From NCBI RefSeq assembly GCF_029392895.1, contig NZ_CP114200.1:3131001-3195000 (forward strand): a stretch of DNA of 64,000 nucleotides, given 5' to 3'. Both the position numbers and the translations under genes were made by a program. The DNA is from Streptomyces sp. 71268 (GTDB taxonomy: Bacteria; Actinomycetota; Actinomycetes; Streptomycetales; Streptomycetaceae). Shown here one piece after another: positions 1-64,000 of the stretch. The notes under the pieces are model-generated. The model ran no database searches and had not been told where the DNA came from. It saw only the letters and a program-made list of their open reading frames with translations. Each line of letters starts with the position of its first letter. Within the stretch, counting starts at the first letter, position 1.

Positions 1-2127
<2,127 letters not shown>

Positions 2128-2245
2128 AGGTGCGGCTCCTCGCGAGTACGAGCACTTTGGGCGATTTTGCGGACCGCGCTGTCCGACCGCACCAGGATAG
2201 GACCCCTGGTCGCGGGCGCCGCATCGCCCGTTATCCACAGCCCCC

Positions 2246-2307
2246 TTGTCCCGAGACGCGGCCCTGCCATACTTACGTAGCCGTAGGTTACGTATGCGTA
2301 GCCGTGT
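2246..2307 (+). promoter_or_regulatory. Desaturase promoter with repeated operator-like element
   Basis: A TTGTCC box (2246-2251) lies 16-17 nt before CATACT/ATACTT (2268-2274). Immediately downstream TTACGTA occurs twice in direct repeat (2273-2279 and 2288-2294, 15 bp apart), and GTAGCCGT occurs at 2277-2284 and 2298-2305. The core TACGTA is self-complementary. Inference: binding site for the TetR regulator encoded downstream at 3328, covering the transcription start. Confidence 0.6.
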
Positions 2308-2329
2308 CCCGACCCCCCTGAGGGAACCC

Positions 2330-3331
2330 ATGACTGCAAGCCCCGGCGCGATCGACGACGTACCAAAAGGCCCGGATTCTCCCCTTCCGCCCGCGACTCT
2401 GGGCGGTGACAACAAGGGTTCGATCGAGCAGGTCACCCTGATGTTGTTCATCGTCCTCCCCTTCGTCGCCTTGCTGGCGGCCATCCCGCTGGCCTGGGGT
2501 TGGGGGGTTAGCTGGTTGGATCTCGGACTGCTGGTCGCGATGTACTACATCGGTTGCCACGGCATCACCATCGGGTTCCACCGGTATTTCACGCACGGTT
2601 CATTCAAGGCGAAGCGGCCCCTGCGGATCGCCCTGGCGATCGCTGGTTCGCTGGCCGTCGAGGGCCCGCTGGTCCGCTGGGTCGCCGACCACCGCAAGCA
2701 CCACAAGTACTCCGACGCCGAGGGCGACCCGCACTCGCCCTGGCGGTACGGGGAGAGCGTCCCGGCGCTCATGAAGGGCCTGTGGTGGGCGCACATCGGC
2801 TGGATGTTCAACGAGGAGCAGACCCCGCAGCACAAGTACGCGCCGGACCTGGTCAAGGACCCGGCGCTGCGTCGTATCTCCCGCCAGTTCGTGCTGTGGA
2901 CGCTCGTCTCGCTGAGCCTGCCGCCGCTCGTCGGCGGCCTGGTGACCTGGTCCTGGCAGGGCGCGCTGACGGCCTTCTTCTGGGGCTCGCTGGTGCGGGT
3001 CGCGCTGCTGCACCACGTGACGTGGTCGATCAACTCCATCTGCCACGCGGTGGGCAAGCGCCCCTTCAAGTCCCGCGACCGCTCGGGCAACGTGTGGTGG
3101 CTCGCGGTGCTCTCCTGCGGCGAGTCCTGGCACAACCTGCACCACGCGGACCCGACCAGCGCCCGGCACGGCGTGCTGCGGGGCCAGATCGACTCCAGCG
3201 CCCGCATCATCCGCTGGTTCGAGAAGGCCGGCTGGGCCTATGACGTGCGCTGGCCCACCGAGAACCGGCTCGACGCCCGCCGCACGGACGCCACCGCCGA
3301 CCGGGTGAGGGAAACCGCCGGCGCGGCATGA
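2330..3331 (+). CDS. Acyl-CoA/acyl-lipid delta-9-type fatty acid desaturase
   Basis: Membrane di-iron desaturase introducing a double bond into fatty acyl chains. The start is ATG 2330, with GAGGGA about 6 nt upstream, giving 333 aa; the frame is open further 5' but that part overlaps the promoter repeats. The three histidine boxes are clear: HRYFTH (H84-H89), HRKHH (H121-H125) and HNLHH (H268-H272). Hydrophobic segments lie at about 35-60, 62-82, 185-205 and 210-232, as expected for the fold. Its stop overlaps the start of the TetR gene (ATGA), so the two are translationally coupled. Substrate specificity cannot be read from the sequence. Confidence 0.93.
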
Positions 3332-4020
3332 TGGAGGACGTGGCGATCGACAGCAGTACCAACAGCAGCAAGAGCCGGTCCGGGAGCACGGGGGGCCGGC
3401 GAGCGCGGCGTATCCGCATGACGGGCAAGGAGCGCCGCGAGCAACTGCTGGACATCGGTCGCACGCTCTTCGCCGAGCGCGGCTTCGAGGGCACCTCGGT
3501 GGAGGAGATCGCGGCCAAGGCCGGGGTCTCCAAGCCGGTGGTCTACGAGCACTTCGGCGGCAAGGAGGGGCTGTACGCCGTCGTCGTGGACCGCGAGATG
3601 CGCCAGCTCCTCGACATGGTCACCGGCGCCCTGACCGCCGGGCACCCCCGCGAACTCCTGGAGCAGGCGGCCTTCGCCCTGCTCGACTACATCGACCAGT
3701 ACACCGACGGCTTCCGCATCCTGGTGCGGGACTCGCCCGTGGCGCAGTCGACGGGCACCTTCGCCTCGCTGATCAGCGACATCGCCACCCAGGTCGAGGA
3801 CATCCTGGGCCTGGAGTTCAAGGCCCGCGGCTTCGACGCCAAGCTGGCCCCGCTCTACGCCCAGGCCCTGGTCGGCATGGTGGCCCTCACCGGCCAGTGG
3901 TGGCTGGACGTCCGCAAGCCCAAGAAGGCCGAGGTCGCCGCCCACCTGGTGAACCTGGCCTGGCACGGCCTCGACGGCCTGGAGCCCAGCCCCCGCCTGA
4001 TAGGCCACCGCAAGAACTGA
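3328..4020 (+). CDS. TetR-family regulator coupled to desaturase
   Basis: DNA-binding repressor, 230 aa. Residues about 25-75 form the TetR helix-turn-helix: a GRTLFAERGFEGTSVEEIAA stretch followed by KAGVSKPVVYEHFGGKEGLY. The C-terminal two thirds would be the ligand-binding helical domain. The start ATG overlaps the desaturase stop; a second ATG directly follows at 3331 and is an equally possible start. Coupling to the desaturase and the TACGTA repeats in the desaturase promoter suggest feedback control of membrane unsaturation, probably by an acyl-CoA or fatty-acid ligand. That role is inference. Confidence 0.92.
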   Translation: MMEDVAIDSSTNSSKSRSGSTGGRRARRIRMTGKERREQLLDIGRTLFAERGFEGTSVEEIAAKAGVSKPVVYEHFGGKEGLYAVVVDREMRQLLDMVTGALTAGHPRELLEQAAFALLDYIDQYTDGFRILVRDSPVAQSTGTFASLISDIATQVEDILGLEFKARGFDAKLAPLYAQALVGMVALTGQWWLDVRKPKKAEVAAHLVNLAWHGLDGLEPSPRLIGHRKN

Positions 4021-4040
4021 GCCCCACCCCGCCGAAACCG

Positions 4041-4085
4041 GCCCCGCTCCCCCGCGTCCCGTACGAGCGGGGGGGCGGGGCTTTC
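4041..4085 (+). terminator. Rho-independent-type terminator after TetR gene
   Basis: Arms GCCCCGCTCCCCCGC (4041-4055) and GCGGGGGGGCGGGGC (4067-4081) form a near-perfect 15-bp stem followed by a short TTT run. Confidence 0.75.
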
Positions 4086-4169
4086 GCGCGCTGGGGTCGG
4101 CCGCTGAAACGGATCTCCTGGCGGGGCCGACAGTTAAGCTGCGGGAGACTGAGCGGGAAGGGGGAAGTC

Positions 4170-4754
4170 GTGACCGCCGAGCCGATCAACTGGATGCGTC
4201 CTCCAGCTCAGGGCTGGGCTTATGAGCAGGTCAAGGACCTGGACCTGCCCTTCGCATGGGAACTGGTGGACGGGTCGATCGTGGTCCGGGGGAGAACCTG
4301 TCAGTGGCACGACACAGTGCGGGACGAGCTGTACTTCGCGCTGCGCGGCGCCCGCTCCGCCCCCTTCGCCGTCAACGCGGAGCGCTGCGTCCTGGTGGAC
4401 GCGTACAACCCCCCGAAGCCCGATGTGGTCGTCTTCGACCGCACCGGGCTCGATTTCTTCTCGCTGGAGTGCGTGCCCGTCGCGGCGGTGGCGCTCGTGG
4501 TAGAGGTCGTCTCGCAGGGCTCGCGCCGCGAGGACCGGTTCCGCAAGCCGGCGATGTACGCGGAGGCGGGCGTGCCGTACTTCTGGCGGGTGGAGCGCGG
4601 CGAGGACGACGCGCCGGTCGTGCACGAGTTCCACCTGGACGCGCGGACCGGCGTGTACGCCCCCGCCCCGGCGGGCCCCGTGCACACCGACGTGCTGCGG
4701 ACCGACCTGCCGTACCCGGTCGAGATCGACCTGCGCCGCGTCTTCGACGCGTAG
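4170..4754 (+). CDS. Uma2-family (DUF820) putative PD-(D/E)XK nuclease-fold protein
   Basis: 194 aa from GTG 4170, preceded by the purine-rich GGGAAGGGGGAA; the longer open frame overlaps the TetR gene and terminator and is rejected. The family is assigned from the PKPDVVVFDR segment (about residues 84-93), the VVEVVSQGSRREDRFRKPAM stretch and AGVPYFWRVE. In Uma2 proteins the D of the PDVVV region and an E-x-V/K pair form a nuclease-like site; here EVVSQGS takes the E-x-K position, so catalysis is uncertain. Uma2 genes are numerous in streptomycetes and cyanobacteria and their cellular role is unknown. It stands alone between two terminators. Confidence 0.85.
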   Translation: MTAEPINWMRPPAQGWAYEQVKDLDLPFAWELVDGSIVVRGRTCQWHDTVRDELYFALRGARSAPFAVNAERCVLVDAYNPPKPDVVVFDRTGLDFFSLECVPVAAVALVVEVVSQGSRREDRFRKPAMYAEAGVPYFWRVERGEDDAPVVHEFHLDARTGVYAPAPAGPVHTDVLRTDLPYPVEIDLRRVFDA

Positions 4755-4759
4755 CACGC

Positions 4760-4802
4760 GACCCCGGCCCCGGCCCGCGGATCGAGGCCGGGGCCAGGGG
4801 TC
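4760..4802. terminator. Bidirectional terminator between Uma2 and truncated VOC gene
   Basis: GACCCCGGCCCCGGCC and GGCCGGGGCCAGGGGTC form a long stem around a short loop between two convergent genes. Confidence 0.7.
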
Positions 4803-4824
4803 GGTGGCGTACCCAGCGGGTGGC

Positions 4825-4968
4825 TCAACGCTCGGGGCCGCCCCGGGCCGCGAGCGGCGGTGGCTTGGGGACCTCGGTCAGGCCGAGCACGCCCCCGTAG
4901 TACGCGCGCAGCGCGTCCTCGCTGCCGGGTGGGGCGGCGAGTTGGACATGGTCCACCGCCGCGATCAT
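4825..4968 (-). pseudogene. Truncated VOC/glyoxalase-family gene (N-terminal 47 codons)
   Basis: The frame starts at ATG 4968, overlapping the stop of the tam gene (ATGA). It encodes MIAAVDHVQLAAPPGSEDAL, then RAYYGGVLGLTEVPKPPPLA, then ARGGPER and a TGA. This is the first beta-alpha-beta of a vicinal-oxygen-chelate protein, with its metal-ligand His in DHVQL; complete relatives are roughly 120-130 aa. The sequence leaves the family immediately after ARGG, where CW and the second metal ligands would follow, and no continuation is visible in any frame before the terminator at 4760-4802. A deletion of the 3' two thirds is inferred. It is too short for routine ORF calling. It could still be translated. 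Confidence 0.75.
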
Positions 4969-5828
4969 CCGTCCGCCCGGCGGGCCACGACGAAGATGCG
5001 GCGGAAGGGGAAGACCGTGCCGTACGGGCCCTGCGGGTACGCCTTGCGCAGCAGGTCCCGGTACTCGGCGAGGAACTCCGCGGTCGTCTCGGGGTCGTCG
5101 GCCAGCGCGGTCAGGATCGGCCGCAGCGCGGTGCCCTTCACCCAGTCGAGCACCGGGTCAGCGCCGGCGAGCACCTGCACGTAGGTGGTCTCCCAGGCGT
5201 CGACCGTGCAGCCGAGGCCGATCAGGCGCTCCAGGTAGGCGGCCGGGCTGAGGATGTGCACGAAGCGGCGGCCCTGCCCGTCGAGGCGGTCCCGCCAGCG
5301 CGGGGTGTCGCACAGTTCGCCGAGCAGCGCGTGGCTGGGCGAGACGAAGTTGCCGGGCACCTGGAAGGCGAAGGTGCCGCCCGGGGTGAGGGCGCCCACC
5401 CAGGACTCGAAGGACTCGGGGTGGTTCGGCACCCACTGCAGGGCCGCGTTGGAGACGATCAGGTCGTACGGTTCCTCGGGTACCCAGTTGGCGGCGTCGG
5501 CGGGCCGAAAATCGAGCCTGCCGCCGCCCTGGGTGGGTCCGGCGTGGGCCTGTGCCTCGCGGAGCATGTCCGCCGAGTTGTCGTACCCGGTGATGTGCGC
5601 GGTGGGCCACCGGGTGGCGAGCAGGGCGGTCACGTTGCCCGGGCCGCAGCCCAGGTCAGCTATGCGCGGGGCGGGTGTGGCGGGTCGGGGTGTGGGGTCG
5701 CCGGGCGCGCTGTCGGCCGGTTGCGGGGGCAGGTCGGGGATGCGGGCGAGGAGATCGAGGAAGGGGCGCGTGCGGTGGACGGAGTGACGTAAATACTGTT
5801 TCGGGTCCCAGAGCGGTAGTTCGGGCAT
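4965..5828 (-). CDS. tam: Trans-aconitate 2-methyltransferase
   Basis: SAM-dependent methylation of trans-aconitate, a by-product that inhibits aconitase. 287 aa from ATG 5828, with AAGGGGGT as ribosome site; 25 further in-frame codons upstream are not needed. Motif I is RIADLGCGPGNVTAL; AALQWVPNHPESFESW and GTFAFQVPGNF are typical of Tam. Two oddities: a Pro/Ala-rich insertion of about 20 residues just before motif I (around residues 34-53), and codon 13 (plus-strand 5790-5792) is the rare Leu codon TTA, so translation may depend on the bldA tRNA. It is coupled to a truncated VOC gene and divergent from a MarR gene sharing a 134-bp control region. Confidence 0.88.
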   Translation of the reverse strand: MPELPLWDPKQYLRHSVHRTRPFLDLLARIPDLPPQPADSAPGDPTPRPATPAPRIADLGCGPGNVTALLATRWPTAHITGYDNSADMLREAQAHAGPTQGGGRLDFRPADAANWVPEEPYDLIVSNAALQWVPNHPESFESWVGALTPGGTFAFQVPGNFVSPSHALLGELCDTPRWRDRLDGQGRRFVHILSPAAYLERLIGLGCTVDAWETTYVQVLAGADPVLDWVKGTALRPILTALADDPETTAEFLAEYRDLLRKAYPQGPYGTVFPFRRIFVVARRADG

Positions 5829-5911
5829 GTTCGAACCCCCTTGCAGGTTCAGGTCGTTCCGAAGCGCAAGGGCGCTTCCCGCCCTTCGATGCCCAAGCAT
5901 CACGCCAAATA

Positions 5912-5929
5912 TCTCTCGACGTCAAGAGA
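5912..5929. promoter_or_regulatory. MarR-type palindromic operator
   Basis: TCTCTCGACGTCAAGAGA is an 18-bp inverted repeat centred on GACGTC with one mismatched pair. It lies 34 bp before the marR start and within the divergent tam promoter region, so the regulator may control both itself and tam. Confidence 0.65.
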
Positions 5930-5962
5930 CTTCATATCGACAGACCCACTACACTGATCGCC

Positions 5963-6460
5963 ATGGAGGACGAGGTCGATCGGCTGGTCGCGGCGTGGCG
6001 GCGGGAACGCCCGGACCTCGACGTGGAGCCGCTGGAGGTGCTGAGCCGCGTGAGCAGGCTCGCCCGGCACCTGGATCGGGCGCGGCGGATCGCCTTCGCC
6101 GAGCATCAACTGGAGCCGTGGGAGTTCGACGTACTGACCTCGCTGCGGCGCGCCGGGGCCCCGTACCAGCTCTCGCCCGGGCAGTTGCTGACGCAGACGC
6201 TGGTCACGTCGGGCACGATGACCAATCGCATCGACCGGCTCGCCAAGAAGGGCCTCGTCGAGCGGCTGCCGGACCCCAGCGACCGGCGCGGGGTGCTGGT
6301 GCGGCTGACCGCCGAGGGCCGGGACCGCGCCGATCAGGCGCTGGCCGGGCTGCTCGCCCAGGAGCGGGCCATCCTGGCCGAGCTGTCCGCGGGGCAGCGC
6401 CGCGAACTGGCCGGGCTGCTACGCGAGCTGACCGCCCCGTTCGACAACCTCCCCGGCTAG
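5963..6460 (+). CDS. MarR-family transcriptional regulator
   Basis: 165 aa from ATG 5963; upstream in-frame codons run through the divergent tam promoter and are rejected. The winged-helix core includes LEPWEFDVLTSLRRAG, the recognition helix region LVTSGTMTNRIDRLAKKGLV and the wing RLPDPSDRRGVLVRLTAEGR at about residues 85-120. The last 42 bases overlap the 3' end of the convergent response-regulator gene. The dyad at 5912-5929 is the likely operator. The ligand is unknown; control of the adjacent tam gene is inferred from position only. Confidence 0.93.
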   Translation: MEDEVDRLVAAWRRERPDLDVEPLEVLSRVSRLARHLDRARRIAFAEHQLEPWEFDVLTSLRRAGAPYQLSPGQLLTQTLVTSGTMTNRIDRLAKKGLVERLPDPSDRRGVLVRLTAEGRDRADQALAGLLAQERAILAELSAGQRRELAGLLRELTAPFDNLPG

Positions 6461-7204
6461 GTCCACCGGGCCGACCCCCGCGCGGCGGGCCAGCGCGACG
6501 GCGGCCAGCGTGGAGTGCACGCCCAGCTTGCCGAGCACGTTCTGCATGTGCGTACGGACCGTGTGCGGCGACAGGTACAGCCGCTCGGCGACCGCCTTGC
6601 GGCCGAGGCCGGCCACCATGCAGCGCAGCACCTCGCGCTCGCGGGGCGTCAGCGACTCCACGAGGCGTTCGCTCTCGGTGCGATGCTTGCGGGCCGCGGT
6701 CAGCTCGCGCAGCACACCGGTCAGCAGCGCGGGCGGCAGGTGGGTCTCGTCGCGCAGCACGCCGCGGATGACCGCGAGCAGCCGGGAGAGCGAGCAGTCC
6801 TTGGCCACCCAGCCGCTCGCCCCGGCCTGGAGCGCCAGCGCGGCCCGGCGCGGGTCGTCGCGCTCGGCGAGGACCACGGTGCGCACCGCGGGCTGCGCCG
6901 TGCGCACCCCGTCGACCAGGGAGATTCCGTCCACCGCGCGCCGCTCGGGGCGCTCGGCGACGCCTTCTGGCAGCCGTTCGGGTCTGGCGGGCGCGATGTC
7001 GCTGACGGCGACGCCGAGGTCGGCGTCGACCAGCAGCACGTCGAACCGACGCCCCTCGGCCGACGCCCGCTCCAGGGAGCGCATGGCGGCTGGGCCGCTG
7101 CCGGCCGCCGCGACGTCCACGTCCGGCTCCGCCGCGAGGGCGGCGGCGAGCGACTCGGCGAAGATGCGATGGTCGTCGGCCACCAGAACCCGGATACGTG
7201 CCAT
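6419..7204 (-). CDS. Orphan NarL/LuxR-type response regulator
   Basis: 261 aa from ATG 7204 (GGGGGTGGCT upstream); an ATG four codons earlier at 7216 is possible. Receiver domain: VLVADDHRIFAESL with the acidic pair, FDVLLVDADLG with Asp60 as candidate phospho-acceptor, and AGASGWVAKD. A loop of about 35 residues separates the Asp strand from the next conserved segment (SDIAPARPERLPEGVAERPE), longer than usual. LuxR helix-turn-helix at about residues 190-245: LTPREREVLRCMVAG, then YLSPHTVRTHMQNVLGKLGV. No histidine kinase is adjacent. It resembles the regulator at 13756 in organisation. Targets are unknown. Confidence 0.9.
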   Translation of the reverse strand: MARIRVLVADDHRIFAESLAAALAAEPDVDVAAAGSGPAAMRSLERASAEGRRFDVLLVDADLGVAVSDIAPARPERLPEGVAERPERRAVDGISLVDGVRTAQPAVRTVVLAERDDPRRAALALQAGASGWVAKDCSLSRLLAVIRGVLRDETHLPPALLTGVLRELTAARKHRTESERLVESLTPREREVLRCMVAGLGRKAVAERLYLSPHTVRTHMQNVLGKLGVHSTLAAVALARRAGVGPVDLAGEVVERGGQLA

Positions 7205-7599
7205 AGCCACCCCCATGGACTACCCATGTCCCGCGAACGCGGATACGGAGAAAAAGAGAGACGTTGAACGGAGAACAGAAAGCGAGAAACCACGAACCGG
7301 TGCGTGCGGAGAGCCCTGCGAATGTGCCGTGGACCAGGTGGAGCGCGTTGAGCGAACAAACAGTGCGGGTACGGCGCCCGAAACTCAAGCCCGCCGGCCG
7401 GAACCCACGTGCCCCGCCACCAGTCCCGACGGCCGCCGCCGCACGGAGCCGAAGACGCAGCCCCAGGCGTCGTACCTGCCTGCCTCGCCCCCTGATAAGC
7501 ACCGGCCCCCACCGGCGCTGTGCATCAGCCTACGACCGAGGTCGTGCAACGGAAGCGAAATTACAAAACTGCCCCAGCCAACTGTTTAGGCTGAGCCCT
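7205..7599. other. Gene-free 395-bp divergent promoter region
   Basis: It separates the divergent response-regulator and GNAT genes. Bases about 7245-7305 are purine-rich and AT-richer on the plus strand, giving a pyrimidine-rich leader for the response-regulator transcript. TAGGCT at 7587-7592 sits 7 nt before the GNAT GTG. Open frames through the region lack a start signal and coding-like base use. Confidence 0.5.
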
Positions 7600-8052
7600 G
7601 TGTTCCACATTGAGGAAGAAGTCAATCATGACCGGAGAAATCTGATCGAGGAGCGGTTGGAAGACTCCAACGCCGCCCGGTCACCCGTCATGCGCGCGCT
7701 GCGCGGCACCCCCGCCGACGACGAACGGCCACTTCAGCTCTACGCCCGGGACGCGGACGGGGAGTTGGCCGGCGGCCTCGTCGGCTACGCCTGGGGTCAC
7801 TGGCTCCACGTGGACCTGCTGTGGGTGGACGAGCGGTGGCGCGGCGCGGGTCTCGGCTCGCGGCTGATGGCCGAGGCCGAGCGCAAGGCGCGCGACGAAC
7901 TCGACTGCCTGCACGCCCGGGTGGAGACCTGGGGGTTCCAAGCGCCTCGCTTTTACGAGAAGTTGGGCTACAAGATCGTGGGCGTGGTCGAGGACTACCC
8001 GCCGGGCGAGACGGACCACCTGCTGGTCAAGCGCATCGCCGACGGCGCGTAG
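7600..8052 (+). CDS. GNAT-family N-acetyltransferase
   Basis: 150 aa from GTG 7600. There is no clear Shine-Dalgarno sequence, but TAGGCT ends 7 nt before the start, so the message is probably leaderless. The acetyl-CoA-binding motif A is LLWVDERWRGAGLGSRLMAEAERKA at about residues 83-107 (R/Q-x-x-G-x-G/A form as RGAGLG), and the C-terminal part APRFYEKLGYKIVG is the usual GNAT beta6-beta7 region. The acceptor substrate is unknown. The gene is convergent with galK. Confidence 0.88.
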   Translation: MFHIEEEVNHDRRNLIEERLEDSNAARSPVMRALRGTPADDERPLQLYARDADGELAGGLVGYAWGHWLHVDLLWVDERWRGAGLGSRLMAEAERKARDELDCLHARVETWGFQAPRFYEKLGYKIVGVVEDYPPGETDHLLVKRIADGA

Positions 8053-8180
8053 GCCGCGATCGGTGGCGCGCGGCCCCGCGCCCCGCCCGCCCCCGCTCCG
8101 CTGACGGTGCGGGCGGACCCGCCGGCCAGGGGGCGAGCCGATCGCCGCCTGGCCAAAAGCCGCCCCGGCGCGGGGGCAGC

Positions 8181-8257
8181 CGATCGGGAGCCGGGAGCCG
8201 GCGCCCGGCCAGCCGGTCGGGAGCCGGCGCCTGGTCAGTCGGTCGGGAGCCGGCGCG
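8181..8257. repeat. Three-copy tandem repeat, about 26 bp period
   Basis: CGATCGGGAGCCGG at 8181 and CGGTCGGGAGCCGGCGC at 8214 and 8240 are copies of one unit; the last two are spaced exactly 26 bp and the first carries an extra 7 bp. The last copy enters the 3' end of galK. A weak GCCCGC/GCGGGC stem (8085-8114) nearby may act as a terminator for the convergent genes. Confidence 0.6.
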
Positions 8258-9509
8258 CGCCGGCGGCGGGGGCCGCCGGGAAGATCCGCGGGGCGCGGAA
8301 GCCCGCCGCCGCGAACGCCTCGGCGACGGCCGCGGCGACCGCGTCCGCCGCCGCGTCCGGCACCAGGGCGATGGCGCTGCCGCCGAAACCGCCGCCGGTC
8401 ATCCGCGCGCCGAGCGCGCCCGCCGCGTTCGCCGCCTCCACCACCAGGTCGAGTTCGGCGCAGGAGACCTCGAAGTCGTCCCGGAGCGAGGCGTGACCGG
8501 CGGTCAACACCGGCCCGATCGCCCGGGTGTCCGCCGCCTCAAGGAGGGCGATGACCTCCTCGACCCGGCGGTTCTCGGTCACCACGTGCCGCACCCGGCG
8601 CCGTACGACGGGGTCGTCGGCCAGCTTCTCCAGGGCGGCGCCCAACTCCTCGTACGCCACGTCCCGCAGCGCCGGCACGCCGAGCCGCCGCGCGCCGAGC
8701 TCGCAGGCGGCGTGCCGGTTGGCGTACGCGCCGTCGCCCAGCTCGTGTTGGACCCGGGTGTCGACCACCAGCAGCCGCAGCCCGTCGGCCGCCACGTCGA
8801 AGGGGACGGCGCGGTGGGCCAGGCTACGGGTGTCCAGGTAGAGCGCGTGGCCCGGGACGCAGCAGGCGGACGCCATCTGGTCCATGATTCCGCAGGGCAC
8901 CCCGACGAAGCCGTTCTCGGCCCGTTGGGCGAGCCCGGCCACGCGCTCGGCGGTGAGGCCGAGGCCGTACAGGTCGTTCAGCGCGCTCGCCGTGGCCACC
9001 TCGAGGGCCGCCGACGAGGAGAGGCCGGCGCCGGTGGGCACGGTGCTGGTGAAGTGCACGTCGGCCCCGCCGACCGGCAGCCCCGCCTCCCGCATGGCCC
9101 ACACCACTCCGGCCGGGTAGGCCGCCCAGCCGCCCCCGGCGGCCGGGTCCAGCGCGTCGACGGTCAGCTCCACCGCGCCGCCCGGGGCGTCGGCCGAGTG
9201 CAGCCGCAGCACCCCGTCCGGGCGGGGCGACGCGGCGGCCAGCGTCGTGTGCGGCAGCGCGAACGGCATGGCCAGGCCGCCGCTGGTGTCGGTGTGCTCG
9301 CCGATCAGGTTCACCCGGCCCGGCGCGGCCCACACACCGGCCGGTTCGGCGCCGTGCGCCGCGCGGAAGCCGGCGACGGCCGCCGCCACCCGCGCGCGTT
9401 CGCCGCCGACGCCACCGGTTCCGTCAGCCCCGTCGCCGGGGAGCGCGGCGGCCGGGGCCGACCGGGTCGTCCGGTCCGCCGTCGGCCGTCGCGCGCCACG
9501 CTCGTTCAC
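8235..9509 (-). CDS. galK: Galactokinase
   Basis: Phosphorylates galactose to galactose-1-phosphate, first step of the Leloir pathway. 424 aa from GTG 9509, which overlaps the galE stop as GTGA. GHMP-kinase motifs in order: GRVNLIGEHTD (64-74), PTGAGLSSSAALE (158-170), catalytic Asp in CGIMDQM (D210), and GARMTGGGFGGSAIA near the C-terminus. After GEHTD the usual Tyr of galactokinases is Thr (TDTSGG). About 40 extra N-terminal residues, Ala/Gly/Arg-rich, precede the conserved fold. Third gene of the coupled galT-galE-galK operon. Confidence 0.95.
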   Translation of the reverse strand: MNERGARRPTADRTTRSAPAAALPGDGADGTGGVGGERARVAAAVAGFRAAHGAEPAGVWAAPGRVNLIGEHTDTSGGLAMPFALPHTTLAAASPRPDGVLRLHSADAPGGAVELTVDALDPAAGGGWAAYPAGVVWAMREAGLPVGGADVHFTSTVPTGAGLSSSAALEVATASALNDLYGLGLTAERVAGLAQRAENGFVGVPCGIMDQMASACCVPGHALYLDTRSLAHRAVPFDVAADGLRLLVVDTRVQHELGDGAYANRHAACELGARRLGVPALRDVAYEELGAALEKLADDPVVRRRVRHVVTENRRVEEVIALLEAADTRAIGPVLTAGHASLRDDFEVSCAELDLVVEAANAAGALGARMTGGGFGGSAIALVPDAAADAVAAAVAEAFAAAGFRAPRIFPAAPAAGARRLPTD

Positions 9510-10483
9510 GCGCTCTCCCGCTCCTTGCGCTGGGCGAACTCCCAGGCGTCCTCGACGATCCCGGCCAGGTCGGCGCGGGTGGGCTGCCAGCCGAGCCGGT
9601 CCCTGGCGCGCTCGGCGGAGGCGACGAGCACCGCCGGGTCGCCGCCCCGGCGCGCGGCGACCACCTCGGGCACCGGGTGCCCGGTGACCTTGCGCACCGT
9701 CTCGATGACCTCGCGCACCGAGAAGCCGTTGCCGTTGCCGAGGTTGCAGATCAGGTGCTCGCCGGCGGTGGCGGCGGTGAGGGCGAGCAGGTGGGCCTCG
9801 GCGAGGTCGGCGACGTGGATGTAGTCGCGCACGCAGGTGCCGTCCGGCGTCGGGTAGTCGTCGCCGAAGACGGAGATCGCCTCCCGCTTGCCCTGGGCGA
9901 CCTGGAGGATCAGCGGGATCAGGTGCGACTCGGGGTCGTGGCGCTCGCCGTAGCGGCCGTAGGCGCCGGCGACGTTGAAGTAGCGCAGCGAGACGGCGGC
10001 CAGGCCGTGCGCGCCGCACTCGCCGCTGATCATGTGGTCCACGGCCAGCTTGCTGGCGCCGTACGGGTTGGTGGGCGCGGTCGCCGCGTCCTCGACGATG
10101 GGCGTCGCGGTGGGCTCGCCGTAGGTGGCGGCCGTGGAGGAGAAGACGAGGGTGCGCACGCCCGCGTCGCGCATCGCGGCCAGCAGCGCCATGGTGCCGC
10201 CGACGTTGTTCGTCCAGTACTTCTCGGGGCGTACGACCGACTCGCCGACCTGCGAGGACGCCGCGAAGTGGAGCACGCCGTCGTACGAGGCGTCCAGCCA
10301 GCGCGCCGCGTCCTGGACGCGCCCCTCGATGAACTCGGCGCCCTCGGGCACGCCCACCCGGTGCCCGGTGGACAGGTCGTCCAGGACGGTCACCTGGTGC
10401 CCGGCCGCCAGCAGATGTGCCGCGACCACGCTCCCGACGTATCCCGCTCCGCCGGTGACCAGGTACTTCTGTCCGTTGCTCAC
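9506..10483 (-). CDS. galE: UDP-glucose 4-epimerase
   Basis: NAD-dependent interconversion of UDP-galactose and UDP-glucose. 325 aa from GTG 10483, overlapping the galT stop. The Rossmann motif GGAGYVGS is at about residues 11-18, SSTAATYGEP carries the catalytic Thr region, and NPYGASKLAVD has the YxxxK pair. Middle gene of the gal operon, overlapping both neighbours by 4 bp, so the three enzymes are probably made in fixed ratio. Confidence 0.96.
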   Translation of the reverse strand: MSNGQKYLVTGGAGYVGSVVAAHLLAAGHQVTVLDDLSTGHRVGVPEGAEFIEGRVQDAARWLDASYDGVLHFAASSQVGESVVRPEKYWTNNVGGTMALLAAMRDAGVRTLVFSSTAATYGEPTATPIVEDAATAPTNPYGASKLAVDHMISGECGAHGLAAVSLRYFNVAGAYGRYGERHDPESHLIPLILQVAQGKREAISVFGDDYPTPDGTCVRDYIHVADLAEAHLLALTAATAGEHLICNLGNGNGFSVREVIETVRKVTGHPVPEVVAARRGGDPAVLVASAERARDRLGWQPTRADLAGIVEDAWEFAQRKERESA

Positions 10484-11550
10484 GTGCTCGCTACCTCTCG
10501 CAGTCGCTGCGCCGCGGCCTCCGGCGGCACATCGTTGATGAACACATTCATGCCGGATTCGGAACCCGCGAGGAACTTCAGCTTGCCGGAAGTCCTTCGG
10601 ATGGTGAAAAGCTCAAGGTGAAGCGCGAACTCGGCGCGGTCGGGGGCGCCCAGCGGCGCCTGGTGCCAGGCCGAGACGTAGGGCGTGGGCGGTTCGTCGG
10701 GGCCGAAGAGGCGGTCGAAGCGGCGCAGCAGCTCCAGGTAGACCCGCGGGAACTCGGCGCGCGCCGCCTCCCCCAGGGCCAGCAGGTCGGGCACCCGGCG
10801 CCGGGGGTAGAGGTGCACCTCGTACGGCCAGTGGGCGGCGTAGGGGACGAAGGCCGCCCAGTGCTCGGCGTCGATGACGACGCGGCGCCCGTCGGCCAGC
10901 TCGTCGGCGACCACGTCGTCGAACAGGTTCCGGCCGCCGGTGCGCTCACGGTGCGCGGCCAACGACTCCAGCATGCGCGCGGTGCGCGGGGTGACGAAGG
11001 GGTACGCGTAGATCTGGCCGTGCGGGTGGCCGAGGGTCACGCCGATCTCGGCGCCCCGGTTCTCGAAGCAGAAGACCTGCTCGACGGCGGGCAGTTGGGA
11101 CAGTTCGGCGGTGCGGTCGCGCCAGGCGGCCAGGACGAGGGCGGCCCGCTCCTCGGTGAGGTCGGCGAAGGAGGCGTCGTGGTCGGCGGTGAAGCAGACC
11201 ACCTCGCAGCGCCCGGCGTCGCCGGCCAGCGAGGGGAAGCGGTTCTCGAAGACGACGACGTCGTAGTCGGTGGCGGGGATCTCGCTGTGCCGGGCCGCGC
11301 GGCCCTCCTCCGGGGCGGCCGGGCGCGAGGGGCACAGCGGGCAGGCGTCGGCGGGCGGGTGGTAGGTACGCGTCTGGCGGTGCGAGGCGATGGCGACGCG
11401 GTCGCCGAGCAGCCGGTCGGCCCGGATCTCGGACGAGGTGGTGACCGCCTCCAGCGGCCGCGGGTCCCGGTCGTCGCGCACCACGTCGTCGCGGGAGTCG
11501 TAGTAGATCAGTTCGCGCCCATCCGCGAGGCGGGTCGACGTCTTCTTCAC
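10480..11550 (-). CDS. galT: Galactose-1-phosphate uridylyltransferase
   Basis: Transfers UMP from UDP-glucose to galactose-1-phosphate. 356 aa from ATG 11550. The nucleotidylated active site is in [13 protein letters not shown] (HPH motif), with an ENR segment before it; CPLCPS near residue 65 is one half of a zinc site and the later H-x-x-H-like segment [10 protein letters not shown] the other. First gene of the operon; its start faces the SSS transporter gene 107 bp away across a palindromic control region. Confidence 0.96.
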
Positions 11551-11574
11551 TCCGTACCCCTGTCACGATCCGAA

Positions 11575-11588
11575 AATGTTCCAACATT
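11575..11588. promoter_or_regulatory. Palindromic operator in gal divergent promoter
   Basis: AATGTT-CC-AACATT is an inverted repeat with 6-bp arms between galT and the symporter gene; a related half site, AACAAT, follows at about 11604. Inference: site for a galactose-responsive repressor encoded elsewhere, controlling both directions. Confidence 0.6.
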
Positions 11589-11657
11589 AGCTTTCAGAAT
11601 CAAACAATAGCGCGTACTTTCTTTGGCGTTCCGTTCGCGCGAAGAAGCGAGAGGCCC

Positions 11658-13346
11658 ATGCATCAGCTAGCCGAGGAACTCCGGCTCTCCGTCAACTGGC
11701 TCGACTACTCCATCCTGGCGATCTACTTCGTCGTCGTGTTGGGCATCGGCTACGCCGCGCGCCGCAGCGTGCGTACGAGCCTCGACTTCTTCCTGTCGGG
11801 CAGGTCGCTGCCCGCGTGGGTGACGGGCCTGGCCTTCGTCGCGGCCAACCTGGGCGCGACGGAGATCCTGGGCATGGCGGCGAACGGGGCGCAGTACGGC
11901 GCGTACACCGTGCACTGGTACTGGATCGGCGCCATCCCGGCCATGGTCTTCCTGGGCCTGGTGATGATGCCCTTCTACTACGGGTCGAAGGTCCGCTCCG
12001 TGCCGGAGTTCCTGCTGCACCGCTTCGGGCCCTCCTCACACCTGCTCAGCTCCCTCATCTTCGCCGTCTCCTCGGTGCTGATCGCCGGCGTCAACCTGTA
12101 CGCGATGGCGATCGTCCTGGAGGCCCTGCTCGGTTGGCCGCAGTGGGTGGCGATCGTGGTCGCCGGGTTCTTCGTGCTCGGCTACATCACCCTGGGCGGC
12201 CTCTCCTCAGCCATCTACAACGAGGTACTCCAGTTCTTCGTCATCCTCGCCGCGCTGATTCCGCTCACCGTCGTCGGGCTCAAGCGGGTCGGCGGCTGGG
12301 ACGGCCTGACGGACTCGCTGACCGGCGAGGGCCGCGAGGAGGGCACCGGCGGCGAGGACTTCCTCAGCGCCTGGGACGGCACGGGCATCGGCGAGGCCAA
12401 CGCGCTGGGCGCCAACTGGCTGACCATCGTCCTCGGCCTCGGCTTCGTGCTCAGCTTCGGCTACTGGACGACCAACTTCGCCGAGGTGCAGCGCGCCCTG
12501 TCGGCCAAGAACCTCTCGGCCGCCAAGCGCACCCCGCTCATCGCGGCCTTCCCCAAGATCCTCATCCCGATGGTGGTGATCGTGCCGGGCCTGATCGCCC
12601 TGGTGATGGAGCCGACGCTGGGCAAGGAGGGCAGCGGGCTGGAGTACAACGACGCCATCCCGGTCCTCATGCGCGACCTGCTGCCCAACGGCGTCCTCGG
12701 CATCGCGGTGACCGGCCTGTTGGCGGCGTTCATGGCGGGCATGGCCGCCAACGTCTCGTCCTTCAACACGGTCTTCACCAACGACATCTGGGGCGCGTAC
12801 GTGAAGAAGGACCGCCCGGACGCGTACTACCTGGCCACCGGGCGCTGGATCACCGCGATCGGCGTCGTGCTCGGCATGGGCACGGCCTTCATCGCCGCCA
12901 GCTTCAGCAACATCATGAACTACCTCCAGACCCTGTTCTCCTTCTTCAACGTGCCGCTGTTCTGCGTGTTCATCATCGGCATGTTCTGGAAGCGCTCCAC
13001 GGGCCCGGCCGGGTTCTGGGGGCTGCTGTCCGGCACGGTGGCCGCGATGCTGAACTACTTCTGGCTGTACAAGCAGCAGGTCATCGACATCCCCTCCGAC
13101 CAGGGCGCCAACTTCGTCTCGGCGATCGTGGCCTTCGTCGTCGGCGCGGTGGTGATGGTGGCCGTCACGCTGGTGACCAGGCCCAAGCCGGTGGAGCAAC
13201 TGGCGGGCCTGGTCTACGGAACACGCTCGCCCGGCATGTCGGAGCCGCCCGCCGAGGGCGACGACGCGTGGTACCGCAAGCCCGCGCTGCTCGGCTGGGG
13301 CGCGGTCATCCTGGCCGCGCTGTGCTACCTCCCCTTCTCCCTGTGA
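11658..13346 (+). CDS. Sodium:solute symporter (SSS family), probable galactose/sugar importer
   Basis: 562-aa integral membrane protein with about 13-14 hydrophobic segments. Family features are FFLSGRSLPAWVTGLAFVAA and NLGATEILGMAANGAQYG near residues 38-85 (TM1 region of the LeuT-fold core), the GYITLGGLSSAIYNEVLQFF stretch, and C-terminal helices ending PFSL. ATG 11658 follows GAGAGG. Its divergence from galT-galE-galK across a common operator makes galactose or a galactoside the likely substrate; this is inference from context, supported by the SGLT-like family. Confidence 0.88.
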   Translation: MHQLAEELRLSVNWLDYSILAIYFVVVLGIGYAARRSVRTSLDFFLSGRSLPAWVTGLAFVAANLGATEILGMAANGAQYGAYTVHWYWIGAIPAMVFLGLVMMPFYYGSKVRSVPEFLLHRFGPSSHLLSSLIFAVSSVLIAGVNLYAMAIVLEALLGWPQWVAIVVAGFFVLGYITLGGLSSAIYNEVLQFFVILAALIPLTVVGLKRVGGWDGLTDSLTGEGREEGTGGEDFLSAWDGTGIGEANALGANWLTIVLGLGFVLSFGYWTTNFAEVQRALSAKNLSAAKRTPLIAAFPKILIPMVVIVPGLIALVMEPTLGKEGSGLEYNDAIPVLMRDLLPNGVLGIAVTGLLAAFMAGMAANVSSFNTVFTNDIWGAYVKKDRPDAYYLATGRWITAIGVVLGMGTAFIAASFSNIMNYLQTLFSFFNVPLFCVFIIGMFWKRSTGPAGFWGLLSGTVAAMLNYFWLYKQQVIDIPSDQGANFVSAIVAFVVGAVVMVAVTLVTRPKPVEQLAGLVYGTRSPGMSEPPAEGDDAWYRKPALLGWGAVILAALCYLPFSL

Positions 13347-13401
13347 CCGCCGCCCCGCACGCGGGCGCCGAGCGCCCCTCTCCCGCGAAGGAAGCAGCCT
13401 C

Positions 13402-13734
13402 ATGAGCGACTATCAGCACGAGGTCGACGAGCTTGAGCGCACGTCAGCGACCGCGGCCCGACTCTTCGACGTACGCCGCATCATCGGCGGCCTGTTCGTG
13501 GTCTACGGCGTGCTGGTCACCATCGCCGGCCTCACCGCGTCCGACGCGGACCTGGAGAAGGCCGAGAACATCAACATCAACCTGTGGACGGGCCTGGGCA
13601 TGCTCGCCCTCGGCGTGTTCTTCCTCGCCTGGCTCCACCTGCGCCCCACGCCCCCGCCGCCCCCGGCCGACCCCGCGCGGGCGGCGGACACCGCGCGGGA
13701 CCCGGGCCCGGACCGGGACACACCGGCCCCCTGA
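13402..13734 (+). CDS. Small two-TM membrane protein downstream of symporter
   Basis: 110 aa from ATG 13402 with GAAGGAAG upstream. Two hydrophobic helices (about 27-46 and 62-80) are separated by an acidic loop, and a Pro-rich, charged tail of about 28 residues follows. No catalytic motif is visible. It follows the symporter by 55 bp in the same direction and is probably co-transcribed, so an accessory role in transport is possible but not shown. Confidence 0.75.
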   Translation: MSDYQHEVDELERTSATAARLFDVRRIIGGLFVVYGVLVTIAGLTASDADLEKAENININLWTGLGMLALGVFFLAWLHLRPTPPPPPADPARAADTARDPGPDRDTPAP

Positions 13735-13755
13735 GCCCGCCCCCGGAGCGCGCGC

Positions 13756-14766
13756 TCAGCCCCGGCCGGGCCCCGGGGCCGGGCCCGGGCCGCCGCCCGG
13801 GCCGCCGCGCGGGCCGAGTTCGGGGCGGCCCGGGCGGCCGGGGTAGCCGGAGCCGCCCGGCCCGCGCCCCGGCGGCGCCTGGCCCGGTTCGCCGTGACCG
13901 GGGGCGACCCGCCCCGGGTGTCCCTGGGCGGCGGGGCCACGGGGCGGCGGGGCCTGGCCGCCGCGACCGAGCCGGCCCGGGGCGGCCGGGCCGCCGGCGC
14001 CGGGACGTCCCGGGGCCAGCGGGCCGGTGGCCTGCGGTGGGACCGTGCCGGGGCGGTCGGCGGGCGCGTCGGCCGGGGCGTCCAGCGCGGCGGCGCGCCG
14101 GGAGGCCGTGGCCCGGTCGAGCAGCCCGGTGCGCGCCGCGAGCGCCGCCGCCTCCAGGCGGGAGCCGACGCCCAGCTTCATCAGGACGCGCTGCACGTGC
14201 GTACGGGCCGTGCTCGGCGCGATGGCCATGCCCGCCGCGATCAGCCGGGTGTCCTCGCCCTCGGCGACCCTGACCAGCACCTCGACCTCGCGCGGGGTGA
14301 GCAGTTGCAGCAACCGGGCGCCCTCGTCGTCGGGTTGCGCCGCGGGGTTGAGCAACTCCGCGAACGCGCCCTGCAGGAGACCCGGCGCCACCGCCGCGTC
14401 CCCGGCGCGCGCCTTGATCATGGCGCGCTCGACGCCCTCGATGCGCTCGTCGTGCCGCACGTACCCGGAGGCGCCGGCCGCGAAGGCGGCGGCGATGCCG
14501 CGCGGACTGGGCACCGGACCGAGCACGACGACCGCGACCTGGGGCCGCTCCTTCTTGATCCGCACCACCGGCTCGAACACGCCCGGCTCGGCGGGTGTGC
14601 CGGTGCCCAGCAGGCACACCTCGGGTGCCCGGCTCACCACCAGGTCCGCCGCCCCCGCGCTCGGCGCGGCAGCGGCGAGCACCCGGTGCCCGCGGAGCTT
14701 CAACGCCGAGGCGAGCGCCTCGGCGAGCAGTCGGTGGTCGTCGACCACCATGACTCGCACGCCCAT
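13756..14766 (-). CDS. Atypical LuxR-type response regulator without phospho-acceptor Asp
   Basis: 336 aa from ATG 14766 (GGGGGGAG upstream). The receiver begins VMVVDDHRLLAEAL with the acidic pair intact, but the strand that should end in Asp reads EVCLLGTGTPAEPG, with Gly54 in the acceptor place; AGASGYVRHD replaces the usual Lys of the last loop by Arg. The LuxR domain (about 158-220) is intact: LTPREVEVLVRVAEG, then AIAPSTARTHVQRVLMKLGV. The last 110 residues are a Pro/Gly/Ala-rich low-complexity tail. Phosphorylation-independent signalling, perhaps by ligand binding or dimer control, is inferred. No kinase gene is adjacent. Confidence 0.88.
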   Translation of the reverse strand: MGVRVMVVDDHRLLAEALASALKLRGHRVLAAAAPSAGAADLVVSRAPEVCLLGTGTPAEPGVFEPVVRIKKERPQVAVVVLGPVPSPRGIAAAFAAGASGYVRHDERIEGVERAMIKARAGDAAVAPGLLQGAFAELLNPAAQPDDEGARLLQLLTPREVEVLVRVAEGEDTRLIAAGMAIAPSTARTHVQRVLMKLGVGSRLEAAALAARTGLLDRATASRRAAALDAPADAPADRPGTVPPQATGPLAPGRPGAGGPAAPGRLGRGGQAPPPRGPAAQGHPGRVAPGHGEPGQAPPGRGPGGSGYPGRPGRPELGPRGGPGGGPGPAPGPGRG

Positions 14767-15069
14767 GAACTCCCCCCATCCGCCCGGGGACGACCGTCCC
14801 GGTTGTCCGTGGTCCCCGTGTCGACCGAGATCGTGCCGTCGCGACGGTGCGAGCCCCCCAGCCCGCGCCCGGCCCCCGATCTCTTGCCCCCGGAAGCTAC
14901 ACGCTTGTTCGACATTGCGCGCCCCTTAGCAGGAAGAAGCAGCCGGTGTGCGAAACCCGTCTTATCGTGCTCAGTTCCGCTCGCAAAGAGATCCCCTCGA
15001 CACGACAATGGCCCCACCAGTACGGAACGTACCGGTGGGGCCACCATCCGTGCAGCAGTGCCGCACTGG
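14767..15069. other. Gene-free 303 bp with hairpin
   Basis: It holds the response-regulator promoter region and a strong stem-loop at 15010-15042. Nothing else coding-like is seen. Confidence 0.5.
15010..15042. terminator. Stem-loop terminator downstream of propeller-protein gene
   Basis: Arms GGCCCCACCAGTAC and GTACCGGTGGGGCC enclose a 5-nt loop with one mismatch; 27 bp beyond the stop of the minus-strand gene at 15070. No T-run follows. Confidence 0.65.
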
Positions 15070-17076
15070 TCAGTTGGGGCCGAAAACCATCGCTAGGAGG
15101 TCCTCACCGCGCTGGTAGTCGCGCGGCTCGGTGGCGTAGATGTCGCCCATGTACAGCTTCTGGTTGGCCCACAGGAACACCTCGTGGCCCAGGCTGTAGT
15201 TGGACTCCGTCTCCGCGGTGGCCGTCGCGTTCTGCATCAGCTTGGCCTTCTCGTACGTGTTCGGGTCGATCTGCCAGACGGCGCCGCCCTCCCGGTACGT
15301 GGTGTCCTGGTAGGCGATGAGGTAGCCGTCCTCGTCCAACTGCATCGGCGTGATGCTGGAGCTGGGCACGCCGTCGGTCTTGCCCACGGTCTTGCCGGTG
15401 GTCAGCGAGTACGCCACGACCTCGTTCTGCGGCAGCGTGTCGGAGGAGCCGCTGCGCTCCTCGGTGGCCATGAACAGCTTGTCCTTGGCGATGACGACCT
15501 TGGTGCAGGACTCGACCTCGTTGGTCTGGCACTCCGCCGTGAACTTGCCGTTGCCGGTCGCGATCTTGCTGACCAGCTTGCCCTTGCGCTGCGAGGGGTC
15601 GATGGTCATGAAGTCGGAGACCGAGGCGCCCGTCGAGTCGCCGGCGTCCACGCCGATGACCATCGGGTCGGTGGAGACCACGTGCACGTCGTCGAGGCCG
15701 TCGGTGAGCTTGTACTCGGACAGGATGTTCCCGTCCTTGGGGTTGATGAGCTGGACCGACATCCGGGCCTCGCCGTACTCGCCGCAGCCGCGCACCGCCA
15801 CCAGCTTGGGCCCGCCGCCGTAGCCGTAGTCCGAGCACTCCTCGTTGGCCTGCGGCGACCAGAGCTTGTCGCCCTTCATGGACCACGCGGCGCCGCCGTC
15901 GAGGCCGCCCGCCGCGATGGTGCCGCCGCCGATGGTGACCTCGTCGAACTCCAGCTTCTCGTCGGCCTCCTTGATGCTGCGCTGCCAGACGAGCTTGCCG
16001 TTGTTCAGGTCGACGAGGCCGACCTCGCTGCAGTCGGGGTACTTGTCCTCGGCGGTGGGCTTGCCGTCCTGGAAGACGACGGCGGTCATGCCCTCCTTGG
16101 TGACCTGGGTGCTGCCCCAGCACAGCTCGCCGCCGAGCGGGATCTCGTACTGCGCGGAGGAACCGCCGCTGACCGGGTAGCCGACGATCTTGTCGATCTG
16201 GCCCTTGGCCCACACCTTGTCGGTGGCCCACAGGCCGGGCGAGTTGGCCTGCTCCTTGACCAGCGGCATCGGGACCTTGGAGACCAGGTTGCCGCCGACC
16301 AGCTTCGGCTTGGGCCGCTTCTTGACGCCGCCCTCGCCCTCCTCGCCGCCGGTCGTGCCCTGACTGGTGCCGGGCTCCTTCTTCTTCGCCTCGCTGTCAC
16401 CGTCGTCGCCGCCCTTGGTGGCGAACCACACGCCGCCGCCGACGATCAGCGCGATCGCCACCACGGCGCTGACGATGATCGCCATCCGCTGCTTGCCCGG
16501 CCGGTCGTCACCGCCCGGGGCGCCCTGGGGCAGCGGCGCGCCGGGGTAGCCGCCCGGCTGGGTCTGCCCGTAGGGGCCCTGCCCGTACGGACCCTGCTGC
16601 CCGGCGTACGGCGCGCCCGGCTGCGTGGGGTAGCCGTACCCGCCGGCCTGCGTCGGCGCCTGCGGATAGGCGTAACCGCCGACCTGCGTGGGGGCCTGCG
16701 GGTAGCCGTAGCCGCCGGCGCCGACCGGTGGGGTCTGCGGCGCCTGGGCCGGGGCGCCGGGCGGCCCGGGCGGCGGCGGGGTCTGCGGTGCCTTGGCGAA
16801 CTGCGGCGGGGCGCCGGGCGGCCCGGGGGGCGGCGGCGTCTGCGGCGCCTGGGCCGGCGGCGGGGTCTGCGGTGGCTGCGGCTGCTGGCCGGGCGGCGTC
16901 TGCGGGTAGCCGTGGTTGGCCACCTGGGTCGGCTGCTGCGGGTAGCCGTAACCGGGTGCGGCGGGCTGTTGCGCGTGGCTCCCGGGGGCGTCGCCGTAAC
17001 CCGGGGTGGACCCGTCCTGCGGGTCTCGCGGTGCGCCGTAGCCGCCCTGCGGCGGCTGTTGGGGCGGCTGTGACAT
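15070..17076 (-). CDS. Pro/Gln-rich membrane-anchored PQQ-like beta-propeller protein
   Basis: 668 aa from ATG 17076 (AGAAGGA 6 nt upstream); longer in-frame starts lack coding character. Residues 1-190 are low-complexity, with repeated GYPQxPTQV/GGY units and PPPGPPGAP blocks. A single TM helix (about 197-220, RMAIIVSAVVAIALIVGGGV) is followed by a charged spacer and an extracytoplasmic region of about 430 residues, whose repeated W-x-R-S, NGK and VxxDLNNG-like blades suggest a PQQ-type propeller. Proteins of this plan are common in streptomycetes, often beside Ser/Thr kinases; none is here. Function unknown; a surface sensor or scaffold is plausible. Confidence 0.8.
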   Translation of the reverse strand: MSQPPQQPPQGGYGAPRDPQDGSTPGYGDAPGSHAQQPAAPGYGYPQQPTQVANHGYPQTPPGQQPQPPQTPPPAQAPQTPPPPGPPGAPPQFAKAPQTPPPPGPPGAPAQAPQTPPVGAGGYGYPQAPTQVGGYAYPQAPTQAGGYGYPTQPGAPYAGQQGPYGQGPYGQTQPGGYPGAPLPQGAPGGDDRPGKQRMAIIVSAVVAIALIVGGGVWFATKGGDDGDSEAKKKEPGTSQGTTGGEEGEGGVKKRPKPKLVGGNLVSKVPMPLVKEQANSPGLWATDKVWAKGQIDKIVGYPVSGGSSAQYEIPLGGELCWGSTQVTKEGMTAVVFQDGKPTAEDKYPDCSEVGLVDLNNGKLVWQRSIKEADEKLEFDEVTIGGGTIAAGGLDGGAAWSMKGDKLWSPQANEECSDYGYGGGPKLVAVRGCGEYGEARMSVQLINPKDGNILSEYKLTDGLDDVHVVSTDPMVIGVDAGDSTGASVSDFMTIDPSQRKGKLVSKIATGNGKFTAECQTNEVESCTKVVIAKDKLFMATEERSGSSDTLPQNEVVAYSLTTGKTVGKTDGVPSSSITPMQLDEDGYLIAYQDTTYREGGAVWQIDPNTYEKAKLMQNATATAETESNYSLGHEVFLWANQKLYMGDIYATEPRDYQRGEDLLAMVFGPN

Positions 17077-17338
17077 CGGCATTCCTTCTCGTGGGGCCAT
17101 GGCCGACCGGCCTCCCCCGCTGTCTCCGTGGCTGAAACCCATCGGAGACGGAGCGAATCGGACATGAATGCGGCCTGGCGATGGCAGGCGAGCGGGTGTT
17201 CTTTGTATCACCCGGTCATCGCATGACAGGTGCCGGTGGCCGGCCGGCCCAGGAGCTGATACCGGCCCGTGACGAGACCGTTGCACCGCTCCGGCCGGCC
17301 GTGCCGGCACCAAGCCGCCACGGGCGGCCGGGGTACGG

Positions 17339-17376
17339 CCCGGCCCGGCACCCGCGCGGGCGGGTGCCGGGCCGGG
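17339..17376. terminator. Strong hairpin terminator after ABC-F gene
   Basis: CCCGGCCCGGCACCC and GGGTGCCGGGCCGGG form a perfect 15-bp stem, 43 bp beyond the ABC-F stop. Confidence 0.75.
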
Positions 17377-17418
17377 TCGCGGCTACGCGTCAGACGGATG
17401 AGCGGGCGGCGCGAACGG

Positions 17419-19251
17419 TCACGCGTCGTCGGCCAGTTCCAGCCAGCGCGATTCCAGTTCGTCCCGTTCGCCCGACAGCTCCCGTAGCTTGCCGTCGAGT
17501 TCGGCGACGCGCTCGAAGTCGGTGGCGTGCTCGGCGATCTGGGCGTGCAGCGTGGTCTCCTGCTCGCTGATCTTGTCGAGGCGGCGCTCGATGCGCTGCA
17601 ACTCCTTCTGCGCCGCGCGCAGCTCGCCCGCCGACTTCTCCCGTGGCCGGTCCTTGTCACCGCCACCGGCGCCGGCGGCCGGGCCCGCGGGGGCGGCCGG
17701 CGCGGCGGCGGTCGCCCGCGCGCGCTGGCGGCGCTCCAGGTACTCGTCGACGCCGCGCGGCAGCATCCGCAGCGTGGCGTCGCCGAGCAGCGCCAGGACG
17801 CGGTCGGTGGTGCGCTCGATGAAGTACCGGTCGTGGCTGATCACCACGAGCGAGCCGGGCCAGCCGTCGAGCAGGTCCTCAAGCTGGGTCAGCGTCTCGA
17901 TGTCGAGGTCGTTGGTCGGCTCGTCCAGGAAGAGCACGTTGGGCTCGTCCATCAGCAGCCGCAGGATCTGCAGCCGGCGCCGCTCACCGCCGGACAGGTC
18001 GGCGACCGGCGTCCACTGCTTCTCCTTGGCGAAGCCGAAGTGCTCGCACAGTTGCGAGGCGGTCATCTCGCGGCCCTTGCCCAGGTCGACGCGTTGCCGC
18101 ACCTGCTCGACGGCCTGCAGGACCCGCCAGGTGGGGTCGAGTTCGCCGACCTCCTGCGACAGGTAGGCCAGCCGTACGGTCTTGCCGACCGCGATCCGGC
18201 CCGCCGCCGGCTGCTCCTCGCCCTCGGTGCGGGCGGCCCGGTCCATGGCGCGCAGCAGCGAGGTCTTGCCCGCGCCGTTGACGCCGACCAGGCCGATCCG
18301 GTCGCCGGGCCCGAGCTGCCAGGTCAGGTGCTTGAGCAGGGTCTTCGGCCCGGCCTGGATGGTCACGTCCTCCAGGTCGAAGACGGTCTTGCCCAGCCGG
18401 GAGTTGGCGAACTTCATCAGCTCGGCGCTGTCCCGGGGCGGCGGCACGTCGGCGATCAGCGCGTTGGCCGCCTCGATGCGGAAGCGCGGCTTGCTGGTAC
18501 GGGCCGGGGCGCCGCGCCGCAGCCAGGCCAGCTCCTTGCGCATCAGGTTCTGCCGCTTGGCCTCCTCGGTGGCCGCGATGCGCTCGCGCTCGGCGCGCGC
18601 GAAGACGTAGTCGCTGTAGCCGCCCTCGTACTCGTGCACCTGGCCGCGCTGCACGTCCCACATGCGGGTGCAGACCTGGTCGAGGAACCAGCGGTCGTGG
18701 GTGACGACCACCAGCGCCGAGCGGCGGGCCCGCAGGTGGCCGGCGAGCCAGGAGATGCCCTCCACGTCGAGGTGGTTGGTCGGCTCGTCCAGGACGATCA
18801 GTTCGGGCTCGCCGATGAGCAGCTTGGCGAGCGCGATGCGGCGCCGCTCGCCACCGGAGAGCGGGCCGATCACGGTGTCCAGGCCCTGCCCGAAGCCGGG
18901 CAGGTCGAGCCCGCCGAACAGGCCGGTCAGCACGTCGCGGATCCTGGCGTTGCCCGCCCACTCGTGGTCGGCGAGGTCGCCGATCACCTCGTGCCGCACG
19001 GTGGCGGCCGGGTCGAGCGAGTCGTGCTGGGTCAGCACGCCGAGCCGCAGCCCACCGGAGTGCGTGACGCGCCCCTGGTCGGCCTCCTCCAGCTTGGCGA
19101 GCATCCGGATGAGGGTGGTCTTGCCGTCTCCGTTGCGGCCGACGACGCCGATCCGGTCGCCCTCATTGACGCCGAGGGAGATCCCGTCGAGCAGGGCACG
19201 GGTGCCGTACACCTTGCTCACGGTTTCCAGATTGACGAGGTTCGTTGCCAT
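17419..19251 (-). CDS. ABC-F family ATPase (Uup/EttA-like)
   Basis: 610-aa cytosolic protein with two ATP-binding cassettes and no TM segment. First cassette: Walker A GRNGDGKTT (about 38-46), signature LSGGERRRIALAKLL, Walker B LIVLDEPTNHLD. Second: GVNGAGKTS, LSGGERRRLQILRLL, VLFLDEPTNDLD. The inter-cassette linker with FARAERERIAATEEAKRQNL is the P-site tRNA interaction motif of the family. A C-terminal coiled coil (about 535-605, rich in E/R/L heptads) after an Ala/Gly-rich hinge resembles Uup. ABC-F proteins act on the ribosome; this one sits next to ribosome-maturation genes and is more likely translational than a drug-resistance factor. Confidence 0.92.
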   Translation of the reverse strand: MATNLVNLETVSKVYGTRALLDGISLGVNEGDRIGVVGRNGDGKTTLIRMLAKLEEADQGRVTHSGGLRLGVLTQHDSLDPAATVRHEVIGDLADHEWAGNARIRDVLTGLFGGLDLPGFGQGLDTVIGPLSGGERRRIALAKLLIGEPELIVLDEPTNHLDVEGISWLAGHLRARRSALVVVTHDRWFLDQVCTRMWDVQRGQVHEYEGGYSDYVFARAERERIAATEEAKRQNLMRKELAWLRRGAPARTSKPRFRIEAANALIADVPPPRDSAELMKFANSRLGKTVFDLEDVTIQAGPKTLLKHLTWQLGPGDRIGLVGVNGAGKTSLLRAMDRAARTEGEEQPAAGRIAVGKTVRLAYLSQEVGELDPTWRVLQAVEQVRQRVDLGKGREMTASQLCEHFGFAKEKQWTPVADLSGGERRRLQILRLLMDEPNVLFLDEPTNDLDIETLTQLEDLLDGWPGSLVVISHDRYFIERTTDRVLALLGDATLRMLPRGVDEYLERRQRARATAAAPAAPAGPAAGAGGGDKDRPREKSAGELRAAQKELQRIERRLDKISEQETTLHAQIAEHATDFERVAELDGKLRELSGERDELESRWLELADDA

Positions 19252-19517
19252 CTCACTCCTGGGACGGGGGGCGTTCGAGCTCCAGCGTAGTCGCCACGGG
19301 CCGGGCCCCGGATCGCGCCGTCACGCGGGGTGCGGAGCCCCGGCGCGCCGGCGCCCGGGGCGCGCCGGGGGCCCGCCCACGGGCGCGAGGGCCCACCGCG
19401 CGTCAGGCGCCCCGGACGGCCGGACGCCGGGGCGGTTGGGGCGCTCGGGCGGTTGGGCGGGCGGTCGTACGGATTGCCACCCGGACGCCCGGATGGCTGG
19501 GCGGGTGGGCGTACGGC

Positions 19518-20486
19518 TCAGGCGCTCGGGGCCCGGCGGTCCTCGCGTACGACCGTGGCGCCGTCGGCCGGGCTGGTGGCAACGCGGGCCGTGCGGCAGG
19601 TGCCGGAGGCGGCGAGCGCCGTGGCCACCTGCTGTGCGCTCGCCGCGTCCTTGGCCAGGAAGGCGCAGGTCGGGCCGGAGCCGGAGACCAGCGAGGCGAG
19701 CGCGCCCGCCTCGGTGCCGGCCCGCAGGGTGTCGGCGAGGGAGGGGCGCAGCGAGACCGCCGCGGCCTGCAGATCGTTGCTGGAGCCGTCCGGGCCCGCG
19801 GCCAGGGCGGCGGCGAGCTCGGTGGCGTCGCCGGCGCGCAGCGCGTCGAGGAGGGCGGCCGACGGCTCGGGCGCCGGCACGTCGTCGATGGTGTCGCCGG
19901 TGCCGCGCTCGGCGCGCAGCCGGTCGCACTCGCCGTAGACGGCGGGCGTCGAGAGCCCGCCGTCCGCCACGGCGAAGACCCAGTGGAAGGTGCCGCCGAC
20001 GGCGAGCGGGGTGAGCAGTTCGCCGCGGCCCCGGCCCAGCGCGGCCCCGCCCACCAGGCTGAACGGCACGTCGCTGCCCAGTTCGGCGCAGATGTCGAGG
20101 AGTTCCTCACGCCTCGCGCCGGTGTTCCACAACGCGTCGCAGGCCAGCAGCGCGCCGGCGCCGTCCGCGCTGCCGCCGGCCATGCCGCCGGCGACCGGGA
20201 TGTCCTTGGCGATGTGGATACGCACCTTCGGCTCGATCCCGTGCCGGGCGGCGAGCAGTTCGGCGGCCCGGGCGGCGAGGTTCGTACGGTCGCGGGGCAC
20301 CTGGTCGGCGTCCGGGCCCTCGACCGTGATCCGCAGCTCGTCGGCCGGGGTGACCGTGATCTCGTCGTACAGGCCGACGGCGAGGAAGACGTTGGCCAGG
20401 TCGTGGAATCCGTCCGGCCTGCGGCCACCCACCGCGAGCTGGGCGTTGACCTTGGCCGGGACGCGAACGGCGATGGAGTCGATCAC
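19518..20486 (-). CDS. ispE: 4-diphosphocytidyl-2-C-methyl-D-erythritol kinase
   Basis: GHMP kinase of the MEP isoprenoid pathway. 322 aa from GTG 20486; the frame remains open upstream but only VRVPAKVNAQL onward is family-like. The N-terminal PAKVNAQLAVGGRRPDGFHDL and the ATP loop PVAGGMAGGSADGAGALLAC (about 92-111) with ELGSDVPFSLVGG are diagnostic; SLVSGSGPTCAFL is the C-terminal GHMP motif. The usual NL of PAKINLxL is NA here. It lies between rsmA and the ABC-F gene, the customary actinobacterial order. Confidence 0.95.
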   Translation of the reverse strand: MIDSIAVRVPAKVNAQLAVGGRRPDGFHDLANVFLAVGLYDEITVTPADELRITVEGPDADQVPRDRTNLAARAAELLAARHGIEPKVRIHIAKDIPVAGGMAGGSADGAGALLACDALWNTGARREELLDICAELGSDVPFSLVGGAALGRGRGELLTPLAVGGTFHWVFAVADGGLSTPAVYGECDRLRAERGTGDTIDDVPAPEPSAALLDALRAGDATELAAALAAGPDGSSNDLQAAAVSLRPSLADTLRAGTEAGALASLVSGSGPTCAFLAKDAASAQQVATALAASGTCRTARVATSPADGATVVREDRRAPSA

Positions 20487-20678
20487 GGGCTCTTGGCTCC
20501 TCGGTTCCGGGGCCGCCACGGTGCGGGCGGCGACGGTTGGTGGTGATCGCACCCTACGGACTCCGGGTGACGGGCCGCTGGCCGGCGTCTCACCTGTCGC
20601 GCGCCCGGCTCCCGTGGCCGGCCCGTCGCGAGCCACGGCGCACGCGGGGCGCGCCGCCGGCGGCTCCCGCGCCGGGCC

Positions 20679-21653
20679 TCACTTGCCGGGGCCGTGCTCC
20701 GCGATCGCCGCGAACTCCTCCACCGTCAGCGACTCGCCGCGCGCCTGCGGCGACACCCCGGCGGCCACGAGCGCCGCCTCGGCGGCGGCGGCCGAACCGG
20801 CCCATCCGGCGAGCGCGGCCCGCAACGTCTTGCGGCGCTGCGCGAACGCGGCGTCCACGACCGCGAAGACCTCGGCGCGCGTGGCGCTGGTGCGCGGCGG
20901 CGCGGCGCGGCGGACCAGCGAGACGAGGCCGGAGTCCACGTTCGGGGCGGGCCAGAAGACGTTACGGCCGATCGCGCCGGCCCGCCTGACCTCCGCGTAC
21001 CAGGCGGCCTTCACCGACGGCACCCCGTACACCTTGGAGCCGGGCGGCGCCGCGAGCCGGTCGGCCACCTCGGCCTGCACCATGACCAGCGTCCGCTCGA
21101 TGCTGGGGAAGGTCGCGAGCATGTGCAGCAGGACGGGCACGGCGACGTTGTACGGCAGGTTGGCGACCAGTGCGGTGGGGGGCGGCCCGGGCAGTTCGGT
21201 GACGCGCATGGCGTCGGAGTGCACGAGCGCGAAGTGCTCGGCACGCTCCGGCAACCGGGCGGCCACGGTGCCGGGCAGCGCCGCGGCGAGCACGTCGTCG
21301 ATCTCCACCGCCGTGACCCACTCGGCCGCTTCGAGCAGCGCGAGGGTGAGCGAGCCGAGCCCGGGGCCGACCTCCACCACCGCGTCGTCCGGCCGCACCT
21401 CGGCGGTGCGGATGATGCGGCGCACCGTGTTGGCGTCGATCACGAAGTTCTGGCCGCGCTGCTTGGTGGGGCGCACCCCGAGCGCGGCGGCCAGTTCGCG
21501 GACGTCGGCGGGCCCGAGCAGCGCGGCCGACGGCTCGGCGGCGGGCCCGGAGGGCGGGGCTGCCGGGCCGGGGCTGGCCGGGGAGGCGGAGGCGGCGGGT
21601 CCGGAGGGGGCGGGGTCGCCGGCGCGGTCATCGGCGTCAGGGGTGGAGCTCAC
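20679..21653 (-). CDS. rsmA: 16S rRNA dimethyladenosine transferase
   Basis: Dimethylates the two adjacent adenines of helix 45 in 16S rRNA (KsgA). 324 aa from GTG 21653. The conserved part starts at [10 protein letters not shown] (64-73); motif I is [15 protein letters not shown] (92-106), motif II AVEIDD, and the catalytic NLPY is at 165-168. The first 45 residues are an Ala/Pro/Ser low-complexity extension, so a shorter start is possible, but no good internal ribosome site is seen. Upstream of ispE on the same strand with a 192-bp gap. Confidence 0.94.
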
Positions 21654-21849
21654 CGCTTGAGTTTACGGCCCACGCCGCCAGCCCCCACCGCGCCCGCCCG
21701 CCCCCGGCCCACCCCGCGCGCCCGCTTCCGCGCGCCCACCCGGCCCACCGGGCCCCCGCGGGGCGGCGTCCCGCCGGCCCCGGCCCGGCCGGGCTGGGTA
21801 GGTCCGTGTCCTGCCGGCCCCGGTCCGGCCGCGCTCGGCAGGCCCGCGC

Positions 21850-22806
21850 TCAGTAGCCGAAGGCGCGCGCCGTGTTGGCGGCCACGGCCGTGGCCAACTC
21901 GTCCTCGCCGATCCCGCGCACGTCGGCCATGGCGCGCAGGGTCAGCGGGATCAGGTACGGGGCGTTGGGGCGACCCCGGTAGGGCATCGGGGTCAGGAAC
22001 GGGGCGTCCGTCTCGACCAGGACCCGGTCCAGCGGTGCGACGGCGAGCGCGTCGCGCAGCGGCTGGGCGTTCTTGAACGTGACGTTCCCGGCGAAGGACA
22101 GGTAGTAGCCGTGCTCCGCGCAGATCCGCGCCATCGCGGCGTCGCCCGAGTAGCAGTGGAAGACGACCGTCTCGGGCGCGCCCTCCTCGTCCAGCACCCG
22201 CAGCACGTCGTCGTGGGCCTCGCGGTCGTGGATGACGAGCGCCTTGCCGTGCCGCTTGGCGATGTCGATGTGGCGGCGGAAGGAAAGTTGCTGGGCGGCC
22301 ACGCCCTCCGGGCCGGTGCGGAAGTAGTCGAGCCCCGTCTCGCCGACGCCGCGCACCTGCGGCAGCGCCGCCAGCGCGTCGATCTCCGCCAGGGCCTCGT
22401 CCAGCGCGGCGTCGCCGCCGGCCGGGCGCGCCGGGCGCGGCCGCCCGCCGCCCGACTGGTTCCCCTCGGGGTCGCCGAGCACGAGGCGCGGGGCCTCGTT
22501 CGGGTGCAGGGCCACGGTGGCCCACACGGCCTCGTACGCGGCGGCCGTCTCGGCCGCCCAGCGCGAACCCGCCAGGTCGCAGCCGACCTGGACGACCGTC
22601 GTCACCCCGACCGACGCGGCCTTGGCCAACGCCTCGTCCACCGTGCCCCGCTGCATGTCCAGGTGGGTGTGCGAGTCGGCCACCGCCACCCGCAGGGGCT
22701 CCGGCAGCGGCGGGGGCGCGTCCTTGGACCGGCCAGCGCCCCCCTTGCCGCCGCCCGGGGCGGCGGGAGCGCCGCCGTTGGTGCTGGTGTGTGCCGTCTC
22801 CGCCAT
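21850..22806 (-). CDS. TatD-family metal-dependent hydrolase/DNase
   Basis: 318 aa from ATG 22806 (MAETAHT); upstream in-frame residues are Pro/Arg junk. TIM-barrel metal ligands: DSHTHLD (H46, H48), GETGLDYF (E), VIHDREAHDD (H), HCYSGD (H) and VLVETDAPFLTP (D). A Gly/Pro/Arg insert of about 20 residues follows the GDPEGN segment. It precedes rsmA in the standard TatD-rsmA-ispE arrangement. TatD enzymes are 3'-5' exonucleases acting in DNA repair; the N-terminal 38 residues are disordered-looking. Confidence 0.93.
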   Translation of the reverse strand: MAETAHTSTNGGAPAAPGGGKGGAGRSKDAPPPLPEPLRVAVADSHTHLDMQRGTVDEALAKAASVGVTTVVQVGCDLAGSRWAAETAAAYEAVWATVALHPNEAPRLVLGDPEGNQSGGGRPRPARPAGGDAALDEALAEIDALAALPQVRGVGETGLDYFRTGPEGVAAQQLSFRRHIDIAKRHGKALVIHDREAHDDVLRVLDEEGAPETVVFHCYSGDAAMARICAEHGYYLSFAGNVTFKNAQPLRDALAVAPLDRVLVETDAPFLTPMPYRGRPNAPYLIPLTLRAMADVRGIGEDELATAVAANTARAFGY

Positions 22807-22962
22807 GGTCGCGATTGTAAGGAGCGCCCCGCGCGACCGACGGGCCGGCATGGTCGGGGGCGGGTGGCGGGGCGGGGCACGCCGGGCGGCGGCGTGGGGG
22901 CGGGACGCTCGCGGCGTGGACGGGGGCGGGGCCCCGCCCACGCCGCCGGCGCCCGCGCCGGC

Positions 22963-23409
22963 TCACTTGCGGTGGAACGGCCAGAGGTCCGCGAGGTGCC
23001 AGTGGTGACCGTCGGTCGGGTTCGCCGCCGGAGCGGAGGCCCGGGCGTCGGCGGTGCGCTGGCCGGGCGTCCGCCCGTACGACATGGCCCGCGACGCCGA
23101 GGTGACCTGGCCCGACCGCATGATGCGCAGCACGTGCGCGCCGCAGTTGAGGCAGGTCGGCTGGGTGAGCGGGGAGGGCACCCGCTCGCCGCCCGCGTGG
23201 TAGCTGACGTACGCCTGCCCGAGGGCGTCCACGTGGTGCTCGATGTCGTACGCCTGCTCCCAGCCGTGCCCGCAGTGCATGCAGGCGAACGCGTACGCCT
23301 CGTGCGCGGCCGGCGCGCCGGCCGTGGCGCCGGACGGCGCGGCCTGTGCGCGGGCGAGCGCCTCGGGTATGGAATGGCTACCGCCGGTTGTTCCTGTGGT
23401 CTCGCTCAT
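22963..23409 (-). CDS. Conserved zinc-ribbon-like hypothetical protein
   Basis: 148 aa from ATG 23409, with GAGGAGCTGCC before the start. Two CxxC pairs, CMHCGHGW (about 43-50) and CLNCG (about 86-90), would bind one zinc. An HHWHLADLWPFHRK tail is His- and Trp-rich and ends the protein. No enzyme motif. It sits between rsmI and tatD on the same strand, as a conserved streptomycete neighbour. Function unknown. Confidence 0.8.
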   Translation of the reverse strand: MSETTGTTGGSHSIPEALARAQAAPSGATAGAPAAHEAYAFACMHCGHGWEQAYDIEHHVDALGQAYVSYHAGGERVPSPLTQPTCLNCGAHVLRIMRSGQVTSASRAMSYGRTPGQRTADARASAPAANPTDGHHWHLADLWPFHRK

Positions 23410-23540
23410 GGCAGCTCCTCTTGTCCGTGGGACAAGCCTTCCGGGATCGGGGATTTCCCCCCGCGTCCAGTGGACTCCCGTGAGCGTGCTCGCGCAGTAG
23501 GCGTTTCCACTCCTTGAGGCAAACTTGAATAGCCGGTGCC

Positions 23541-23569
23541 AAAGGGACCGAATGCGCGGTCCAACCTTT
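23541..23569 (-). ncRNA. Stem-loop in putative 5' leader
   Basis: On the minus strand GGACCG-CGCATT-CGGTCC forms a perfect 6-bp stem, extended by AAAGG/CTTT pairing around a bulge. It is 130 nt before the zinc-ribbon start. A regulatory leader element is possible; no named family is recognised. Confidence 0.3.
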
Positions 23570-23588
23570 GCTTTTCGCGGTGAGCCCT

Positions 23589-23681
23589 TTACCTTCCACG
23601 GGGTTCCGGCCTGTACGCCCGAAGCGGAGGTGAACACGTTTTCGCAGCGTACGCGCTCGCCTTCGCAGTAGTGGCGCTCAT
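23589..23681 (-). CDS. Possible 30-aa small ORF
   Basis: ATG 23681 is preceded by GAAGGG 6 nt upstream. The product begins MSATTAKASAYAAKTC and ends in a Pro/Arg-rich stretch. The good ribosome site is the only support; it could be a leader peptide or chance. Confidence 0.25.
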   Translation of the reverse strand: MSATTAKASAYAAKTCSPPLRAYRPEPRGR

Positions 23682-24150
23682 ACGAGTCCCTTCGACGCCC
23701 GCCCCGCTACCCGGCCCGCACCCGCTCGCGCACGGCCCCCGCGCGACCGTCAGGAAATCCCCGTACCTGCCAAGCGCCACGCGCCGCACTCATATCACTT
23801 CGCTAACGCGCTCCGGTCACTCCATTTCCCGATCGGTCTCCACCGGGGCGATTCCCGGAAATGCGGAGGAGCTTCTCTCATAAGCGGTCACGTCAAATAC
23901 CGAACGTGCCCACGGGAAAACGGGCGGACGGTCAACGCATTTACCTGCGCCCTACATTCGGGCACACCGAGCACGCCGAGCACTCCTCGGCCGGCGACGT
24001 CCCGGTCACGCGCACCGGGGCGCACCACGAGCGCGCCACCCGTCAGACGACCGCCGGCGCTCAGCCGGCGCCCCGGCGCGCGCGGACCAGCGCCTGATCC
24101 GCGCGGACCCGCGCCCCGGCCCGCACGGACCAGCGCCCAGCCCGGCGGCG

Positions 24151-25011
24151 TTAGCCCGCGTTCTTCGCCGCCACCACCGCGTCGAACACCTCGCGCTTGG
24201 GCAGCCCGGTCTCGGCCGCCACCGCCGCGATGGCCTCCTTGCGCCGCTCCCCCGCCTCCTCCTCGCGGACCGCGACCCGGCGGGCCAGCTCGGCGGGGGT
24301 CAGGTCCTGCGGCCCGGGCTCGGGCGCGCCCTCGACGACGAGGGTGATCTCGCCCCGTACGTCACCGGCGGCCCACGCGGCCAGCTCGGCCAGCGAGCCC
24401 CGCTTGACCTCCTCGTACGTCTTGGTCAGCTCCCGGCACACGGCCGCCCGCCGGTCCGCGCCGAACACCTCGGCCATGGCCCGCAGCGTCTCGGCCACCC
24501 GGTGCGGGGACTCGAAGTACACGAGCGTGCGGCGCTCGGCCGCGACCTCGCGCAGCCGGCTGAGCCGCTCGCCGGCCTTGCGCGGCGGGAAGCCCTCGAA
24601 GCAGAAGCGGTCCACCGGCAGCCCGGAGACGGCGAGCGCGGTGAGCACGGCGGACGGGCCGGGCACGGCCGTGACGGTGATGTCGCGCTCGACGGCGGCG
24701 GCGACGAGGCGGTAGCCGGGGTCGGAGACCGAGGGCATGCCGGCGTCGGTGACCAGCAACACCCGCGCGCCCCCCTCCAGCGCGGCCACCAGGTCCGGCG
24801 TGCGAGCCGACTCGTTGCCCTCGAAGTAGGAGACGACGCGCGCGGTCGGCCGCACGTCCAGGGCCTGGGTCAGCCGGCGCAGCCGTCGGGTGTCCTCGGC
24901 CGCGATCACCTCGGCCGCGACCAGCTCCGCGGCCAGCCGCGGCGGCGCGTCGGCCGGGTCGCCGATCGGGGTCCCTGCGAGTACGAGTGTTCCGCTCACC
25001 GTTCCAGTCAC
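24151..25011 (-). CDS. rsmI: 16S rRNA (cytidine-1402-2'-O)-methyltransferase
   Basis: SAM-dependent ribose methylation of C1402 in 16S rRNA. 286 aa from GTG 25011. Tetrapyrrole-methylase-fold motifs: LVLAGTPIGDPADAPPR (about 9-25; the usual LYLVATPIGNL form is modified to GD), AAEDTRRLRRL, VLLVTDAGMPSVSDPGYRLV, VTAVPGPSAVLTALAVSGLP, FEGFPPRKAGER and VYFESPHRVAETL. Divergent from the pmt gene, a pairing conserved in actinobacteria. Confidence 0.95.
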   Translation of the reverse strand: MTGTVSGTLVLAGTPIGDPADAPPRLAAELVAAEVIAAEDTRRLRRLTQALDVRPTARVVSYFEGNESARTPDLVAALEGGARVLLVTDAGMPSVSDPGYRLVAAAVERDITVTAVPGPSAVLTALAVSGLPVDRFCFEGFPPRKAGERLSRLREVAAERRTLVYFESPHRVAETLRAMAEVFGADRRAAVCRELTKTYEEVKRGSLAELAAWAAGDVRGEITLVVEGAPEPGPQDLTPAELARRVAVREEEAGERRKEAIAAVAAETGLPKREVFDAVVAAKNAG

Positions 25012-25157
25012 GGCCCCATCCTCCCAGCCGGGCGGCTCGGCGCCGGCCGGGGCTGACCGGGGCCGGGCCGCGGTCCCCGGGGTTCCGGCCCCCGGCGGAC
25101 ACGGCCGGGCAGCGCCGCCCCCGCGACTGACGACAGGCCGTTCCCTACGATGGCGCG

Positions 25158-26924
25158 GTGACGAGTGACACCGCGACCCACGCCCAGCGGGGCCAAGCCG
25201 CCGAACAGCAGCCGCTGCCCTGGCAGCTCAGGCTGCGCCGATTCGGTTACGCGGGCCGGGCGCGGACCGACGTCCGTGACCGCCTGGTGCCGCCCTTCCC
25301 CGAGCCCGGCACCCGGCTGTGGACGGCACTCGGCATCGGCCCGCTCCCGGCAGACCGCCTGGCCCGCTGGTTGGGCTGGATCGGCCCGCTGCTGGTCGCG
25401 CTGTTCGCCGGACTGCTCAGGTTCTGGCGCCTCGGCAGCCCGAACGAGGTCATATTCGACGAGACGTACTACGCCAAGGACGCCTGGTCACTGCTCCAGT
25501 ACGGCTACGAGGGGACCTGGAGCAAGAACGCCAACGACCAGATCATCGCCGACCCGCAGCGCATCCCGCTCAGCGACGCCCCGTCGTACGTCGTCCACCC
25601 GCCGGTCGGCAAGTGGGTCATCGCGCTCGGCGAGCAGTTCTTCGGTCTGAACCCGTTCGGCTGGCGCTTCATGGTGGCGCTGCTCGGCACCCTGTCGGTG
25701 CTCATGCTGTGCCGCATCGGGCGGCGGCTGTTCCGCTCCACGGCCCTCGGCTGCCTGGCCGGCGGCCTGCTCGCGGTCGACGGGCTGCACTTCGTGATGA
25801 GCCGCACCGCGCTGCTCGACCTGGTGCTGATGTTCTTCATCCTGGCGGCGTTCGGCGCCCTGCTGGTCGACCGTGACCAGGCCCGGGCCCGGCTCGCGGC
25901 GGCGCTGCCCGTCGGCGCCGACGGCCTGGCCAGGCCGGACGCCACGGTCGCCGAACGGCTCGGCCTCGGCTGGCGCCCCTGGCGCATCGTGGCCGGCGTG
26001 AGCCTGGGCCTGGCGTGCGGCACCAAGTGGAACGGGCTGTACGTGCTGGCCGCGTTCGGCCTGATGACCGTCGTCTGGGACGCGGGAGCCCGGCGCACCG
26101 CGGGTGCCTGGCACCCCTACCGCACGGCCCTGCGCCGCGACGTGCCGTGGGCGTTCCTGGCCACCGTGCCGGTCGCGATCGCCACCTACGTCGCCTCCTG
26201 GGCCGGTTGGTTCGCCAACAGCGGCAGCCACAGCGAGGAGTTGGGCTGGCGCCACAGCGGCTACTTCCGGCACTGGGCCGAGACCGACGGCGGCCACTCG
26301 TCGGACGGCGCCTTCGCCTGGCTGCTCAACCCGCTGCGCAGCCTGTGGCACTACGAGAAGGAGGTCTACGACTTCCACGTGGGCCTCGACTCGCCTCACA
26401 CGTACCAGTCCAACCCGTGGACCTGGCTGATCCAGTCGCGCCCCGTGTCCTACTTCTACGAGTCGCCGGAGCCCGGCACCGTCGGCTGCCCGTCCGACAC
26501 CTCCGAGAAGTGCGCCCGCGAGGTCCTCGCGCTCGGCACGCCGCTGCTGTGGTGGGCGGCCTGCTTCGCGCTCCTCTACCTCCTCTACCGCTGGGCCCTG
26601 CGCCGCGACTGGCGCGCGGGCGCCATCCTGGGCGCCACGGCGGCCGGACTGCTCCCCTGGTTCGCGTACCAGGACCGCACGATCTTCTCCTTCTACGCGG
26701 TGGTCTTCGTACCCTTCCTGTGCCTCGCGGTCGCCATGCTGCTCGGCGCCGTCGTCGGCCCCCCCGGCGCCACCGAACGCCGCCGCGCCATCGGCGCGGT
26801 CGGCGCGGGCGCGCTGGTCCTGCTGATCGTCTGGAACTTCATCTACTTCTTCCCGATCTACACGGGGCAGGCCATCCCGCTGGAGGCGTGGCGGGATCGG
26901 ATGTGGCTGGATACGTGGATTTAG
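25158..26924 (+). CDS. pmt: Dolichyl-phosphate-mannose-protein mannosyltransferase (PMT, GT39)
   Basis: Polytopic membrane enzyme moving mannose from polyprenyl-phosphate-mannose to Ser/Thr of exported proteins. 588 aa from GTG 25158. The catalytic DE pair is in FDETYYAKDAWSLLQYGYEG (about residues 99-118), and the HPPVGKW and CGTKWNG segments are family-typical. About 10-11 hydrophobic helices are visible; the cytosolic N-terminus (about 70 residues) is hydrophilic. Divergent from rsmI. It is followed directly by the CRISPR region. Confidence 0.94.
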   Translation: MTSDTATHAQRGQAAEQQPLPWQLRLRRFGYAGRARTDVRDRLVPPFPEPGTRLWTALGIGPLPADRLARWLGWIGPLLVALFAGLLRFWRLGSPNEVIFDETYYAKDAWSLLQYGYEGTWSKNANDQIIADPQRIPLSDAPSYVVHPPVGKWVIALGEQFFGLNPFGWRFMVALLGTLSVLMLCRIGRRLFRSTALGCLAGGLLAVDGLHFVMSRTALLDLVLMFFILAAFGALLVDRDQARARLAAALPVGADGLARPDATVAERLGLGWRPWRIVAGVSLGLACGTKWNGLYVLAAFGLMTVVWDAGARRTAGAWHPYRTALRRDVPWAFLATVPVAIATYVASWAGWFANSGSHSEELGWRHSGYFRHWAETDGGHSSDGAFAWLLNPLRSLWHYEKEVYDFHVGLDSPHTYQSNPWTWLIQSRPVSYFYESPEPGTVGCPSDTSEKCAREVLALGTPLLWWAACFALLYLLYRWALRRDWRAGAILGATAAGLLPWFAYQDRTIFSFYAVVFVPFLCLAVAMLLGAVVGPPGATERRRAIGAVGAGALVLLIVWNFIYFFPIYTGQAIPLEAWRDRMWLDTWI

Positions 26925-26984
26925 GCGGGGTCTGCAGGAACGGGGAATCGGAGTGCTATGCCGGCTTTTCCGGGACTGGCCGAT

Positions 26985-27050
26985 AGGTCGCGAGCGGCGA
27001 AAGTTGCAAAACACCGGGCTGCCGCCGAGTAAACCCGCAGGTCAATTGCT
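26985..27050 (+). promoter_or_regulatory. Candidate CRISPR leader
   Basis: An AT-richer stretch (GAAAGTTGCAAAACACC near 26999, GTAAACC, GTCAATTGCT) directly before the first repeat. The repeat polarity fits transcription to the right, so this side should be the leader. Inference only. Confidence 0.45.
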
Positions 27051-27502
27051 CTGGTCCCCGCGCGCGGGGGTGGTCCCTCGTCGGGCGGCGTCTCGTGCAC
27101 GATGTAGCGCTGGTCCCCGCGCGCGCGGGGGTGGTCCCGGGCGTGGTCGGCGTCGTGGGGTGCGATCAAGCTGGTCCCCGCGCGTGCGGGGGTGGTCCTG
27201 GCTCAGCGGCCGTCGGCTCTGCGGGCGGGGCCTGGTCCCCGCGCGTGCGGGGGTGGTCCCTGCAGAGCACGGTGCAACGCCGCGCGTGCCTGCTGGTCCC
27301 CGCGCGTGCGGGGGTGGTCCCACCTCCAAGCGCGGACAACACGGACGCGGCCGCTGGTCCCCGCGCCTGCGGGGGTGGTCCCGCCATATCGGCATACCGG
27401 GCCAAGCGCCGGGGCTGGTCCCCGCGCGTGCGGGGATGACCCCGCGGCGTACTCCTCGACCTGCATTCGAGGGGCCTGGTCCCCGCGCGCGGGGATGGTC
27501 CC
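27051..27502 (+). CRISPR. Type I-E-like CRISPR array: 8 repeats, 7 spacers
   Basis: Repeats of 29 nt start at 27051, 27110, 27171, 27232, 27293, 27354, 27415 and 27476. The core is GGTCCCCGCGCGTGCGGGGG followed by TGGTCCC; CCCCGC/GCGGGG forms the crRNA hairpin. All seven spacers are exactly 32 nt (27078-27109, 27139-27170, 27200-27231, 27261-27292, 27322-27353, 27383-27414, 27444-27475), which matches type I-E. The first and last repeats are both 27 nt through loss of one GC-step in the stem; repeats 7 and 8 have GGGGATG in place of GGGGGTG, the degeneration expected at the distal end. No cas gene is present anywhere in the window. Confidence 0.97.
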
Positions 27503-27592
27503 ACCGACGCCGCCCTGAACCATGACGGAGCGACAGCGACGAACAGCCGGCGCCCCGCCAGAGTGTCAGTGGGATGGTCTACCGTCCGACGC

Positions 27593-28588
27593 ATGGCCAC
27601 CGACGCGCTCCCGATCAAGCCCGGCGACGTCCGCACGCGCGAGGAGATCAAACCCGTGCTGGGCGGCAGCCTGTACGGCGGCATCGTCCCGGCCGACGAG
27701 AAGGCCAATGTGCTGCTGTTCTCGGACGCCGAGGCCGGGGCCGAGTACGGCTATGACGACGGCTGGCTGCAGGAGGAGGACGAGCTCGGGCCCGTCTTCG
27801 AATACACCGGCGCCGGCCGCAGTGACCAGGTCTTCGATGGCCCGCTGGGGCAGAAAAACTCCGCCATCCTCAACCACGCCGACAAGGGGCGCACGCTGCA
27901 CCTCTTCGTCGCGGTGGGCACGGTGCCCGGCAGAAAGGCCAAGCGTCACCGCTACGTCGGGGCGTTCGAGCTCGACGCGGCCGAGCCGTACGTGATGCGG
28001 CAAACCCCGGGCAAGGGCGGCGTGCTCCGCAGGGCCATCATCTTTCGGCTGCGCCCCACCGGCGCCTTCCAGCGGTCGGCTGATGATGAGATCCCGCCCG
28101 CGCAGCACACCGAGATGGAACTGGTCCCCGCCGACGTCACCACCAGCAGCATGGTCGAGCCGGAGCAGAACAAGACCCGACAGGGGGAGCGGGCCGCAGT
28201 TGCCGCCACCGCCGTGCGGCGACGGGAGGCCGAGCTGAGCGAGGCGTTCGAGGCCCATCTCACGGCGCGGGGCCATGCGGTGGGACGGTTCCAGATACGG
28301 CTCAAGGGCAAGACCTCCACCCTGCTCACCGACCTGTACGACGCCACCGACCACGTGTTGTACGAGGTCAAGGGCAGCACCAGGCGGGAGTCGGTGCGGA
28401 TGGCGCTGGGTCAACTCCTGGACTACGGGCGCTACGTCCGTACCGACGCCGAGCCGGACGTGCCGCCCGCCCTGGTCGTCCTGCTGCCCGGGCTGCCCGA
28501 CGCGGACCTGGTGGAGCTCCTCACGGACCACGGTGTGGGCCTGATCCACCGCGTGGGTGAGACGGACGAGTTCGTCACGGCCACCTGA
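27593..28588 (+). CDS. Predicted PD-(D/E)XK endonuclease with SRA-like N-terminal region
   Basis: 331 aa from ATG 27593; TACCGT (27580-27585) is 7 nt before it, suggesting a leaderless message. GTG 27563 is an alternative. The C-terminal domain (about 210-325) carries a nuclease site: LLTDLYDATDHVLYEVKG gives D247, E258 and K260, followed by RMALGQLLDYGRY. The N-terminal half has GPVFEYTGAGRSDQVF and GQKNSAILNHADKGRTLHLF, resembling the YDG/SRA-type modified-base readers of type IV restriction enzymes. The link to SRA is by eye and tentative. Alone beside the CRISPR array, it looks like a defence gene cutting modified foreign DNA. Confidence 0.75.
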   Translation: MATDALPIKPGDVRTREEIKPVLGGSLYGGIVPADEKANVLLFSDAEAGAEYGYDDGWLQEEDELGPVFEYTGAGRSDQVFDGPLGQKNSAILNHADKGRTLHLFVAVGTVPGRKAKRHRYVGAFELDAAEPYVMRQTPGKGGVLRRAIIFRLRPTGAFQRSADDEIPPAQHTEMELVPADVTTSSMVEPEQNKTRQGERAAVAATAVRRREAELSEAFEAHLTARGHAVGRFQIRLKGKTSTLLTDLYDATDHVLYEVKGSTRRESVRMALGQLLDYGRYVRTDAEPDVPPALVVLLPGLPDADLVELLTDHGVGLIHRVGETDEFVTAT

Positions 28589-28651
28589 CGGCTCCGGGCA
28601 ACAGAGGGCGGGCAAAGGTTTACGAAGAGTGCCGGTAGAGTGCCCCGCGCC

Positions 28652-28678
28652 GCCCCCTTCAGCAACTGACGAGGGGGC
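28652..28678 (+). promoter_or_regulatory. Hairpin in 5' leader of penicillin-binding protein gene
   Basis: GCCCCCT-TCAG-CAA-CTGA-CG-AGGGGGC folds into an 11-bp bulged stem, 23 nt before the ATG. It could be a late terminator for the nuclease gene or a leader control element. Confidence 0.45.
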
Positions 28679-28701
28679 TGAGGAACTGTGGGGGTTCTCG
28701 A

Positions 28702-30351
28702 ATGCGCAAGGGTGCGAAGGCCGCCGTCATCGGTGGGGTGTTCGTGGCAATGGTCGGCGCGGCCGGGTACGGCGCGTACAGCCTGACGTCGGACGATGGC
28801 GACTCCGCCGGTGATTCCACGGTCACCAGCGCGAAGACCGACGGCGCGGCGAAGACGAAGACCCCGGTGAAGACCGGCCCGCCGAGCGAGGCCGAGGTAC
28901 GCAAGACCGTGGGGGACTTCCTCGCGGCCTGGGGTCGGGGTGACGCGGCCGAGGCCGCCGCGCTCACCAGCGACGAGAAGGCCGCCCGCGCCGCGCTGGA
29001 CGGCTACCGCAAGCAGGCGCGCGTCAACAAGGTCACGTTGACGCCGGGCACGCCGACCGGCGCCAAGGCGCCGTTCCGCGTCTCGGCGGAGATCGTGCAC
29101 GAGCAGCAGCGGGCGACGTGGGCGTACGACTCCGCGCTGACCGTGGTGCGCGACGCGGAGACGGGTGAGGCGCGCGTGGACTGGAAGCCCTCGGTGGTCT
29201 TCCCGAAGTTGCGGCCCGGGGACACGGTGCGTACCGGGCCGGCGAAGAAGCCGCCGATCAAGGCCGTGGACCGGAACGGCAAGGAGTTGGTCCCCGCCGA
29301 GCACCCCACGCTCAAGGTGGTGCTGTCCGGGCTGCGCGACAAGTACGGGGCGAAGGCGGGCGGTACGGCGGGCGTGGAGCTGTACGTCGATCGGGCGGGG
29401 AAGACGCCGGACGAGACGCTCAAGGTGCTGTCCAACGGGACGCCGGGCACGCTGCGTACGACGTTGGACTCGGGGTTGCAGCGGGTCGCCGAGCAGCAGG
29501 TGGCGAAGAAGCCGAAGTCGTCGGCCGTGGTGATCAAGCCGAGTACGGGTGAGGTGCTGGCGCTCGCCAACTCGCCGGCCGAGGGCTTCAACACCGCGCT
29601 CCAGGGCTCGCTGGCGCCCGGTTCCACGATGAAGGTCGTCTCGTCGGCGCTGCTCATCGACAAGGGGCTGGCGGGTACGGGAAAGCAGCACCCGTGCCCG
29701 AAGTTCGCCTCGTACGGTGGCTGGAAGTTCCAGAACCTCGACAAGTTCGAAATCAAGGGCGGCACCTTCGATCAGAGCTTCGCCCGTTCCTGCAACACGG
29801 CCTTCATCACCCAGGCTTCGAAGTTGTCGGACGACGCGTTGACGCAGGAGGCGCGGGACGTCTTCGGGATCGGGCTCAACTGGCAGACGGGCGTACCGAC
29901 GTTCGACGGCGCGGTCCCCGTCCAGCAGGACGCGAGCAAGGCGGCGTCGCTGATCGGCCAGGGCGGGGTGCGGATGAACCCGCTGACGATGGCCTCGGTG
30001 TCGGCGACCGCGAGCACCGGCACGTTCCGCCAGCCGTACCTGGTGGCCCCGAGCCTGGACAACCGCACGCTGGCCAAGGCCCCGCGCGCGATGAAGCCCG
30101 ACACGGTCAAGCAGCTCAAGTCGCTGATGAAGCTGACGGCGACGGCGGGCACCGGCGCGCAGGCGATGTCGGGACTGTCCGGGGACATCGGGGCGAAGAC
30201 GGGTTCGGCCGAGGTGGACGGCCAGAAGAAGCCCAACGGTTGGTTCACGGCGTACCGCGGTGACGTGGCCGCGGCGGCGGTGGTCCAGCAGGGTGGCCAC
30301 GGCGGCGAGGCGGCCGGCCCGATCGTGGCCGCGCTGCTGCGCGCGGGCTGA
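28702..30351 (+). CDS. Penicillin-binding protein (class B transpeptidase-like)
   Basis: D,D-transpeptidase of peptidoglycan cross-linking, 549 aa from ATG 28702. An N-terminal membrane anchor (7-27), then an MecA-N/NTF2-like domain (about 62-175: EAEVRKTVGDFLAAWGRGDA). The transpeptidase domain has S308-TMK (SxxK), S363-CN (SxN) and K499-TG. There is no lipobox Cys. Paired with other anchored PBPs of this plan in streptomycetes. A long perfect hairpin follows the gene. The direct neighbours give no specific role. Confidence 0.92.
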   Translation: MRKGAKAAVIGGVFVAMVGAAGYGAYSLTSDDGDSAGDSTVTSAKTDGAAKTKTPVKTGPPSEAEVRKTVGDFLAAWGRGDAAEAAALTSDEKAARAALDGYRKQARVNKVTLTPGTPTGAKAPFRVSAEIVHEQQRATWAYDSALTVVRDAETGEARVDWKPSVVFPKLRPGDTVRTGPAKKPPIKAVDRNGKELVPAEHPTLKVVLSGLRDKYGAKAGGTAGVELYVDRAGKTPDETLKVLSNGTPGTLRTTLDSGLQRVAEQQVAKKPKSSAVVIKPSTGEVLALANSPAEGFNTALQGSLAPGSTMKVVSSALLIDKGLAGTGKQHPCPKFASYGGWKFQNLDKFEIKGGTFDQSFARSCNTAFITQASKLSDDALTQEARDVFGIGLNWQTGVPTFDGAVPVQQDASKAASLIGQGGVRMNPLTMASVSATASTGTFRQPYLVAPSLDNRTLAKAPRAMKPDTVKQLKSLMKLTATAGTGAQAMSGLSGDIGAKTGSAEVDGQKKPNGWFTAYRGDVAAAAVVQQGGHGGEAAGPIVAALLRAG

Positions 30352-30368
30352 CCCGACGCGGGACGGAG

Positions 30369-30405
30369 GGGCTCCGGGGCGGGCCCGGCGCCCGCCCCGG
30401 AGCCC
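30369..30405 (+). terminator. Perfect 16-bp hairpin terminator
   Basis: GGGCTCCGGGGCGGGC and GCCCGCCCCGGAGCCC form a perfect stem with a 5-nt loop, 18 bp after the PBP stop. Confidence 0.85.
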
Positions 30406-30456
30406 GACCGAGGGGCTACTCGACAGCCCGCGCGGCACGACGCGTACTGTGCCCGA

Positions 30457-31395
30457 ATGATCGAGGTACCGGAGCAGTTCAAGCGGACCACCATCGAGCG
30501 CGAGGGCTCGGCCGGGGCGGCGTGGGTCGAGCAACTCCCCGCCCTGACGTCCCAGTTGTCGGACCGCTGGGAGTGCGTGCCGGACGGGGACGTGGGGCAC
30601 GGGGCGGTCGGGATCGTCGTACCGGTGGTACGGCGACGGGACGCGGCACCGGCCGTGATCAAGGTGTCGTTCCCGCACCCGGGCAACGTCCACGAGCCTG
30701 ACGCGTTCGCGGTCTGGGGTGGGCGCGGGGCGGTGCTCCTGTACGAGCGCGACGACGAGCACTTCGCCATGCTGTTGGAGCGCGCCCACCCGGAGACGCT
30801 GGCCGGCGTCGCGGACGGTGACGAGGTCGCGGCGACCGCCGGGCAGCTCAGCCGCCGGCTCGCCGTGCCGGCCCCCGCCGACCTGCCGCGACTGCGGGAC
30901 CGGGTCGCGGAGTGGGGGCCGGAACTCCGCACGGACGCCGACGAGTTGCCGCACGGCATGTCGTCCCGCGTCCTGGACGCCGCCGCCGCGACCGTCCGCG
31001 AGTTGGGCCCCGACCAGCCGGACACCCTCGTCCACGGCGACCTGCACGCCCGCAACATCCTGCGGGCCGACCGCGAACCCTGGCTGGTCATCGACCCCAA
31101 GGGGTACGTGGGGGACCCGGCGTACGACGCCGGTGCCCTGCTGACGTCGTGCGCGGTGCCGCTCGTCGAGTCCGGCGGCGATCTGGCCGGGGGCCTCCGT
31201 CGGGCGGTGGAGGTCTTCGCGGAGGCGGCCGAGCTGGACCGGGTACGTGTGCGGCGCTGGGCTCAACTGCACGCCGTACGCGCGGCGTTCTGGGGACGCC
31301 GGCACGGGTTCACCGTGGCCCGGAACGGGCCCGATCGGGACCAGGTCGTACAGCTGGCGGAGCATGTGGCGGAGTTGTTCACCGCCGGCGCGTAG
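30457..31395 (+). CDS. Streptomycin-6-kinase-like phosphotransferase
   Basis: 312 aa from ATG 30457; no strong ribosome site, TACTGT lies 6 nt upstream, so leaderless translation is likely. The kinase-like fold is marked by VIKVSFPHPGN (ATP-binding Lys near 69), catalytic HGDLHARN (193-200) and VIDPKGYVGDPAYDAG (metal Asp213). The last motif, with PKGYVGD, matches the aminoglycoside/hydroxyurea kinase group (APH(6)-like) rather than APH(3'). Housekeeping streptomycete members of this group are frequent, so resistance cannot be claimed without testing. Confidence 0.88.
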   Translation: MIEVPEQFKRTTIEREGSAGAAWVEQLPALTSQLSDRWECVPDGDVGHGAVGIVVPVVRRRDAAPAVIKVSFPHPGNVHEPDAFAVWGGRGAVLLYERDDEHFAMLLERAHPETLAGVADGDEVAATAGQLSRRLAVPAPADLPRLRDRVAEWGPELRTDADELPHGMSSRVLDAAAATVRELGPDQPDTLVHGDLHARNILRADREPWLVIDPKGYVGDPAYDAGALLTSCAVPLVESGGDLAGGLRRAVEVFAEAAELDRVRVRRWAQLHAVRAAFWGRRHGFTVARNGPDRDQVVQLAEHVAELFTAGA

Positions 31396-31549
31396 CGCCG
31401 GGGACCTGCCGGAGTCGTACGCCCCCAGGAGTGCGGCAGCCCCGAGCCGTGCCCCCGGGGCCGTAGCCCCACGGTCGTACGCCGCGAAGCCGCGCGCGCC
31501 GTCCCCCTGACGCCCACCCGGCCCCGCACGTCCCCGCACCCGCACGCCC

Positions 31550-32419
31550 TCACCCCCGGATCATCGACATCAACGCCCCGTGCGTCTCGCTGTCGGCGGC
31601 CACCACCAACCCACGGCCCGCCAGCCCGGCCGCCCCGGCTCGTCCGGCCTGCCCGGCCCGCCCGACCGGCTCTCCGTCGATCCCCGTCACCACGCACCCG
31701 GCCGCGCGGCACAGCGCGATCCCGGCGGCGAAGTGCACGCTCTCCGACAGGTCGCCGCCGTCCGTGACGTAGGCGGCTCGCTTGCCCGCGGCGACCCAGG
31801 TCAGGGCCAGGCTCGTGGACACGACCCGGGGACGGAAGCGGGCCACGAACCGCTCGTCGGCCAGCAGGTTCACCGCCCGGAAGCCGGGCGCGCCGGGGAA
31901 CGGCGGGTCGAGGTTGACGTCCACGAGGCGAGTAGCGGCCGTGGGGGCCAGCGGGGCGTCGGCGCCGTCCCGCCGTATCCAGGCGGTGTGGCCGTCGGTG
32001 TGGAAGACCTCGCCGCCGAACGGGTCGGCCACCGCCGCCGGGCCGCCACGCAGCGCCACGTTGACGGCGACCAACGCGGTGCCGACCGCGTAGTTCAGCG
32101 TGCCGCACAGCGGGTCCACCAGCCATTGGCGGGCGGCCTCCGGCGCGCCCTGCTGTCCGCCCTCCTCGCCGAGCACGGCGTCGTCGGGCCGGGCGGCGCG
32201 CAGGACGCTGACGATCGCCTGCTCGGCCGCCACGTCGGCGGCGGTCGCGAAGTCCCCGTCACCCTTGTCGTAACGGGTGAGCCGCTGGCCGTACAGGTCG
32301 CGCACCACGTCGGCGCCGGCCCGCGCCGCGGCGATCGCGACCTCGGCGTCGGAGCCGGCTTCACAACCGGCGTCGGCACCGGTGTCGGTGTCGTCAGGTC
32401 CCGCAGATGAGTTGATCAC
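31550..32419 (-). CDS. Inositol-monophosphatase-family protein with altered metal site
   Basis: 289 aa from GTG 32419; TACCCT 7 nt before it suggests a leaderless mRNA. The fold is recognisable: GEEGG (E85, E86) is motif 1, and WLVDPLCGTLNYAVG is motif 2, where the normal DPxDGT second Asp is Cys105. The last motif, normally WDxAAG, reads VHFAAG (228-233), so the third metal Asp is also missing. The ligands for the second Mg2+ are therefore replaced. Activity as a phosphatase is doubtful; a changed substrate or a regulatory function is possible. Convergent with the kinase-like gene. Confidence 0.85.
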   Translation of the reverse strand: MINSSAGPDDTDTGADAGCEAGSDAEVAIAAARAGADVVRDLYGQRLTRYDKGDGDFATAADVAAEQAIVSVLRAARPDDAVLGEEGGQQGAPEAARQWLVDPLCGTLNYAVGTALVAVNVALRGGPAAVADPFGGEVFHTDGHTAWIRRDGADAPLAPTAATRLVDVNLDPPFPGAPGFRAVNLLADERFVARFRPRVVSTSLALTWVAAGKRAAYVTDGGDLSESVHFAAGIALCRAAGCVVTGIDGEPVGRAGQAGRAGAAGLAGRGLVVAADSETHGALMSMIRG

Positions 32420-32530
32420 GGCACGCAGGGTACCGACGCCACCGCGACCAACCCTGCCCAAGGGGCCGGCCCCAGCCCGACGGGACGCGAGGCGGTGGCG
32501 CCGAACCCGGCGGGGCCGAAGCGCGGGCGT

Positions 32531-33439
32531 TCAGCCCAACAGGTGCGAGTCGCGCCACAGCCGCATGCCCGGGGCGCCGACCAGGCCGGCGTCGTCCAGG
32601 AACGGCACGATGCGCTCGCCGAGGAACCGCATCGACTCCCGGTAGTGCGGGTTCGCGTGGGCGGCCCGCCACGCCTCCCTGGGGTCGAGGCCGACGGCCG
32701 CGTAGGCCCGTGGATGTATCAGGCTGCGACAGATGCAGTACGAGACAAGGGCGGTGAGCAGCCGCTGGTAGCGGAGTTCGGCGCGGCCGAGCCCGGCCAT
32801 GCCCCGGACGACCTCCTCGCGGGCGAAGGTGACGTGGCGCGCCTCCTCCATGATGTGGATGCGGTTCACCATCCGCATCAGCGGCTGGATCTCGTCGCTG
32901 CCGGTCATCTCGCGCTGGAGCCGGTCGGTGATCTCCTCGGCGACCAGGATGGAGCCGTACATGGCCGGGCCGTACGCGATGGCCGGCAGGATCTTGGCGA
33001 CCTGGTGCAGGTGGCGCGGCGGGCCGTACGCCGGGCAGTCGATGCGTTCCACGAGCCGGGCGAACATGGTGACGTGCCGGCACTCGTCGGCGACCTCGGT
33101 CAGCGCGTACTGGATGTGGCGGGTGCGCGTGTCGCCGTTGTACGCGGCCTTGACCAGCATCTTCATCAACAGCAGCTCGAACCAGAGGCCGACGCTGACG
33201 ATGGTCGCGGCCTCGTGCTTGCCGAGTTCGAGCCGCTGCTCCTCGCTGAGCCGGTCCCACAGCGGGGTGCCGTAGAGGGATATGCGGTGGGGCAGCAGGT
33301 AGTGCTTGCCGTCGACCAGCGGCGCGTCCCAGTCGATGTCCACCTCGGGGTCGTAGAACTTCTTCGCCGACGAGGCCAGCAGTCGGGCGGCGGTCTTCTC
33401 CCTGTCGCCCACCTTCGTATCGGGCAGTGAACGGGCCAT
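32531..33439 (-). CDS. AurF-type diiron oxygenase
   Basis: 302-aa soluble oxygenase of the p-aminobenzoate N-oxygenase (AurF) family. The start is ATG 33439, with AAGGAG 9 nt upstream; a GTG six codons earlier overlaps that ribosome site. The iron ligands can be placed by spacing: FELL (E88), EVADECRH (E119, H122), E168, and HIMEEARH (H195, E199, H202), which keeps the E-x2-H and H-x3-E-x2-H spacing of AurF. The substrate is unknown; N-oxygenation is not assured. Divergent from the DUF4873 gene across a palindrome at 33467. Confidence 0.87.
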   Translation of the reverse strand: MARSLPDTKVGDREKTAARLLASSAKKFYDPEVDIDWDAPLVDGKHYLLPHRISLYGTPLWDRLSEEQRLELGKHEAATIVSVGLWFELLLMKMLVKAAYNGDTRTRHIQYALTEVADECRHVTMFARLVERIDCPAYGPPRHLHQVAKILPAIAYGPAMYGSILVAEEITDRLQREMTGSDEIQPLMRMVNRIHIMEEARHVTFAREEVVRGMAGLGRAELRYQRLLTALVSYCICRSLIHPRAYAAVGLDPREAWRAAHANPHYRESMRFLGERIVPFLDDAGLVGAPGMRLWRDSHLLG

Positions 33440-33466
33440 GGCGCTCCACTCCTTCACGAACTAAGG

Positions 33467-33483
33467 TGTTACCCGAGGTAACA
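33467..33483. promoter_or_regulatory. TetR-type palindromic operator
   Basis: TGTTACC-CGA-GGTAACA is a perfect 7-bp inverted repeat, 28 bp before the diiron oxygenase start. No regulator gene is adjacent, so it would be bound by a protein encoded elsewhere. Confidence 0.7.
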
Positions 33484-33665
33484 GCCACTCTCAGGAGCAT
33501 GGAATCTCTCGTTACGGGAGTCAAGGGCCCGGCACCCGTCAGCAACGTCGGCGGGTGCGCCCGCCGAACGAAGACGTCCGCGAGCGCGCCCGCCGCGCGG
33601 ACACGGCCGACCGGGCCCGCCGCACCACGCCAAGGCGTCGAGGAATCGTCCCAAGGAGCCGTGCA

Positions 33666-34118
33666 GTGAACGCCGTCACGCCACAGCACCAGCCTCAGTC
33701 CCAGCCGTCACCCGACCGCACCCCCGCCACCACACCCACGCGCACCACGCAGGACGCGCAGGGCGCACATGGCACACAGAGCGCGCACAGCACGCACGAG
33801 AACCCCGACCACGAAGCGGGCTACCGTGGGCCCGCCACCCTGGAGTTCGAGGGCGAGGAGCGCGTCGTCGACGTGGAGTTGCGCGGTACGTTCCAACCGG
33901 TCGACGGGCGCTACCACTGGTACGGCCGGGTCGTCGGCGCCCCGGAACTCGTCGCCCTCCTCGGCGGCAGGCGCACCGCCGCCCTCATCCGTACCCCGCA
34001 GGGCGAGGCACGGGGCGAGTTGTCCGACCCCGACCCGTGTTACCGCTACCGCGTCACCGGTACGAGCACGCCACCCTTCCGCGTCCCGGGCCCGAACGAC
34101 CCGCCGCCCGTGGCCTGA
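33666..34118 (+). CDS. DUF4873-domain protein
   Basis: 150 aa from GTG 33666, with AAGGAG 7 nt upstream; the longer open frame is Arg-rich and rejected. The first 45 residues are Gln/Thr/His/Ala low complexity. The domain (about 50-140) reads GYRGPATLEFEGEERVVDVE, then LRGTFQPVDGRYHWYGRV, a pattern I associate with DUF4873, often found near flavin monooxygenases or diiron oxygenases in actinobacteria. No catalytic residues are known. It shares the control region with the divergent diiron gene, so a common pathway is likely. Confidence 0.8.
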   Translation: MNAVTPQHQPQSQPSPDRTPATTPTRTTQDAQGAHGTQSAHSTHENPDHEAGYRGPATLEFEGEERVVDVELRGTFQPVDGRYHWYGRVVGAPELVALLGGRRTAALIRTPQGEARGELSDPDPCYRYRVTGTSTPPFRVPGPNDPPPVA

Positions 34119-34135
34119 CGGCCCCCGCCACGCAC

Positions 34136-34175
34136 TCCCACCCCACCGAACGCCCCCACCCCACCGAGCGCCCCC
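34136..34175. repeat. Short direct repeat between convergent genes
   Basis: CCCCACCGAACGCCCCCA and CCCCACCGAGCGCCCCC follow each other, an 18-bp unit in two copies with one substitution. Confidence 0.5.
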
Positions 34176-34194
34176 GCCCAACTCGTCGGCGCCG

Positions 34195-35415
34195 TCACGG
34201 CAGCGGCGGGTGGCGGTGCTCCCAGCGCAGTCCGAGGCGGCTCGGCGCGTCGATCCAGTAGGTGTGCGCCTCCCGCGTGACGCGTAGCCGTACCGCGTCG
34301 ATGCCCGGCTCCCCCGCCGCCCGCCACCCGGTGATCGCGCGCTCCACGGCGTCCCAGAGCGCCAGCGGCCCGCCCTGCCGGACCACCCACCCGTCACCCT
34401 CCGGCGCCAGCTCGGCGAACGACTCCCGCTCCGCGTCGATCAGGTACCGCCTCTCCGTCCCCCCGGCCACCGCCCGCAACAACTGGGCGGTTGGCGCGGC
34501 CAGTTGGGCCAGGAAGGCCGGCATCCAGTCGCGGAGCGCGTCGGGCGGGACGCGCGCGCGGCGGACGCTGTCGGCGTACGCGGCGCGCGCCGCCAGGCTC
34601 CCGCCCAACGGTACGGCGGCCTGCGCGCGGGCCGGCATGAACGACGACGGGCCGGTGACGCGCCCCTCGGCCGTGCCGTCCGCCGCGACGACGACCTTGG
34701 CCAGCCCCGTCCCGTACGACCAACTGCCCACCGTGGCCAGGACGATGGCGCCGGGGCGGGCCTGCCGGAGCCAGGTGTGGGGGATGCGGCGCACCGCGCA
34801 GGTGGCGATGATCCGGTCGTACGGGGCGCGGGACGGGTGGCCGAGGAGGCCGTCGTCGGTGACGGTCCAGGTGGAGTAGCCGGCGACCTCCAGCGCGTCG
34901 TCGGCCCGGCGCGCGAGGTCGGGGTCGGCCTCCACGGTGGTCACGTTGTCCTCGCCGAGGCGGTGGCAGAGCAGGGCCGTGGAGTAGCCGGTGCCGGTGC
35001 CGATCTCCAGGACGCGGTCGCCGTCGCGCACCTCCAGCTCCTCCAGCATGCCGACGACCGTGGCCGGCGCGGTGGACGAGGAGGTGGGGTAGCCCTCGAC
35101 GGGTCCGGTGGCCTGGTCCGGGGTGAGGGCCCCGTCGAGCTGGGTGACCAGCGACTGGTCGCTGTAGGCGAGTTCGGCCCACTCCTCGGGGCGCAGCCCG
35201 TCCGGGGTCACGGGTCGCCAGCGCGCGGCCTGGCCCTCGGGCGCCTCGGGCAGGAACACGCCGCCGCCCAGGAACCGTTCGCGGGGCACCGCGCGGACGG
35301 CCGCCGCCCAGTCGGGGCCGATGGGTCGCTCGGCTTCGAGGCGGTCGAGCAGGGCGCCGCGCGCCGCGCTCAGGGCGGAGCAGGGGGACTCGGGGGCGGT
35401 TCTGTGGCCATTCAT
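34195..35415 (-). CDS. tgmC: Graspetide-associated isoaspartyl-methyltransferase-like enzyme
   Basis: 406 aa from ATG 35415, overlapping the ligase stop (ATGA), with AAGGAG inside the ligase 3' end. Residues about 105-260 are a protein-L-isoaspartate O-methyltransferase domain: SSSTAPATVVGMLEELEV, then DRVLEIGTGTGYSTALL, VTTVEADPDLARRA and YDRIIATCAVRRIP. The extra C-terminal 150 residues are typical of the ATP-grasp-peptide methyltransferase family (TgmC). In fuscimiditide-type graspetides, PIMT homologues methylate an Asp of the cross-linked peptide, giving aspartimide. The same reaction on the product of this cluster is inferred. Confidence 0.88.
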   Translation of the reverse strand: MNGHRTAPESPCSALSAARGALLDRLEAERPIGPDWAAAVRAVPRERFLGGGVFLPEAPEGQAARWRPVTPDGLRPEEWAELAYSDQSLVTQLDGALTPDQATGPVEGYPTSSSTAPATVVGMLEELEVRDGDRVLEIGTGTGYSTALLCHRLGEDNVTTVEADPDLARRADDALEVAGYSTWTVTDDGLLGHPSRAPYDRIIATCAVRRIPHTWLRQARPGAIVLATVGSWSYGTGLAKVVVAADGTAEGRVTGPSSFMPARAQAAVPLGGSLAARAAYADSVRRARVPPDALRDWMPAFLAQLAAPTAQLLRAVAGGTERRYLIDAERESFAELAPEGDGWVVRQGGPLALWDAVERAITGWRAAGEPGIDAVRLRVTREAHTYWIDAPSRLGLRWEHRHPPLP

Positions 35416-36374
35416 GGCTCTCCTTGGGCGAGGAGGTCGGCGAACGCGGCGGCGAGCGGCAGCCCGGCCGCGTCTTCGAGCCATCCCCACTGGCCGTTGG
35501 GGTTCAACTCCAGCCAGTGCAGCGTCCCGTCCCGGCCGAGGGCGAGGTCAAAGCTGCCACTGGCCAGTCCGAAGTGACGCAAGAAACGCACGAGTCCCTC
35601 TGCGGTCTGAGTGGGGAGGTCGATCACGCGGTAGGTCAGGGCTCCGTAGTCGCGTCGCCAGTCGAGTAGTTCCGAGTCGATGCGTACCGCAAAGACGCGC
35701 CCGCCCACGACCACCACCCGCACGTCAGCGACCTTGTCCACGCGGGACTGGAAGAGGTGCGGTACGACCTTGACGCTCTCGTCCAGCTCCACGGGGTCCA
35801 CCGGTTCGGTCCAGGTCGTCAGCCCCTGACCGTCCGGGTCGTGGTACGCCGTCCAGCGCAACGCCTTGTAGACGACGGGTCCGTGGGCCCGCATGAAGGA
35901 TCGGATCTCCCCTAGGTCGTTGGAGATGAGTGTGGGGGGCACGGTGAAGCCCATGCGGGTGGCCGTGGCGAGTTGGAGGGGCTTGTGTTCGGCGGCGTAG
36001 TTGCGTAACGGGTGATTGACGTACCGGCATTCCGTCAGCGCGTGCAGGATGCCGCCCAGTCCGTAGCGCACCTGGGCCGCGGCGAAGCGCGCGTCCGGCG
36101 CGGCCAGGTGCGGGAACCGGGGCCAGACGGGCCGCCGCCAGTACACCGCGCGCACCCGCTCCAGCGCGGTTGCCCTGGAGGAGGTGCGCAGTGAACCGGA
36201 CGGGGTGGGAGCGCCGGCGCCGAACCGCGCCGACACGTGCAGTGCGTCGCCGATGTCCGCGGGGTTGAAGCGGACCACGGGGACGCGCCTGCGGTTCAGC
36301 TCGGCGATCACCATGCTGGCCGTGACGTCGTCCGGCTCGGTCACGACCAGCACCGGCCCGGCGGTCCGTGCCAT
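35412..36374 (-). CDS. tgmB: ATP-grasp ribosomal peptide maturase (graspetide ligase)
   Basis: Forms side-chain ester or amide links between Thr/Ser or Lys and Asp/Glu of a precursor peptide, using ATP. 320 aa from ATG 36374, whose A overlaps the precursor stop (TGATG). Features are VLVVTEPDDVTASMVIAELN at the N-terminus, the ATP-binding VVYKALRWTAY segment, VADVRVVVVGGRVFAVRIDS and the metal-binding WLELNPNGQWGWLE near the C-terminus, as in MvdD-like ligases. Codon 123 (plus 36006-36008) is TTA, so maturation may be under bldA control. Confidence 0.92.
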   Translation of the reverse strand: MARTAGPVLVVTEPDDVTASMVIAELNRRRVPVVRFNPADIGDALHVSARFGAGAPTPSGSLRTSSRATALERVRAVYWRRPVWPRFPHLAAPDARFAAAQVRYGLGGILHALTECRYVNHPLRNYAAEHKPLQLATATRMGFTVPPTLISNDLGEIRSFMRAHGPVVYKALRWTAYHDPDGQGLTTWTEPVDPVELDESVKVVPHLFQSRVDKVADVRVVVVGGRVFAVRIDSELLDWRRDYGALTYRVIDLPTQTAEGLVRFLRHFGLASGSFDLALGRDGTLHWLELNPNGQWGWLEDAAGLPLAAAFADLLAQGEP

Positions 36375-36634
36375 CAGTCCTGCTCGCTGTCCTGATCGTG
36401 GTCGGTGTCGTTGCGGCTGTCCATGTTGGTGCTCTCCGCCGCGGTCTCGGTGCCCCGCGCGGTGCCGTGCTTCCCCATCTCGACGACCTGGCCCCGGCTG
36501 TCCCAGTACACGGTGAGCTGGGTCGTCGGGTCGACGCCGACGCGGGCGTGTCCGGCCGGGCGTATGGGCGGGTACGGGCGCATCCGCCCCACGCCCCAGG
36601 GGCGCAGGGCGGTACGGCCCACGGTGTTGGTCAT
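36374..36634 (-). CDS. tgmA: Graspetide precursor peptide
   Basis: 86 aa from ATG 36634, with a strong GGAGGAG site 4-5 nt upstream. Leader region: RPWGVGRMRPYP (11-22) is the recognition-like motif of ATP-grasp target peptides, followed by VDPTTQLTVYWDSRGQVVEM (34-53). The core begins about KHGT (55-58): Thr/Ser residues T58, T62, T64, S68, T69, S73 and T77 precede or intersperse a very acidic end, NMDSRNDTDHDQDSEQD (70-86), with seven acidic side chains. This donor-then-acceptor order is that of graspetides. No cleavage protease or transporter gene is adjacent. First gene of a three-gene overlapping operon. Confidence 0.88.
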   Translation of the reverse strand: MTNTVGRTALRPWGVGRMRPYPPIRPAGHARVGVDPTTQLTVYWDSRGQVVEMGKHGTARGTETAAESTNMDSRNDTDHDQDSEQD

Positions 36635-37053
36635 GTACTCCTCCGGGCGGTGTGGCTGCGGTGTGGCGATGTCCTCGCTCTCGTTATGTGCCCACTGGAA
36701 CGACGGCCGTCGCCGTCCCGACGCCCCGGGTTTCCCCTACCGCCGTGGTGTTCGCAGCACGAGGCGCCCCGCGCCTCCGCCGTCGCGCGCCCCGTCCGCG
36801 CCGCGGACGGCGGCCCTCCGACGCCGCGCCGCGCGCCCGCCCCCGGGAGCGCGCCACCGCGTGTCCGGTCGCGCACCATCGGCCCGCGAGCGCGCGGCGC
36901 GCGACGGCGCGCGCCCACTCGGCCGGGCCACTCCCCGCCCCCACCTCGCGCCCAGAACGCCCGAAACACCCGAAACACCCACCCCGCCCAGTGGGCCTCC
37001 CACGTGACCCACCTCATCGTGTTGGCTATACAACTTCAGTTACGGTGGCCGCC
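36635..37053. other. Gene-free 419-bp divergent region
   Basis: It separates the graspetide operon from the EamA locus. TATACA (37027-37032) and TACGGT (37041-37046) are -10-like boxes for the rightward unit; CATAACG near 36682 is a possible -10 for the graspetide operon. GTTG-GCTATA-CAAC (37021-37034) is a small inverted repeat. The rest is Arg/Pro-biased shadow frames. Confidence 0.45.
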
Positions 37054-37164
37054 ATGGACGACGCTCCCCCATGTCCCCCTGGCCCTTCCCGCCCCGCCGA
37101 CCACGCATCGGCCGCCAGCGCGCGTGAGGTGTCCGCCGCCAGTGCGCGCCGGGCGTCCGGGTGA
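37054..37164 (+). CDS. 36-codon upstream ORF coupled to EamA gene
   Basis: ATG 37054 lies 7 nt after TACGGT, a leaderless arrangement. The peptide starts MDDAPPCPPGPSRPADHASA and contains a repeated SAASAR/VSAASAR stretch. Its TGA overlaps the GTG of the EamA gene, so translation would be coupled. It could be a leader that sets expression of the transporter; coding status is not proven. Confidence 0.45.
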   Translation: MDDAPPCPPGPSRPADHASAASAREVSAASARRASG

Positions 37165-38012
37165 CGCCGCTCGTCGCGGCGGCCGTCCTGGTCGCGGCCG
37201 TCACGCACGCGAGTTGGAACGCCATCGCGCACGGCATCAGGGACCAGCTCCTCGCCTTCACGCTGGTCTCCGGCGGCGGCCTGGTGTGCGGGCTCGGCAT
37301 CGCCGTGTGGGCGCCCGTGCCGGCCGCTGGGGCCTGGCCGTACCTCGTGGCCTCCGCCGTGATCCACGTGCTCTACCAGGCGCTGCTGATGCGCTCGTTC
37401 CGGCTCGGCGACTTCGGGCAGATGTACCCGATCGCGCGCGGTACGGCGCCGCTGGTGGTGACCGTGCTCGCCGCGGTCTTCGTGCACGAGAGACCGGGCG
37501 GCTGGCAGACGGCGGGCGTCGTCCTCGCCTCGGCCGGTCTGGTGGGCCTGGCCCTGTGGGGCATCCGTGGCTCCGGTGGCCGGCCGCACTGGGCGGCGCT
37601 GGCCGCCGCCGTGGCCACGGGCCTGTCGATCGCCGCGTACACCGTCGTGGACGGCGTGGGCGTGCGCGCCTCCGGTACCTCGCTCGGCTACATCGGCTGG
37701 CTGATGATCCTGGAGGGCATCGCCATTCCGGCGTACGCGCTGGCCACCCGGCGTCGCATGCTCGTCGGCCAGCTCAGGCCGGTGGCGGTGCGTGGCCTGT
37801 GTGGCGGGGTGCTGTCGGTCTTCGCGTACGGGCTCGTGCTGTGGGCGCAGACCAGGGCGCCGCTCGCGCCGATCGCCGCGCTGCGCGAGTCCAGCATCAT
37901 CGTGGGCGCCGCGATCGGCGCGCTGTTCCTCAAGGAGCGCTTCGGCACGGCCCGTATCGCCGCCGCCGGCCTGATGGTCGCGGGCATCGGCCTGATGCTC
38001 TACGCCGGCTGA
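37161..38012 (+). CDS. EamA/DMT-family transporter
   Basis: 283-aa membrane protein from GTG 37161 with ten predicted helices in two EamA halves. Family-like segments are THASWNAIAHG near residue 15, QMYPIARGTAPLVVTVLAAV (about 90-110) and the C-terminal APLAPIAALRESSIIVGAAI (about 233-252). There is no ribosome site before the GTG except through the overlapping upstream ORF. Such proteins export metabolites or amino acids; the substrate is unknown. It faces away from the graspetide operon, so peptide export is not supported. Confidence 0.88.
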   Translation: MTPLVAAAVLVAAVTHASWNAIAHGIRDQLLAFTLVSGGGLVCGLGIAVWAPVPAAGAWPYLVASAVIHVLYQALLMRSFRLGDFGQMYPIARGTAPLVVTVLAAVFVHERPGGWQTAGVVLASAGLVGLALWGIRGSGGRPHWAALAAAVATGLSIAAYTVVDGVGVRASGTSLGYIGWLMILEGIAIPAYALATRRRMLVGQLRPVAVRGLCGGVLSVFAYGLVLWAQTRAPLAPIAALRESSIIVGAAIGALFLKERFGTARIAAAGLMVAGIGLMLYAG

Positions 38013-38124
38013 GCCGGGCGGGGCCGAGCCGGACCACCACCGGGCCCGCCCGAACCCCCGCCCGACCCCGCCGGCCCCCGCCCGAACCCGGCCGCACCGG
38101 CCGCACCGGCCGGCGGGCCGCCGG

Positions 38125-41100
38125 CTACCGCAGCACGCCGAGCGAGACGAAGTCGTAGCCGCCCCCGTACGCGCTGGTCGTCGTGACGTTCGTCAGCCGT
38201 GGGTTGCGCCAGGTCAGCGCCTTCTCGAAGGTCAGCGGCAGGTAGGCGGCCGCGTCGGAGACCTTGTGGTTGATCCGCTGGTCGTCGCTCTCGGCCCGCC
38301 CCTGGTCCTGGTTGGCGCGGGAGGTGTCGAAGAGCTTGTCGAGCGCCTTGTCCCTGAGGAGGGCGACGTTGAGGTTGCCCTGCGGGGTGATCCGCCGCCC
38401 GTCGGCCAGCGGCTCCAGCATGCCGCGCCCGGTTGGGTAGTCGGCGCTCCACCGCCTGAGGCTGATGCCGTACCCCTTGCGCTTGACCTGGTCGGGCTTG
38501 CCGATCGCCGTGGCGAACTCGGCGAACGGCAGTTGCTCGACCTTCACCGAGATCCCCACCCGCGCCAGCGACGCCTTGATCGCCTCCGCGACCGCCACCT
38601 CCTGCGGCCCGTCCGAGACGGCCACGGTGGTACGGAAGCCGGTCGGCTTGCCGCACTCCTTCAACTCCTGCCGCGCCCGCTCCAGGTCCGGCGCGCCACC
38701 CGAGCGCTTGGTGCCGTACGGGTCGTAGTCCGGCTCGCTGCCCGAGACGCCCGGCGGCAGCAGGTGCGGGGCGAGTTCGTCGCCCACCCGCGGGTCTCCG
38801 GTGGCCGCCCGCACGGACCGCTTGTCCGTCGCGTAGAAGACCGCCCTGCGGCAGTGCACGTCGTTGAACGGGGCGACGTTGGAGGCCAGCGCCGCGTAGC
38901 GGACGATCCCGGTGTGCGGGTTGTCCACCTGGGCCTTCGTCTTCGCGTCGTCCAGCAACCGCACGCGCTGGCTGGCGTCGACGCCGAAGGCGCTGATGTC
39001 CAGGTCGTAGCGGCCCGCGCGCAGCTCCTGGTCCCGCGTGGTGGGCGAGACCACGATGTCGACGCTGATCCGGTCCGGCAGCGCGGTGCGCACCGGGTCG
39101 GAGGACCGCTGCCACCGCTCGTTGCGCACCAGGGTCAGCGACTTGCCCGGCTGGTACGCGTCGAACTTGTACGGGCCCGAGGAGAACGGCCGCTGCGCGT
39201 ACGTGGCCCGGGTGTCCTTCGCCCGTGGCACCGGCGATGCGGAGGGCATCGCGAGCAGGTGCTCGAAGTCCCGGTAGGGCCGGGGCAGTTTGAAGGTGAT
39301 CGTCCGGTCGTTCGGCGTCTGGATCGCGCGCAGCCCCAGCTTGTCCTTCGCCTTGTCCTTGTACGGGCCCGGGTAGTCGCTCTTGGGGTCGAGCACCTCG
39401 CGCAGGTAGGAGGGCCCGCCGCTGATCACGTCGGCGGCCCAGGTCCGCTCGATGCCGTACTTGACGTCCTTGGAGGTCACCGGCGTGCCGTCCTCCCAGG
39501 TGGCCCCGGGGCGCAGCGTGTACGTGTACGTCTTGCCGCCGTCCCCCACCCGGGCCCGCCCGGTCGCGAGGTCCGGCACCAGGCGCGCGGGGCCGGCGCC
39601 CGGCTCGGTGGCGTAGGTGAGGAGTTGGCGGGCGTAGAAGCGGGAGAAGTTCCACGTGAACCCGTAGTAACCGCGCTGCGGGTCCCAGGAGTCGGCGTCC
39701 ATCGTCGAGACGAACTTGAGGGTGCCGCCCTGCCGCTTCGACGGGTTGACGACGCCCTTGGTCGCGGCGTCGTACGCGGCGACGCCGGGCCCGCCACCGG
39801 GCTTGTCGCCCTCGGCGCCCGGGTTCCCGCTCGCGCTCTGGCTGGCCTTGGGCCGGTCCGTCGGAGCGTCCTTACTCCCCTTGTCCTCCGGCCACACGAC
39901 GGTGATCACCGCCCCGGCGACCACGGCGAGGGCCACCGCCAGCGCGCCGTACCGCACCCGCCGTTGCCGCCACCACGGCCCGTCGGTCCCGTCCGCGCGC
40001 GGCGGCGGCGCGAACCCCGCCCCGGCGCCGACGGCGGACGGCGCGGCCTGCGCCGGTGGCGCGCCCGGGGCGCCCGACTGCGGCCCGAAGGGCGGGGGCG
40101 GCGCCGGCAGCGATCCGGGGTACGGGGCGGGCGGCGCGCCGTACGGGGCGGGTTGCGCACCCGGTTGCGGGCCTGGCTGCGGGCCTGGCTGCGCTCCCGG
40201 TTGCGCGGGTGGCGGTGGAGCGGCGTGCGGGCCGGCTGGCCCGGCCGGTGCGGCCGGCGGCTGGCCGGGGTGCGCGGCGGGCTGCTGTCCCGGCGCGGCG
40301 CCGAAGGACGGTGGTGAGGTCGCGTCGAACGGCGGCGGGGCGGCGCCGAAGGCGGGCGGAGGCGCCCCGAACGCGCCGGGTTGCGCCGGCGCGGCAGACG
40401 GGGCCGCCGGGTTCGTGGACGGGGGCGCGTCCGCAGGTGGCGCGTCCCGGGGTACGGCATCGGCGGGTGGCGGCGCGTCCTCGGGTACGGCGTCCACGGG
40501 CGATGCCGCGGCAGTGTCCGGCACGGGCCGGGCGTCGGGTCCTGCCTCGGGGCCGGCCGGGTCGCCCGCCGTGCCCAGCGTCACGGTCGGCGTCGACGCC
40601 GGCGGCGCGGCCGGCGGCATGGCCCGGAGTAGGGTCGTCGCTCCGAAGGGCGCGGCCCCGGTCGAGGCCGCGTTGCGGACGAACGCCACCCGGCCCGCCT
40701 CGGCCGCGCCGCTCAGGTCGCGGCGCTCGGGCAGCGCCCGCTCCCGGCCCGCCAGGCTCGCGCGGCTGTGCTCGTACACCATGTCGAGCCGCAGCGCCTC
40801 GGGCCCGTACGCCATGCCGTCCGCCGCCATCCGCAGCAACTCACCGGTGAAGGACGTGTGTTGGTCCTCCTCCGAGGCGTACGCGTCGAGGTCGCCGGTC
40901 GCGGCGGCCAGCACGTAGCCGTCGGCGAGCTGGGCCGCGTCTGCCACCGCGACGGCCCCGCCCCGCGCGTCGGACGGAGCGGTGGTGGACGCCGAACCGG
41001 ACGCCGACCCAGCCGCCGGGTCGGACGGCGAGCCCGGCACCGGTTCGGTCAGGCAGCAGTCGAGCAGCACCACCCGGCGCCGCGCGCGCCCGGACAACAC

Positions 41101-41460
41101 GGCCTGGCGCAGCGTCGCGTAGTCGAGCCCCGTGGCCGACCGCCCTGGCGCCGGGGCGGCCGGGGCGAAGACCAACTCGCCGCTCGCCGGGTCGATACGG
41201 CAGCGCCCGGCCACGTAAACCAGCAGGACGTCGGTGGCCTCGGCGGCGGCGGTGCGCACGGCGGCGACGGCGTCGGAGGTCACGGGTTCGGCCAGTACCG
41301 CGCAGTGCTCGCGGGCCAGGTCCCAGGAGCGGTCCGAGGTGAGGACGTCGGCGAGCGCGACGAGGTTGGCCGCCACGGCGGGCAACGGCGCGATCTCGGC
41401 GTTGCCGGTGGTGCCGATGAGTACGGCGCGGGACACGGCCGGGTCGGGCATGACCTCCAC
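38125..41460 (-). CDS. Caspase-like domain / TM / family-5 substrate-binding protein fusion
   Basis: 1111 aa; GTG 41460 taken as start, ATG 41451 (MPDPAVSRAVLIG) is an alternative. Residues about 8-265 are a caspase/metacaspase-like p20 domain: SRAVLIGTTGN at the start, ATDVLLVYVAGRCRID where the catalytic His of the usual GHG is Arg86, and RRVVLLDCCL with the DCC nucleophile site at 134-136. A Pro/Ala/Gln linker (about 290-490), one TM helix (505-523) and a spacer lead to an extracellular SBP_bac_5 domain (about 577-1111: SSGPYKFDAYQPGKSLTLVR, YATDKRSVRAATG, NLNVALLRDKALDKLF). Intracellular protease-like part and extracellular peptide-binding part on one chain suggest a transmembrane signalling or conflict protein. 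Confidence 0.85.
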   Translation of the reverse strand: MEVMPDPAVSRAVLIGTTGNAEIAPLPAVAANLVALADVLTSDRSWDLAREHCAVLAEPVTSDAVAAVRTAAAEATDVLLVYVAGRCRIDPASGELVFAPAAPAPGRSATGLDYATLRQAVLSGRARRRVVLLDCCLTEPVPGSPSDPAAGSASGSASTTAPSDARGGAVAVADAAQLADGYVLAAATGDLDAYASEEDQHTSFTGELLRMAADGMAYGPEALRLDMVYEHSRASLAGRERALPERRDLSGAAEAGRVAFVRNAASTGAAPFGATTLLRAMPPAAPPASTPTVTLGTAGDPAGPEAGPDARPVPDTAAASPVDAVPEDAPPPADAVPRDAPPADAPPSTNPAAPSAAPAQPGAFGAPPPAFGAAPPPFDATSPPSFGAAPGQQPAAHPGQPPAAPAGPAGPHAAPPPPAQPGAQPGPQPGPQPGAQPAPYGAPPAPYPGSLPAPPPPFGPQSGAPGAPPAQAAPSAVGAGAGFAPPPRADGTDGPWWRQRRVRYGALAVALAVVAGAVITVVWPEDKGSKDAPTDRPKASQSASGNPGAEGDKPGGGPGVAAYDAATKGVVNPSKRQGGTLKFVSTMDADSWDPQRGYYGFTWNFSRFYARQLLTYATEPGAGPARLVPDLATGRARVGDGGKTYTYTLRPGATWEDGTPVTSKDVKYGIERTWAADVISGGPSYLREVLDPKSDYPGPYKDKAKDKLGLRAIQTPNDRTITFKLPRPYRDFEHLLAMPSASPVPRAKDTRATYAQRPFSSGPYKFDAYQPGKSLTLVRNERWQRSSDPVRTALPDRISVDIVVSPTTRDQELRAGRYDLDISAFGVDASQRVRLLDDAKTKAQVDNPHTGIVRYAALASNVAPFNDVHCRRAVFYATDKRSVRAATGDPRVGDELAPHLLPPGVSGSEPDYDPYGTKRSGGAPDLERARQELKECGKPTGFRTTVAVSDGPQEVAVAEAIKASLARVGISVKVEQLPFAEFATAIGKPDQVKRKGYGISLRRWSADYPTGRGMLEPLADGRRITPQGNLNVALLRDKALDKLFDTSRANQDQGRAESDDQRINHKVSDAAAYLPLTFEKALTWRNPRLTNVTTTSAYGGGYDFVSLGVLR

Positions 41461-41644
41461 GGTTACCGCCCCCGTCCGACGCCGGCCACCGCTGCGGCGG
41501 GTGGCCTGGGCCCCCGCTGTCCTTCGGCCGCTCCGACAACCATCCGCACCGTTCCCCCTCGCACTGCCTCATGTGTCCCACGCGGAGCACCGATTGTGCC
41601 CCGGCACCGTAGGGGGGTCCACACCGGACGCGCGGACGCGCAGG

Positions 41645-42184
41645 TCAGCGGCCGGACGGCCGAGGGTACGCCACGCCCAACGCCTCACCCCCGTCCTCCC
41701 GTGCGACGACGAACGCCGGGGCCATCCCGACCGCCGCCCCGAGCCCCACCGCCAGCGCCGCGTCATCCGCGCACGCCACCTCGGCCGCCGCCCACCGCCG
41801 CCGGTGCCGGCACCCGCGCTCGTGCGCGCAGAGGCAGTTGGGTACCTCGACCACGTCGGCGTCCGTGCACCACCCACCGTCCACCAGGAGTACCAACTCG
41901 GCCGGCGCCCCGCCCACCGCCGGCCGCTCGTCAACGGCCAACACCCGGTGCAGGTTCGGCAGCCCGATCCCCACCGCGCCCGCGACCCGCGCCGCGGCCG
42001 ACACCACCCGCTCCCCGGGCCGCACGACGACGCCCGGCGGCTCCCAGACCTCCCGATCACGGGCCAGTTGCACCTGGAGCACGTGCGGCCAGCCGGCCGT
42101 CGTGACGTCGGACGGGTCGTCCGCGTTACGCGGCTTCCACACCACCAGCACCACCCGCAACCGATGCGCCCCCTCACGCGCCAC
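41645..42184 (-). CDS. Nudix-like hypothetical protein
   Basis: 179 aa from ATG 42184, overlapping the previous gene by 11 bp. RLRVVLVVWKP at the N-terminus and GVVVRPGERVVSAAARVAGA (about 50-70) look like a Nudix fold in which the REx2EExG catalytic Glu residues are lost. A CTDADVVEVPNCLCAHERGC segment (about 105-125) contains three or four Cys and may bind metal. Third gene of a coupled unit behind the Scr1-type regulator. Assignment is by eye and weak. Confidence 0.5.
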   Translation of the reverse strand: MAREGAHRLRVVLVVWKPRNADDPSDVTTAGWPHVLQVQLARDREVWEPPGVVVRPGERVVSAAARVAGAVGIGLPNLHRVLAVDERPAVGGAPAELVLLVDGGWCTDADVVEVPNCLCAHERGCRHRRRWAAAEVACADDAALAVGLGAAVGMAPAFVVAREDGGEALGVAYPRPSGR

Positions 42185-42620
42185 CCCCGCGGCCCGACCG
42201 CCCCCGCGCCTCCGGCACCCGGAACCCGCACTCCTCGGGCGTCTTCCCGTTCGCCGTCATGACCCCCGCCGCCCCGTACCCGTCCGACCAGAAGTACGCA
42301 CCGGCCCCGGCGAGGGCGTCCAGGGTGAGTTGCACGTACCGCGTATTGGGTCGGATCTCTTTCCTCTTCGCCGCCTCCATGTCGAACAGCGAGTTCTCGT
42401 ACGCGAACTGGAACTCCCGGTCAGTTACGGCCCGCCAGCCGTCCTCCAGCCCGTTCCGCCCGCCATCGGCGAGAAAGAACCTCAGCACAACACCGGCCAC
42501 GGTGTGAATTTCGTGCTCGCCGGTGAGTACGTAGCGCAGGGCGCGCGTGTATCCCGCCGAAAGCCCGGACTCGCCGTCTGCGCCGGGTGGTACGTCGACG
42601 GGCTCGGTCGCGTCACTCAC
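42174..42620 (-). CDS. Unknown 148-aa protein
   Basis: GTG 42620 with GGGGGG 5-6 nt before; an earlier ATG would fully overlap the small gene upstream. Acidic N-terminus, then a helical middle (SAGYTRALRYVLTGEHEIHT, WRAVTDREFQFAYENSLFDM) and TLDALAGAGAYFWSDGYGAA. No motif was recognised. It overlaps both neighbours by 8 and 11 bp, so it belongs to a three-gene operon. Confidence 0.65.
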   Translation of the reverse strand: MSDATEPVDVPPGADGESGLSAGYTRALRYVLTGEHEIHTVAGVVLRFFLADGGRNGLEDGWRAVTDREFQFAYENSLFDMEAAKRKEIRPNTRYVQLTLDALAGAGAYFWSDGYGAAGVMTANGKTPEECGFRVPEARGRSGRGGGA

Positions 42621-42810
42621 CGGAGCCCCCCACACGGTGCCGGGGGCAGCGGCAGGGCCCCCAGGCGGTGGAGAGGTACTTGGCCTCAAGTTCCCCGGGG
42701 GTGACGGTGTCGGGGTCGACGTGAACGGTGGTGGTCGGGGCGACCGGAACCGGCTGTTCGCCGGGGCGTTGGCGGTAGACCCGCAGGGTCAGCGTGTGCT
42801 GGCGATTCAT
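42613..42810 (-). CDS. Unknown 65-aa protein, first gene of coupled unit
   Basis: ATG 42810; a longer frame extends upstream into the divergent promoter. The sequence begins MNRQHTLTLRVYRQRPGEQP and ends WGPCRCPRHRVGGSGE with a Cys/His cluster. It looks like one beta-rich domain. Divergent from the DUF5753 regulator, where a small partner protein is often encoded. Confidence 0.6.
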   Translation of the reverse strand: MNRQHTLTLRVYRQRPGEQPVPVAPTTTVHVDPDTVTPGELEAKYLSTAWGPCRCPRHRVGGSGE

Positions 42811-42857
42811 GAGCGGTGCTCGTTCCTCACGACGGCTCGCAACGTCCTGCCACGAAG

Positions 42858-42887
42858 CGGAGTTGACGCATGACGACACGAACTCCG
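42858..42887. promoter_or_regulatory. Inverted repeat in divergent control region
   Basis: CGGAGTT (42858-42864) and AACTCCG (42881-42887) are perfect inverted arms 16 bp apart, with TTGACG inside at 42863-42868. Candidate site for the adjacent helix-turn-helix regulator. Confidence 0.45.
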
Positions 42888-43006
42888 AACGCGGTGACAG
42901 ATGGTGATCGATTCCTCACAGGGTTGCCCCGCGAGGGCTACGCTCACAACCGGCGGCCTGGTACCTGGCGACCACGGGTCACGCGCGCACGAGAAAGGCA
43001 TGCGGG

Positions 43007-43837
43007 ATGAAACTCCACGGCTTGCTCAGGGAGAGCACCAAGACCACGGCACGCACACTGCCGGGGCGGCATCTCAGACGGATGCGCGAGAACGCGGGTC
43101 TCTCCCTCCGCGCGCTGGCGGAGAAGCTGCACTATCCGCACTCGTACATCAGCCGCGTCGAGCGCCATGAACAACTGCCGTCCGATGCGCTGGCGAACGC
43201 GTTGGACGGCTATTTCTCGACGGGCGGGCTGTTCGACGATTTGCTCGCCGTCGCCCAGGACTCCCTGGTGTCGAAGCAGAGTCGCGACTGCTTTCCCCTG
43301 GAAGCCAAAAGCATTCGCATTCAGGTCTTCTCCAGCAGCCTGGTACCCGGCCTGTTGCAGACCAGGGACTACGCCAGAGCGGCGTACTCACTCGGGCTCG
43401 CGAGGACGGACTTACCAGCCCTGGAGGAGATCCTGGAATTTCGAATGCGGAGGCAGGACCGACTCGAAAGCGCCGACCCACCACAGTATTGGGCGATCAT
43501 GGATGAGGCGGCCTTGAGACGGCTGTCCGCCGATCGCCGCATCATGGTTGACCAGCTACAGCACCTGCTCGACGTCGCGGCGAGGCCTCACGTGAAAATC
43601 CAGATCCTGCCCTTCACCGAGCCGTTCCATCCGCTGATGGGCGGCAGCCTCACCCTGCTGACGCTGGAGAACGGAACGACAACGGCCCTGCTGGAGAGCT
43701 ACGGCGCTGGCGAGGTCATCTCGGCCCCACGGCAGGTCGTTGACCACTTGCACAGATTCGACGTGGTGCGCGCGCAAGCCCTGACGCCGGCGGACTCACT
43801 CGACCTGATCCGCCGGTACGTCAGGGAGTACGGCTGA
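43007..43837 (+). CDS. Scr1/DUF5753-type helix-turn-helix regulator with TTA codon
   Basis: 276 aa from ATG 43007 (GAAAGG upstream). An N-terminal XRE helix-turn-helix (about 22-78: LRRMRENAGLSLRALAEKLH, PHSYISRVERHEQLP) is followed by the DUF5753 domain (IQVFSSSLVPGLLQTRDYAR, then VKIQILPFTEPFHPLMGGSL). Codon 136 (43412-43414) is TTA. This regulator class usually pairs with small basic DUF397 proteins; none is seen here, and instead the divergent three-gene unit at 42810-41645 may be its partner. The rare codon points to developmental timing. Confidence 0.9.
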   Translation: MKLHGLLRESTKTTARTLPGRHLRRMRENAGLSLRALAEKLHYPHSYISRVERHEQLPSDALANALDGYFSTGGLFDDLLAVAQDSLVSKQSRDCFPLEAKSIRIQVFSSSLVPGLLQTRDYARAAYSLGLARTDLPALEEILEFRMRRQDRLESADPPQYWAIMDEAALRRLSADRRIMVDQLQHLLDVAARPHVKIQILPFTEPFHPLMGGSLTLLTLENGTTTALLESYGAGEVISAPRQVVDHLHRFDVVRAQALTPADSLDLIRRYVREYG

Positions 43838-43879
43838 ACGCCTCCGCACCGAGAAGCCACCCCGCCCGCCGCGAGGCGA

Positions 43880-44662
43880 CTACTCCCCCGACAAAGCCCG
43901 CCGCAAGGCGACATTGCTGACCAGCAACCCGCCGTCAACCGGCAACGTCACCCCGGTGATCCACGCCGCGTCGCTGGAGGCGAGGAACGTGATCGCCGCC
44001 GCGATGTCCGCCGGCTCGCCCACGCGGCCCAGCGGATACTCCGCGCTCGCCCGCCGCAGCGACTCGTCACGGCCCTCCCACACCGGCGTACGCACCGTGC
44101 CGGGCGCGACCAGGTTGACCCGTACGCCGCGCGGCGCCGCGTGGCCGGCCAGCGTGCGGGTCAGGCTGGCCAGCCCGGCCTTGGCGGCGCTGTAGGCGTG
44201 GTTGCCGAAGTCCTGTTCGCCGTTGACCGATCCGACGCTGACGATCGCGCCCCGGCCACCCGCCTTGGCCAGCTCCGGGAGCGCGGCACGCGCGCACCGG
44301 AACGCGCCGGTCAGCGTGATGTCGAGGTCGCGCTCCCACTCCTCGTCGCCCTGGTCCTCGAAGAGTTCGGTGTCCGGGTTGCACGACAGGGCGTTGTTGA
44401 CCAGCACGTCGAGCGCGCCGAACCGTTCGACGGCCTGCCGCACCGCGGCCTCCACGGCCGCCCGGTCCCCCACGTCACACGCGAGGCCGTGGGCCACTCC
44501 GCCCGCCGCCCGGATCTCCTCCGCGACCTCCTCCGCGCGCGCCCCGTCGAGGTCGGTGACGAGCACGCTCGCGCCCTCGTCGGCGAACCTGCGGGCCGTC
44601 GTCGCGCCGATGCCACGGCCCGCGCCGGTGATCAGTACGCCGTACCCCTCGAACCGCCGCAT
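43880..44662 (-). CDS. Short-chain dehydrogenase/reductase
   Basis: 260 aa from ATG 44662. Classical SDR: cofactor motif TGAGRGIG (12-19), LACDVGD, NNA (90-92), catalytic Ser in IVSVGSVNG, YSAAK (about 157-161) and PGTVRTPVW. The Asp of LVTDLDG after beta2 points to NAD(H). Substrate unknown. Stands alone between the regulator and the serine hydrolase, convergent with the regulator. Confidence 0.92.
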   Translation of the reverse strand: MRRFEGYGVLITGAGRGIGATTARRFADEGASVLVTDLDGARAEEVAEEIRAAGGVAHGLACDVGDRAAVEAAVRQAVERFGALDVLVNNALSCNPDTELFEDQGDEEWERDLDITLTGAFRCARAALPELAKAGGRGAIVSVGSVNGEQDFGNHAYSAAKAGLASLTRTLAGHAAPRGVRVNLVAPGTVRTPVWEGRDESLRRASAEYPLGRVGEPADIAAAITFLASSDAAWITGVTLPVDGGLLVSNVALRRALSGE

Positions 44663-44780
44663 CAGGTGCCGCCCTTCCGCCGTTGATCATCTGGTCCCGG
44701 CAGGGTAAGCGGCGGATCGCGTCCGGCGTAAGGGATGGCGTGGAGGGCGGCCCGTACGCACTGGTGCGGACCGGGGCCGG

Positions 44781-46106
44781 TCAGGCCAGGCTGCGGTGGA
44801 CGGCGCGGGCCAGCGCCTGGGCGCGCGGGTCGGCCGTCACGTTCTTCTGCATGCCGTTGGTGACGTAGCCGAACGCGATGCCCGACTCCGGGTCGGCGAA
44901 GGCCAGCGAACCGCCCCGGCCCGGGTGGCCGAACGAGCCGGGCGCCAGCAGCGGCGCCGCCGAGCCGTGCAACATGTAGCCGAGCCCGAAGCGCGTGTGG
45001 ACGACCAACACCTCGTCCGGGCCCGCCGACTCCTCCGTACGGGCCAGGGTCAGCGTCGCCGGCGCGAACAGCCGCCGGGCGCCGGGCAGCGTCCCCGCTC
45101 CCCCGGCGGGCGCCGCCTCCACCCCGCCGGGCACCGTGCCGTGGCCCGGGTCAGGGGCGACGTCGCCGATGAGGGCGGCGTAGAAGCGGGCCAGGGCGCG
45201 GGCGGTGGCCACGGCGCCGGAGGCGGGGAGTTCGGCGGCGCGGTAGGCCGGGTCGTTCTCGTCCGGCAGCGGGTCGATCACGCCGAAGGCCCGCCGGGTC
45301 AGGGACGCCGGGTCCCGGTACGCGTCGGCCACGGTCTGCTTCGCCCGCACCCGCAGACCCCGCGAGGCCGGCGGCTGGGGCGCCTCGATCGCGGCGATGC
45401 GGCCCACCCGGTGCCGTTCGGCGTCCGGCAGTCCTATCCACAGGTCGAGCCCGAGCGGGCCGGCTATCTCCTCGGCCACCCAGGTGCCGAGCGTGCGGCC
45501 GGTGACGCGGCGCACCAACTCGCCGACGAGCCAGCCGTAGGTGTGCGCGTGGTACCCGTGCGCCGTGCCCGGCGCCCACTGCGGCGCCTGCGCGGCCAAC
45601 GCGCGCGGCCCGCTATCCCCGTCCAGCGCCTCGGCCGGGCTGAGCGGCGTGTCGAGGACGGGCAACCCGGCCCGGTGCGAGAGCAGGTGCCGTACGAGGA
45701 CGCGCTCCTTGCCGTTCGCCTTGAACTCCGGCCAGTACGTGCCCACCGGGGCGTCCAGGTCCACCAGCCCGCGCTGGTGCAGCAGCAGCGGGACCGCCGC
45801 GGCCACACCCTTGGTCGCCGAGCGGACGACCTGCGCCGTCCCGGCCTCCCAGGACGCCGCGCGCTCCGGCTCGGCCGAGCCCTCGGGGCCCGCGGCCTCC
45901 CGCGCGTCGGCCTTCCGTGCGGTGGCCTTCCGTGCGGTGGTCGGGGCGTCGGCGTCACGGACGCCGCCCCACAGGTCCACGACCTTGGTGCCGTCCCGGT
46001 AGACGGTCACCGCGGCCCCCCGCTCGCCGCGCTGCGCGAAGTTGGCCGCGAACGCGTCCCGGACCGGTTCGAAACCGGGCGCCACCGTGCCCTGGACGTC
46101 CACCAC
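44781..46106 (-). CDS. Serine hydrolase, beta-lactamase/esterase EstB family
   Basis: 441 aa from GTG 46106 (GGGAG 9-10 nt upstream). S96-A-T-K99 gives the SxxK nucleophile motif, Tyr185 of YHAH is the likely YxN equivalent, and FGHPGRGGSLAFADPESGIA is the third-motif region with HPG replacing KTG. This combination suits class C-like esterases and carboxypeptidases rather than true beta-lactamases. An inserted run of Ala/Arg/Lys repeats lies at about 53-85. No signal peptide, so cytosolic. It faces a 459-bp gene-free region. Confidence 0.88.
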   Translation of the reverse strand: MVDVQGTVAPGFEPVRDAFAANFAQRGERGAAVTVYRDGTKVVDLWGGVRDADAPTTARKATARKADAREAAGPEGSAEPERAASWEAGTAQVVRSATKGVAAAVPLLLHQRGLVDLDAPVGTYWPEFKANGKERVLVRHLLSHRAGLPVLDTPLSPAEALDGDSGPRALAAQAPQWAPGTAHGYHAHTYGWLVGELVRRVTGRTLGTWVAEEIAGPLGLDLWIGLPDAERHRVGRIAAIEAPQPPASRGLRVRAKQTVADAYRDPASLTRRAFGVIDPLPDENDPAYRAAELPASGAVATARALARFYAALIGDVAPDPGHGTVPGGVEAAPAGGAGTLPGARRLFAPATLTLARTEESAGPDEVLVVHTRFGLGYMLHGSAAPLLAPGSFGHPGRGGSLAFADPESGIAFGYVTNGMQKNVTADPRAQALARAVHRSLA

Positions 46107-46565
46107 TGTTGTCTACTCCCACGTTCCGTTTCGCCGCGCTGTGCACCCTCCATGGTGCAATGCGTCCCGTGGCCGTCTTATGCCGGGTCCCGGCCTGCCC
46201 GAATCGCCGCCACGCCACCGCGAAGCCACCCAAAGCGGGACGGGCCCGGCGGGGGCCGGCGGAGAGTACCGGCGAAGGACGGCGACGGGCCCGGCCGCGC
46301 GGCCCCGGACCCGGTACGCGGGGACGCGGAGAACGCCGACGGCGACCCCCTGCCCCAGGGAGCCGCCGCCGTTCTCACTACGCGTGCCTGTCCCCGTCCC
46401 CACGGGCAGGCACTGCCCGGTCGGCGGGAGGATCGCTGCCCTCCCGCGTTCCCGGGCGTCTCGTCGGTGGTCGCTGGCCACCGGGGACCGCCGGGGCCGA
46501 GTGGCTCGGCCGGCGGCGGCCGGGTCGGTCCGCGCGGGCCCGACAGGGACCGCGCGGACCCGTGC
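46107..46565. other. Gene-free 459 bp between serine hydrolase and MMPL genes
   Basis: It holds TGCACC-CTCCAT-GGTGCA (46142-46159), a perfect 6-bp inverted repeat near the serine hydrolase promoter, and the terminator at 46527-46560. The middle is GC-rich with no frame that has a start signal. Confidence 0.5.
46527..46560. terminator. Hairpin terminator after MMPL gene
   Basis: GGTCCGCGCGG and CCGCGCGGACC form a perfect 11-bp stem with a 12-nt loop directly after the MMPL stop. Confidence 0.75.
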
Positions 46566-48800
46566 TCACACCCGGGTCAGTCGTGCGTCCGGGTCGGAGT
46601 CCTGCTGCGCCTGGGTCGGGTCGCCCAGCTCCTTGTGCAGCTTCTCGCCCTCCACGTCCACGTTCGGCAGAATCTTGTTCAGCCAAGCGGGCAGCCACCA
46701 GGCGCTCTTGCCGAGCAGCCCGAGCACCGCCGGGACGATGGCCATGCGGACGATGAAGGCGTCGAACAGCACCGCGATCGCGAGACCGAAGCCGATCATC
46801 TTGACCATCTGGTCGTGCGAGCCGATGAAGCCCGCGAAGACGCTGATCATGATGACGGCCGCGGCCGTCACCACGCGGGCGCCGTGCGTGAAGCCGGTCA
46901 CCACGGCCTGCTCGGGGCTCTCGCCGTGGACGTACGCCTCGCGCATACGGGTCACGAGGAAGACCTCGTAGTCCATCGCGAGACCGAAGACCACGCCGAT
47001 CATGAAGATCGGCATCATGCTCATCACCGGGCCGGTCTGCTCGACACCGAACAGGCCCGACAGCCAGCCCCACTGGAAGACCGCGACCACGGCGCCGAGC
47101 GCCGCGACGACGGAGAGCAGGAAGCCGAGCGCCGCCTTGAGCGGAACCAGGACGGAGCGGAAGACGATCATCAGCAGCAGGAAGGCCAGGCCCACCACGA
47201 GCGCGAGGTAGGGCACCAGCGCGTCGTTCAGCTTCGCCGAGATGTCGATGTTCATCGCCGTGGTGCCGGTGACCAGGACCCTGGCCCCGGTCTCACCCTG
47301 CCAGCCGTCCGCCTTGTCGCGGATGTTGGCGACCAGGTCCTCGGTCTCCAGGCTGCTCGGCTTGGAGTCCGGGACGACGGTGACCGTCGCGGTGTCGCCG
47401 GCCTTGTTGAACGCGGGCTCGGTGACGCTGGCGACGTCGTCCAGCTTCTTGATGCCCTCGGCGACGCTCTTGGCGGCCGCCTGGCCGTCCTTGGCCTTGG
47501 CCGCGTCCACGATCACCATGAGCGGGCCGTTGAAGCCGGCGCCGAAGCCCTCGGACACCAGGTCGTACGCCTTGCGCTGGGTGGTGCTCGTCGGCTGCGC
47601 GCCGTCGTCCGGCAGGCCGAGTTCCAGCTTGCCGACCGGGGCCGCCGCAGCGCCGAGCGCGACCACGCCGAGGAGCAGCACGGCCACCGGGCGCCGGAGC
47701 ACGAAGTGCGCCCAGCGGGTGCCCATCTTGGGCTTGTCCGAGACCGGCGGGATGCCGTTCTCGCTCTTCTTGCGGGCCTTGCGGCCGTAGATCCGCTTTC
47801 CGGCGAAGCCGAGCAGCGCCGGGATCATGCTGATGGCGATGAGGACGGCGATGGCCACGGTGCCGGCCGCCGCGAAGCCCATCTTGCTGAGCACCGGGAT
47901 GTTGACGACCGCGAGGCCGACCAACGCGATGATGACGGTCAGACCGGCGAAGACGACCGCGGAGCCGGCGGTGCCGACGGCGCGTCCGGCCGCCTCCTCG
48001 CGCTCCCTGCCCTCGGCCAGTTCGGCCCGGTACCGGGAGACGATGAACAGCGCGTAGTCGATGCCGACCGCGAGGCCGATCATCATGGCCAGCGTGGAGG
48101 TGGTGGTGCCCAGGTTGAGCACGTTGGCCAGCGCGGTGATCGAGGAGATGCCGATGCCGACGCCGATCAGGGCGGTCAGCAGCGGGAGCCCGGCGGCCAC
48201 CAGCGAACCGAAGGTGATGACGAGGACCACCGCGGAGACGGCGATACCGATGATCTCGGTCGCGCCCTGCTCGGGCATGGCCTCCAGCGCGTCGCCGCCG
48301 ATCTCGACGGTCGGGTTCTTGCCGCCCTTGTCGTCGTACTCGACCACCGCTTCCTTCAGGCCGTCCTTGGTCGAGTCCTCGAGCTCCATCGAGGTGACCT
48401 TGTAGGTGGCCGTGGTGAAGGCGGTGGTGCCGTCCTTGCTGACGGTGCCCTCCTTGAACGGGTCGCCGATGCGACTCAGTTCGTCGGAGCTCTTCTTGAC
48501 GTCCGCGATGACCTTGAGAACTTCCTTCTTGTTCTCCGGGTCGGTGATCTTCTCGTTGCTGGGCGCACGGAAGACGATGCGGGCGCTGGCGCCGTCGGCG
48601 CTGGACTCGGGCGAGCGCTTCTCCATCAGGTCGAAGGCTTCTTGCGCCTCCGTGCCGGGTACGGAGAAGCTTTCGTTGCTCGGCTTGGGGGCGGCAACGG
48701 AACCGGCGATGGCGACCGCCAAGAGCGCTACCCAGAACAAGGCGACGAGCCGGCGTCGCCTGAAGGCGAATCGGCCGAGCTTGTATAGGAAGGTGGCCAC
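46566..48800 (-). CDS. MMPL/RND-family transporter
   Basis: 744-aa integral membrane protein with two six-helix halves, each led by an extracellular domain. ATG 48800. GLAVGIDYALFIVSRYRAEL (about 230-250) and IGVVFGLAMDYEVFLVTRMR (about 597-616) are the paired MMPL signatures with the Asp-Tyr proton-relay pairs. Family members export lipids or drugs. The TetR gene 105 bp upstream on the same strand is the expected partner, and the substrate is unknown. The C-terminal 30 residues are hydrophilic. Confidence 0.93.
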   Translation of the reverse strand: MATFLYKLGRFAFRRRRLVALFWVALLAVAIAGSVAAPKPSNESFSVPGTEAQEAFDLMEKRSPESSADGASARIVFRAPSNEKITDPENKKEVLKVIADVKKSSDELSRIGDPFKEGTVSKDGTTAFTTATYKVTSMELEDSTKDGLKEAVVEYDDKGGKNPTVEIGGDALEAMPEQGATEIIGIAVSAVVLVITFGSLVAAGLPLLTALIGVGIGISSITALANVLNLGTTTSTLAMMIGLAVGIDYALFIVSRYRAELAEGREREEAAGRAVGTAGSAVVFAGLTVIIALVGLAVVNIPVLSKMGFAAAGTVAIAVLIAISMIPALLGFAGKRIYGRKARKKSENGIPPVSDKPKMGTRWAHFVLRRPVAVLLLGVVALGAAAAPVGKLELGLPDDGAQPTSTTQRKAYDLVSEGFGAGFNGPLMVIVDAAKAKDGQAAAKSVAEGIKKLDDVASVTEPAFNKAGDTATVTVVPDSKPSSLETEDLVANIRDKADGWQGETGARVLVTGTTAMNIDISAKLNDALVPYLALVVGLAFLLLMIVFRSVLVPLKAALGFLLSVVAALGAVVAVFQWGWLSGLFGVEQTGPVMSMMPIFMIGVVFGLAMDYEVFLVTRMREAYVHGESPEQAVVTGFTHGARVVTAAAVIMISVFAGFIGSHDQMVKMIGFGLAIAVLFDAFIVRMAIVPAVLGLLGKSAWWLPAWLNKILPNVDVEGEKLHKELGDPTQAQQDSDPDARLTRV

Positions 48801-48905
48801 GAGAAGGGGTGCTCCCGTCGAGTGAGTGGAGTGGCAGGGACGTGCTGGACCAGCCCAGCGACGAGAGCGGCGCGCTGGGATGGGGACGTTCGGGTGAAAC
48901 CGAAT

Positions 48906-49535
48906 CTAGGTGACGGCCAGGCTTGCGGTGACGTCAGGGTCGGCGCCGAGAGCGGGGAGGATCACGGCGTCGATGTACTCGTAGAGGAAGGCGTCGTCCG
49001 CGTGCGCGGCGTCGATCAGCGGGCGGGCCACGAAGGCCCCGGTCATCATGTGCGGCACGAAGTGCATGGCGGGCGTTCCCGCGGCGATCTCCCCCCGGGC
49101 GACGGCACGGGTCAGCAGCTTTTCGAGGGCGGTGAGTTCGGGGGCGATGAGCAGCTCCCGAAGCGCCTGTTGTAGGTCTGGATTGTCGTGCGCCGCGTGG
49201 GCGAGCCCACGTAGCAGGTCCGCGTCACGCTCCGCGTTGTGCTCTCCGCAACGCACCATCTCGCGCAGATCCCCCCGGAGCGAACCGGTGTCGATCTTTT
49301 CGAGCGCGACCGGCTTGAGCGACCGCAGTGCGGTGGCCACCAGCTCCGGCTTGCCTCTCCACTGGCGGTAGAGCGTGGCCTTGCTGGCTCGCGTGCGAGC
49401 GGCGACGGCGTCCATCGTCAGCGCCTCGTAACCCACCTCGCGGAGCAGGTCGATGACGGCGGCGTACAGCTCACCCGCCCGCTCGGGGGTCAGCCTGCTG
49501 CGCCGCGACGTGGTCTTGGCTTCTGCGACCTGCAT
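48906..49535 (-). CDS. TetR-family regulator of MMPL transporter
   Basis: 209 aa from ATG 49535. The helix-turn-helix is at about 20-68: VIDLLREVGYEALTMDAVAA, then RTRASKATLYRQWRGKPELV. It lies directly upstream of the MMPL gene on the same strand and likely forms an operon with it. Two CGAAACG palindromes (49555-49567 and 49596-49613) stand just before its start, so autorepression, and repression of the divergent tricorn gene, are likely. Ligand unknown. Confidence 0.93.
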   Translation of the reverse strand: MQVAEAKTTSRRSRLTPERAGELYAAVIDLLREVGYEALTMDAVAARTRASKATLYRQWRGKPELVATALRSLKPVALEKIDTGSLRGDLREMVRCGEHNAERDADLLRGLAHAAHDNPDLQQALRELLIAPELTALEKLLTRAVARGEIAAGTPAMHFVPHMMTGAFVARPLIDAAHADDAFLYEYIDAVILPALGADPDVTASLAVT

Positions 49536-49554
49536 GAGTCCACCCCCATCCGAA

Positions 49555-49567
49555 CGAAACGGTTTCG
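49555..49567. promoter_or_regulatory. Operator 1, CGAAAC palindrome
   Basis: CGAAACGGTTTCG is a perfect 13-bp palindrome 20 bp before the TetR start. Confidence 0.75.
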
Positions 49568-49595
49568 TACTCGCTCAGCATACGTCGGCCGTCAA

Positions 49596-49613
49596 CGAAA
49601 CGATGACGTTTCG
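49596..49613. promoter_or_regulatory. Operator 2, CGAAACG palindrome
   Basis: CGAAACG-ATGA-CGTTTCG is a perfect inverted repeat with 7-bp arms, sharing its arms with operator 1 but with a wider spacer. Confidence 0.75.
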
Positions 49614-49720
49614 CTCGTGTTCTGCATCACAACGCAACCATGCGCGGGTAAAACACCTCGCACGCGTGAAGTGCGCCCGACCAAGTTGCCGCGCGCCCCG
49701 GGGACCGAAAGCATGGACGG

Positions 49721-52700
49721 GTGACCGCCAGCGACGACGCCTATGTCCGCTTTCCGCATCTGCACGGGGACTTGCTCTGCTTCGCGGCCGAGGACGACCT
49801 GTGGGTCGCGCCCCTCACCGCTCCTGACAGGACGCCGGAGCGGGCCTGGAGGTTGACCGTCGATCGCACCCGGGTGGGCCACCCGCGCTTCTCACCCGAC
49901 GGCACGCGGATCGCGTACACCAGTTGGCGCAGTCTGGACCCGGAGATCTACCTGGCCCCGGTCGAGGGCGGCCCGGCCCGGCGGCTCACCTACTGGGGCA
50001 GCACCGACACGCGGGTGTGCGGCTGGACGCCGCCGGACCGGGACCAGCGCTCGGACATCCTGGCCGTCTCCTCGCACGGCCAGCCGTTCTCGTACTACTC
50101 CTGGGCCTACAGCCTGCCCACCGACGGCAGCCCGGGCGGGCGGCTGCCGTGGGGCCCGGTCTCCCACATCGCCGTCGCGGACCTGGACGCCGCCGACCTC
50201 GCCGGGGTCGAGCTGGGCGGCGAGGAGCTGGCCGGTGAGGGCCCGGACAACCGGTGCACGCTGCTGTTGACCGGCAAGCCGCCGCACGAGCCGGCCTCCT
50301 GGAAGCGGTACCGGGGCGGGGCGATGGGCCGGCTGTGGCTGCACGGCACCCGGCTGGTGCCGGACGTGGTCGGGCACCTGGACAGCCCGATGTTCGTCGC
50401 CGGGCGGATCGCCTTCCTCTCCGACCACGAGGGCGTCGGCAACCTCTACTCCTGCCTGCCCGACGGCTCCGACCTGCGGCGCCACACCGACCACGCGGAC
50501 TTCTACGCCCGGCACGCCGCCACCGACGGCTCCCGCGTGGTCTACCAGTGCGCCGGCGACCTGTGGCTGGCGGACGACCTGAGCCCGACGGGCGTGCCGC
50601 GCAGGGTGCCGGTGCGGCTCGGCGGGCCGCGCGCCGGGCGGCGCACGTACCAGGTGCCGGCCGCGGCCCACCTGCGCTCGCTGGCCGTGGACGAGACCGG
50701 TCGGGCCAGCGCGGTGGGCGTGCGCGGCAGCCTGTACTGGCTCACCCACCGCGACGGGCCGGCGCGCACCATCGCCGACACGCCGGGGGTGCGGGTGCGG
50801 CTGCCGGAGATGCTCGGGCCGACCGGGCGGGTGGCGTACGTGACCGACGCGGAGGGCGCCGACGCGATCGAGATCACGCAGCTCCCGCGGGCCACCGGCC
50901 CGTCCCGGCCGCGCCGGCTGGCGGCCGGGCAGCTCGGCCGGGTGCACGAACTGGTCGCCTCGCCCGACGGCGAGTGGCTGGCCGTGGCCACCCACGACGG
51001 GCGGTTGCTGCTGGTGGACGCGGCGCCCCGCCCGGAGGACGAGGCGCGGGCCATGACCGAGCCGCTGCCGGGCGTGGGGCCCGAGGCGGACTACGCGGGC
51101 CCGGAGGGGCCGGACGCGCCGGAGGTCAGCGAGCTGACCCGGTCCGCCAATGGGCCGGTGCGGGACCTGGCCTTCTCGCCCGACTCGGCGTGGCTGGCCT
51201 GGTCGCACCCGCACATCGGGCGCTCGCTGCGGAAGATCAAGATCGCCCGGCTGCGCCCCACCGGCACCCTCGGGCGGGCCATCGTGGACGTCACCGACGG
51301 GCGGTTCGAGGACGAGCAGCCCGTGTTCACGCGCGACGGGCGGTACCTGGCCTTCCTGTCCTGGCGCGGCTTCGACCCGGTCTACGACGTGCACACCGGG
51401 GACCTCTCCTTCCCGCTGGGCTGCCGCCCGTACCTGGTGCCGCTGTCCTCGGCGACGCCCTCGCCGTTCGCGCTCTCACCCGAGGGCCGCCCGGCCGCCG
51501 GCGGGCTCGACCCGGGGGTGACCGCCGGCGACCTGGACAGCAAGGTGCTGGTGGAGGTGGAGGGGCTGGCCAGCCGGGTGACCGTGTTCCCGGTCGCCGC
51601 GTCCAAGTACTCCGCGCTGCGTCCGGTCAGCGGCGGCGGCCTGGTGTGGCTGCGCTGGCCGATCTCCGGCGCGCTCGGCGAGACGTTCGCCAACCCGGCC
51701 GACACCTCCGGCCGGCCCACGCTGGAACACTTCGACCTGGCCAAGGCGCGGCGCAGTGAACTCACCAGCTCGGTCGACTGGTTCGCGGTCAGCGGCGACG
51801 GCTCGCGGCTGGTCGTCAACGACGACGGTGACCTGCGGGTGGTGCCCGCGACCGACCTCGCGGACGCGGACACCACCGTCCACATGGACCTGCGACGCAT
51901 CCTGCACGACGTCGACCCGCCGGCCGAGTGGCGGCAGGCGTACGCGGAGGCGGGCCGGTTGATCCGCGCCTACTTCTGGGAGCCGGGGCTCGGCGGCGTG
52001 GACTGGGACGCGATCCTGGAGCAGTACCGGCCACTGCTCGAACGCGTCGCCTCGCCCGACGAGTTCGCCGACCTGCTGCGCGAGGTGCTCGGCGAGCTGG
52101 GCACCTCGCACGCGTACGTCTCGCCGTCGCGGCGCAACGAGGGGCCGCCGCACTACCAGCGGGCCATCGGGCTGCTCGGCGCCGACTTCACGCACGCCAA
52201 GGACGGCTCCTGGGTGGTCTCGCGCATCCTGCCGGGCGACTCGTCCGACTCCAAGGCCCGCTCGCCGCTGGCCGGTTCGGGCATCCGCGAGGGCGCCACG
52301 CTCACCCATGTGGACGGGCGGCCGGTGGACCCGGTGGCCGGGCCGGCGCCGCTGCTCGCGGCGGCCGGCGGGACCACGGTGGAGCTGACGTTCAGCCCCG
52401 CCGAGGGCGCCGGGCCGCCGCGCCGGGTCGCGATCGTGCCGCTGGTCGACGAACGGCCGCTGCGCTACCAGCACTGGGTGGCCAAGCGGCGCGAGGTGGT
52501 GCGCGAGCTGAGCGGCGGCAAGTGCGGCTACCTGCACATCCCGGACATGGGCGGCTCGGGCTGGGCCCAGTTCAACCGGGACGTGCGGATGGAGATGTCC
52601 CGGCCCGCGCTGATCGTGGACGTACGCGGCAACGCGGGCGGCAACATCAGCGAACTGGTGGTGGAGAAGCTGACCCGCACCATCCTGGGCTGGGACCTCA

Positions 52701-53146
52701 CCCGCAATGCCCAGCCGGTGAGTTACGCCAGCGACGCGCCGCGCGGGCCCGTGGTGGCCGTGGCCGACGAGATGACCTCGTCCGACGGCGACATGATCAC
52801 CGCCGCGTTCCGGCTGCTGGGCCTCGGGCCCGTGGTGGGCCTGCGCACCTGGGGCGGGGTCGTCGGGATGACGGGCCGGCACCGCCTTGTGGACGGCACG
52901 ACGATCACCGTGCCGATGAACGCGGCCTGGTTCGACGCGTACGGCTGGGGCGTGGAGAACCACGGCGTGGAGCCGGACATCGAGGCGTTGCGCTCGCCGC
53001 TGCACTGGGCCGAGGGCAAGCACCCGCAACTGGCCGTCGCCGTGCGCACGGCGCTCGACCTGCTGGAGCGGCACCCCGCCGCTGAGCCGCCCGACTACTC
53101 CGGCGTACCGGACCGCAGCCGCCCGCCGCTGCCGCCGCGCGCCTGA
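49721..53146 (+). CDS. Tricorn-type S41 peptidase
   Basis: 1141 aa from GTG 49721. Domain order follows tricorn protease: N-terminal beta-propellers (about 1-690; WVAPL, YTSWRSLDPEIYLAP, SPDGEWLAVATHDGRLLLVD blades), a helical C1 domain with GELGTSHAYV carrying the Ser-His pair (about 795), a PDZ domain (about 830-905), and the C2 domain with GNAGGNISELVVEKL, the nucleophile in TSSDGD (about 1016) and VENHGVEPD with the last catalytic Glu. It degrades peptides downstream of the proteasome. The TetR/MMPL operon diverges from it and shares the twin operators. Confidence 0.93.
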   Translation: MTASDDAYVRFPHLHGDLLCFAAEDDLWVAPLTAPDRTPERAWRLTVDRTRVGHPRFSPDGTRIAYTSWRSLDPEIYLAPVEGGPARRLTYWGSTDTRVCGWTPPDRDQRSDILAVSSHGQPFSYYSWAYSLPTDGSPGGRLPWGPVSHIAVADLDAADLAGVELGGEELAGEGPDNRCTLLLTGKPPHEPASWKRYRGGAMGRLWLHGTRLVPDVVGHLDSPMFVAGRIAFLSDHEGVGNLYSCLPDGSDLRRHTDHADFYARHAATDGSRVVYQCAGDLWLADDLSPTGVPRRVPVRLGGPRAGRRTYQVPAAAHLRSLAVDETGRASAVGVRGSLYWLTHRDGPARTIADTPGVRVRLPEMLGPTGRVAYVTDAEGADAIEITQLPRATGPSRPRRLAAGQLGRVHELVASPDGEWLAVATHDGRLLLVDAAPRPEDEARAMTEPLPGVGPEADYAGPEGPDAPEVSELTRSANGPVRDLAFSPDSAWLAWSHPHIGRSLRKIKIARLRPTGTLGRAIVDVTDGRFEDEQPVFTRDGRYLAFLSWRGFDPVYDVHTGDLSFPLGCRPYLVPLSSATPSPFALSPEGRPAAGGLDPGVTAGDLDSKVLVEVEGLASRVTVFPVAASKYSALRPVSGGGLVWLRWPISGALGETFANPADTSGRPTLEHFDLAKARRSELTSSVDWFAVSGDGSRLVVNDDGDLRVVPATDLADADTTVHMDLRRILHDVDPPAEWRQAYAEAGRLIRAYFWEPGLGGVDWDAILEQYRPLLERVASPDEFADLLREVLGELGTSHAYVSPSRRNEGPPHYQRAIGLLGADFTHAKDGSWVVSRILPGDSSDSKARSPLAGSGIREGATLTHVDGRPVDPVAGPAPLLAAAGGTTVELTFSPAEGAGPPRRVAIVPLVDERPLRYQHWVAKRREVVRELSGGKCGYLHIPDMGGSGWAQFNRDVRMEMSRPALIVDVRGNAGGNISELVVEKLTRTILGWDLTRNAQPVSYASDAPRGPVVAVADEMTSSDGDMITAAFRLLGLGPVVGLRTWGGVVGMTGRHRLVDGTTITVPMNAAWFDAYGWGVENHGVEPDIEALRSPLHWAEGKHPQLAVAVRTALDLLERHPAAEPPDYSGVPDRSRPPLPPRA

Positions 53147-53286
53147 CGCGGGCCCCGGCGTACGCGGGGCTCGGGGCGCGGGTTCCGGACCGTGCGGTCA
53201 GGGCCACGCGCTGGGCGGTCACGGGCTGGGGGCGCGAGCTGGGCGAAATGGCCCAACATGCGAAGAACGCGAGGTCGTGTCAGGCT

Positions 53287-53307
53287 GATCGGGGCCCATC
53301 CCCGATC
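53287..53307 (+). promoter_or_regulatory. Hairpin in leader of CsbD-like gene
   Basis: GATCGGGG-CCCAT-CCCCGATC is a perfect 8-bp stem, 19 nt before the start codon and just before the GAGGAGGG ribosome site. Confidence 0.5.
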
Positions 53308-53326
53308 ACCCTGAGGAGGGACGACC

Positions 53327-53515
53327 ATGGGCGTTTCGGACCAGTTCAAGGACAAGGCCGAACAGATGAAGCAGCAGGCCAAGGAGAAGGCCGGCAAGGG
53401 CAAGGGCGAGAAGGGCTCCCAGGGCGGCGCCAAGGAGCGCGGCCAGCAGAAGGGCGCCGAGGCCAAGGAGCGTGCCCAGGACAAGCTGGGTGACGCCAAG
53501 GACCGCTTCACGTGA
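53327..53515 (+). CDS. CsbD-like small hydrophilic stress protein
   Basis: 62 aa from ATG 53327, with GAGGAGGG 6 nt upstream. The composition is almost only Lys, Glu, Gln, Ala, Gly and Asp, with DQFKDKAEQMKQQAKEKAGK and AEAKERAQDKLGDAKDRF as amphipathic helical repeats like CsbD or LEA proteins. Such proteins accumulate under general stress and bind nothing known with certainty. Its own leader hairpin and a strong terminator mark a single-gene unit. Confidence 0.85.
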   Translation: MGVSDQFKDKAEQMKQQAKEKAGKGKGEKGSQGGAKERGQQKGAEAKERAQDKLGDAKDRFT

Positions 53516-53548
53516 CACCGCTCCCCCGCGCCCGCGCGGGAGACGGCG

Positions 53549-53577
53549 GAGGGACGCGCCACGGGGGCGCGTCCCTT
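53549..53577. terminator. Terminator after CsbD-like gene
   Basis: GGGACGCGCC-ACGG-GGGCGCGTCCC forms a near-perfect stem followed by TTC. Confidence 0.8.
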
Positions 53578-53598
53578 CGCGTGCGCGCCGGGGTCTGA

Positions 53599-54495
53599 TC
53601 AGTCCCGACGGCTGCTCCTGGCCGCCTCGTCCGCGCCGCCGCCGGCGCCGACCAGGCCACGACGGGTGCCGCTGGCGGCCTCCAGGCGGGGCGCGAAGCG
53701 GCGCATCTCGCGCTGGCCGACGGTGCCGATGAGGGAGGGCAGGTAGCCACGGAAGGACTGCATGCCGCGCAGCCACCACTGCCCGTACACGTGCGCCGAC
53801 CGGCGCTCGATGCCGGCCACGAGCCGGTCGACGGCCGGGCCCAGCGGGTAGGTGCGGTTGCTCGGCCAGGGCAGCGTGGCCCGCAGGTCGCGCAGCACCT
53901 CGTCCTCGTCGGCGCCGCGCACCATGTCGGTGTCGGTCCAGCTCAGGTAGCCGACGCCGACCCGCACGCCCCGGTAGCCGACCTCGGCGCGCAGGCTGTG
54001 CGCGAACGCCTCGACGCCGGACTTCGACGCGCAGTACGCGGTCATCAGCGGCGCCGGCGTGATCGCGGCCAGCGAGGCTATCTGGAGCAGGTAGCCACGG
54101 CTCTCCAGCAGGACCGGCAGGAAGGCGCGGGCGGTGGTGGCGCTGCCGATGAGGTTGACCTCGATGACGCGGTTCCAGGCGCGCTCGTCGGAGTCGACGA
54201 ACGGGCCGCCGGTGGCGACGCCGGCGTTGGCCACGACGATGTCGACCTTGCCGAACCGCTCCTTCACCTCCCGGGCGACCTGGGACATCGCGGCGTGGTC
54301 GGTGACGTCGGCGTGCCAGTGGCCGCCCTCGCCGTGCAGGGCGTCGGCCACCCGCTTGAGCTCCTCCGGCTCAAGGCCGACCAGCGCCACCGTCGCGCCG
54401 CGCGCCGAGAGCTTGCGGGCCAGGAGTTCCCCCACCCCGCGCGCCGCTCCGGTCACCACCGCGACCTGGCCTTCCAGGCTGTTGCGTGCGCTCAT
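53599..54495 (-). CDS. SDR oxidoreductase, third gene of BVMO operon
   Basis: 298 aa from ATG 54495, overlapping the hydrolase stop as ATGA. SDR motifs: TGAARGVGELLARKL (about 15-29), NAG (about 90-92), QIASLAAITPAP and the YCASK active site (about 157-161). The C-terminus has an extra part (about 240-298, ERRSAHVYGQWWLRGMQSFR) like SDRs linked to lipid or xenobiotic pathways. With the two coupled upstream genes it could oxidise or reduce an alcohol/ketone before or after the oxygenation and hydrolysis steps. Confidence 0.9.
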   Translation of the reverse strand: MSARNSLEGQVAVVTGAARGVGELLARKLSARGATVALVGLEPEELKRVADALHGEGGHWHADVTDHAAMSQVAREVKERFGKVDIVVANAGVATGGPFVDSDERAWNRVIEVNLIGSATTARAFLPVLLESRGYLLQIASLAAITPAPLMTAYCASKSGVEAFAHSLRAEVGYRGVRVGVGYLSWTDTDMVRGADEDEVLRDLRATLPWPSNRTYPLGPAVDRLVAGIERRSAHVYGQWWLRGMQSFRGYLPSLIGTVGQREMRRFAPRLEAASGTRRGLVGAGGGADEAARSSRRD

Positions 54496-55496
54496 GCCGA
54501 GGGCTCCTTCGCCGTCGCCGCGTCGGCCACGGCCGACGCCTTCGGGGATGCCTCGGCCGGGGCCGGGGCGGGGTCGGTGAGGTGGTCGGCGACCAGGCCA
54601 CGTATGGCGTCCGCCACCGCGTCCGGTACCTCCACCGGGGTCATGTGCCCGATGCCGGGCAGCACGGTCAGGCCGAGTGGGTTGGGCAGCGCTTCCACGA
54701 TCCGGTGGGCGTGCACGGGCGGGGTGAGCCGGTCGGCGGTGCCGACGACGACCGCCGTCGGCGGGGTCAGCTCGCCGACGTTGGCGGCCAGGTCCATCTC
54801 GCCCATCATGTGGCCCCACTGGGCGCGCACCCGGCGCGGGCAGGCGTGCACGATGCGGGCGCAGGCGTCGGTCATCTCGCGCGTCGCGGCCCGCCCCATC
54901 GTCACGTACCTGAGCACCCGGCGGCCGACCGGCGTGACCCGACCCAGCGGCGCCGCCGAGCCCAGCACCAGGGTGTGCACCCGTTCCCGGACGCGGCCCC
55001 TGGGCGTGGGCACCACCAGCGTCTCGGCCAGCAGCGCGCCGGCGCCGGTGCTGCACATCAGCACGGCGGCGGCCCGCTCGCGCAGCTCGGGGCGGCGCGC
55101 CGCGGCCATGATCGTCATGCCGCCCATGGAGTGGCCCACGACGACCGCCTGTTCCCTGCGGCCGTCCGGGCCGGTGGCCAGGGTTTGGTCGAGCACGGCG
55201 GCCAGGTCGTCGGCGAGCGTCTCGGTGGTGTAGCCGCCGTACGGGGGCGGGGCGGAGCGGCCGTGCCCGCGCTGGTCGTAGGCGATGACCCGGTGGTCGC
55301 GCGACAGCTCCCTGATCACCGGCGCCCAGAAGGCTATGGAGCAGGTCCAGCCGTGCGCGAGCACCACGGTCGGGGCGCCGCCCGGGCCGTACTCCTCGAC
55401 GTGCAGGGCGGCGCCGTCGGCGGATGTGACGGTCAGTTCGCGGGCGGGGGTGGGCGGGGCGTACCTGCCCTGGGTGGCGTGGATCGGCCGGTTCAC
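54492..55496 (-). CDS. Alpha/beta hydrolase, second gene of BVMO operon
   Basis: 334 aa from GTG 55496, overlapping the monooxygenase stop (GTGA). LAHGWTCSIAFWAPVIRELS provides the oxyanion HG motif, VVVGHSMGGMT the nucleophile Ser (about 123), VVGTADRLTPP the acid Asp and GIGHMTPVEVP the His. A cap region with RVHTLVLGSAAPLGRVTPVG lies between. In a Baeyer-Villiger pathway such an enzyme opens the ester or lactone product; this role is inferred from coupling to the gene before it. The C-terminal 30 residues are Ala/Pro-rich. Confidence 0.9.
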   Translation of the reverse strand: MNRPIHATQGRYAPPTPARELTVTSADGAALHVEEYGPGGAPTVVLAHGWTCSIAFWAPVIRELSRDHRVIAYDQRGHGRSAPPPYGGYTTETLADDLAAVLDQTLATGPDGRREQAVVVGHSMGGMTIMAAARRPELRERAAAVLMCSTGAGALLAETLVVPTPRGRVRERVHTLVLGSAAPLGRVTPVGRRVLRYVTMGRAATREMTDACARIVHACPRRVRAQWGHMMGEMDLAANVGELTPPTAVVVGTADRLTPPVHAHRIVEALPNPLGLTVLPGIGHMTPVEVPDAVADAIRGLVADHLTDPAPAPAEASPKASAVADAATAKEPSA

Positions 55497-57148
55497 GCTA
55501 TGGCCTCCGTGGACGGGCCGTCGGCCCGCGGCCCGCCGGCCGGGGCGGCCGGCGCCGCGGCGCGCTTGGCGGACGTGGCGGACGTGGCGGACGTGGCGGA
55601 CGCGGCCGGCCTACCCGCCGGCGCGCCCCCGGCATGCCCGGCGCCGGCGCCTGCCGCAGCGGAGACGCTCGCCCGCTGTGGGGCGCGCAGCACCTCGTAC
55701 TCGGCGAGGTTGACCTCGCGGGTGGCCCGGCGGAACTCGCTGGTGGTGCCGGGCCAGACGGTGGTGTTGCGGCCGTTCGCGTCCAGGTACCAGCTGTCGC
55801 AGCCGCCGACGTTCCACACGGTGCGCTTCATCCGCTCCTGCACCCGGTGCGACCAGGCGTGCACGGCGGACGGGCGGGCGTCGAGCGCGGCCCGGCCACC
55901 CAGGGTGTCGAGTTGGCGCAGGTAGTCGACGAGGTAGTTGAGCTGCGACTCGATCATCAGGATCATCGAGCTGTTCCCGAGGCCCGTGTTGGGGCCGATG
56001 ATCGTCATGAAGTTGGGGAACCCGGCGGCCGTGCTGCCGCGCAGCCCCTCCATCCCCTCCTTCCACTCCTCGGCCAGCGTCGTGCCGGCGGCGCCCGTGA
56101 CGCGCCGCGCGATGGGCATGTCCGTGACGTGGAAGCCGGTGCCGAAGATGATCGCGTCGACCTCGGTCTCGGTCCCGTCGGCCGCGACCAGCGTGGAGCC
56201 GCGCACCTCGCTCAGGCCGGAGGCCACGACGTCCACGTGGGGCTTGGCGAGTGCCGGGTAGTAGCTGTTGGACAGCAGGATGCGCTTGCAGCCGATGCGG
56301 TAGTCGGGCGTGAGCTTGGCGCGCAGCGCGGGGTCCTTGATGGCCTTGCGCAGGTGCGACTTGGCCAACGCCTCGACCAGGCCGAGCTGGTTGGGGCGCT
56401 TGGTGAAGGCGCTGACCTGCAACTCGCGGATGCCCCACAGCAGTCCACGGCGCGCCGCGCGCGTCGCGGGCACCCGGGTGTGCAGCCATTGCTCGACGCC
56501 GGTGATCTTCCGGTCGGCGCGCGGCAGCACCCACGGCGGGGTGCGCTGGAAGAGGGTGAGGCGCTCGACCGTGGGCTCGATGGCGGGCACGATCTGGATG
56601 GCGGAGGCGCCCGTACCGATCATGGCGACGCGCTTGCCGCGCAGGTCGTAGTCGTGGTCCCAGCGCGCCGAGTGGAAGACCCGGCCGGGGAAGGAGTCGA
56701 GGCCGGGGACGGCGGGGATCTGCGGGTCGGAGAGCGGGCCGGTGGCGGAGACGAGGACGTCGGCGGTGTACGCGCCGCTGGCGGTGTCGATCTCCCAGTA
56801 CAGCTCGTCGCCGTTCCACCGCGCGCCGCGCACCTCGGAGTTGAACCGCAGGTGCGGGCGGAGGCCGAAGGTGTCGGTGACCCGCTCCAGGTAGGCCCGG
56901 ATGTGCGGCTGGCCGGAGAAGTTGCGCGGCCACTCGGGGTTGGGCGCGAAGGAGAAGGAGTACAGGTGCGAGGGCACGTCGCAGGCGCAGCCCGGGTAGC
57001 TGTTGTCGCGCCAGGTGCCGCCGACGGCGTCGGCCCGCTCCAGGATCACGAAGTCGGTGATGCCCTCGCGACGCAGCCGGACCGCCGCCCCAAGCCCACC
57101 GAAGCCGGTGCCGATCACCGCCACCCGCACATGCTCATGCTCGGCCAT
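55493..57148 (-). CDS. Baeyer-Villiger-type flavin monooxygenase
   Basis: 551 aa from ATG 57148, GGGAGG 7 nt upstream. FAD site VIGTGFGGLGAAVRL (about 10-24), the BVMO fingerprint FPGRVFHSARWDHD (F-x-G-x3-H-x3-W-D, about 158-171), NADPH site MIGTGASAIQIVPAI, and a late ATG-like segment IIFGTGFHVTD. It converts ketones to esters or lactones using NADPH and O2; substrate unknown. The C-terminal 60 residues are Ala/Gly/Ser/Thr low complexity with a SAT-SAT-SAT repeat encoded by a 9-bp tandem. First gene of an operon with hydrolase and SDR; divergent from a MerR gene. Confidence 0.92.
   Translation of the reverse strand: MAEHEHVRVAVIGTGFGGLGAAVRLRREGITDFVILERADAVGGTWRDNSYPGCACDVPSHLYSFSFAPNPEWPRNFSGQPHIRAYLERVTDTFGLRPHLRFNSEVRGARWNGDELYWEIDTASGAYTADVLVSATGPLSDPQIPAVPGLDSFPGRVFHSARWDHDYDLRGKRVAMIGTGASAIQIVPAIEPTVERLTLFQRTPPWVLPRADRKITGVEQWLHTRVPATRAARRGLLWGIRELQVSAFTKRPNQLGLVEALAKSHLRKAIKDPALRAKLTPDYRIGCKRILLSNSYYPALAKPHVDVVASGLSEVRGSTLVAADGTETEVDAIIFGTGFHVTDMPIARRVTGAAGTTLAEEWKEGMEGLRGSTAAGFPNFMTIIGPNTGLGNSSMILMIESQLNYLVDYLRQLDTLGGRAALDARPSAVHAWSHRVQERMKRTVWNVGGCDSWYLDANGRNTTVWPGTTSEFRRATREVNLAEYEVLRAPQRASVSAAAGAGAGHAGGAPAGRPAASATSATSATSAKRAAAPAAPAGGPRADGPSTEAIA
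55568..55603. repeat. 9-bp tandem repeat inside monooxygenase gene
   Basis: GGCGGACGT is repeated four times (last copy GGCGGACGC), in phase with codons, coding the SAT repeats of the disordered C-terminal tail. A likely slippage site that keeps the frame. Confidence 0.75.
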
Positions 57149-57386
57149 GCCGCCGCCTCCCGAATCGAGGAACCGCGCCAGCAATCACTGGCACGGTTAG
57201 GAGGGTAAGGCAGGAACATACCGAGCGGTAGGGGTTGGGCGAGGGGAAGTTACCGGCGGTTGCACCCCACCGCCGTACGCCCGGAAACCGCCTCGGAACC
57301 GCCGCGCGACCCACGCGCGCCACGCCGTAGCGCACACCCGACGCCGGGCCCGCCGCCACCGGGCCGGGTCGGCATAGGCTGCTCGG

Positions 57387-58214
57387 GTGGCGAAGACGAC
57401 AGAGGCCGAGCAGGGGCGCGAGTACCGCATGGCGGAGTTGGCCGAAGAGGCCGGCATCACCGTACGGACGCTGCGCTTCTACCGCGAGCGCAAGCTCATC
57501 CCGCCGCCCCGCCGCGAGGGCCGCATCGCCTGGTACACCGAGCACCACCTGGCCAGGCTGCGCACCATCGCGGCGCTCCTGGAGCGGGGCCACACGCTGG
57601 GCGGCATAGCGGAGTTGCTGACCGCCTTCGAGAGCGGACGCGACGTGGGCGAGGTGCTCGGCCTGGCGGCGGCCATACCGGTGCCCTGGTCGGAGGAGAC
57701 CCCGGTCAGGCTCACCCCGCAGGAGCTGGCCGACTACTTCACCGGCGAGGTCACCCCGGAGAACCTGGCCACCTCGCTGGACCTGGGCTACCTGGCCGTG
57801 GACGGCGACGACCTCGTCCACGTCAGCCGCCGCCTGCTCGACGCCTCCCACGACCTGGTCCGCAAGGGCGTGCCGCTGGCCGAGGTGCTCGCCGCCGGGC
57901 GGGAGTTGCGGCAGCACATGGAGGCCGTCACGGAGAGCTTCACCGAACTCGTACGCACCCACGTGCTGGCCGACGTCGTCGCCCGGGCCACCGCCGGCGA
58001 GGGCCTGACACCGGACGAGGCGGCGCACGTCACCAGGACGCTGGACAGCCTGCGGCAGAGCGCCAAGAGCATCGTCGACGCCGAACTCTCCCTGGCCATG
58101 GACCGCCGCGTCCGGGCCGAGCTGGAGAAGTGGCTGGGCCCCACCGACGACGGGGCCGCGCGCCCCGCGCCGCCGGACGCGGCGGACGGCCCGCCGGCGA
58201 GCGCGCGGGACTGA
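57387..58214 (+). CDS. MerR-family regulator
   Basis: 275 aa from GTG 57387; TAGGCT (57375-57380) is 6 nt before it, so the mRNA is probably leaderless. The winged HTH is at about 15-80: YRMAELAEEAGITVRTLRFY, then RERKLIPPPRREGRIAWYTE. The C-terminal domain (about 110-250) is a large helical effector domain without Cys clusters, so it is not a metal sensor. It is divergent from the BVMO-hydrolase-SDR operon and is its likely regulator. Confidence 0.9.
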   Translation: MAKTTEAEQGREYRMAELAEEAGITVRTLRFYRERKLIPPPRREGRIAWYTEHHLARLRTIAALLERGHTLGGIAELLTAFESGRDVGEVLGLAAAIPVPWSEETPVRLTPQELADYFTGEVTPENLATSLDLGYLAVDGDDLVHVSRRLLDASHDLVRKGVPLAEVLAAGRELRQHMEAVTESFTELVRTHVLADVVARATAGEGLTPDEAAHVTRTLDSLRQSAKSIVDAELSLAMDRRVRAELEKWLGPTDDGAARPAPPDAADGPPASARD

Positions 58215-58227
58215 CCCCGAACGCGCC

Positions 58228-58266
58228 ACCGGGCCGCCCCGGGACCGGCAGCCGGTCCCGGCGGCC
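58228..58266. terminator. Bidirectional terminator
   Basis: GGCCGCCCCGGGACCGG and CCGGTCCCGGCGGCC pair around CAG between the convergent MerR and exonuclease genes. Confidence 0.75.
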
Positions 58267-58276
58267 GGGCCCGGCG

Positions 58277-59095
58277 TTACGCCGCCGCGTACGTGACCGT
58301 CACCGGCGCGTGGTCCGACCAGCGCAGGTCGTAGGAGGCCGCGCGCTCCACGACGGCCGAGGTGGCGCGCTCGGCGAGCCCCGGGGTCGCCACGTGGTAG
58401 TCGATGCGCCAGCCGCTGTCGTTGTCGAACGCCTTCCCCCGGTAGCTCCACCAGGTGTACGGGCCCTCGACGTCCGGGTGCAGGCGCCGCACCACGTCCG
58501 TGTAGCCGCCCTCGTCGAAGAGGCGGCCGAGCCAGTCGCGCTCCTCGGGCAGGAAGCCGGCGCTCTTGCGGTTGGCCTTCCAGTTCTTCAGGTCGGCCTC
58601 GCGGTGCGCGATGTTCCAGTCGCCGCAGACCAGCACCTCACGCCCGGTGGCGGCGGCCCGCTCGCGCAGCTCCTTCAGGTAGGGCAGGAACTCGCCCATG
58701 AAGCGTTCCTTCTCCTCCTGCCGGGGCGTGCCCGCCTCGCCGGAGGGGAGGTAGAGGCTCGCGACGGTCAGCCCCGGCAGGTCGGCCTCCAGGTAGCGCC
58801 CGCTGGCGTCGAACTCGGTCGAGCCGAAGCCGATCTGGGTGCGCTCGGGGCGCTGGCGCGTGTAGAGCGAGACGCCGGCGCGGCCCTTGGCCGCCGCGGG
58901 GGCGTGCACGACGTGCCAGCCCTCGGGCTCGCGCACCTCGGCCGGCAACTGCTCCGGCTCGGCCCGCACCTCCTGGAGACACACCACGTCCGCCTCGGTC
59001 GCCGCCAGCCAGGGCGTGAAGCCCTTCTTCGCGGCGGCCCGCAGACCGTTCACGTTCACCGTCGTGACCTTCGTGACCGCCGTCACCGTACGCAC
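58277..59095 (-). CDS. xth: Exodeoxyribonuclease III
   Basis: AP endonuclease/3'-5' exonuclease of base-excision repair. GTG 59095 (VRTVTAVTKV) is taken as start, with GGGGAGCAAGGGTG before it, giving 272 aa; GTG 59119 would add eight residues and overlap the upstream gene. Motifs: NVNGLRAA with the first Asn, CLQEVRAE (metal Glu), SLYLPSGEAGT, CGDWNIAHREAD, and the C-terminal RIDYHVAT and WSDHAPVTV (catalytic Asp-His). Confidence 0.94.
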   Translation of the reverse strand: MRTVTAVTKVTTVNVNGLRAAAKKGFTPWLAATEADVVCLQEVRAEPEQLPAEVREPEGWHVVHAPAAAKGRAGVSLYTRQRPERTQIGFGSTEFDASGRYLEADLPGLTVASLYLPSGEAGTPRQEEKERFMGEFLPYLKELRERAAATGREVLVCGDWNIAHREADLKNWKANRKSAGFLPEERDWLGRLFDEGGYTDVVRRLHPDVEGPYTWWSYRGKAFDNDSGWRIDYHVATPGLAERATSAVVERAASYDLRWSDHAPVTVTYAAA

Positions 59096-59115
59096 CACCC
59101 TTGCTCCCCGGTCAC

Positions 59116-59508
59116 TCACCGAACCCCAGGCAGCCTACGCGCCACGCGCCGCACCCCGGAGCGCCGCCGGCCCGTCGGCGGAACGCTCGGTTCCGGGGAG
59201 GCGGCGGCGTGCTCCCGGTGCGCGGCGGCCCGGGGCAGGGTGATCCCCTCGGCCGCCGCGGTGACCTCGACGGCCCGGGCGGCCAGCGAGAGCCCGATCT
59301 CCTCCAGCGCGTAGACGGACTCGATCAGCAGGGTCTCGGCCGTCGCCGCCATGGCCTCGCCGCAACGGTTCTGCTCGGCCACGTCCTCCGGGCCGCGCGC
59401 CTCGTCCATGTTCTCCAGCCGGGCGCGCAGCTCCTCGTGCCGCCGCTCCAGGTCATGGACGCGGCGCACCGCGCGCAGGATCTCCGCATCGGTCGGCGTA
59501 ACGATCAT
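59116..59508 (-). CDS. Coiled-coil hypothetical protein
   Basis: 130 aa from ATG 59508 (GGGAG 4 nt upstream); an ATG nine codons earlier is possible. Residues about 8-90 are helical with heptads (ILRAVRRVHDLERRHEELRA, ARLENMDEARGPEDVAEQNR), followed by an Ala/Arg/Pro-rich tail. No known domain. Directly upstream of xth in the same direction; likely co-transcribed. Confidence 0.65.
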   Translation of the reverse strand: MIVTPTDAEILRAVRRVHDLERRHEELRARLENMDEARGPEDVAEQNRCGEAMAATAETLLIESVYALEEIGLSLAARAVEVTAAAEGITLPRAAAHREHAAASPEPSVPPTGRRRSGVRRVARRLPGVR

Positions 59509-59753
59509 GGTGCTCCCTCTCAGCGCGCTGGCCACCTACATCGCGAGAGAGGAGAAATCCGGGCACCACGCCCACATGAGTCCGCAAAAAGTGACCAACG
59601 TCTCAGCCCGTCGACCGCAACCCGGCAGCGCCCGGTCCCGGCCACGCCCGGCCGCGCGCCGCGCCCGCGAGCGGCCGCCGAGGGGCCGCCGAGGGGCCGC
59701 CGAGGGCCCGTAAACCGGTGGCCCCGCCTCGACGCGTCCGTACGATTACCAGA

Positions 59754-60233
59754 ATGCAGATCGTGCCCGTGCCGTATGACCACCCCGATGTCGCGCACCT
59801 CAACGACCTGGTGCAGCAGGAGTACGTCGAGCGCTACGGCGAGCCCGACGACACCAAGCTCCAGGCCCACGAGTTCGAGCCGCCCAGCGGCCTGTACCTG
59901 CTCGCCTACGACGCGGACGGCACCCCGATAGCCAGCGGCGGCTGGCGGTCGCAGGACCAGAGCGACGAGGGGTACGCGGACGGCGACGCGGAGCTGAAGC
60001 GGATGTACGTGGTGCCCGCGGCGCGCGGCCGGGGGCTGGCCCGCCGGATACTCGCCGCCCTCGAAGCGGACGCCCGCGCGGCCGGCCGCACCCGCATGGT
60101 CCTGGAGTCCGGCACCGAGCAGCCGGAGGCGCTGACGCTGTACGCCTCGTGCGCGTACGTGCCGCACGAGCCGAAGTTCGGCCTGTACCGCTTCCACGAC
60201 GAGAGCCGCTGCTTCGTCAAGCCCCTCGGCTAG
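59754..60233 (+). CDS. GNAT-family N-acetyltransferase
   Basis: 159 aa from ATG 59754; TACGAT (59741-59746) is 7 nt before it, a leaderless pattern. Acetyl-CoA site: ELKRMYVVPAARGRGLARRI (about 83-102) with R-G-R-G-L-A; then LESGTEQPEALTLYASCAYV. The end HEPKFGLYRFHDESRCFVKP is typical of a streptomycete GNAT group of unknown substrate. Confidence 0.9.
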   Translation: MQIVPVPYDHPDVAHLNDLVQQEYVERYGEPDDTKLQAHEFEPPSGLYLLAYDADGTPIASGGWRSQDQSDEGYADGDAELKRMYVVPAARGRGLARRILAALEADARAAGRTRMVLESGTEQPEALTLYASCAYVPHEPKFGLYRFHDESRCFVKPLG

Positions 60234-60322
60234 CGGACCGGGCCCCGGCCGCCTCCCGGCCCGGCCGCCCGCCCCGTACGGCCGAGCGGGCCCCCCTTCC
60301 CCTGACGAACGGCGCCCCGCCC

Positions 60323-61285
60323 ATGCAGCCCCTGCCCACGCCGCGCGCCCTGCGCCAACTCCTGGCCGGCGCCGGCCTGTCCGGGCCGGCGGCGGAGCCG
60401 CGCCGCATCGACGAGGGCGGCGAGCACGCCTCCTGGTGGGTCGGTGACGACCACGTGCTCCGGCTCGCCCTCGACCCGGCCGGCGCCGCGCGGCAGCGGC
60501 GCGAGAGCGCGCTGCGCGACCTGCTCCGCGACCGCCTGACGGTCGCCGTGCCGACCAGCGTCGGACGCGGCGAGTGGGCGCCGGGGCTCACCTTCACCCT
60601 CGACACCCGATTGCCCGGCACCAGCGCCGAGGCGCGCCCGCTCTCGCGGGCCGGCGAGGCGGACCTCGCCGCGCTGCTGGCCGGGCTGCGCGCCGTGGAC
60701 CCGGCCGAGGCGGCGGCGCTCGGCCTCCCGTACCGGCCGCCCCGCTCGCTGGAACAGGCATGGCGCGCGGCCGTCGCGGTCGCCGAACGGCTGCGCAACG
60801 ACGGCGAGTTCACGCCAGACCAGTACGCCACGCTCGTCACGACCGCCGCCCCGGCCCCTCCCGCCGCGCGTCCCCCGGCTCCACACCACTCGGCGCCGCC
60901 CACGCCCGCCGACCGAGACGGACCCACGCCCGGCGCGGTGGACACGACGACGGCGCCGGTCGCGTGCCTCTGCCACCTCGACATCAAGGGCGAACACCTG
61001 CTGGTCAGTGACGACGGGCGGGTCACCGGCGTGCTCGACTGGACCGACGCGGCCATCGGCGACCCGGCGGAGGACATCGCGGGCCTGGCCATCGCCGTGG
61101 GCGCGCCGGCCGCCGCCCGCGCGGCCGAACGCGCCGGATACGACCCGGCGTCGCGCCGACGCGGCGTGTCGCTCGCGCGGTACGACACCCTGGTCCGGCT
61201 CGCCGACCGGCTGTACGGGGACGACGACAGCCCGTTGCCGTTGCTGCGCGCCCAGCGGGACCGGGCCTGGCGCGCGACGCCGTAG
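60323..61285 (+). CDS. Aminoglycoside-phosphotransferase-fold protein, degenerate catalytic loop
   Basis: 320 aa from ATG 60323; no good ribosome site, and the longer open frame overlaps the GNAT gene. APH fold: GEHASWWVGDDHVLRLALDP for the ATP lobe, CLCHLDIKGEHLLV (about 216-229) where HxDxxxxN is H-L-D-I-K-G-E-H, so the metal Asn is His, and GVLDWTDAAIGDPAEDIAGL for the metal Asp. An inserted Pro/Ala-rich loop of about 40 residues (175-212) precedes the catalytic loop. The APH family includes macrolide and homoserine kinases; activity is uncertain. Confidence 0.8.
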   Translation: MQPLPTPRALRQLLAGAGLSGPAAEPRRIDEGGEHASWWVGDDHVLRLALDPAGAARQRRESALRDLLRDRLTVAVPTSVGRGEWAPGLTFTLDTRLPGTSAEARPLSRAGEADLAALLAGLRAVDPAEAAALGLPYRPPRSLEQAWRAAVAVAERLRNDGEFTPDQYATLVTTAAPAPPAARPPAPHHSAPPTPADRDGPTPGAVDTTTAPVACLCHLDIKGEHLLVSDDGRVTGVLDWTDAAIGDPAEDIAGLAIAVGAPAAARAAERAGYDPASRRRGVSLARYDTLVRLADRLYGDDDSPLPLLRAQRDRAWRATP

Positions 61286-61434
61286 CCGCGCGCGGTCATT
61301 GCCCCACTCGGCGTATAAGCCCAGTTCCGAGGCGTCGCAAGCGAGATCCCAACTGCGTGGCCCCTAAAAGTAATCCGTAGACTCATCGCACGCCGTGCAC
61401 ACCGTGGACGGCCAGCGACGAGGGAGCGAGCACG

Positions 61435-62250
61435 ATGGCCAAAAACGGTTACCCTGCGGACCGCATCAACACCCAAGAAGCGCACTCCGCGCGCGTGTAC
61501 GACTACATCCTGGGCGGCAAGACCAACTACGTCGTCGACCAGCAGGCCGGCGACGCGATGTGTCAGGAATGGCCCGCCATGCCCGTACACATGCGGGAGA
61601 ACCGGTTCTTCATGCACCGGGCCGCGCAGTACCTCGCCCGCGAGGAGGGCGTCCGCCAGTTCCTCGACATCGGCACCGGCATCCCCACCGAGCCCAACCT
61701 GCACGAGGTCGTCCAGCGCACCGCCCCCGACTCGCGCGTCGTCTACGTCGACAACGACCCGATCGTGCTGACCCACGCTCAGGCGCTCCTCGTCAGCACG
61801 CCGGAGGGGCGCACCGCCTACATCGACGGCGACATGCGCGACCCCGCCGCCATCCTGGCCTCCCCCGAGGTCGCCGAGACCCTGGACCTCACGCGGCCGG
61901 TCGGCCTGATGATCATCGGCATCGTGCACTTCCTGCTCGACGAGGACGACGCGATGGGCATCGTCCGCCGGCTGCTCGACCCGCTCCCCTCCGGCAGCTT
62001 CCTGGCCATGACCATCGGCACGGCCGACTTCGCGCCGACCGAGGTGGGCCGCGTGGCCAGCGAGTACGAGAGCCGCGGCATGCCCATGCGGCTGCGCACC
62101 CGGGCCGAGGCCGAGGCGTTCTTCGACGGCCTCGACCTGGTGGAGCCGGGCGTCACCCAGGTGCACTACTGGAAGCCGGACGCGGACACCGACCCGAACA
62201 TCGACGACCGGGACATCGCCATGTACGGCGGCGTCGCCCGCAAGAACTGA
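61435..62250 (+). CDS. SAM-dependent methyltransferase (DUF574 family)
   Basis: 271 aa from ATG 61435, GAGGGAGCGAG upstream. The family start RINTQEAHSARVYDYILGGK and the NRFFMHRAAQYLA segment are diagnostic, with the SAM motif QFLDIGTGIPTEPNLHEV (about 79-96) and VVYVDNDPIVLTHAQALL. These proteins are greatly expanded in streptomycetes; their substrate is unknown. TAGACT at about 61377 may be the -10 box. Followed by a convergent Rieske gene. Confidence 0.9.
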   Translation: MAKNGYPADRINTQEAHSARVYDYILGGKTNYVVDQQAGDAMCQEWPAMPVHMRENRFFMHRAAQYLAREEGVRQFLDIGTGIPTEPNLHEVVQRTAPDSRVVYVDNDPIVLTHAQALLVSTPEGRTAYIDGDMRDPAAILASPEVAETLDLTRPVGLMIIGIVHFLLDEDDAMGIVRRLLDPLPSGSFLAMTIGTADFAPTEVGRVASEYESRGMPMRLRTRAEAEAFFDGLDLVEPGVTQVHYWKPDADTDPNIDDRDIAMYGGVARKN

Positions 62251-62316
62251 GCCCCGCCCCGGGCCCGCCGTCCGCGCCCGCCGCCCGCGCCCGCCATCGC
62301 GACGCGCCCCGTCGCG

Positions 62317-63366
62317 TCAGGCGGGGCGGCGGGCCGGCTGCCGCCCGCCGGGCCAGTCGCTGTAGAACTGGCGGGCCCACCTGCGGTACTTGGTGATCGG
62401 CCCGTCCCCCTGCGCCAACCTCGGGTGCTCCAGATAGGTGTTGTGCGCCCAGACGGGGAGGTCGCGGTTGGTCTCGAAGGTGCTGAACCACGCGAGCGGC
62501 CCCGGCGCCAGGGCGGCCAGCGCGCGGGCGGCGCCACGGTGGCGTACGCCCGCGAACCGTACGGCGACGGCCAACCGCATCTCGATCCGCACCGGGTCCA
62601 ACGGCACCACGCAGAACCACGCGCGCATCTCCATGCCGATGGCCGGCACGGTCGTCTCGGCGATGAAGACGCCGAGCCCCTGCACCGTCGCGCGCATCAC
62701 CGGCGCCGAGGCGAACAGCACGTTCTTCTTGCCGCCCACCCGCGCGAGGCGGTACGCGGACGTCATCCGTGGCCCCTCGAACCGGGGCTCCTCCACCATC
62801 CGCACTCCCAGCCGGTGAATGGGGGTGAAGTGCCCGGTGTCGATGACGTTCTCCATGAAGTCCTGCGGGTGCGCCACGAGCGTGCGCACGAGGCCGCGGA
62901 CCGGCCCGAACCCCTCGGCCGCCGGGGGCGCCGTCACCTCCCACGACGGGGGTTCGCCCCGGGCGTGCCACCACACGAAGACCAGCCCGGCGACCTCCCG
63001 GCTCACCACCGCGCCCAGCCGTGCCCTGGGCGGTGGCGTGCCGTACCCGGTCCGTACGCACTCGCCCTCGGGGCCGAACGCGAAGTGGTGGAAGGGGCAG
63101 ACGAGTTCCTCGCCCTCCACCCGCCCACCGTGCCCCAGGTGCGCCCCCAGGTGCGGGCAGAACGGCCGCACGGCGCGCAGTCGCCCGCTCCGCGTGCGGT
63201 AGACCACCAAGTCCTCACCCATCAGCCGGCGGGTGAGCACGCGCCCGGGCCGCAGCTCGGCGCTGCTGGCGACGGCGAACCAGCCGTCGGGATAGGGCGG
63301 GGGCGCCGCCGGGGACGGTACGGCGGGCAACGGCGGTCCGGACCGGTCCGGCTTCGACAGGTTCAT
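62317..63366 (-). CDS. Rieske non-haem iron oxygenase (KshA/Neverland-like)
   Basis: 349 aa from ATG 63366. Rieske centre: CPHLGAHLG (about 70-78) and CPFHHFAFG (about 90-98), the C-x-H-x(n)-C-x2-H set. The mononuclear iron site is in ENVIDTGHFTPIHR (about 174-187), the D/H-x3-H facial triad region. The order and the C-terminal FSTFETNRDLPVWAHNTYLE resemble steroid/cholesterol-modifying Rieske oxygenases; a hydrophobic terpenoid substrate is inferred. No reductase gene is adjacent. Faces the MarR gene. Confidence 0.9.
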   Translation of the reverse strand: MNLSKPDRSGPPLPAVPSPAAPPPYPDGWFAVASSAELRPGRVLTRRLMGEDLVVYRTRSGRLRAVRPFCPHLGAHLGHGGRVEGEELVCPFHHFAFGPEGECVRTGYGTPPPRARLGAVVSREVAGLVFVWWHARGEPPSWEVTAPPAAEGFGPVRGLVRTLVAHPQDFMENVIDTGHFTPIHRLGVRMVEEPRFEGPRMTSAYRLARVGGKKNVLFASAPVMRATVQGLGVFIAETTVPAIGMEMRAWFCVVPLDPVRIEMRLAVAVRFAGVRHRGAARALAALAPGPLAWFSTFETNRDLPVWAHNTYLEHPRLAQGDGPITKYRRWARQFYSDWPGGRQPARRPA

Positions 63367-63663
63367 GGTGACCCCTCCAGCTCAGGTTTCACGCGGTTTC
63401 CGCGCCACGTCCGACAACCGGGGCCGGCCCCGCCGCGCGGGCTCACCTCAGCGTCACGCCGGCCCGCGCGCCACGGCGGCCCTTCGGGCGAGGCTCACCG
63501 GAAGACGTGAAACGGGTGCGAGCCGGGTTTAGTCGGGCACCGCGCGCAGAAGGCCGGCCAGACGGCGGACGCATCCCGCCGCGACTGACACAGGCCGGCG
63601 CGCGCCCGCCGATGGGGCAGGCGCGAGACGTTCTCAAACAGCACTGAATTTCCCGCCTTTACG

Positions 63664-64000
63664 ATGGAAGTCGTGCACGACAAGCCGCCCGAGGGGCCCG
63701 CAGCCGCCGACCCGACCACCGACGACACGGCCCTGGGCACGCTCCTGGCCGCCGCCAGCCAACGCTGTCGCCAGGCGTTCAACAGCGGACTGCGCGCCGC
63801 CGGCATCGAGTCCCGCCACTTCGCCGTCCTGCGCGGCCTGGCCCAGCACGGGCCCTCCAGCCAGCGGGAGTTGATCGAACTGCTGGACGTGGACAAGTCG
63901 GCCATGGTCCGGATCATCGACGAGTTGGAGCGACAGGGCCTGGCCGAGCGCCGCCGCGCCGTGCACGACCGCCGCGCGTACGCGGTCCGCCTCACCGCCG
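63664..64000 (+). CDS. MarR-family regulator, cut by window end
   Basis: ATG 63664 (GTG 63673 possible); 112 codons to the window edge, so the C-terminal helix is missing. Winged-helix features: AGIESRHFAVLRGLAQHGPS, then QRELIELLDVDKSAMVRIID and the wing RRRAVHDRRAYAVRLTA. It faces the Rieske gene across 297 bp that contain a small GAGA-CGT-TCTC dyad at 63625-63635, and may regulate it. Confidence 0.88.
   Translation, partial: MEVVHDKPPEGPAAADPTTDDTALGTLLAAASQRCRQAFNSGLRAAGIESRHFAVLRGLAQHGPSSQRELIELLDVDKSAMVRIIDELERQGLAERRRAVHDRRAYAVRLTA

Follow-up and report, generated by a model that had tools for sequence, protein, structure and literature searches.

A graspimiditide-type gene cluster with an Asp-Ser loop and a distinct predicted stem in Streptomyces sp. 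71268

The stretch of 64,000 nucleotides of the Streptomyces sp. 71268 genome analysed here (the window) carries on its minus strand, in this order, the genes of a precursor peptide, an ATP-grasp ligase and a PIMT-like methyltransferase (Table 1), which by their sequences form a locus for a group 13 graspetide, or graspimiditide. Such loci are known and common, and the product of this one is very probably a small peptide with the form of an ester-stapled hairpin, one loop Asp of which is turned into a reactive imide. The system itself is common and already catalogued, and the locus falls in a branch of it, here called type A, for which no described product was found. The initial annotation had recognised a graspetide cluster of the fuscimiditide type with a PIMT-like enzyme and had proposed a search with three TIGR models; when this was run, the precursor reached 83.8 bits against TIGR04186 (cut-off 25), the ligase 381.7 bits against TIGR04187 (cut-off 350) and the methyltransferase 471.5 bits against TIGR04188 (cut-off 380), so that all three proteins exceed the curated cut-offs, and family matches of the three genes are far from chance. 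The assignment is borne out by these matches together with the description of the class, in which PIMT-like methyltransferases beside actinobacterial graspetide ligases are the mark of group 13 graspetides, or graspimiditides (PMC13001092). Three surveys have counted 962, 1326 and 1432 clusters (PMC13001092, PMC10787088).

Table 1. Features of the cluster, with positions in the window
Feature	Positions	Strand	Basis
Precursor peptide, 86 aa	36374..36634	-	TIGR04186, PF14408
Likely ribosome-binding site GGAGGAG, ahead of the precursor gene	36638..36644	-	Sequence upstream of the precursor
Leader region, residues 1-55, with RPWGVGRMRPYP	36470..36634	-	Conserved in alignment; boundary at K55, which no other lysine accompanies in the chain, chosen for convenience
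Presumed core, residues 56-86, HGTARGTETAAESTNMDSRNDTDHDQDSEQD	36377..36469	-	Presumed boundary
Predicted loop N70-M-D72-S-R-N75, D72 the presumed methylation/aspartimide site	36410..36427	-	N70, D72 and S73 invariant in 40 homologues; role inferred from PMC13001092
ATP-grasp ligase, 320 aa	35412..36374	-	TIGR04187
LELNPNGQW of the ligase	35487..35513	-	E and N each in 69/71 aligned ligases
PIMT-like methyltransferase of 406 aa, extended at the C-terminus	34195..35415	-	TIGR04188, PF01135
SAM-binding motif EIGTGTGYST of the methyltransferase	34978..35007	-	GxGxG-type motif, kept across 73 aligned methyltransferases bar one exception at one Gly
WRAAGEP (= WXXXGXP), methyltransferase residues 364-370	34306..34326	-	W 70/73, G 67/73, P 70/73 aligned methyltransferases

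The coordinates, strands and overlaps given earlier for the three genes were all reproduced: the precursor stop and the ligase ATG share base 36374 (1 bp), the ligase stop and the methyltransferase ATG overlap by 4 bp at 35412-35415, and none of the three frames is interrupted. Scans for promoters and terminators over 33400-37300 were negative. By sequence, the ligase comes closest to solved ATP-grasp ligases including AMdnB and CdnC, and we take ELN within its LELNPNGQW to be the metal/ATP motif; the methyltransferase comes closest to solved protein isoaspartate methyltransferases, and its WXXXGXP motif is the one reported for RiPP-associated PIMTs (PMC13001092). Searches of solved structures with two profiles and two single cores returned no graspimiditide entry (one profile gave 13 chance-level matches and the other queries none). 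An imiditide or type I pamtide, made of precursor and PAMT with no other primary modification enzyme, was rejected since an ATP-grasp ligase sits between them here. A metal-binding acidic tail that stays unmodified was also considered and was dropped in view of the family to which the ligase belongs. Codon 123 of the ligase gene is a rare TTA, the single one in that gene, and such codons were counted, over best-match spans, in 16/80 ligases, 0/75 methyltransferases and 0/67 precursors; this may hint at bldA control.

The leader motif RPWGVGRMRP and the tail NMDSRNDTDHDQDSEQD pointed out in the initial annotation are both present in the precursor, and the seven acidic residues ascribed to the tail were found; the seven Thr/Ser were not reproduced, because the tail holds 3, and the 31-residue core from H56 to D86 holds 8, along with 9 acidic residues. 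This core carries a Thr/Ser arm, a loop Asp and then an Asp arm, as graspimiditides require, and in an alignment of 40 homologues unselected by core T62, T64, T69, N70, D72, S73, D76, D80, D82 and D86 show no variation. The residue after D72 is Ser, unlike the Asp-Gly of the four characterised graspimiditides, which have two to five Thr-Asp esters, a stem-loop and a methylated loop Asp with Gly after it; according to the same 2026 review, Gly after the methylated Asp is not class-defining and Ser is among the predicted following residues (PMC13001092).

The sequence of the window core places it in the type A sub-lineage. The ligases of this sub-lineage cluster with one another, and its cores commonly read HGTSKGTETxPQSTNxDSRNDTDHDQDSEQD; those of type B commonly read HGTSSGTETSTTTNSDSRNDQGHDQDSxQD. 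The selecting patterns of the two types fix H56, T/S58, G/A61, T62, T64, S68, T69, N70, D72 and S73, so that the invariance of type A in the first arm and loop is partly due to selection, and they leave D76, D78, D80, D82 and D86 free. These five Asp are unvarying in 56/56 distinct type A cores, and the equivalent of D78 is Gly in 74/74 distinct 30-residue type B cores. Trees were built from the enzymes of sufficient length in 81 sequences (70 ligases, 72 methyltransferases), with the window added, and in that of the 71 ligases a single branch parts the 14 of type A from the rest (FastTree 0.93; SH-aLRT 91, under the 95 mark). The type A methyltransferases were split by FastTree, and a tree constrained to group them scored higher and was not rejected (AU p 0.78), for which reason a contrast between a ligase that follows the type A core and a methyltransferase that does not was dropped.

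We consider it likely, with good confidence, that the cluster makes a graspimiditide, with nested stem-loop esters formed by the ligase and an aspartimide formed at D72 through the methyltransferase; we infer the ester and imide chemistry, the exact connectivity, the choice of D72, the loss of the leader and the export of the product. By analogy with characterised members, the ligase would recognise the leader and spend ATP in linking Thr/Ser in the first arm with Asp in the second through their side chains, closing a nested stem-loop with T58-D86, T62-D82, T64-D80 and an inner ester of S68 or T69 with D76, possibly from the loop outward, as reported for amycolimiditide (PMC13003496). The SAM-dependent methyltransferase would then methylate D72 in the loop N-M-D-S-R-N, graspimiditide methyltransferases being reported to act on the cyclised peptide without need of the leader (PMC13001092), and the methyl ester would close to an aspartimide, from which partial hydrolysis to isoaspartate is possible. 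The leader would be removed by a protease and the product released by an exit route, both probably encoded elsewhere; native leader proteases of graspimiditides are given as not determined in PMC12291112, and the function of the class as still open in PMC13001092.

The connectivity was approached with a constant-sum rule, by which the positions of hairpin-facing donor and acceptor add to one constant, in a set of 263 anchored precursors of 13 core types; Asp and the C-terminus were allowed to accept, and shuffles within each arm served as the null (2 of 265 precursors, L035 and L129, were dropped, and the anchor is misplaced for the L128 type). With Thr as donors, 6/13 core types had p < 0.05 (Fisher 1.5e-7), and with Thr/Ser 3/13 (Fisher 4.7e-4), combined p-values that overstate independence because the 13 core types are related. 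Across these types, then, the sequences favour nested Thr-Asp esters in mirror register, and the rule agrees with the links T3-D22 and T7-D18 of fuscimiditide (PMC12291112). The window core alone gives 4 pairs with Thr/Ser (p 0.17), and with Thr only (p 0.60) the sums 30 and 34 tie at 3 pairs each. The ring pattern, which the initial annotation had left open among seven acidic and seven Thr/Ser side chains, is narrower than was proposed, since the mirroring tendency across related cores leaves few nested ladders, although the window core by itself does not single out one register. Judged from sequence comparisons, the ladder given above, with its four rungs around D72, has about an even chance of being the right one; its inner T69-D76, as the alternative to S68-D76, is drawn from likeness to type B.

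Variation among the homologues was also read against this register. By eye, L066 has gained one more mirrored pair, made of T and D, and in L097 and L120 the two residues of the T62 rung are missing together; but Thr also stands at the place gained in L066 in four type B cores, and there it faces E, E, Q or N, never D. The pairing of K/R60 with E84, which falls on the favoured register, was counted as 20/6/2/34 in 62 loci, with p 6e-5 within 74 type B cores and p 1.0 within type A; this co-variation was not accepted as evidence and is kept as a hint only, because the independent contrasts, 3 on starred branches and 5 when every branch is counted, are too few and not significant.

A register shifted to T64-D76, T62-D78 and T58-D82, tricyclic and with D80, E84 and D86 free, appears unlikely, even though its three pairs (sum 30) are the joint best Thr count for the window core, together with sum 34. 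It would close a loop of 11 residues, within the 10-12 reported for graspimiditides (PMC12291112), against 6-7 in the inner ring of the favoured ladder, and it would give a role to the invariant D78, which is specific to type A and has none in that ladder. The favoured register is preferred because it uses D80 and D86, which are invariant in 56/56 type A cores and in the 40 mixed homologues and would stay idle in the shifted one, and because it serves type B too; with Gly at the equivalent of D78 in all 74 type B cores, the shifted register would require different rings in the two types. D78 could instead take part in a fifth ester, S68-D78, added out of mirror register to the favoured four, which we regard as improbable to much the same degree. 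Type A does have five conserved donors (T58, T62, T64, S68 and T69, in 56 distinct cores) for its five invariant acceptors, type B is without the equivalent of D78, and SsfA is a known member with five esters (PMC10787088). On the other hand, S68, T69 and T62/T64 stand in the selecting pattern and owe their invariance to it, S68 and D78 never vary in type A and so give the pairing no variation to show, and ThfB made no adjacent crosslinks (PMC12291112). Less likely still is the combined proposal that the type A lineage leads to a pentacyclic graspimiditide in which the S68-D78 rung breaks the mirror register and the aspartimide lies at Asp-Ser, the first in the class without Gly.

For the loop, the question is whether the aspartimide is the end product or an intermediate on the way to isoaspartate at position 72. 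Imide closure is slower at Asp-Ser than at Asp-Gly, and this is counted against the aspartimide explanation. Isoaspartate as the end product seems doubtful to us: preparations of SsfA(BM) contained isoAsp and Asp side by side (PMC10787088, PMC13001092), but for fuscimiditide, amycolimiditide and albusimiditide it was the aspartimide form that was purified (PMC13001092). That the cluster is intact yet silent, or decaying, and gives no product is very improbable. In Streptomyces philanthi bv. triangulum (L003:9157-10444) the precursor is open and the methyltransferase frame is interrupted and resumes in another frame, which may reflect gene decay or a sequencing error, and at L035:8001-8336 a precursor with an aberrant, longer C-terminal end has neither a ligase nor a methyltransferase match nearby; in the window, in contrast, all frames are open and the family motifs present, and the precursor of S. 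buecherae, 99% identical to that of the window, still has both enzymes adjoining.

No described product of the window core type was found in the available literature, and the survey of Choi et al. 2023 may already list the motif. The view that the core cannot be matched to a described product thus holds as far as the comparison goes, fuscimiditide having been compared by the stem letters given in the text (PMC12291112) and two others through inferred relatives only. Albusimiditide, from S. albus J1074 (renamed S. albidoflavus J1074), has the same three-gene layout, with Asp-Gly in the loop where the window has Asp-Ser (PMC13001092). Its stand-in was the L066 core of S. albidoflavus NRRL B-1271, presumed to be close to it, which has HGT..GTET..T and NDQGHDQDS.xD in common with the window's relatives and differs in its added mirrored T/D, where the window has R60/E84, and in Gly in place of D78. 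SsfA(BM), from Streptomyces sp. F-3, likewise comes from precursor, ligase and PAMT, with a loop Asp modified after cyclisation, and differs in its Asp-Gly and in the link from side chain to C-terminus postulated for SsfA (PMC10787088). As printed, SsfA has a fragment 63-97 after GluC, G77-T78, D81-G82-N83 and S89, and four Asp and no Glu in its last 12 residues (PMC10787088); cores like L135, which match these positions, are its inferred counterpart, and judged on such cores (L135, L082) the stem spacing differs from that of the window. Applied to the L069 core, related to L135, the constant-sum rule yields five rungs, of which the outermost ends at the C-terminus, and five is the number reported for SsfA (PMC10787088). 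Fuscimiditide and amycolimiditide share with the predicted product nested Thr-Asp esters and a loop aspartimide (PMC12291112, PMC13003496), and have two and four esters, respectively, with Asp-Gly and loops of 10-12 residues, unlike the window (PMC13001092, PMC12291112).

The window genome holds two precursors, that of the window and another at C1:4575255-4575479, which belongs to a second cluster, of type B (L153:4983-7158). It too comprises precursor, ligase and methyltransferase, each enzyme 63% identical to the window's, and both loops read N-x-D-S; its core differs in that the first arm is one residue shorter, a further Thr precedes the inner one by two residues, and the equivalent of D78 is Gly. 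Two native cores in one genome, with the shared loop, differing stems and enzymes of this identity, would make swaps of ligase and methyltransferase feasible. A conserved Asp-Ser lineage with a different stem would test the dependence of the methyltransferase on the residue after Asp, and the type A stem how the ligase reads stem spacing, while the constant-sum rule, if true, would allow ring prediction for many uncharacterised cores. Both core types also occur in S. buecherae AC541 (L004, L028). TIGR04188 gave 11 matches in the window genome, 3 of them over the cut-off, the third being a methyltransferase of 443 bits at C1:2856653-2857720 (L154:6624-7766) with an oligopeptide ABC ATPase frame upstream; no recognised precursor accompanies it, and no TIGR04187 ligase was found in the genome outside the two clusters.

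A match to the precursor family was found in 107/150 sampled genomes of the window's genus, 105 of them over the cut-off. The precursor profile matched 518 proteins, of which 120 were listed, and the 60 genus precursors were high-ranking matches picked from the genus list, not a random sample; among named relatives, S. buecherae and S. philanthi come closest. Among the 80 loci kept of 93, a ligase homologue lies just downstream of the precursor in 79 and a methyltransferase homologue also downstream in 74 (tblastn 1e-15); the six without a methyltransferase match (L035, L051, L070, L073, L078, L081) lump together absence, cut contigs and frame breaks. No protease was found beside the cluster, in line with the initial annotation. 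A gene of an EamA-type transporter does lie divergently upstream (37161-38012), but this transporter is near the precursor in only 2/81 sequences, both close relatives. By-eye reading of the flanking ORFs of the 80 loci (2701 ORFs, many spurious, with only groups in at least 6 loci inspected) recognised no conserved protease or exporter, so that their lack at the window is normal.

In that survey the largest group, in 19 loci, had by eye the appearance of an XRE/DUF5753-type regulator, and one in 6 loci, at scattered places, that of an ABC import ATPase. Of 81 sequences, L003 and L004 alone gave matches to the neighbours of the window cluster (AurF-like oxygenase, DUF4873, EamA transporter, IMPase, APH-like kinase and solute-binding protein), and this gene order is therefore common to close relatives and outside the system. 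These neighbours include a homologue of APH(6)-type kinases (PF04655) at 30457-31395 on the plus strand, the AurF-like oxygenase (PF11583) at 32531-33457 on the minus strand and, at 38125-41460 on the minus strand, a protein of 1111 aa with an SBP_bac_5 solute-binding part at residues 627-1021, preceded by a long Pro/Ala-rich stretch and by an N-terminus that, by eye only, appears caspase-like.
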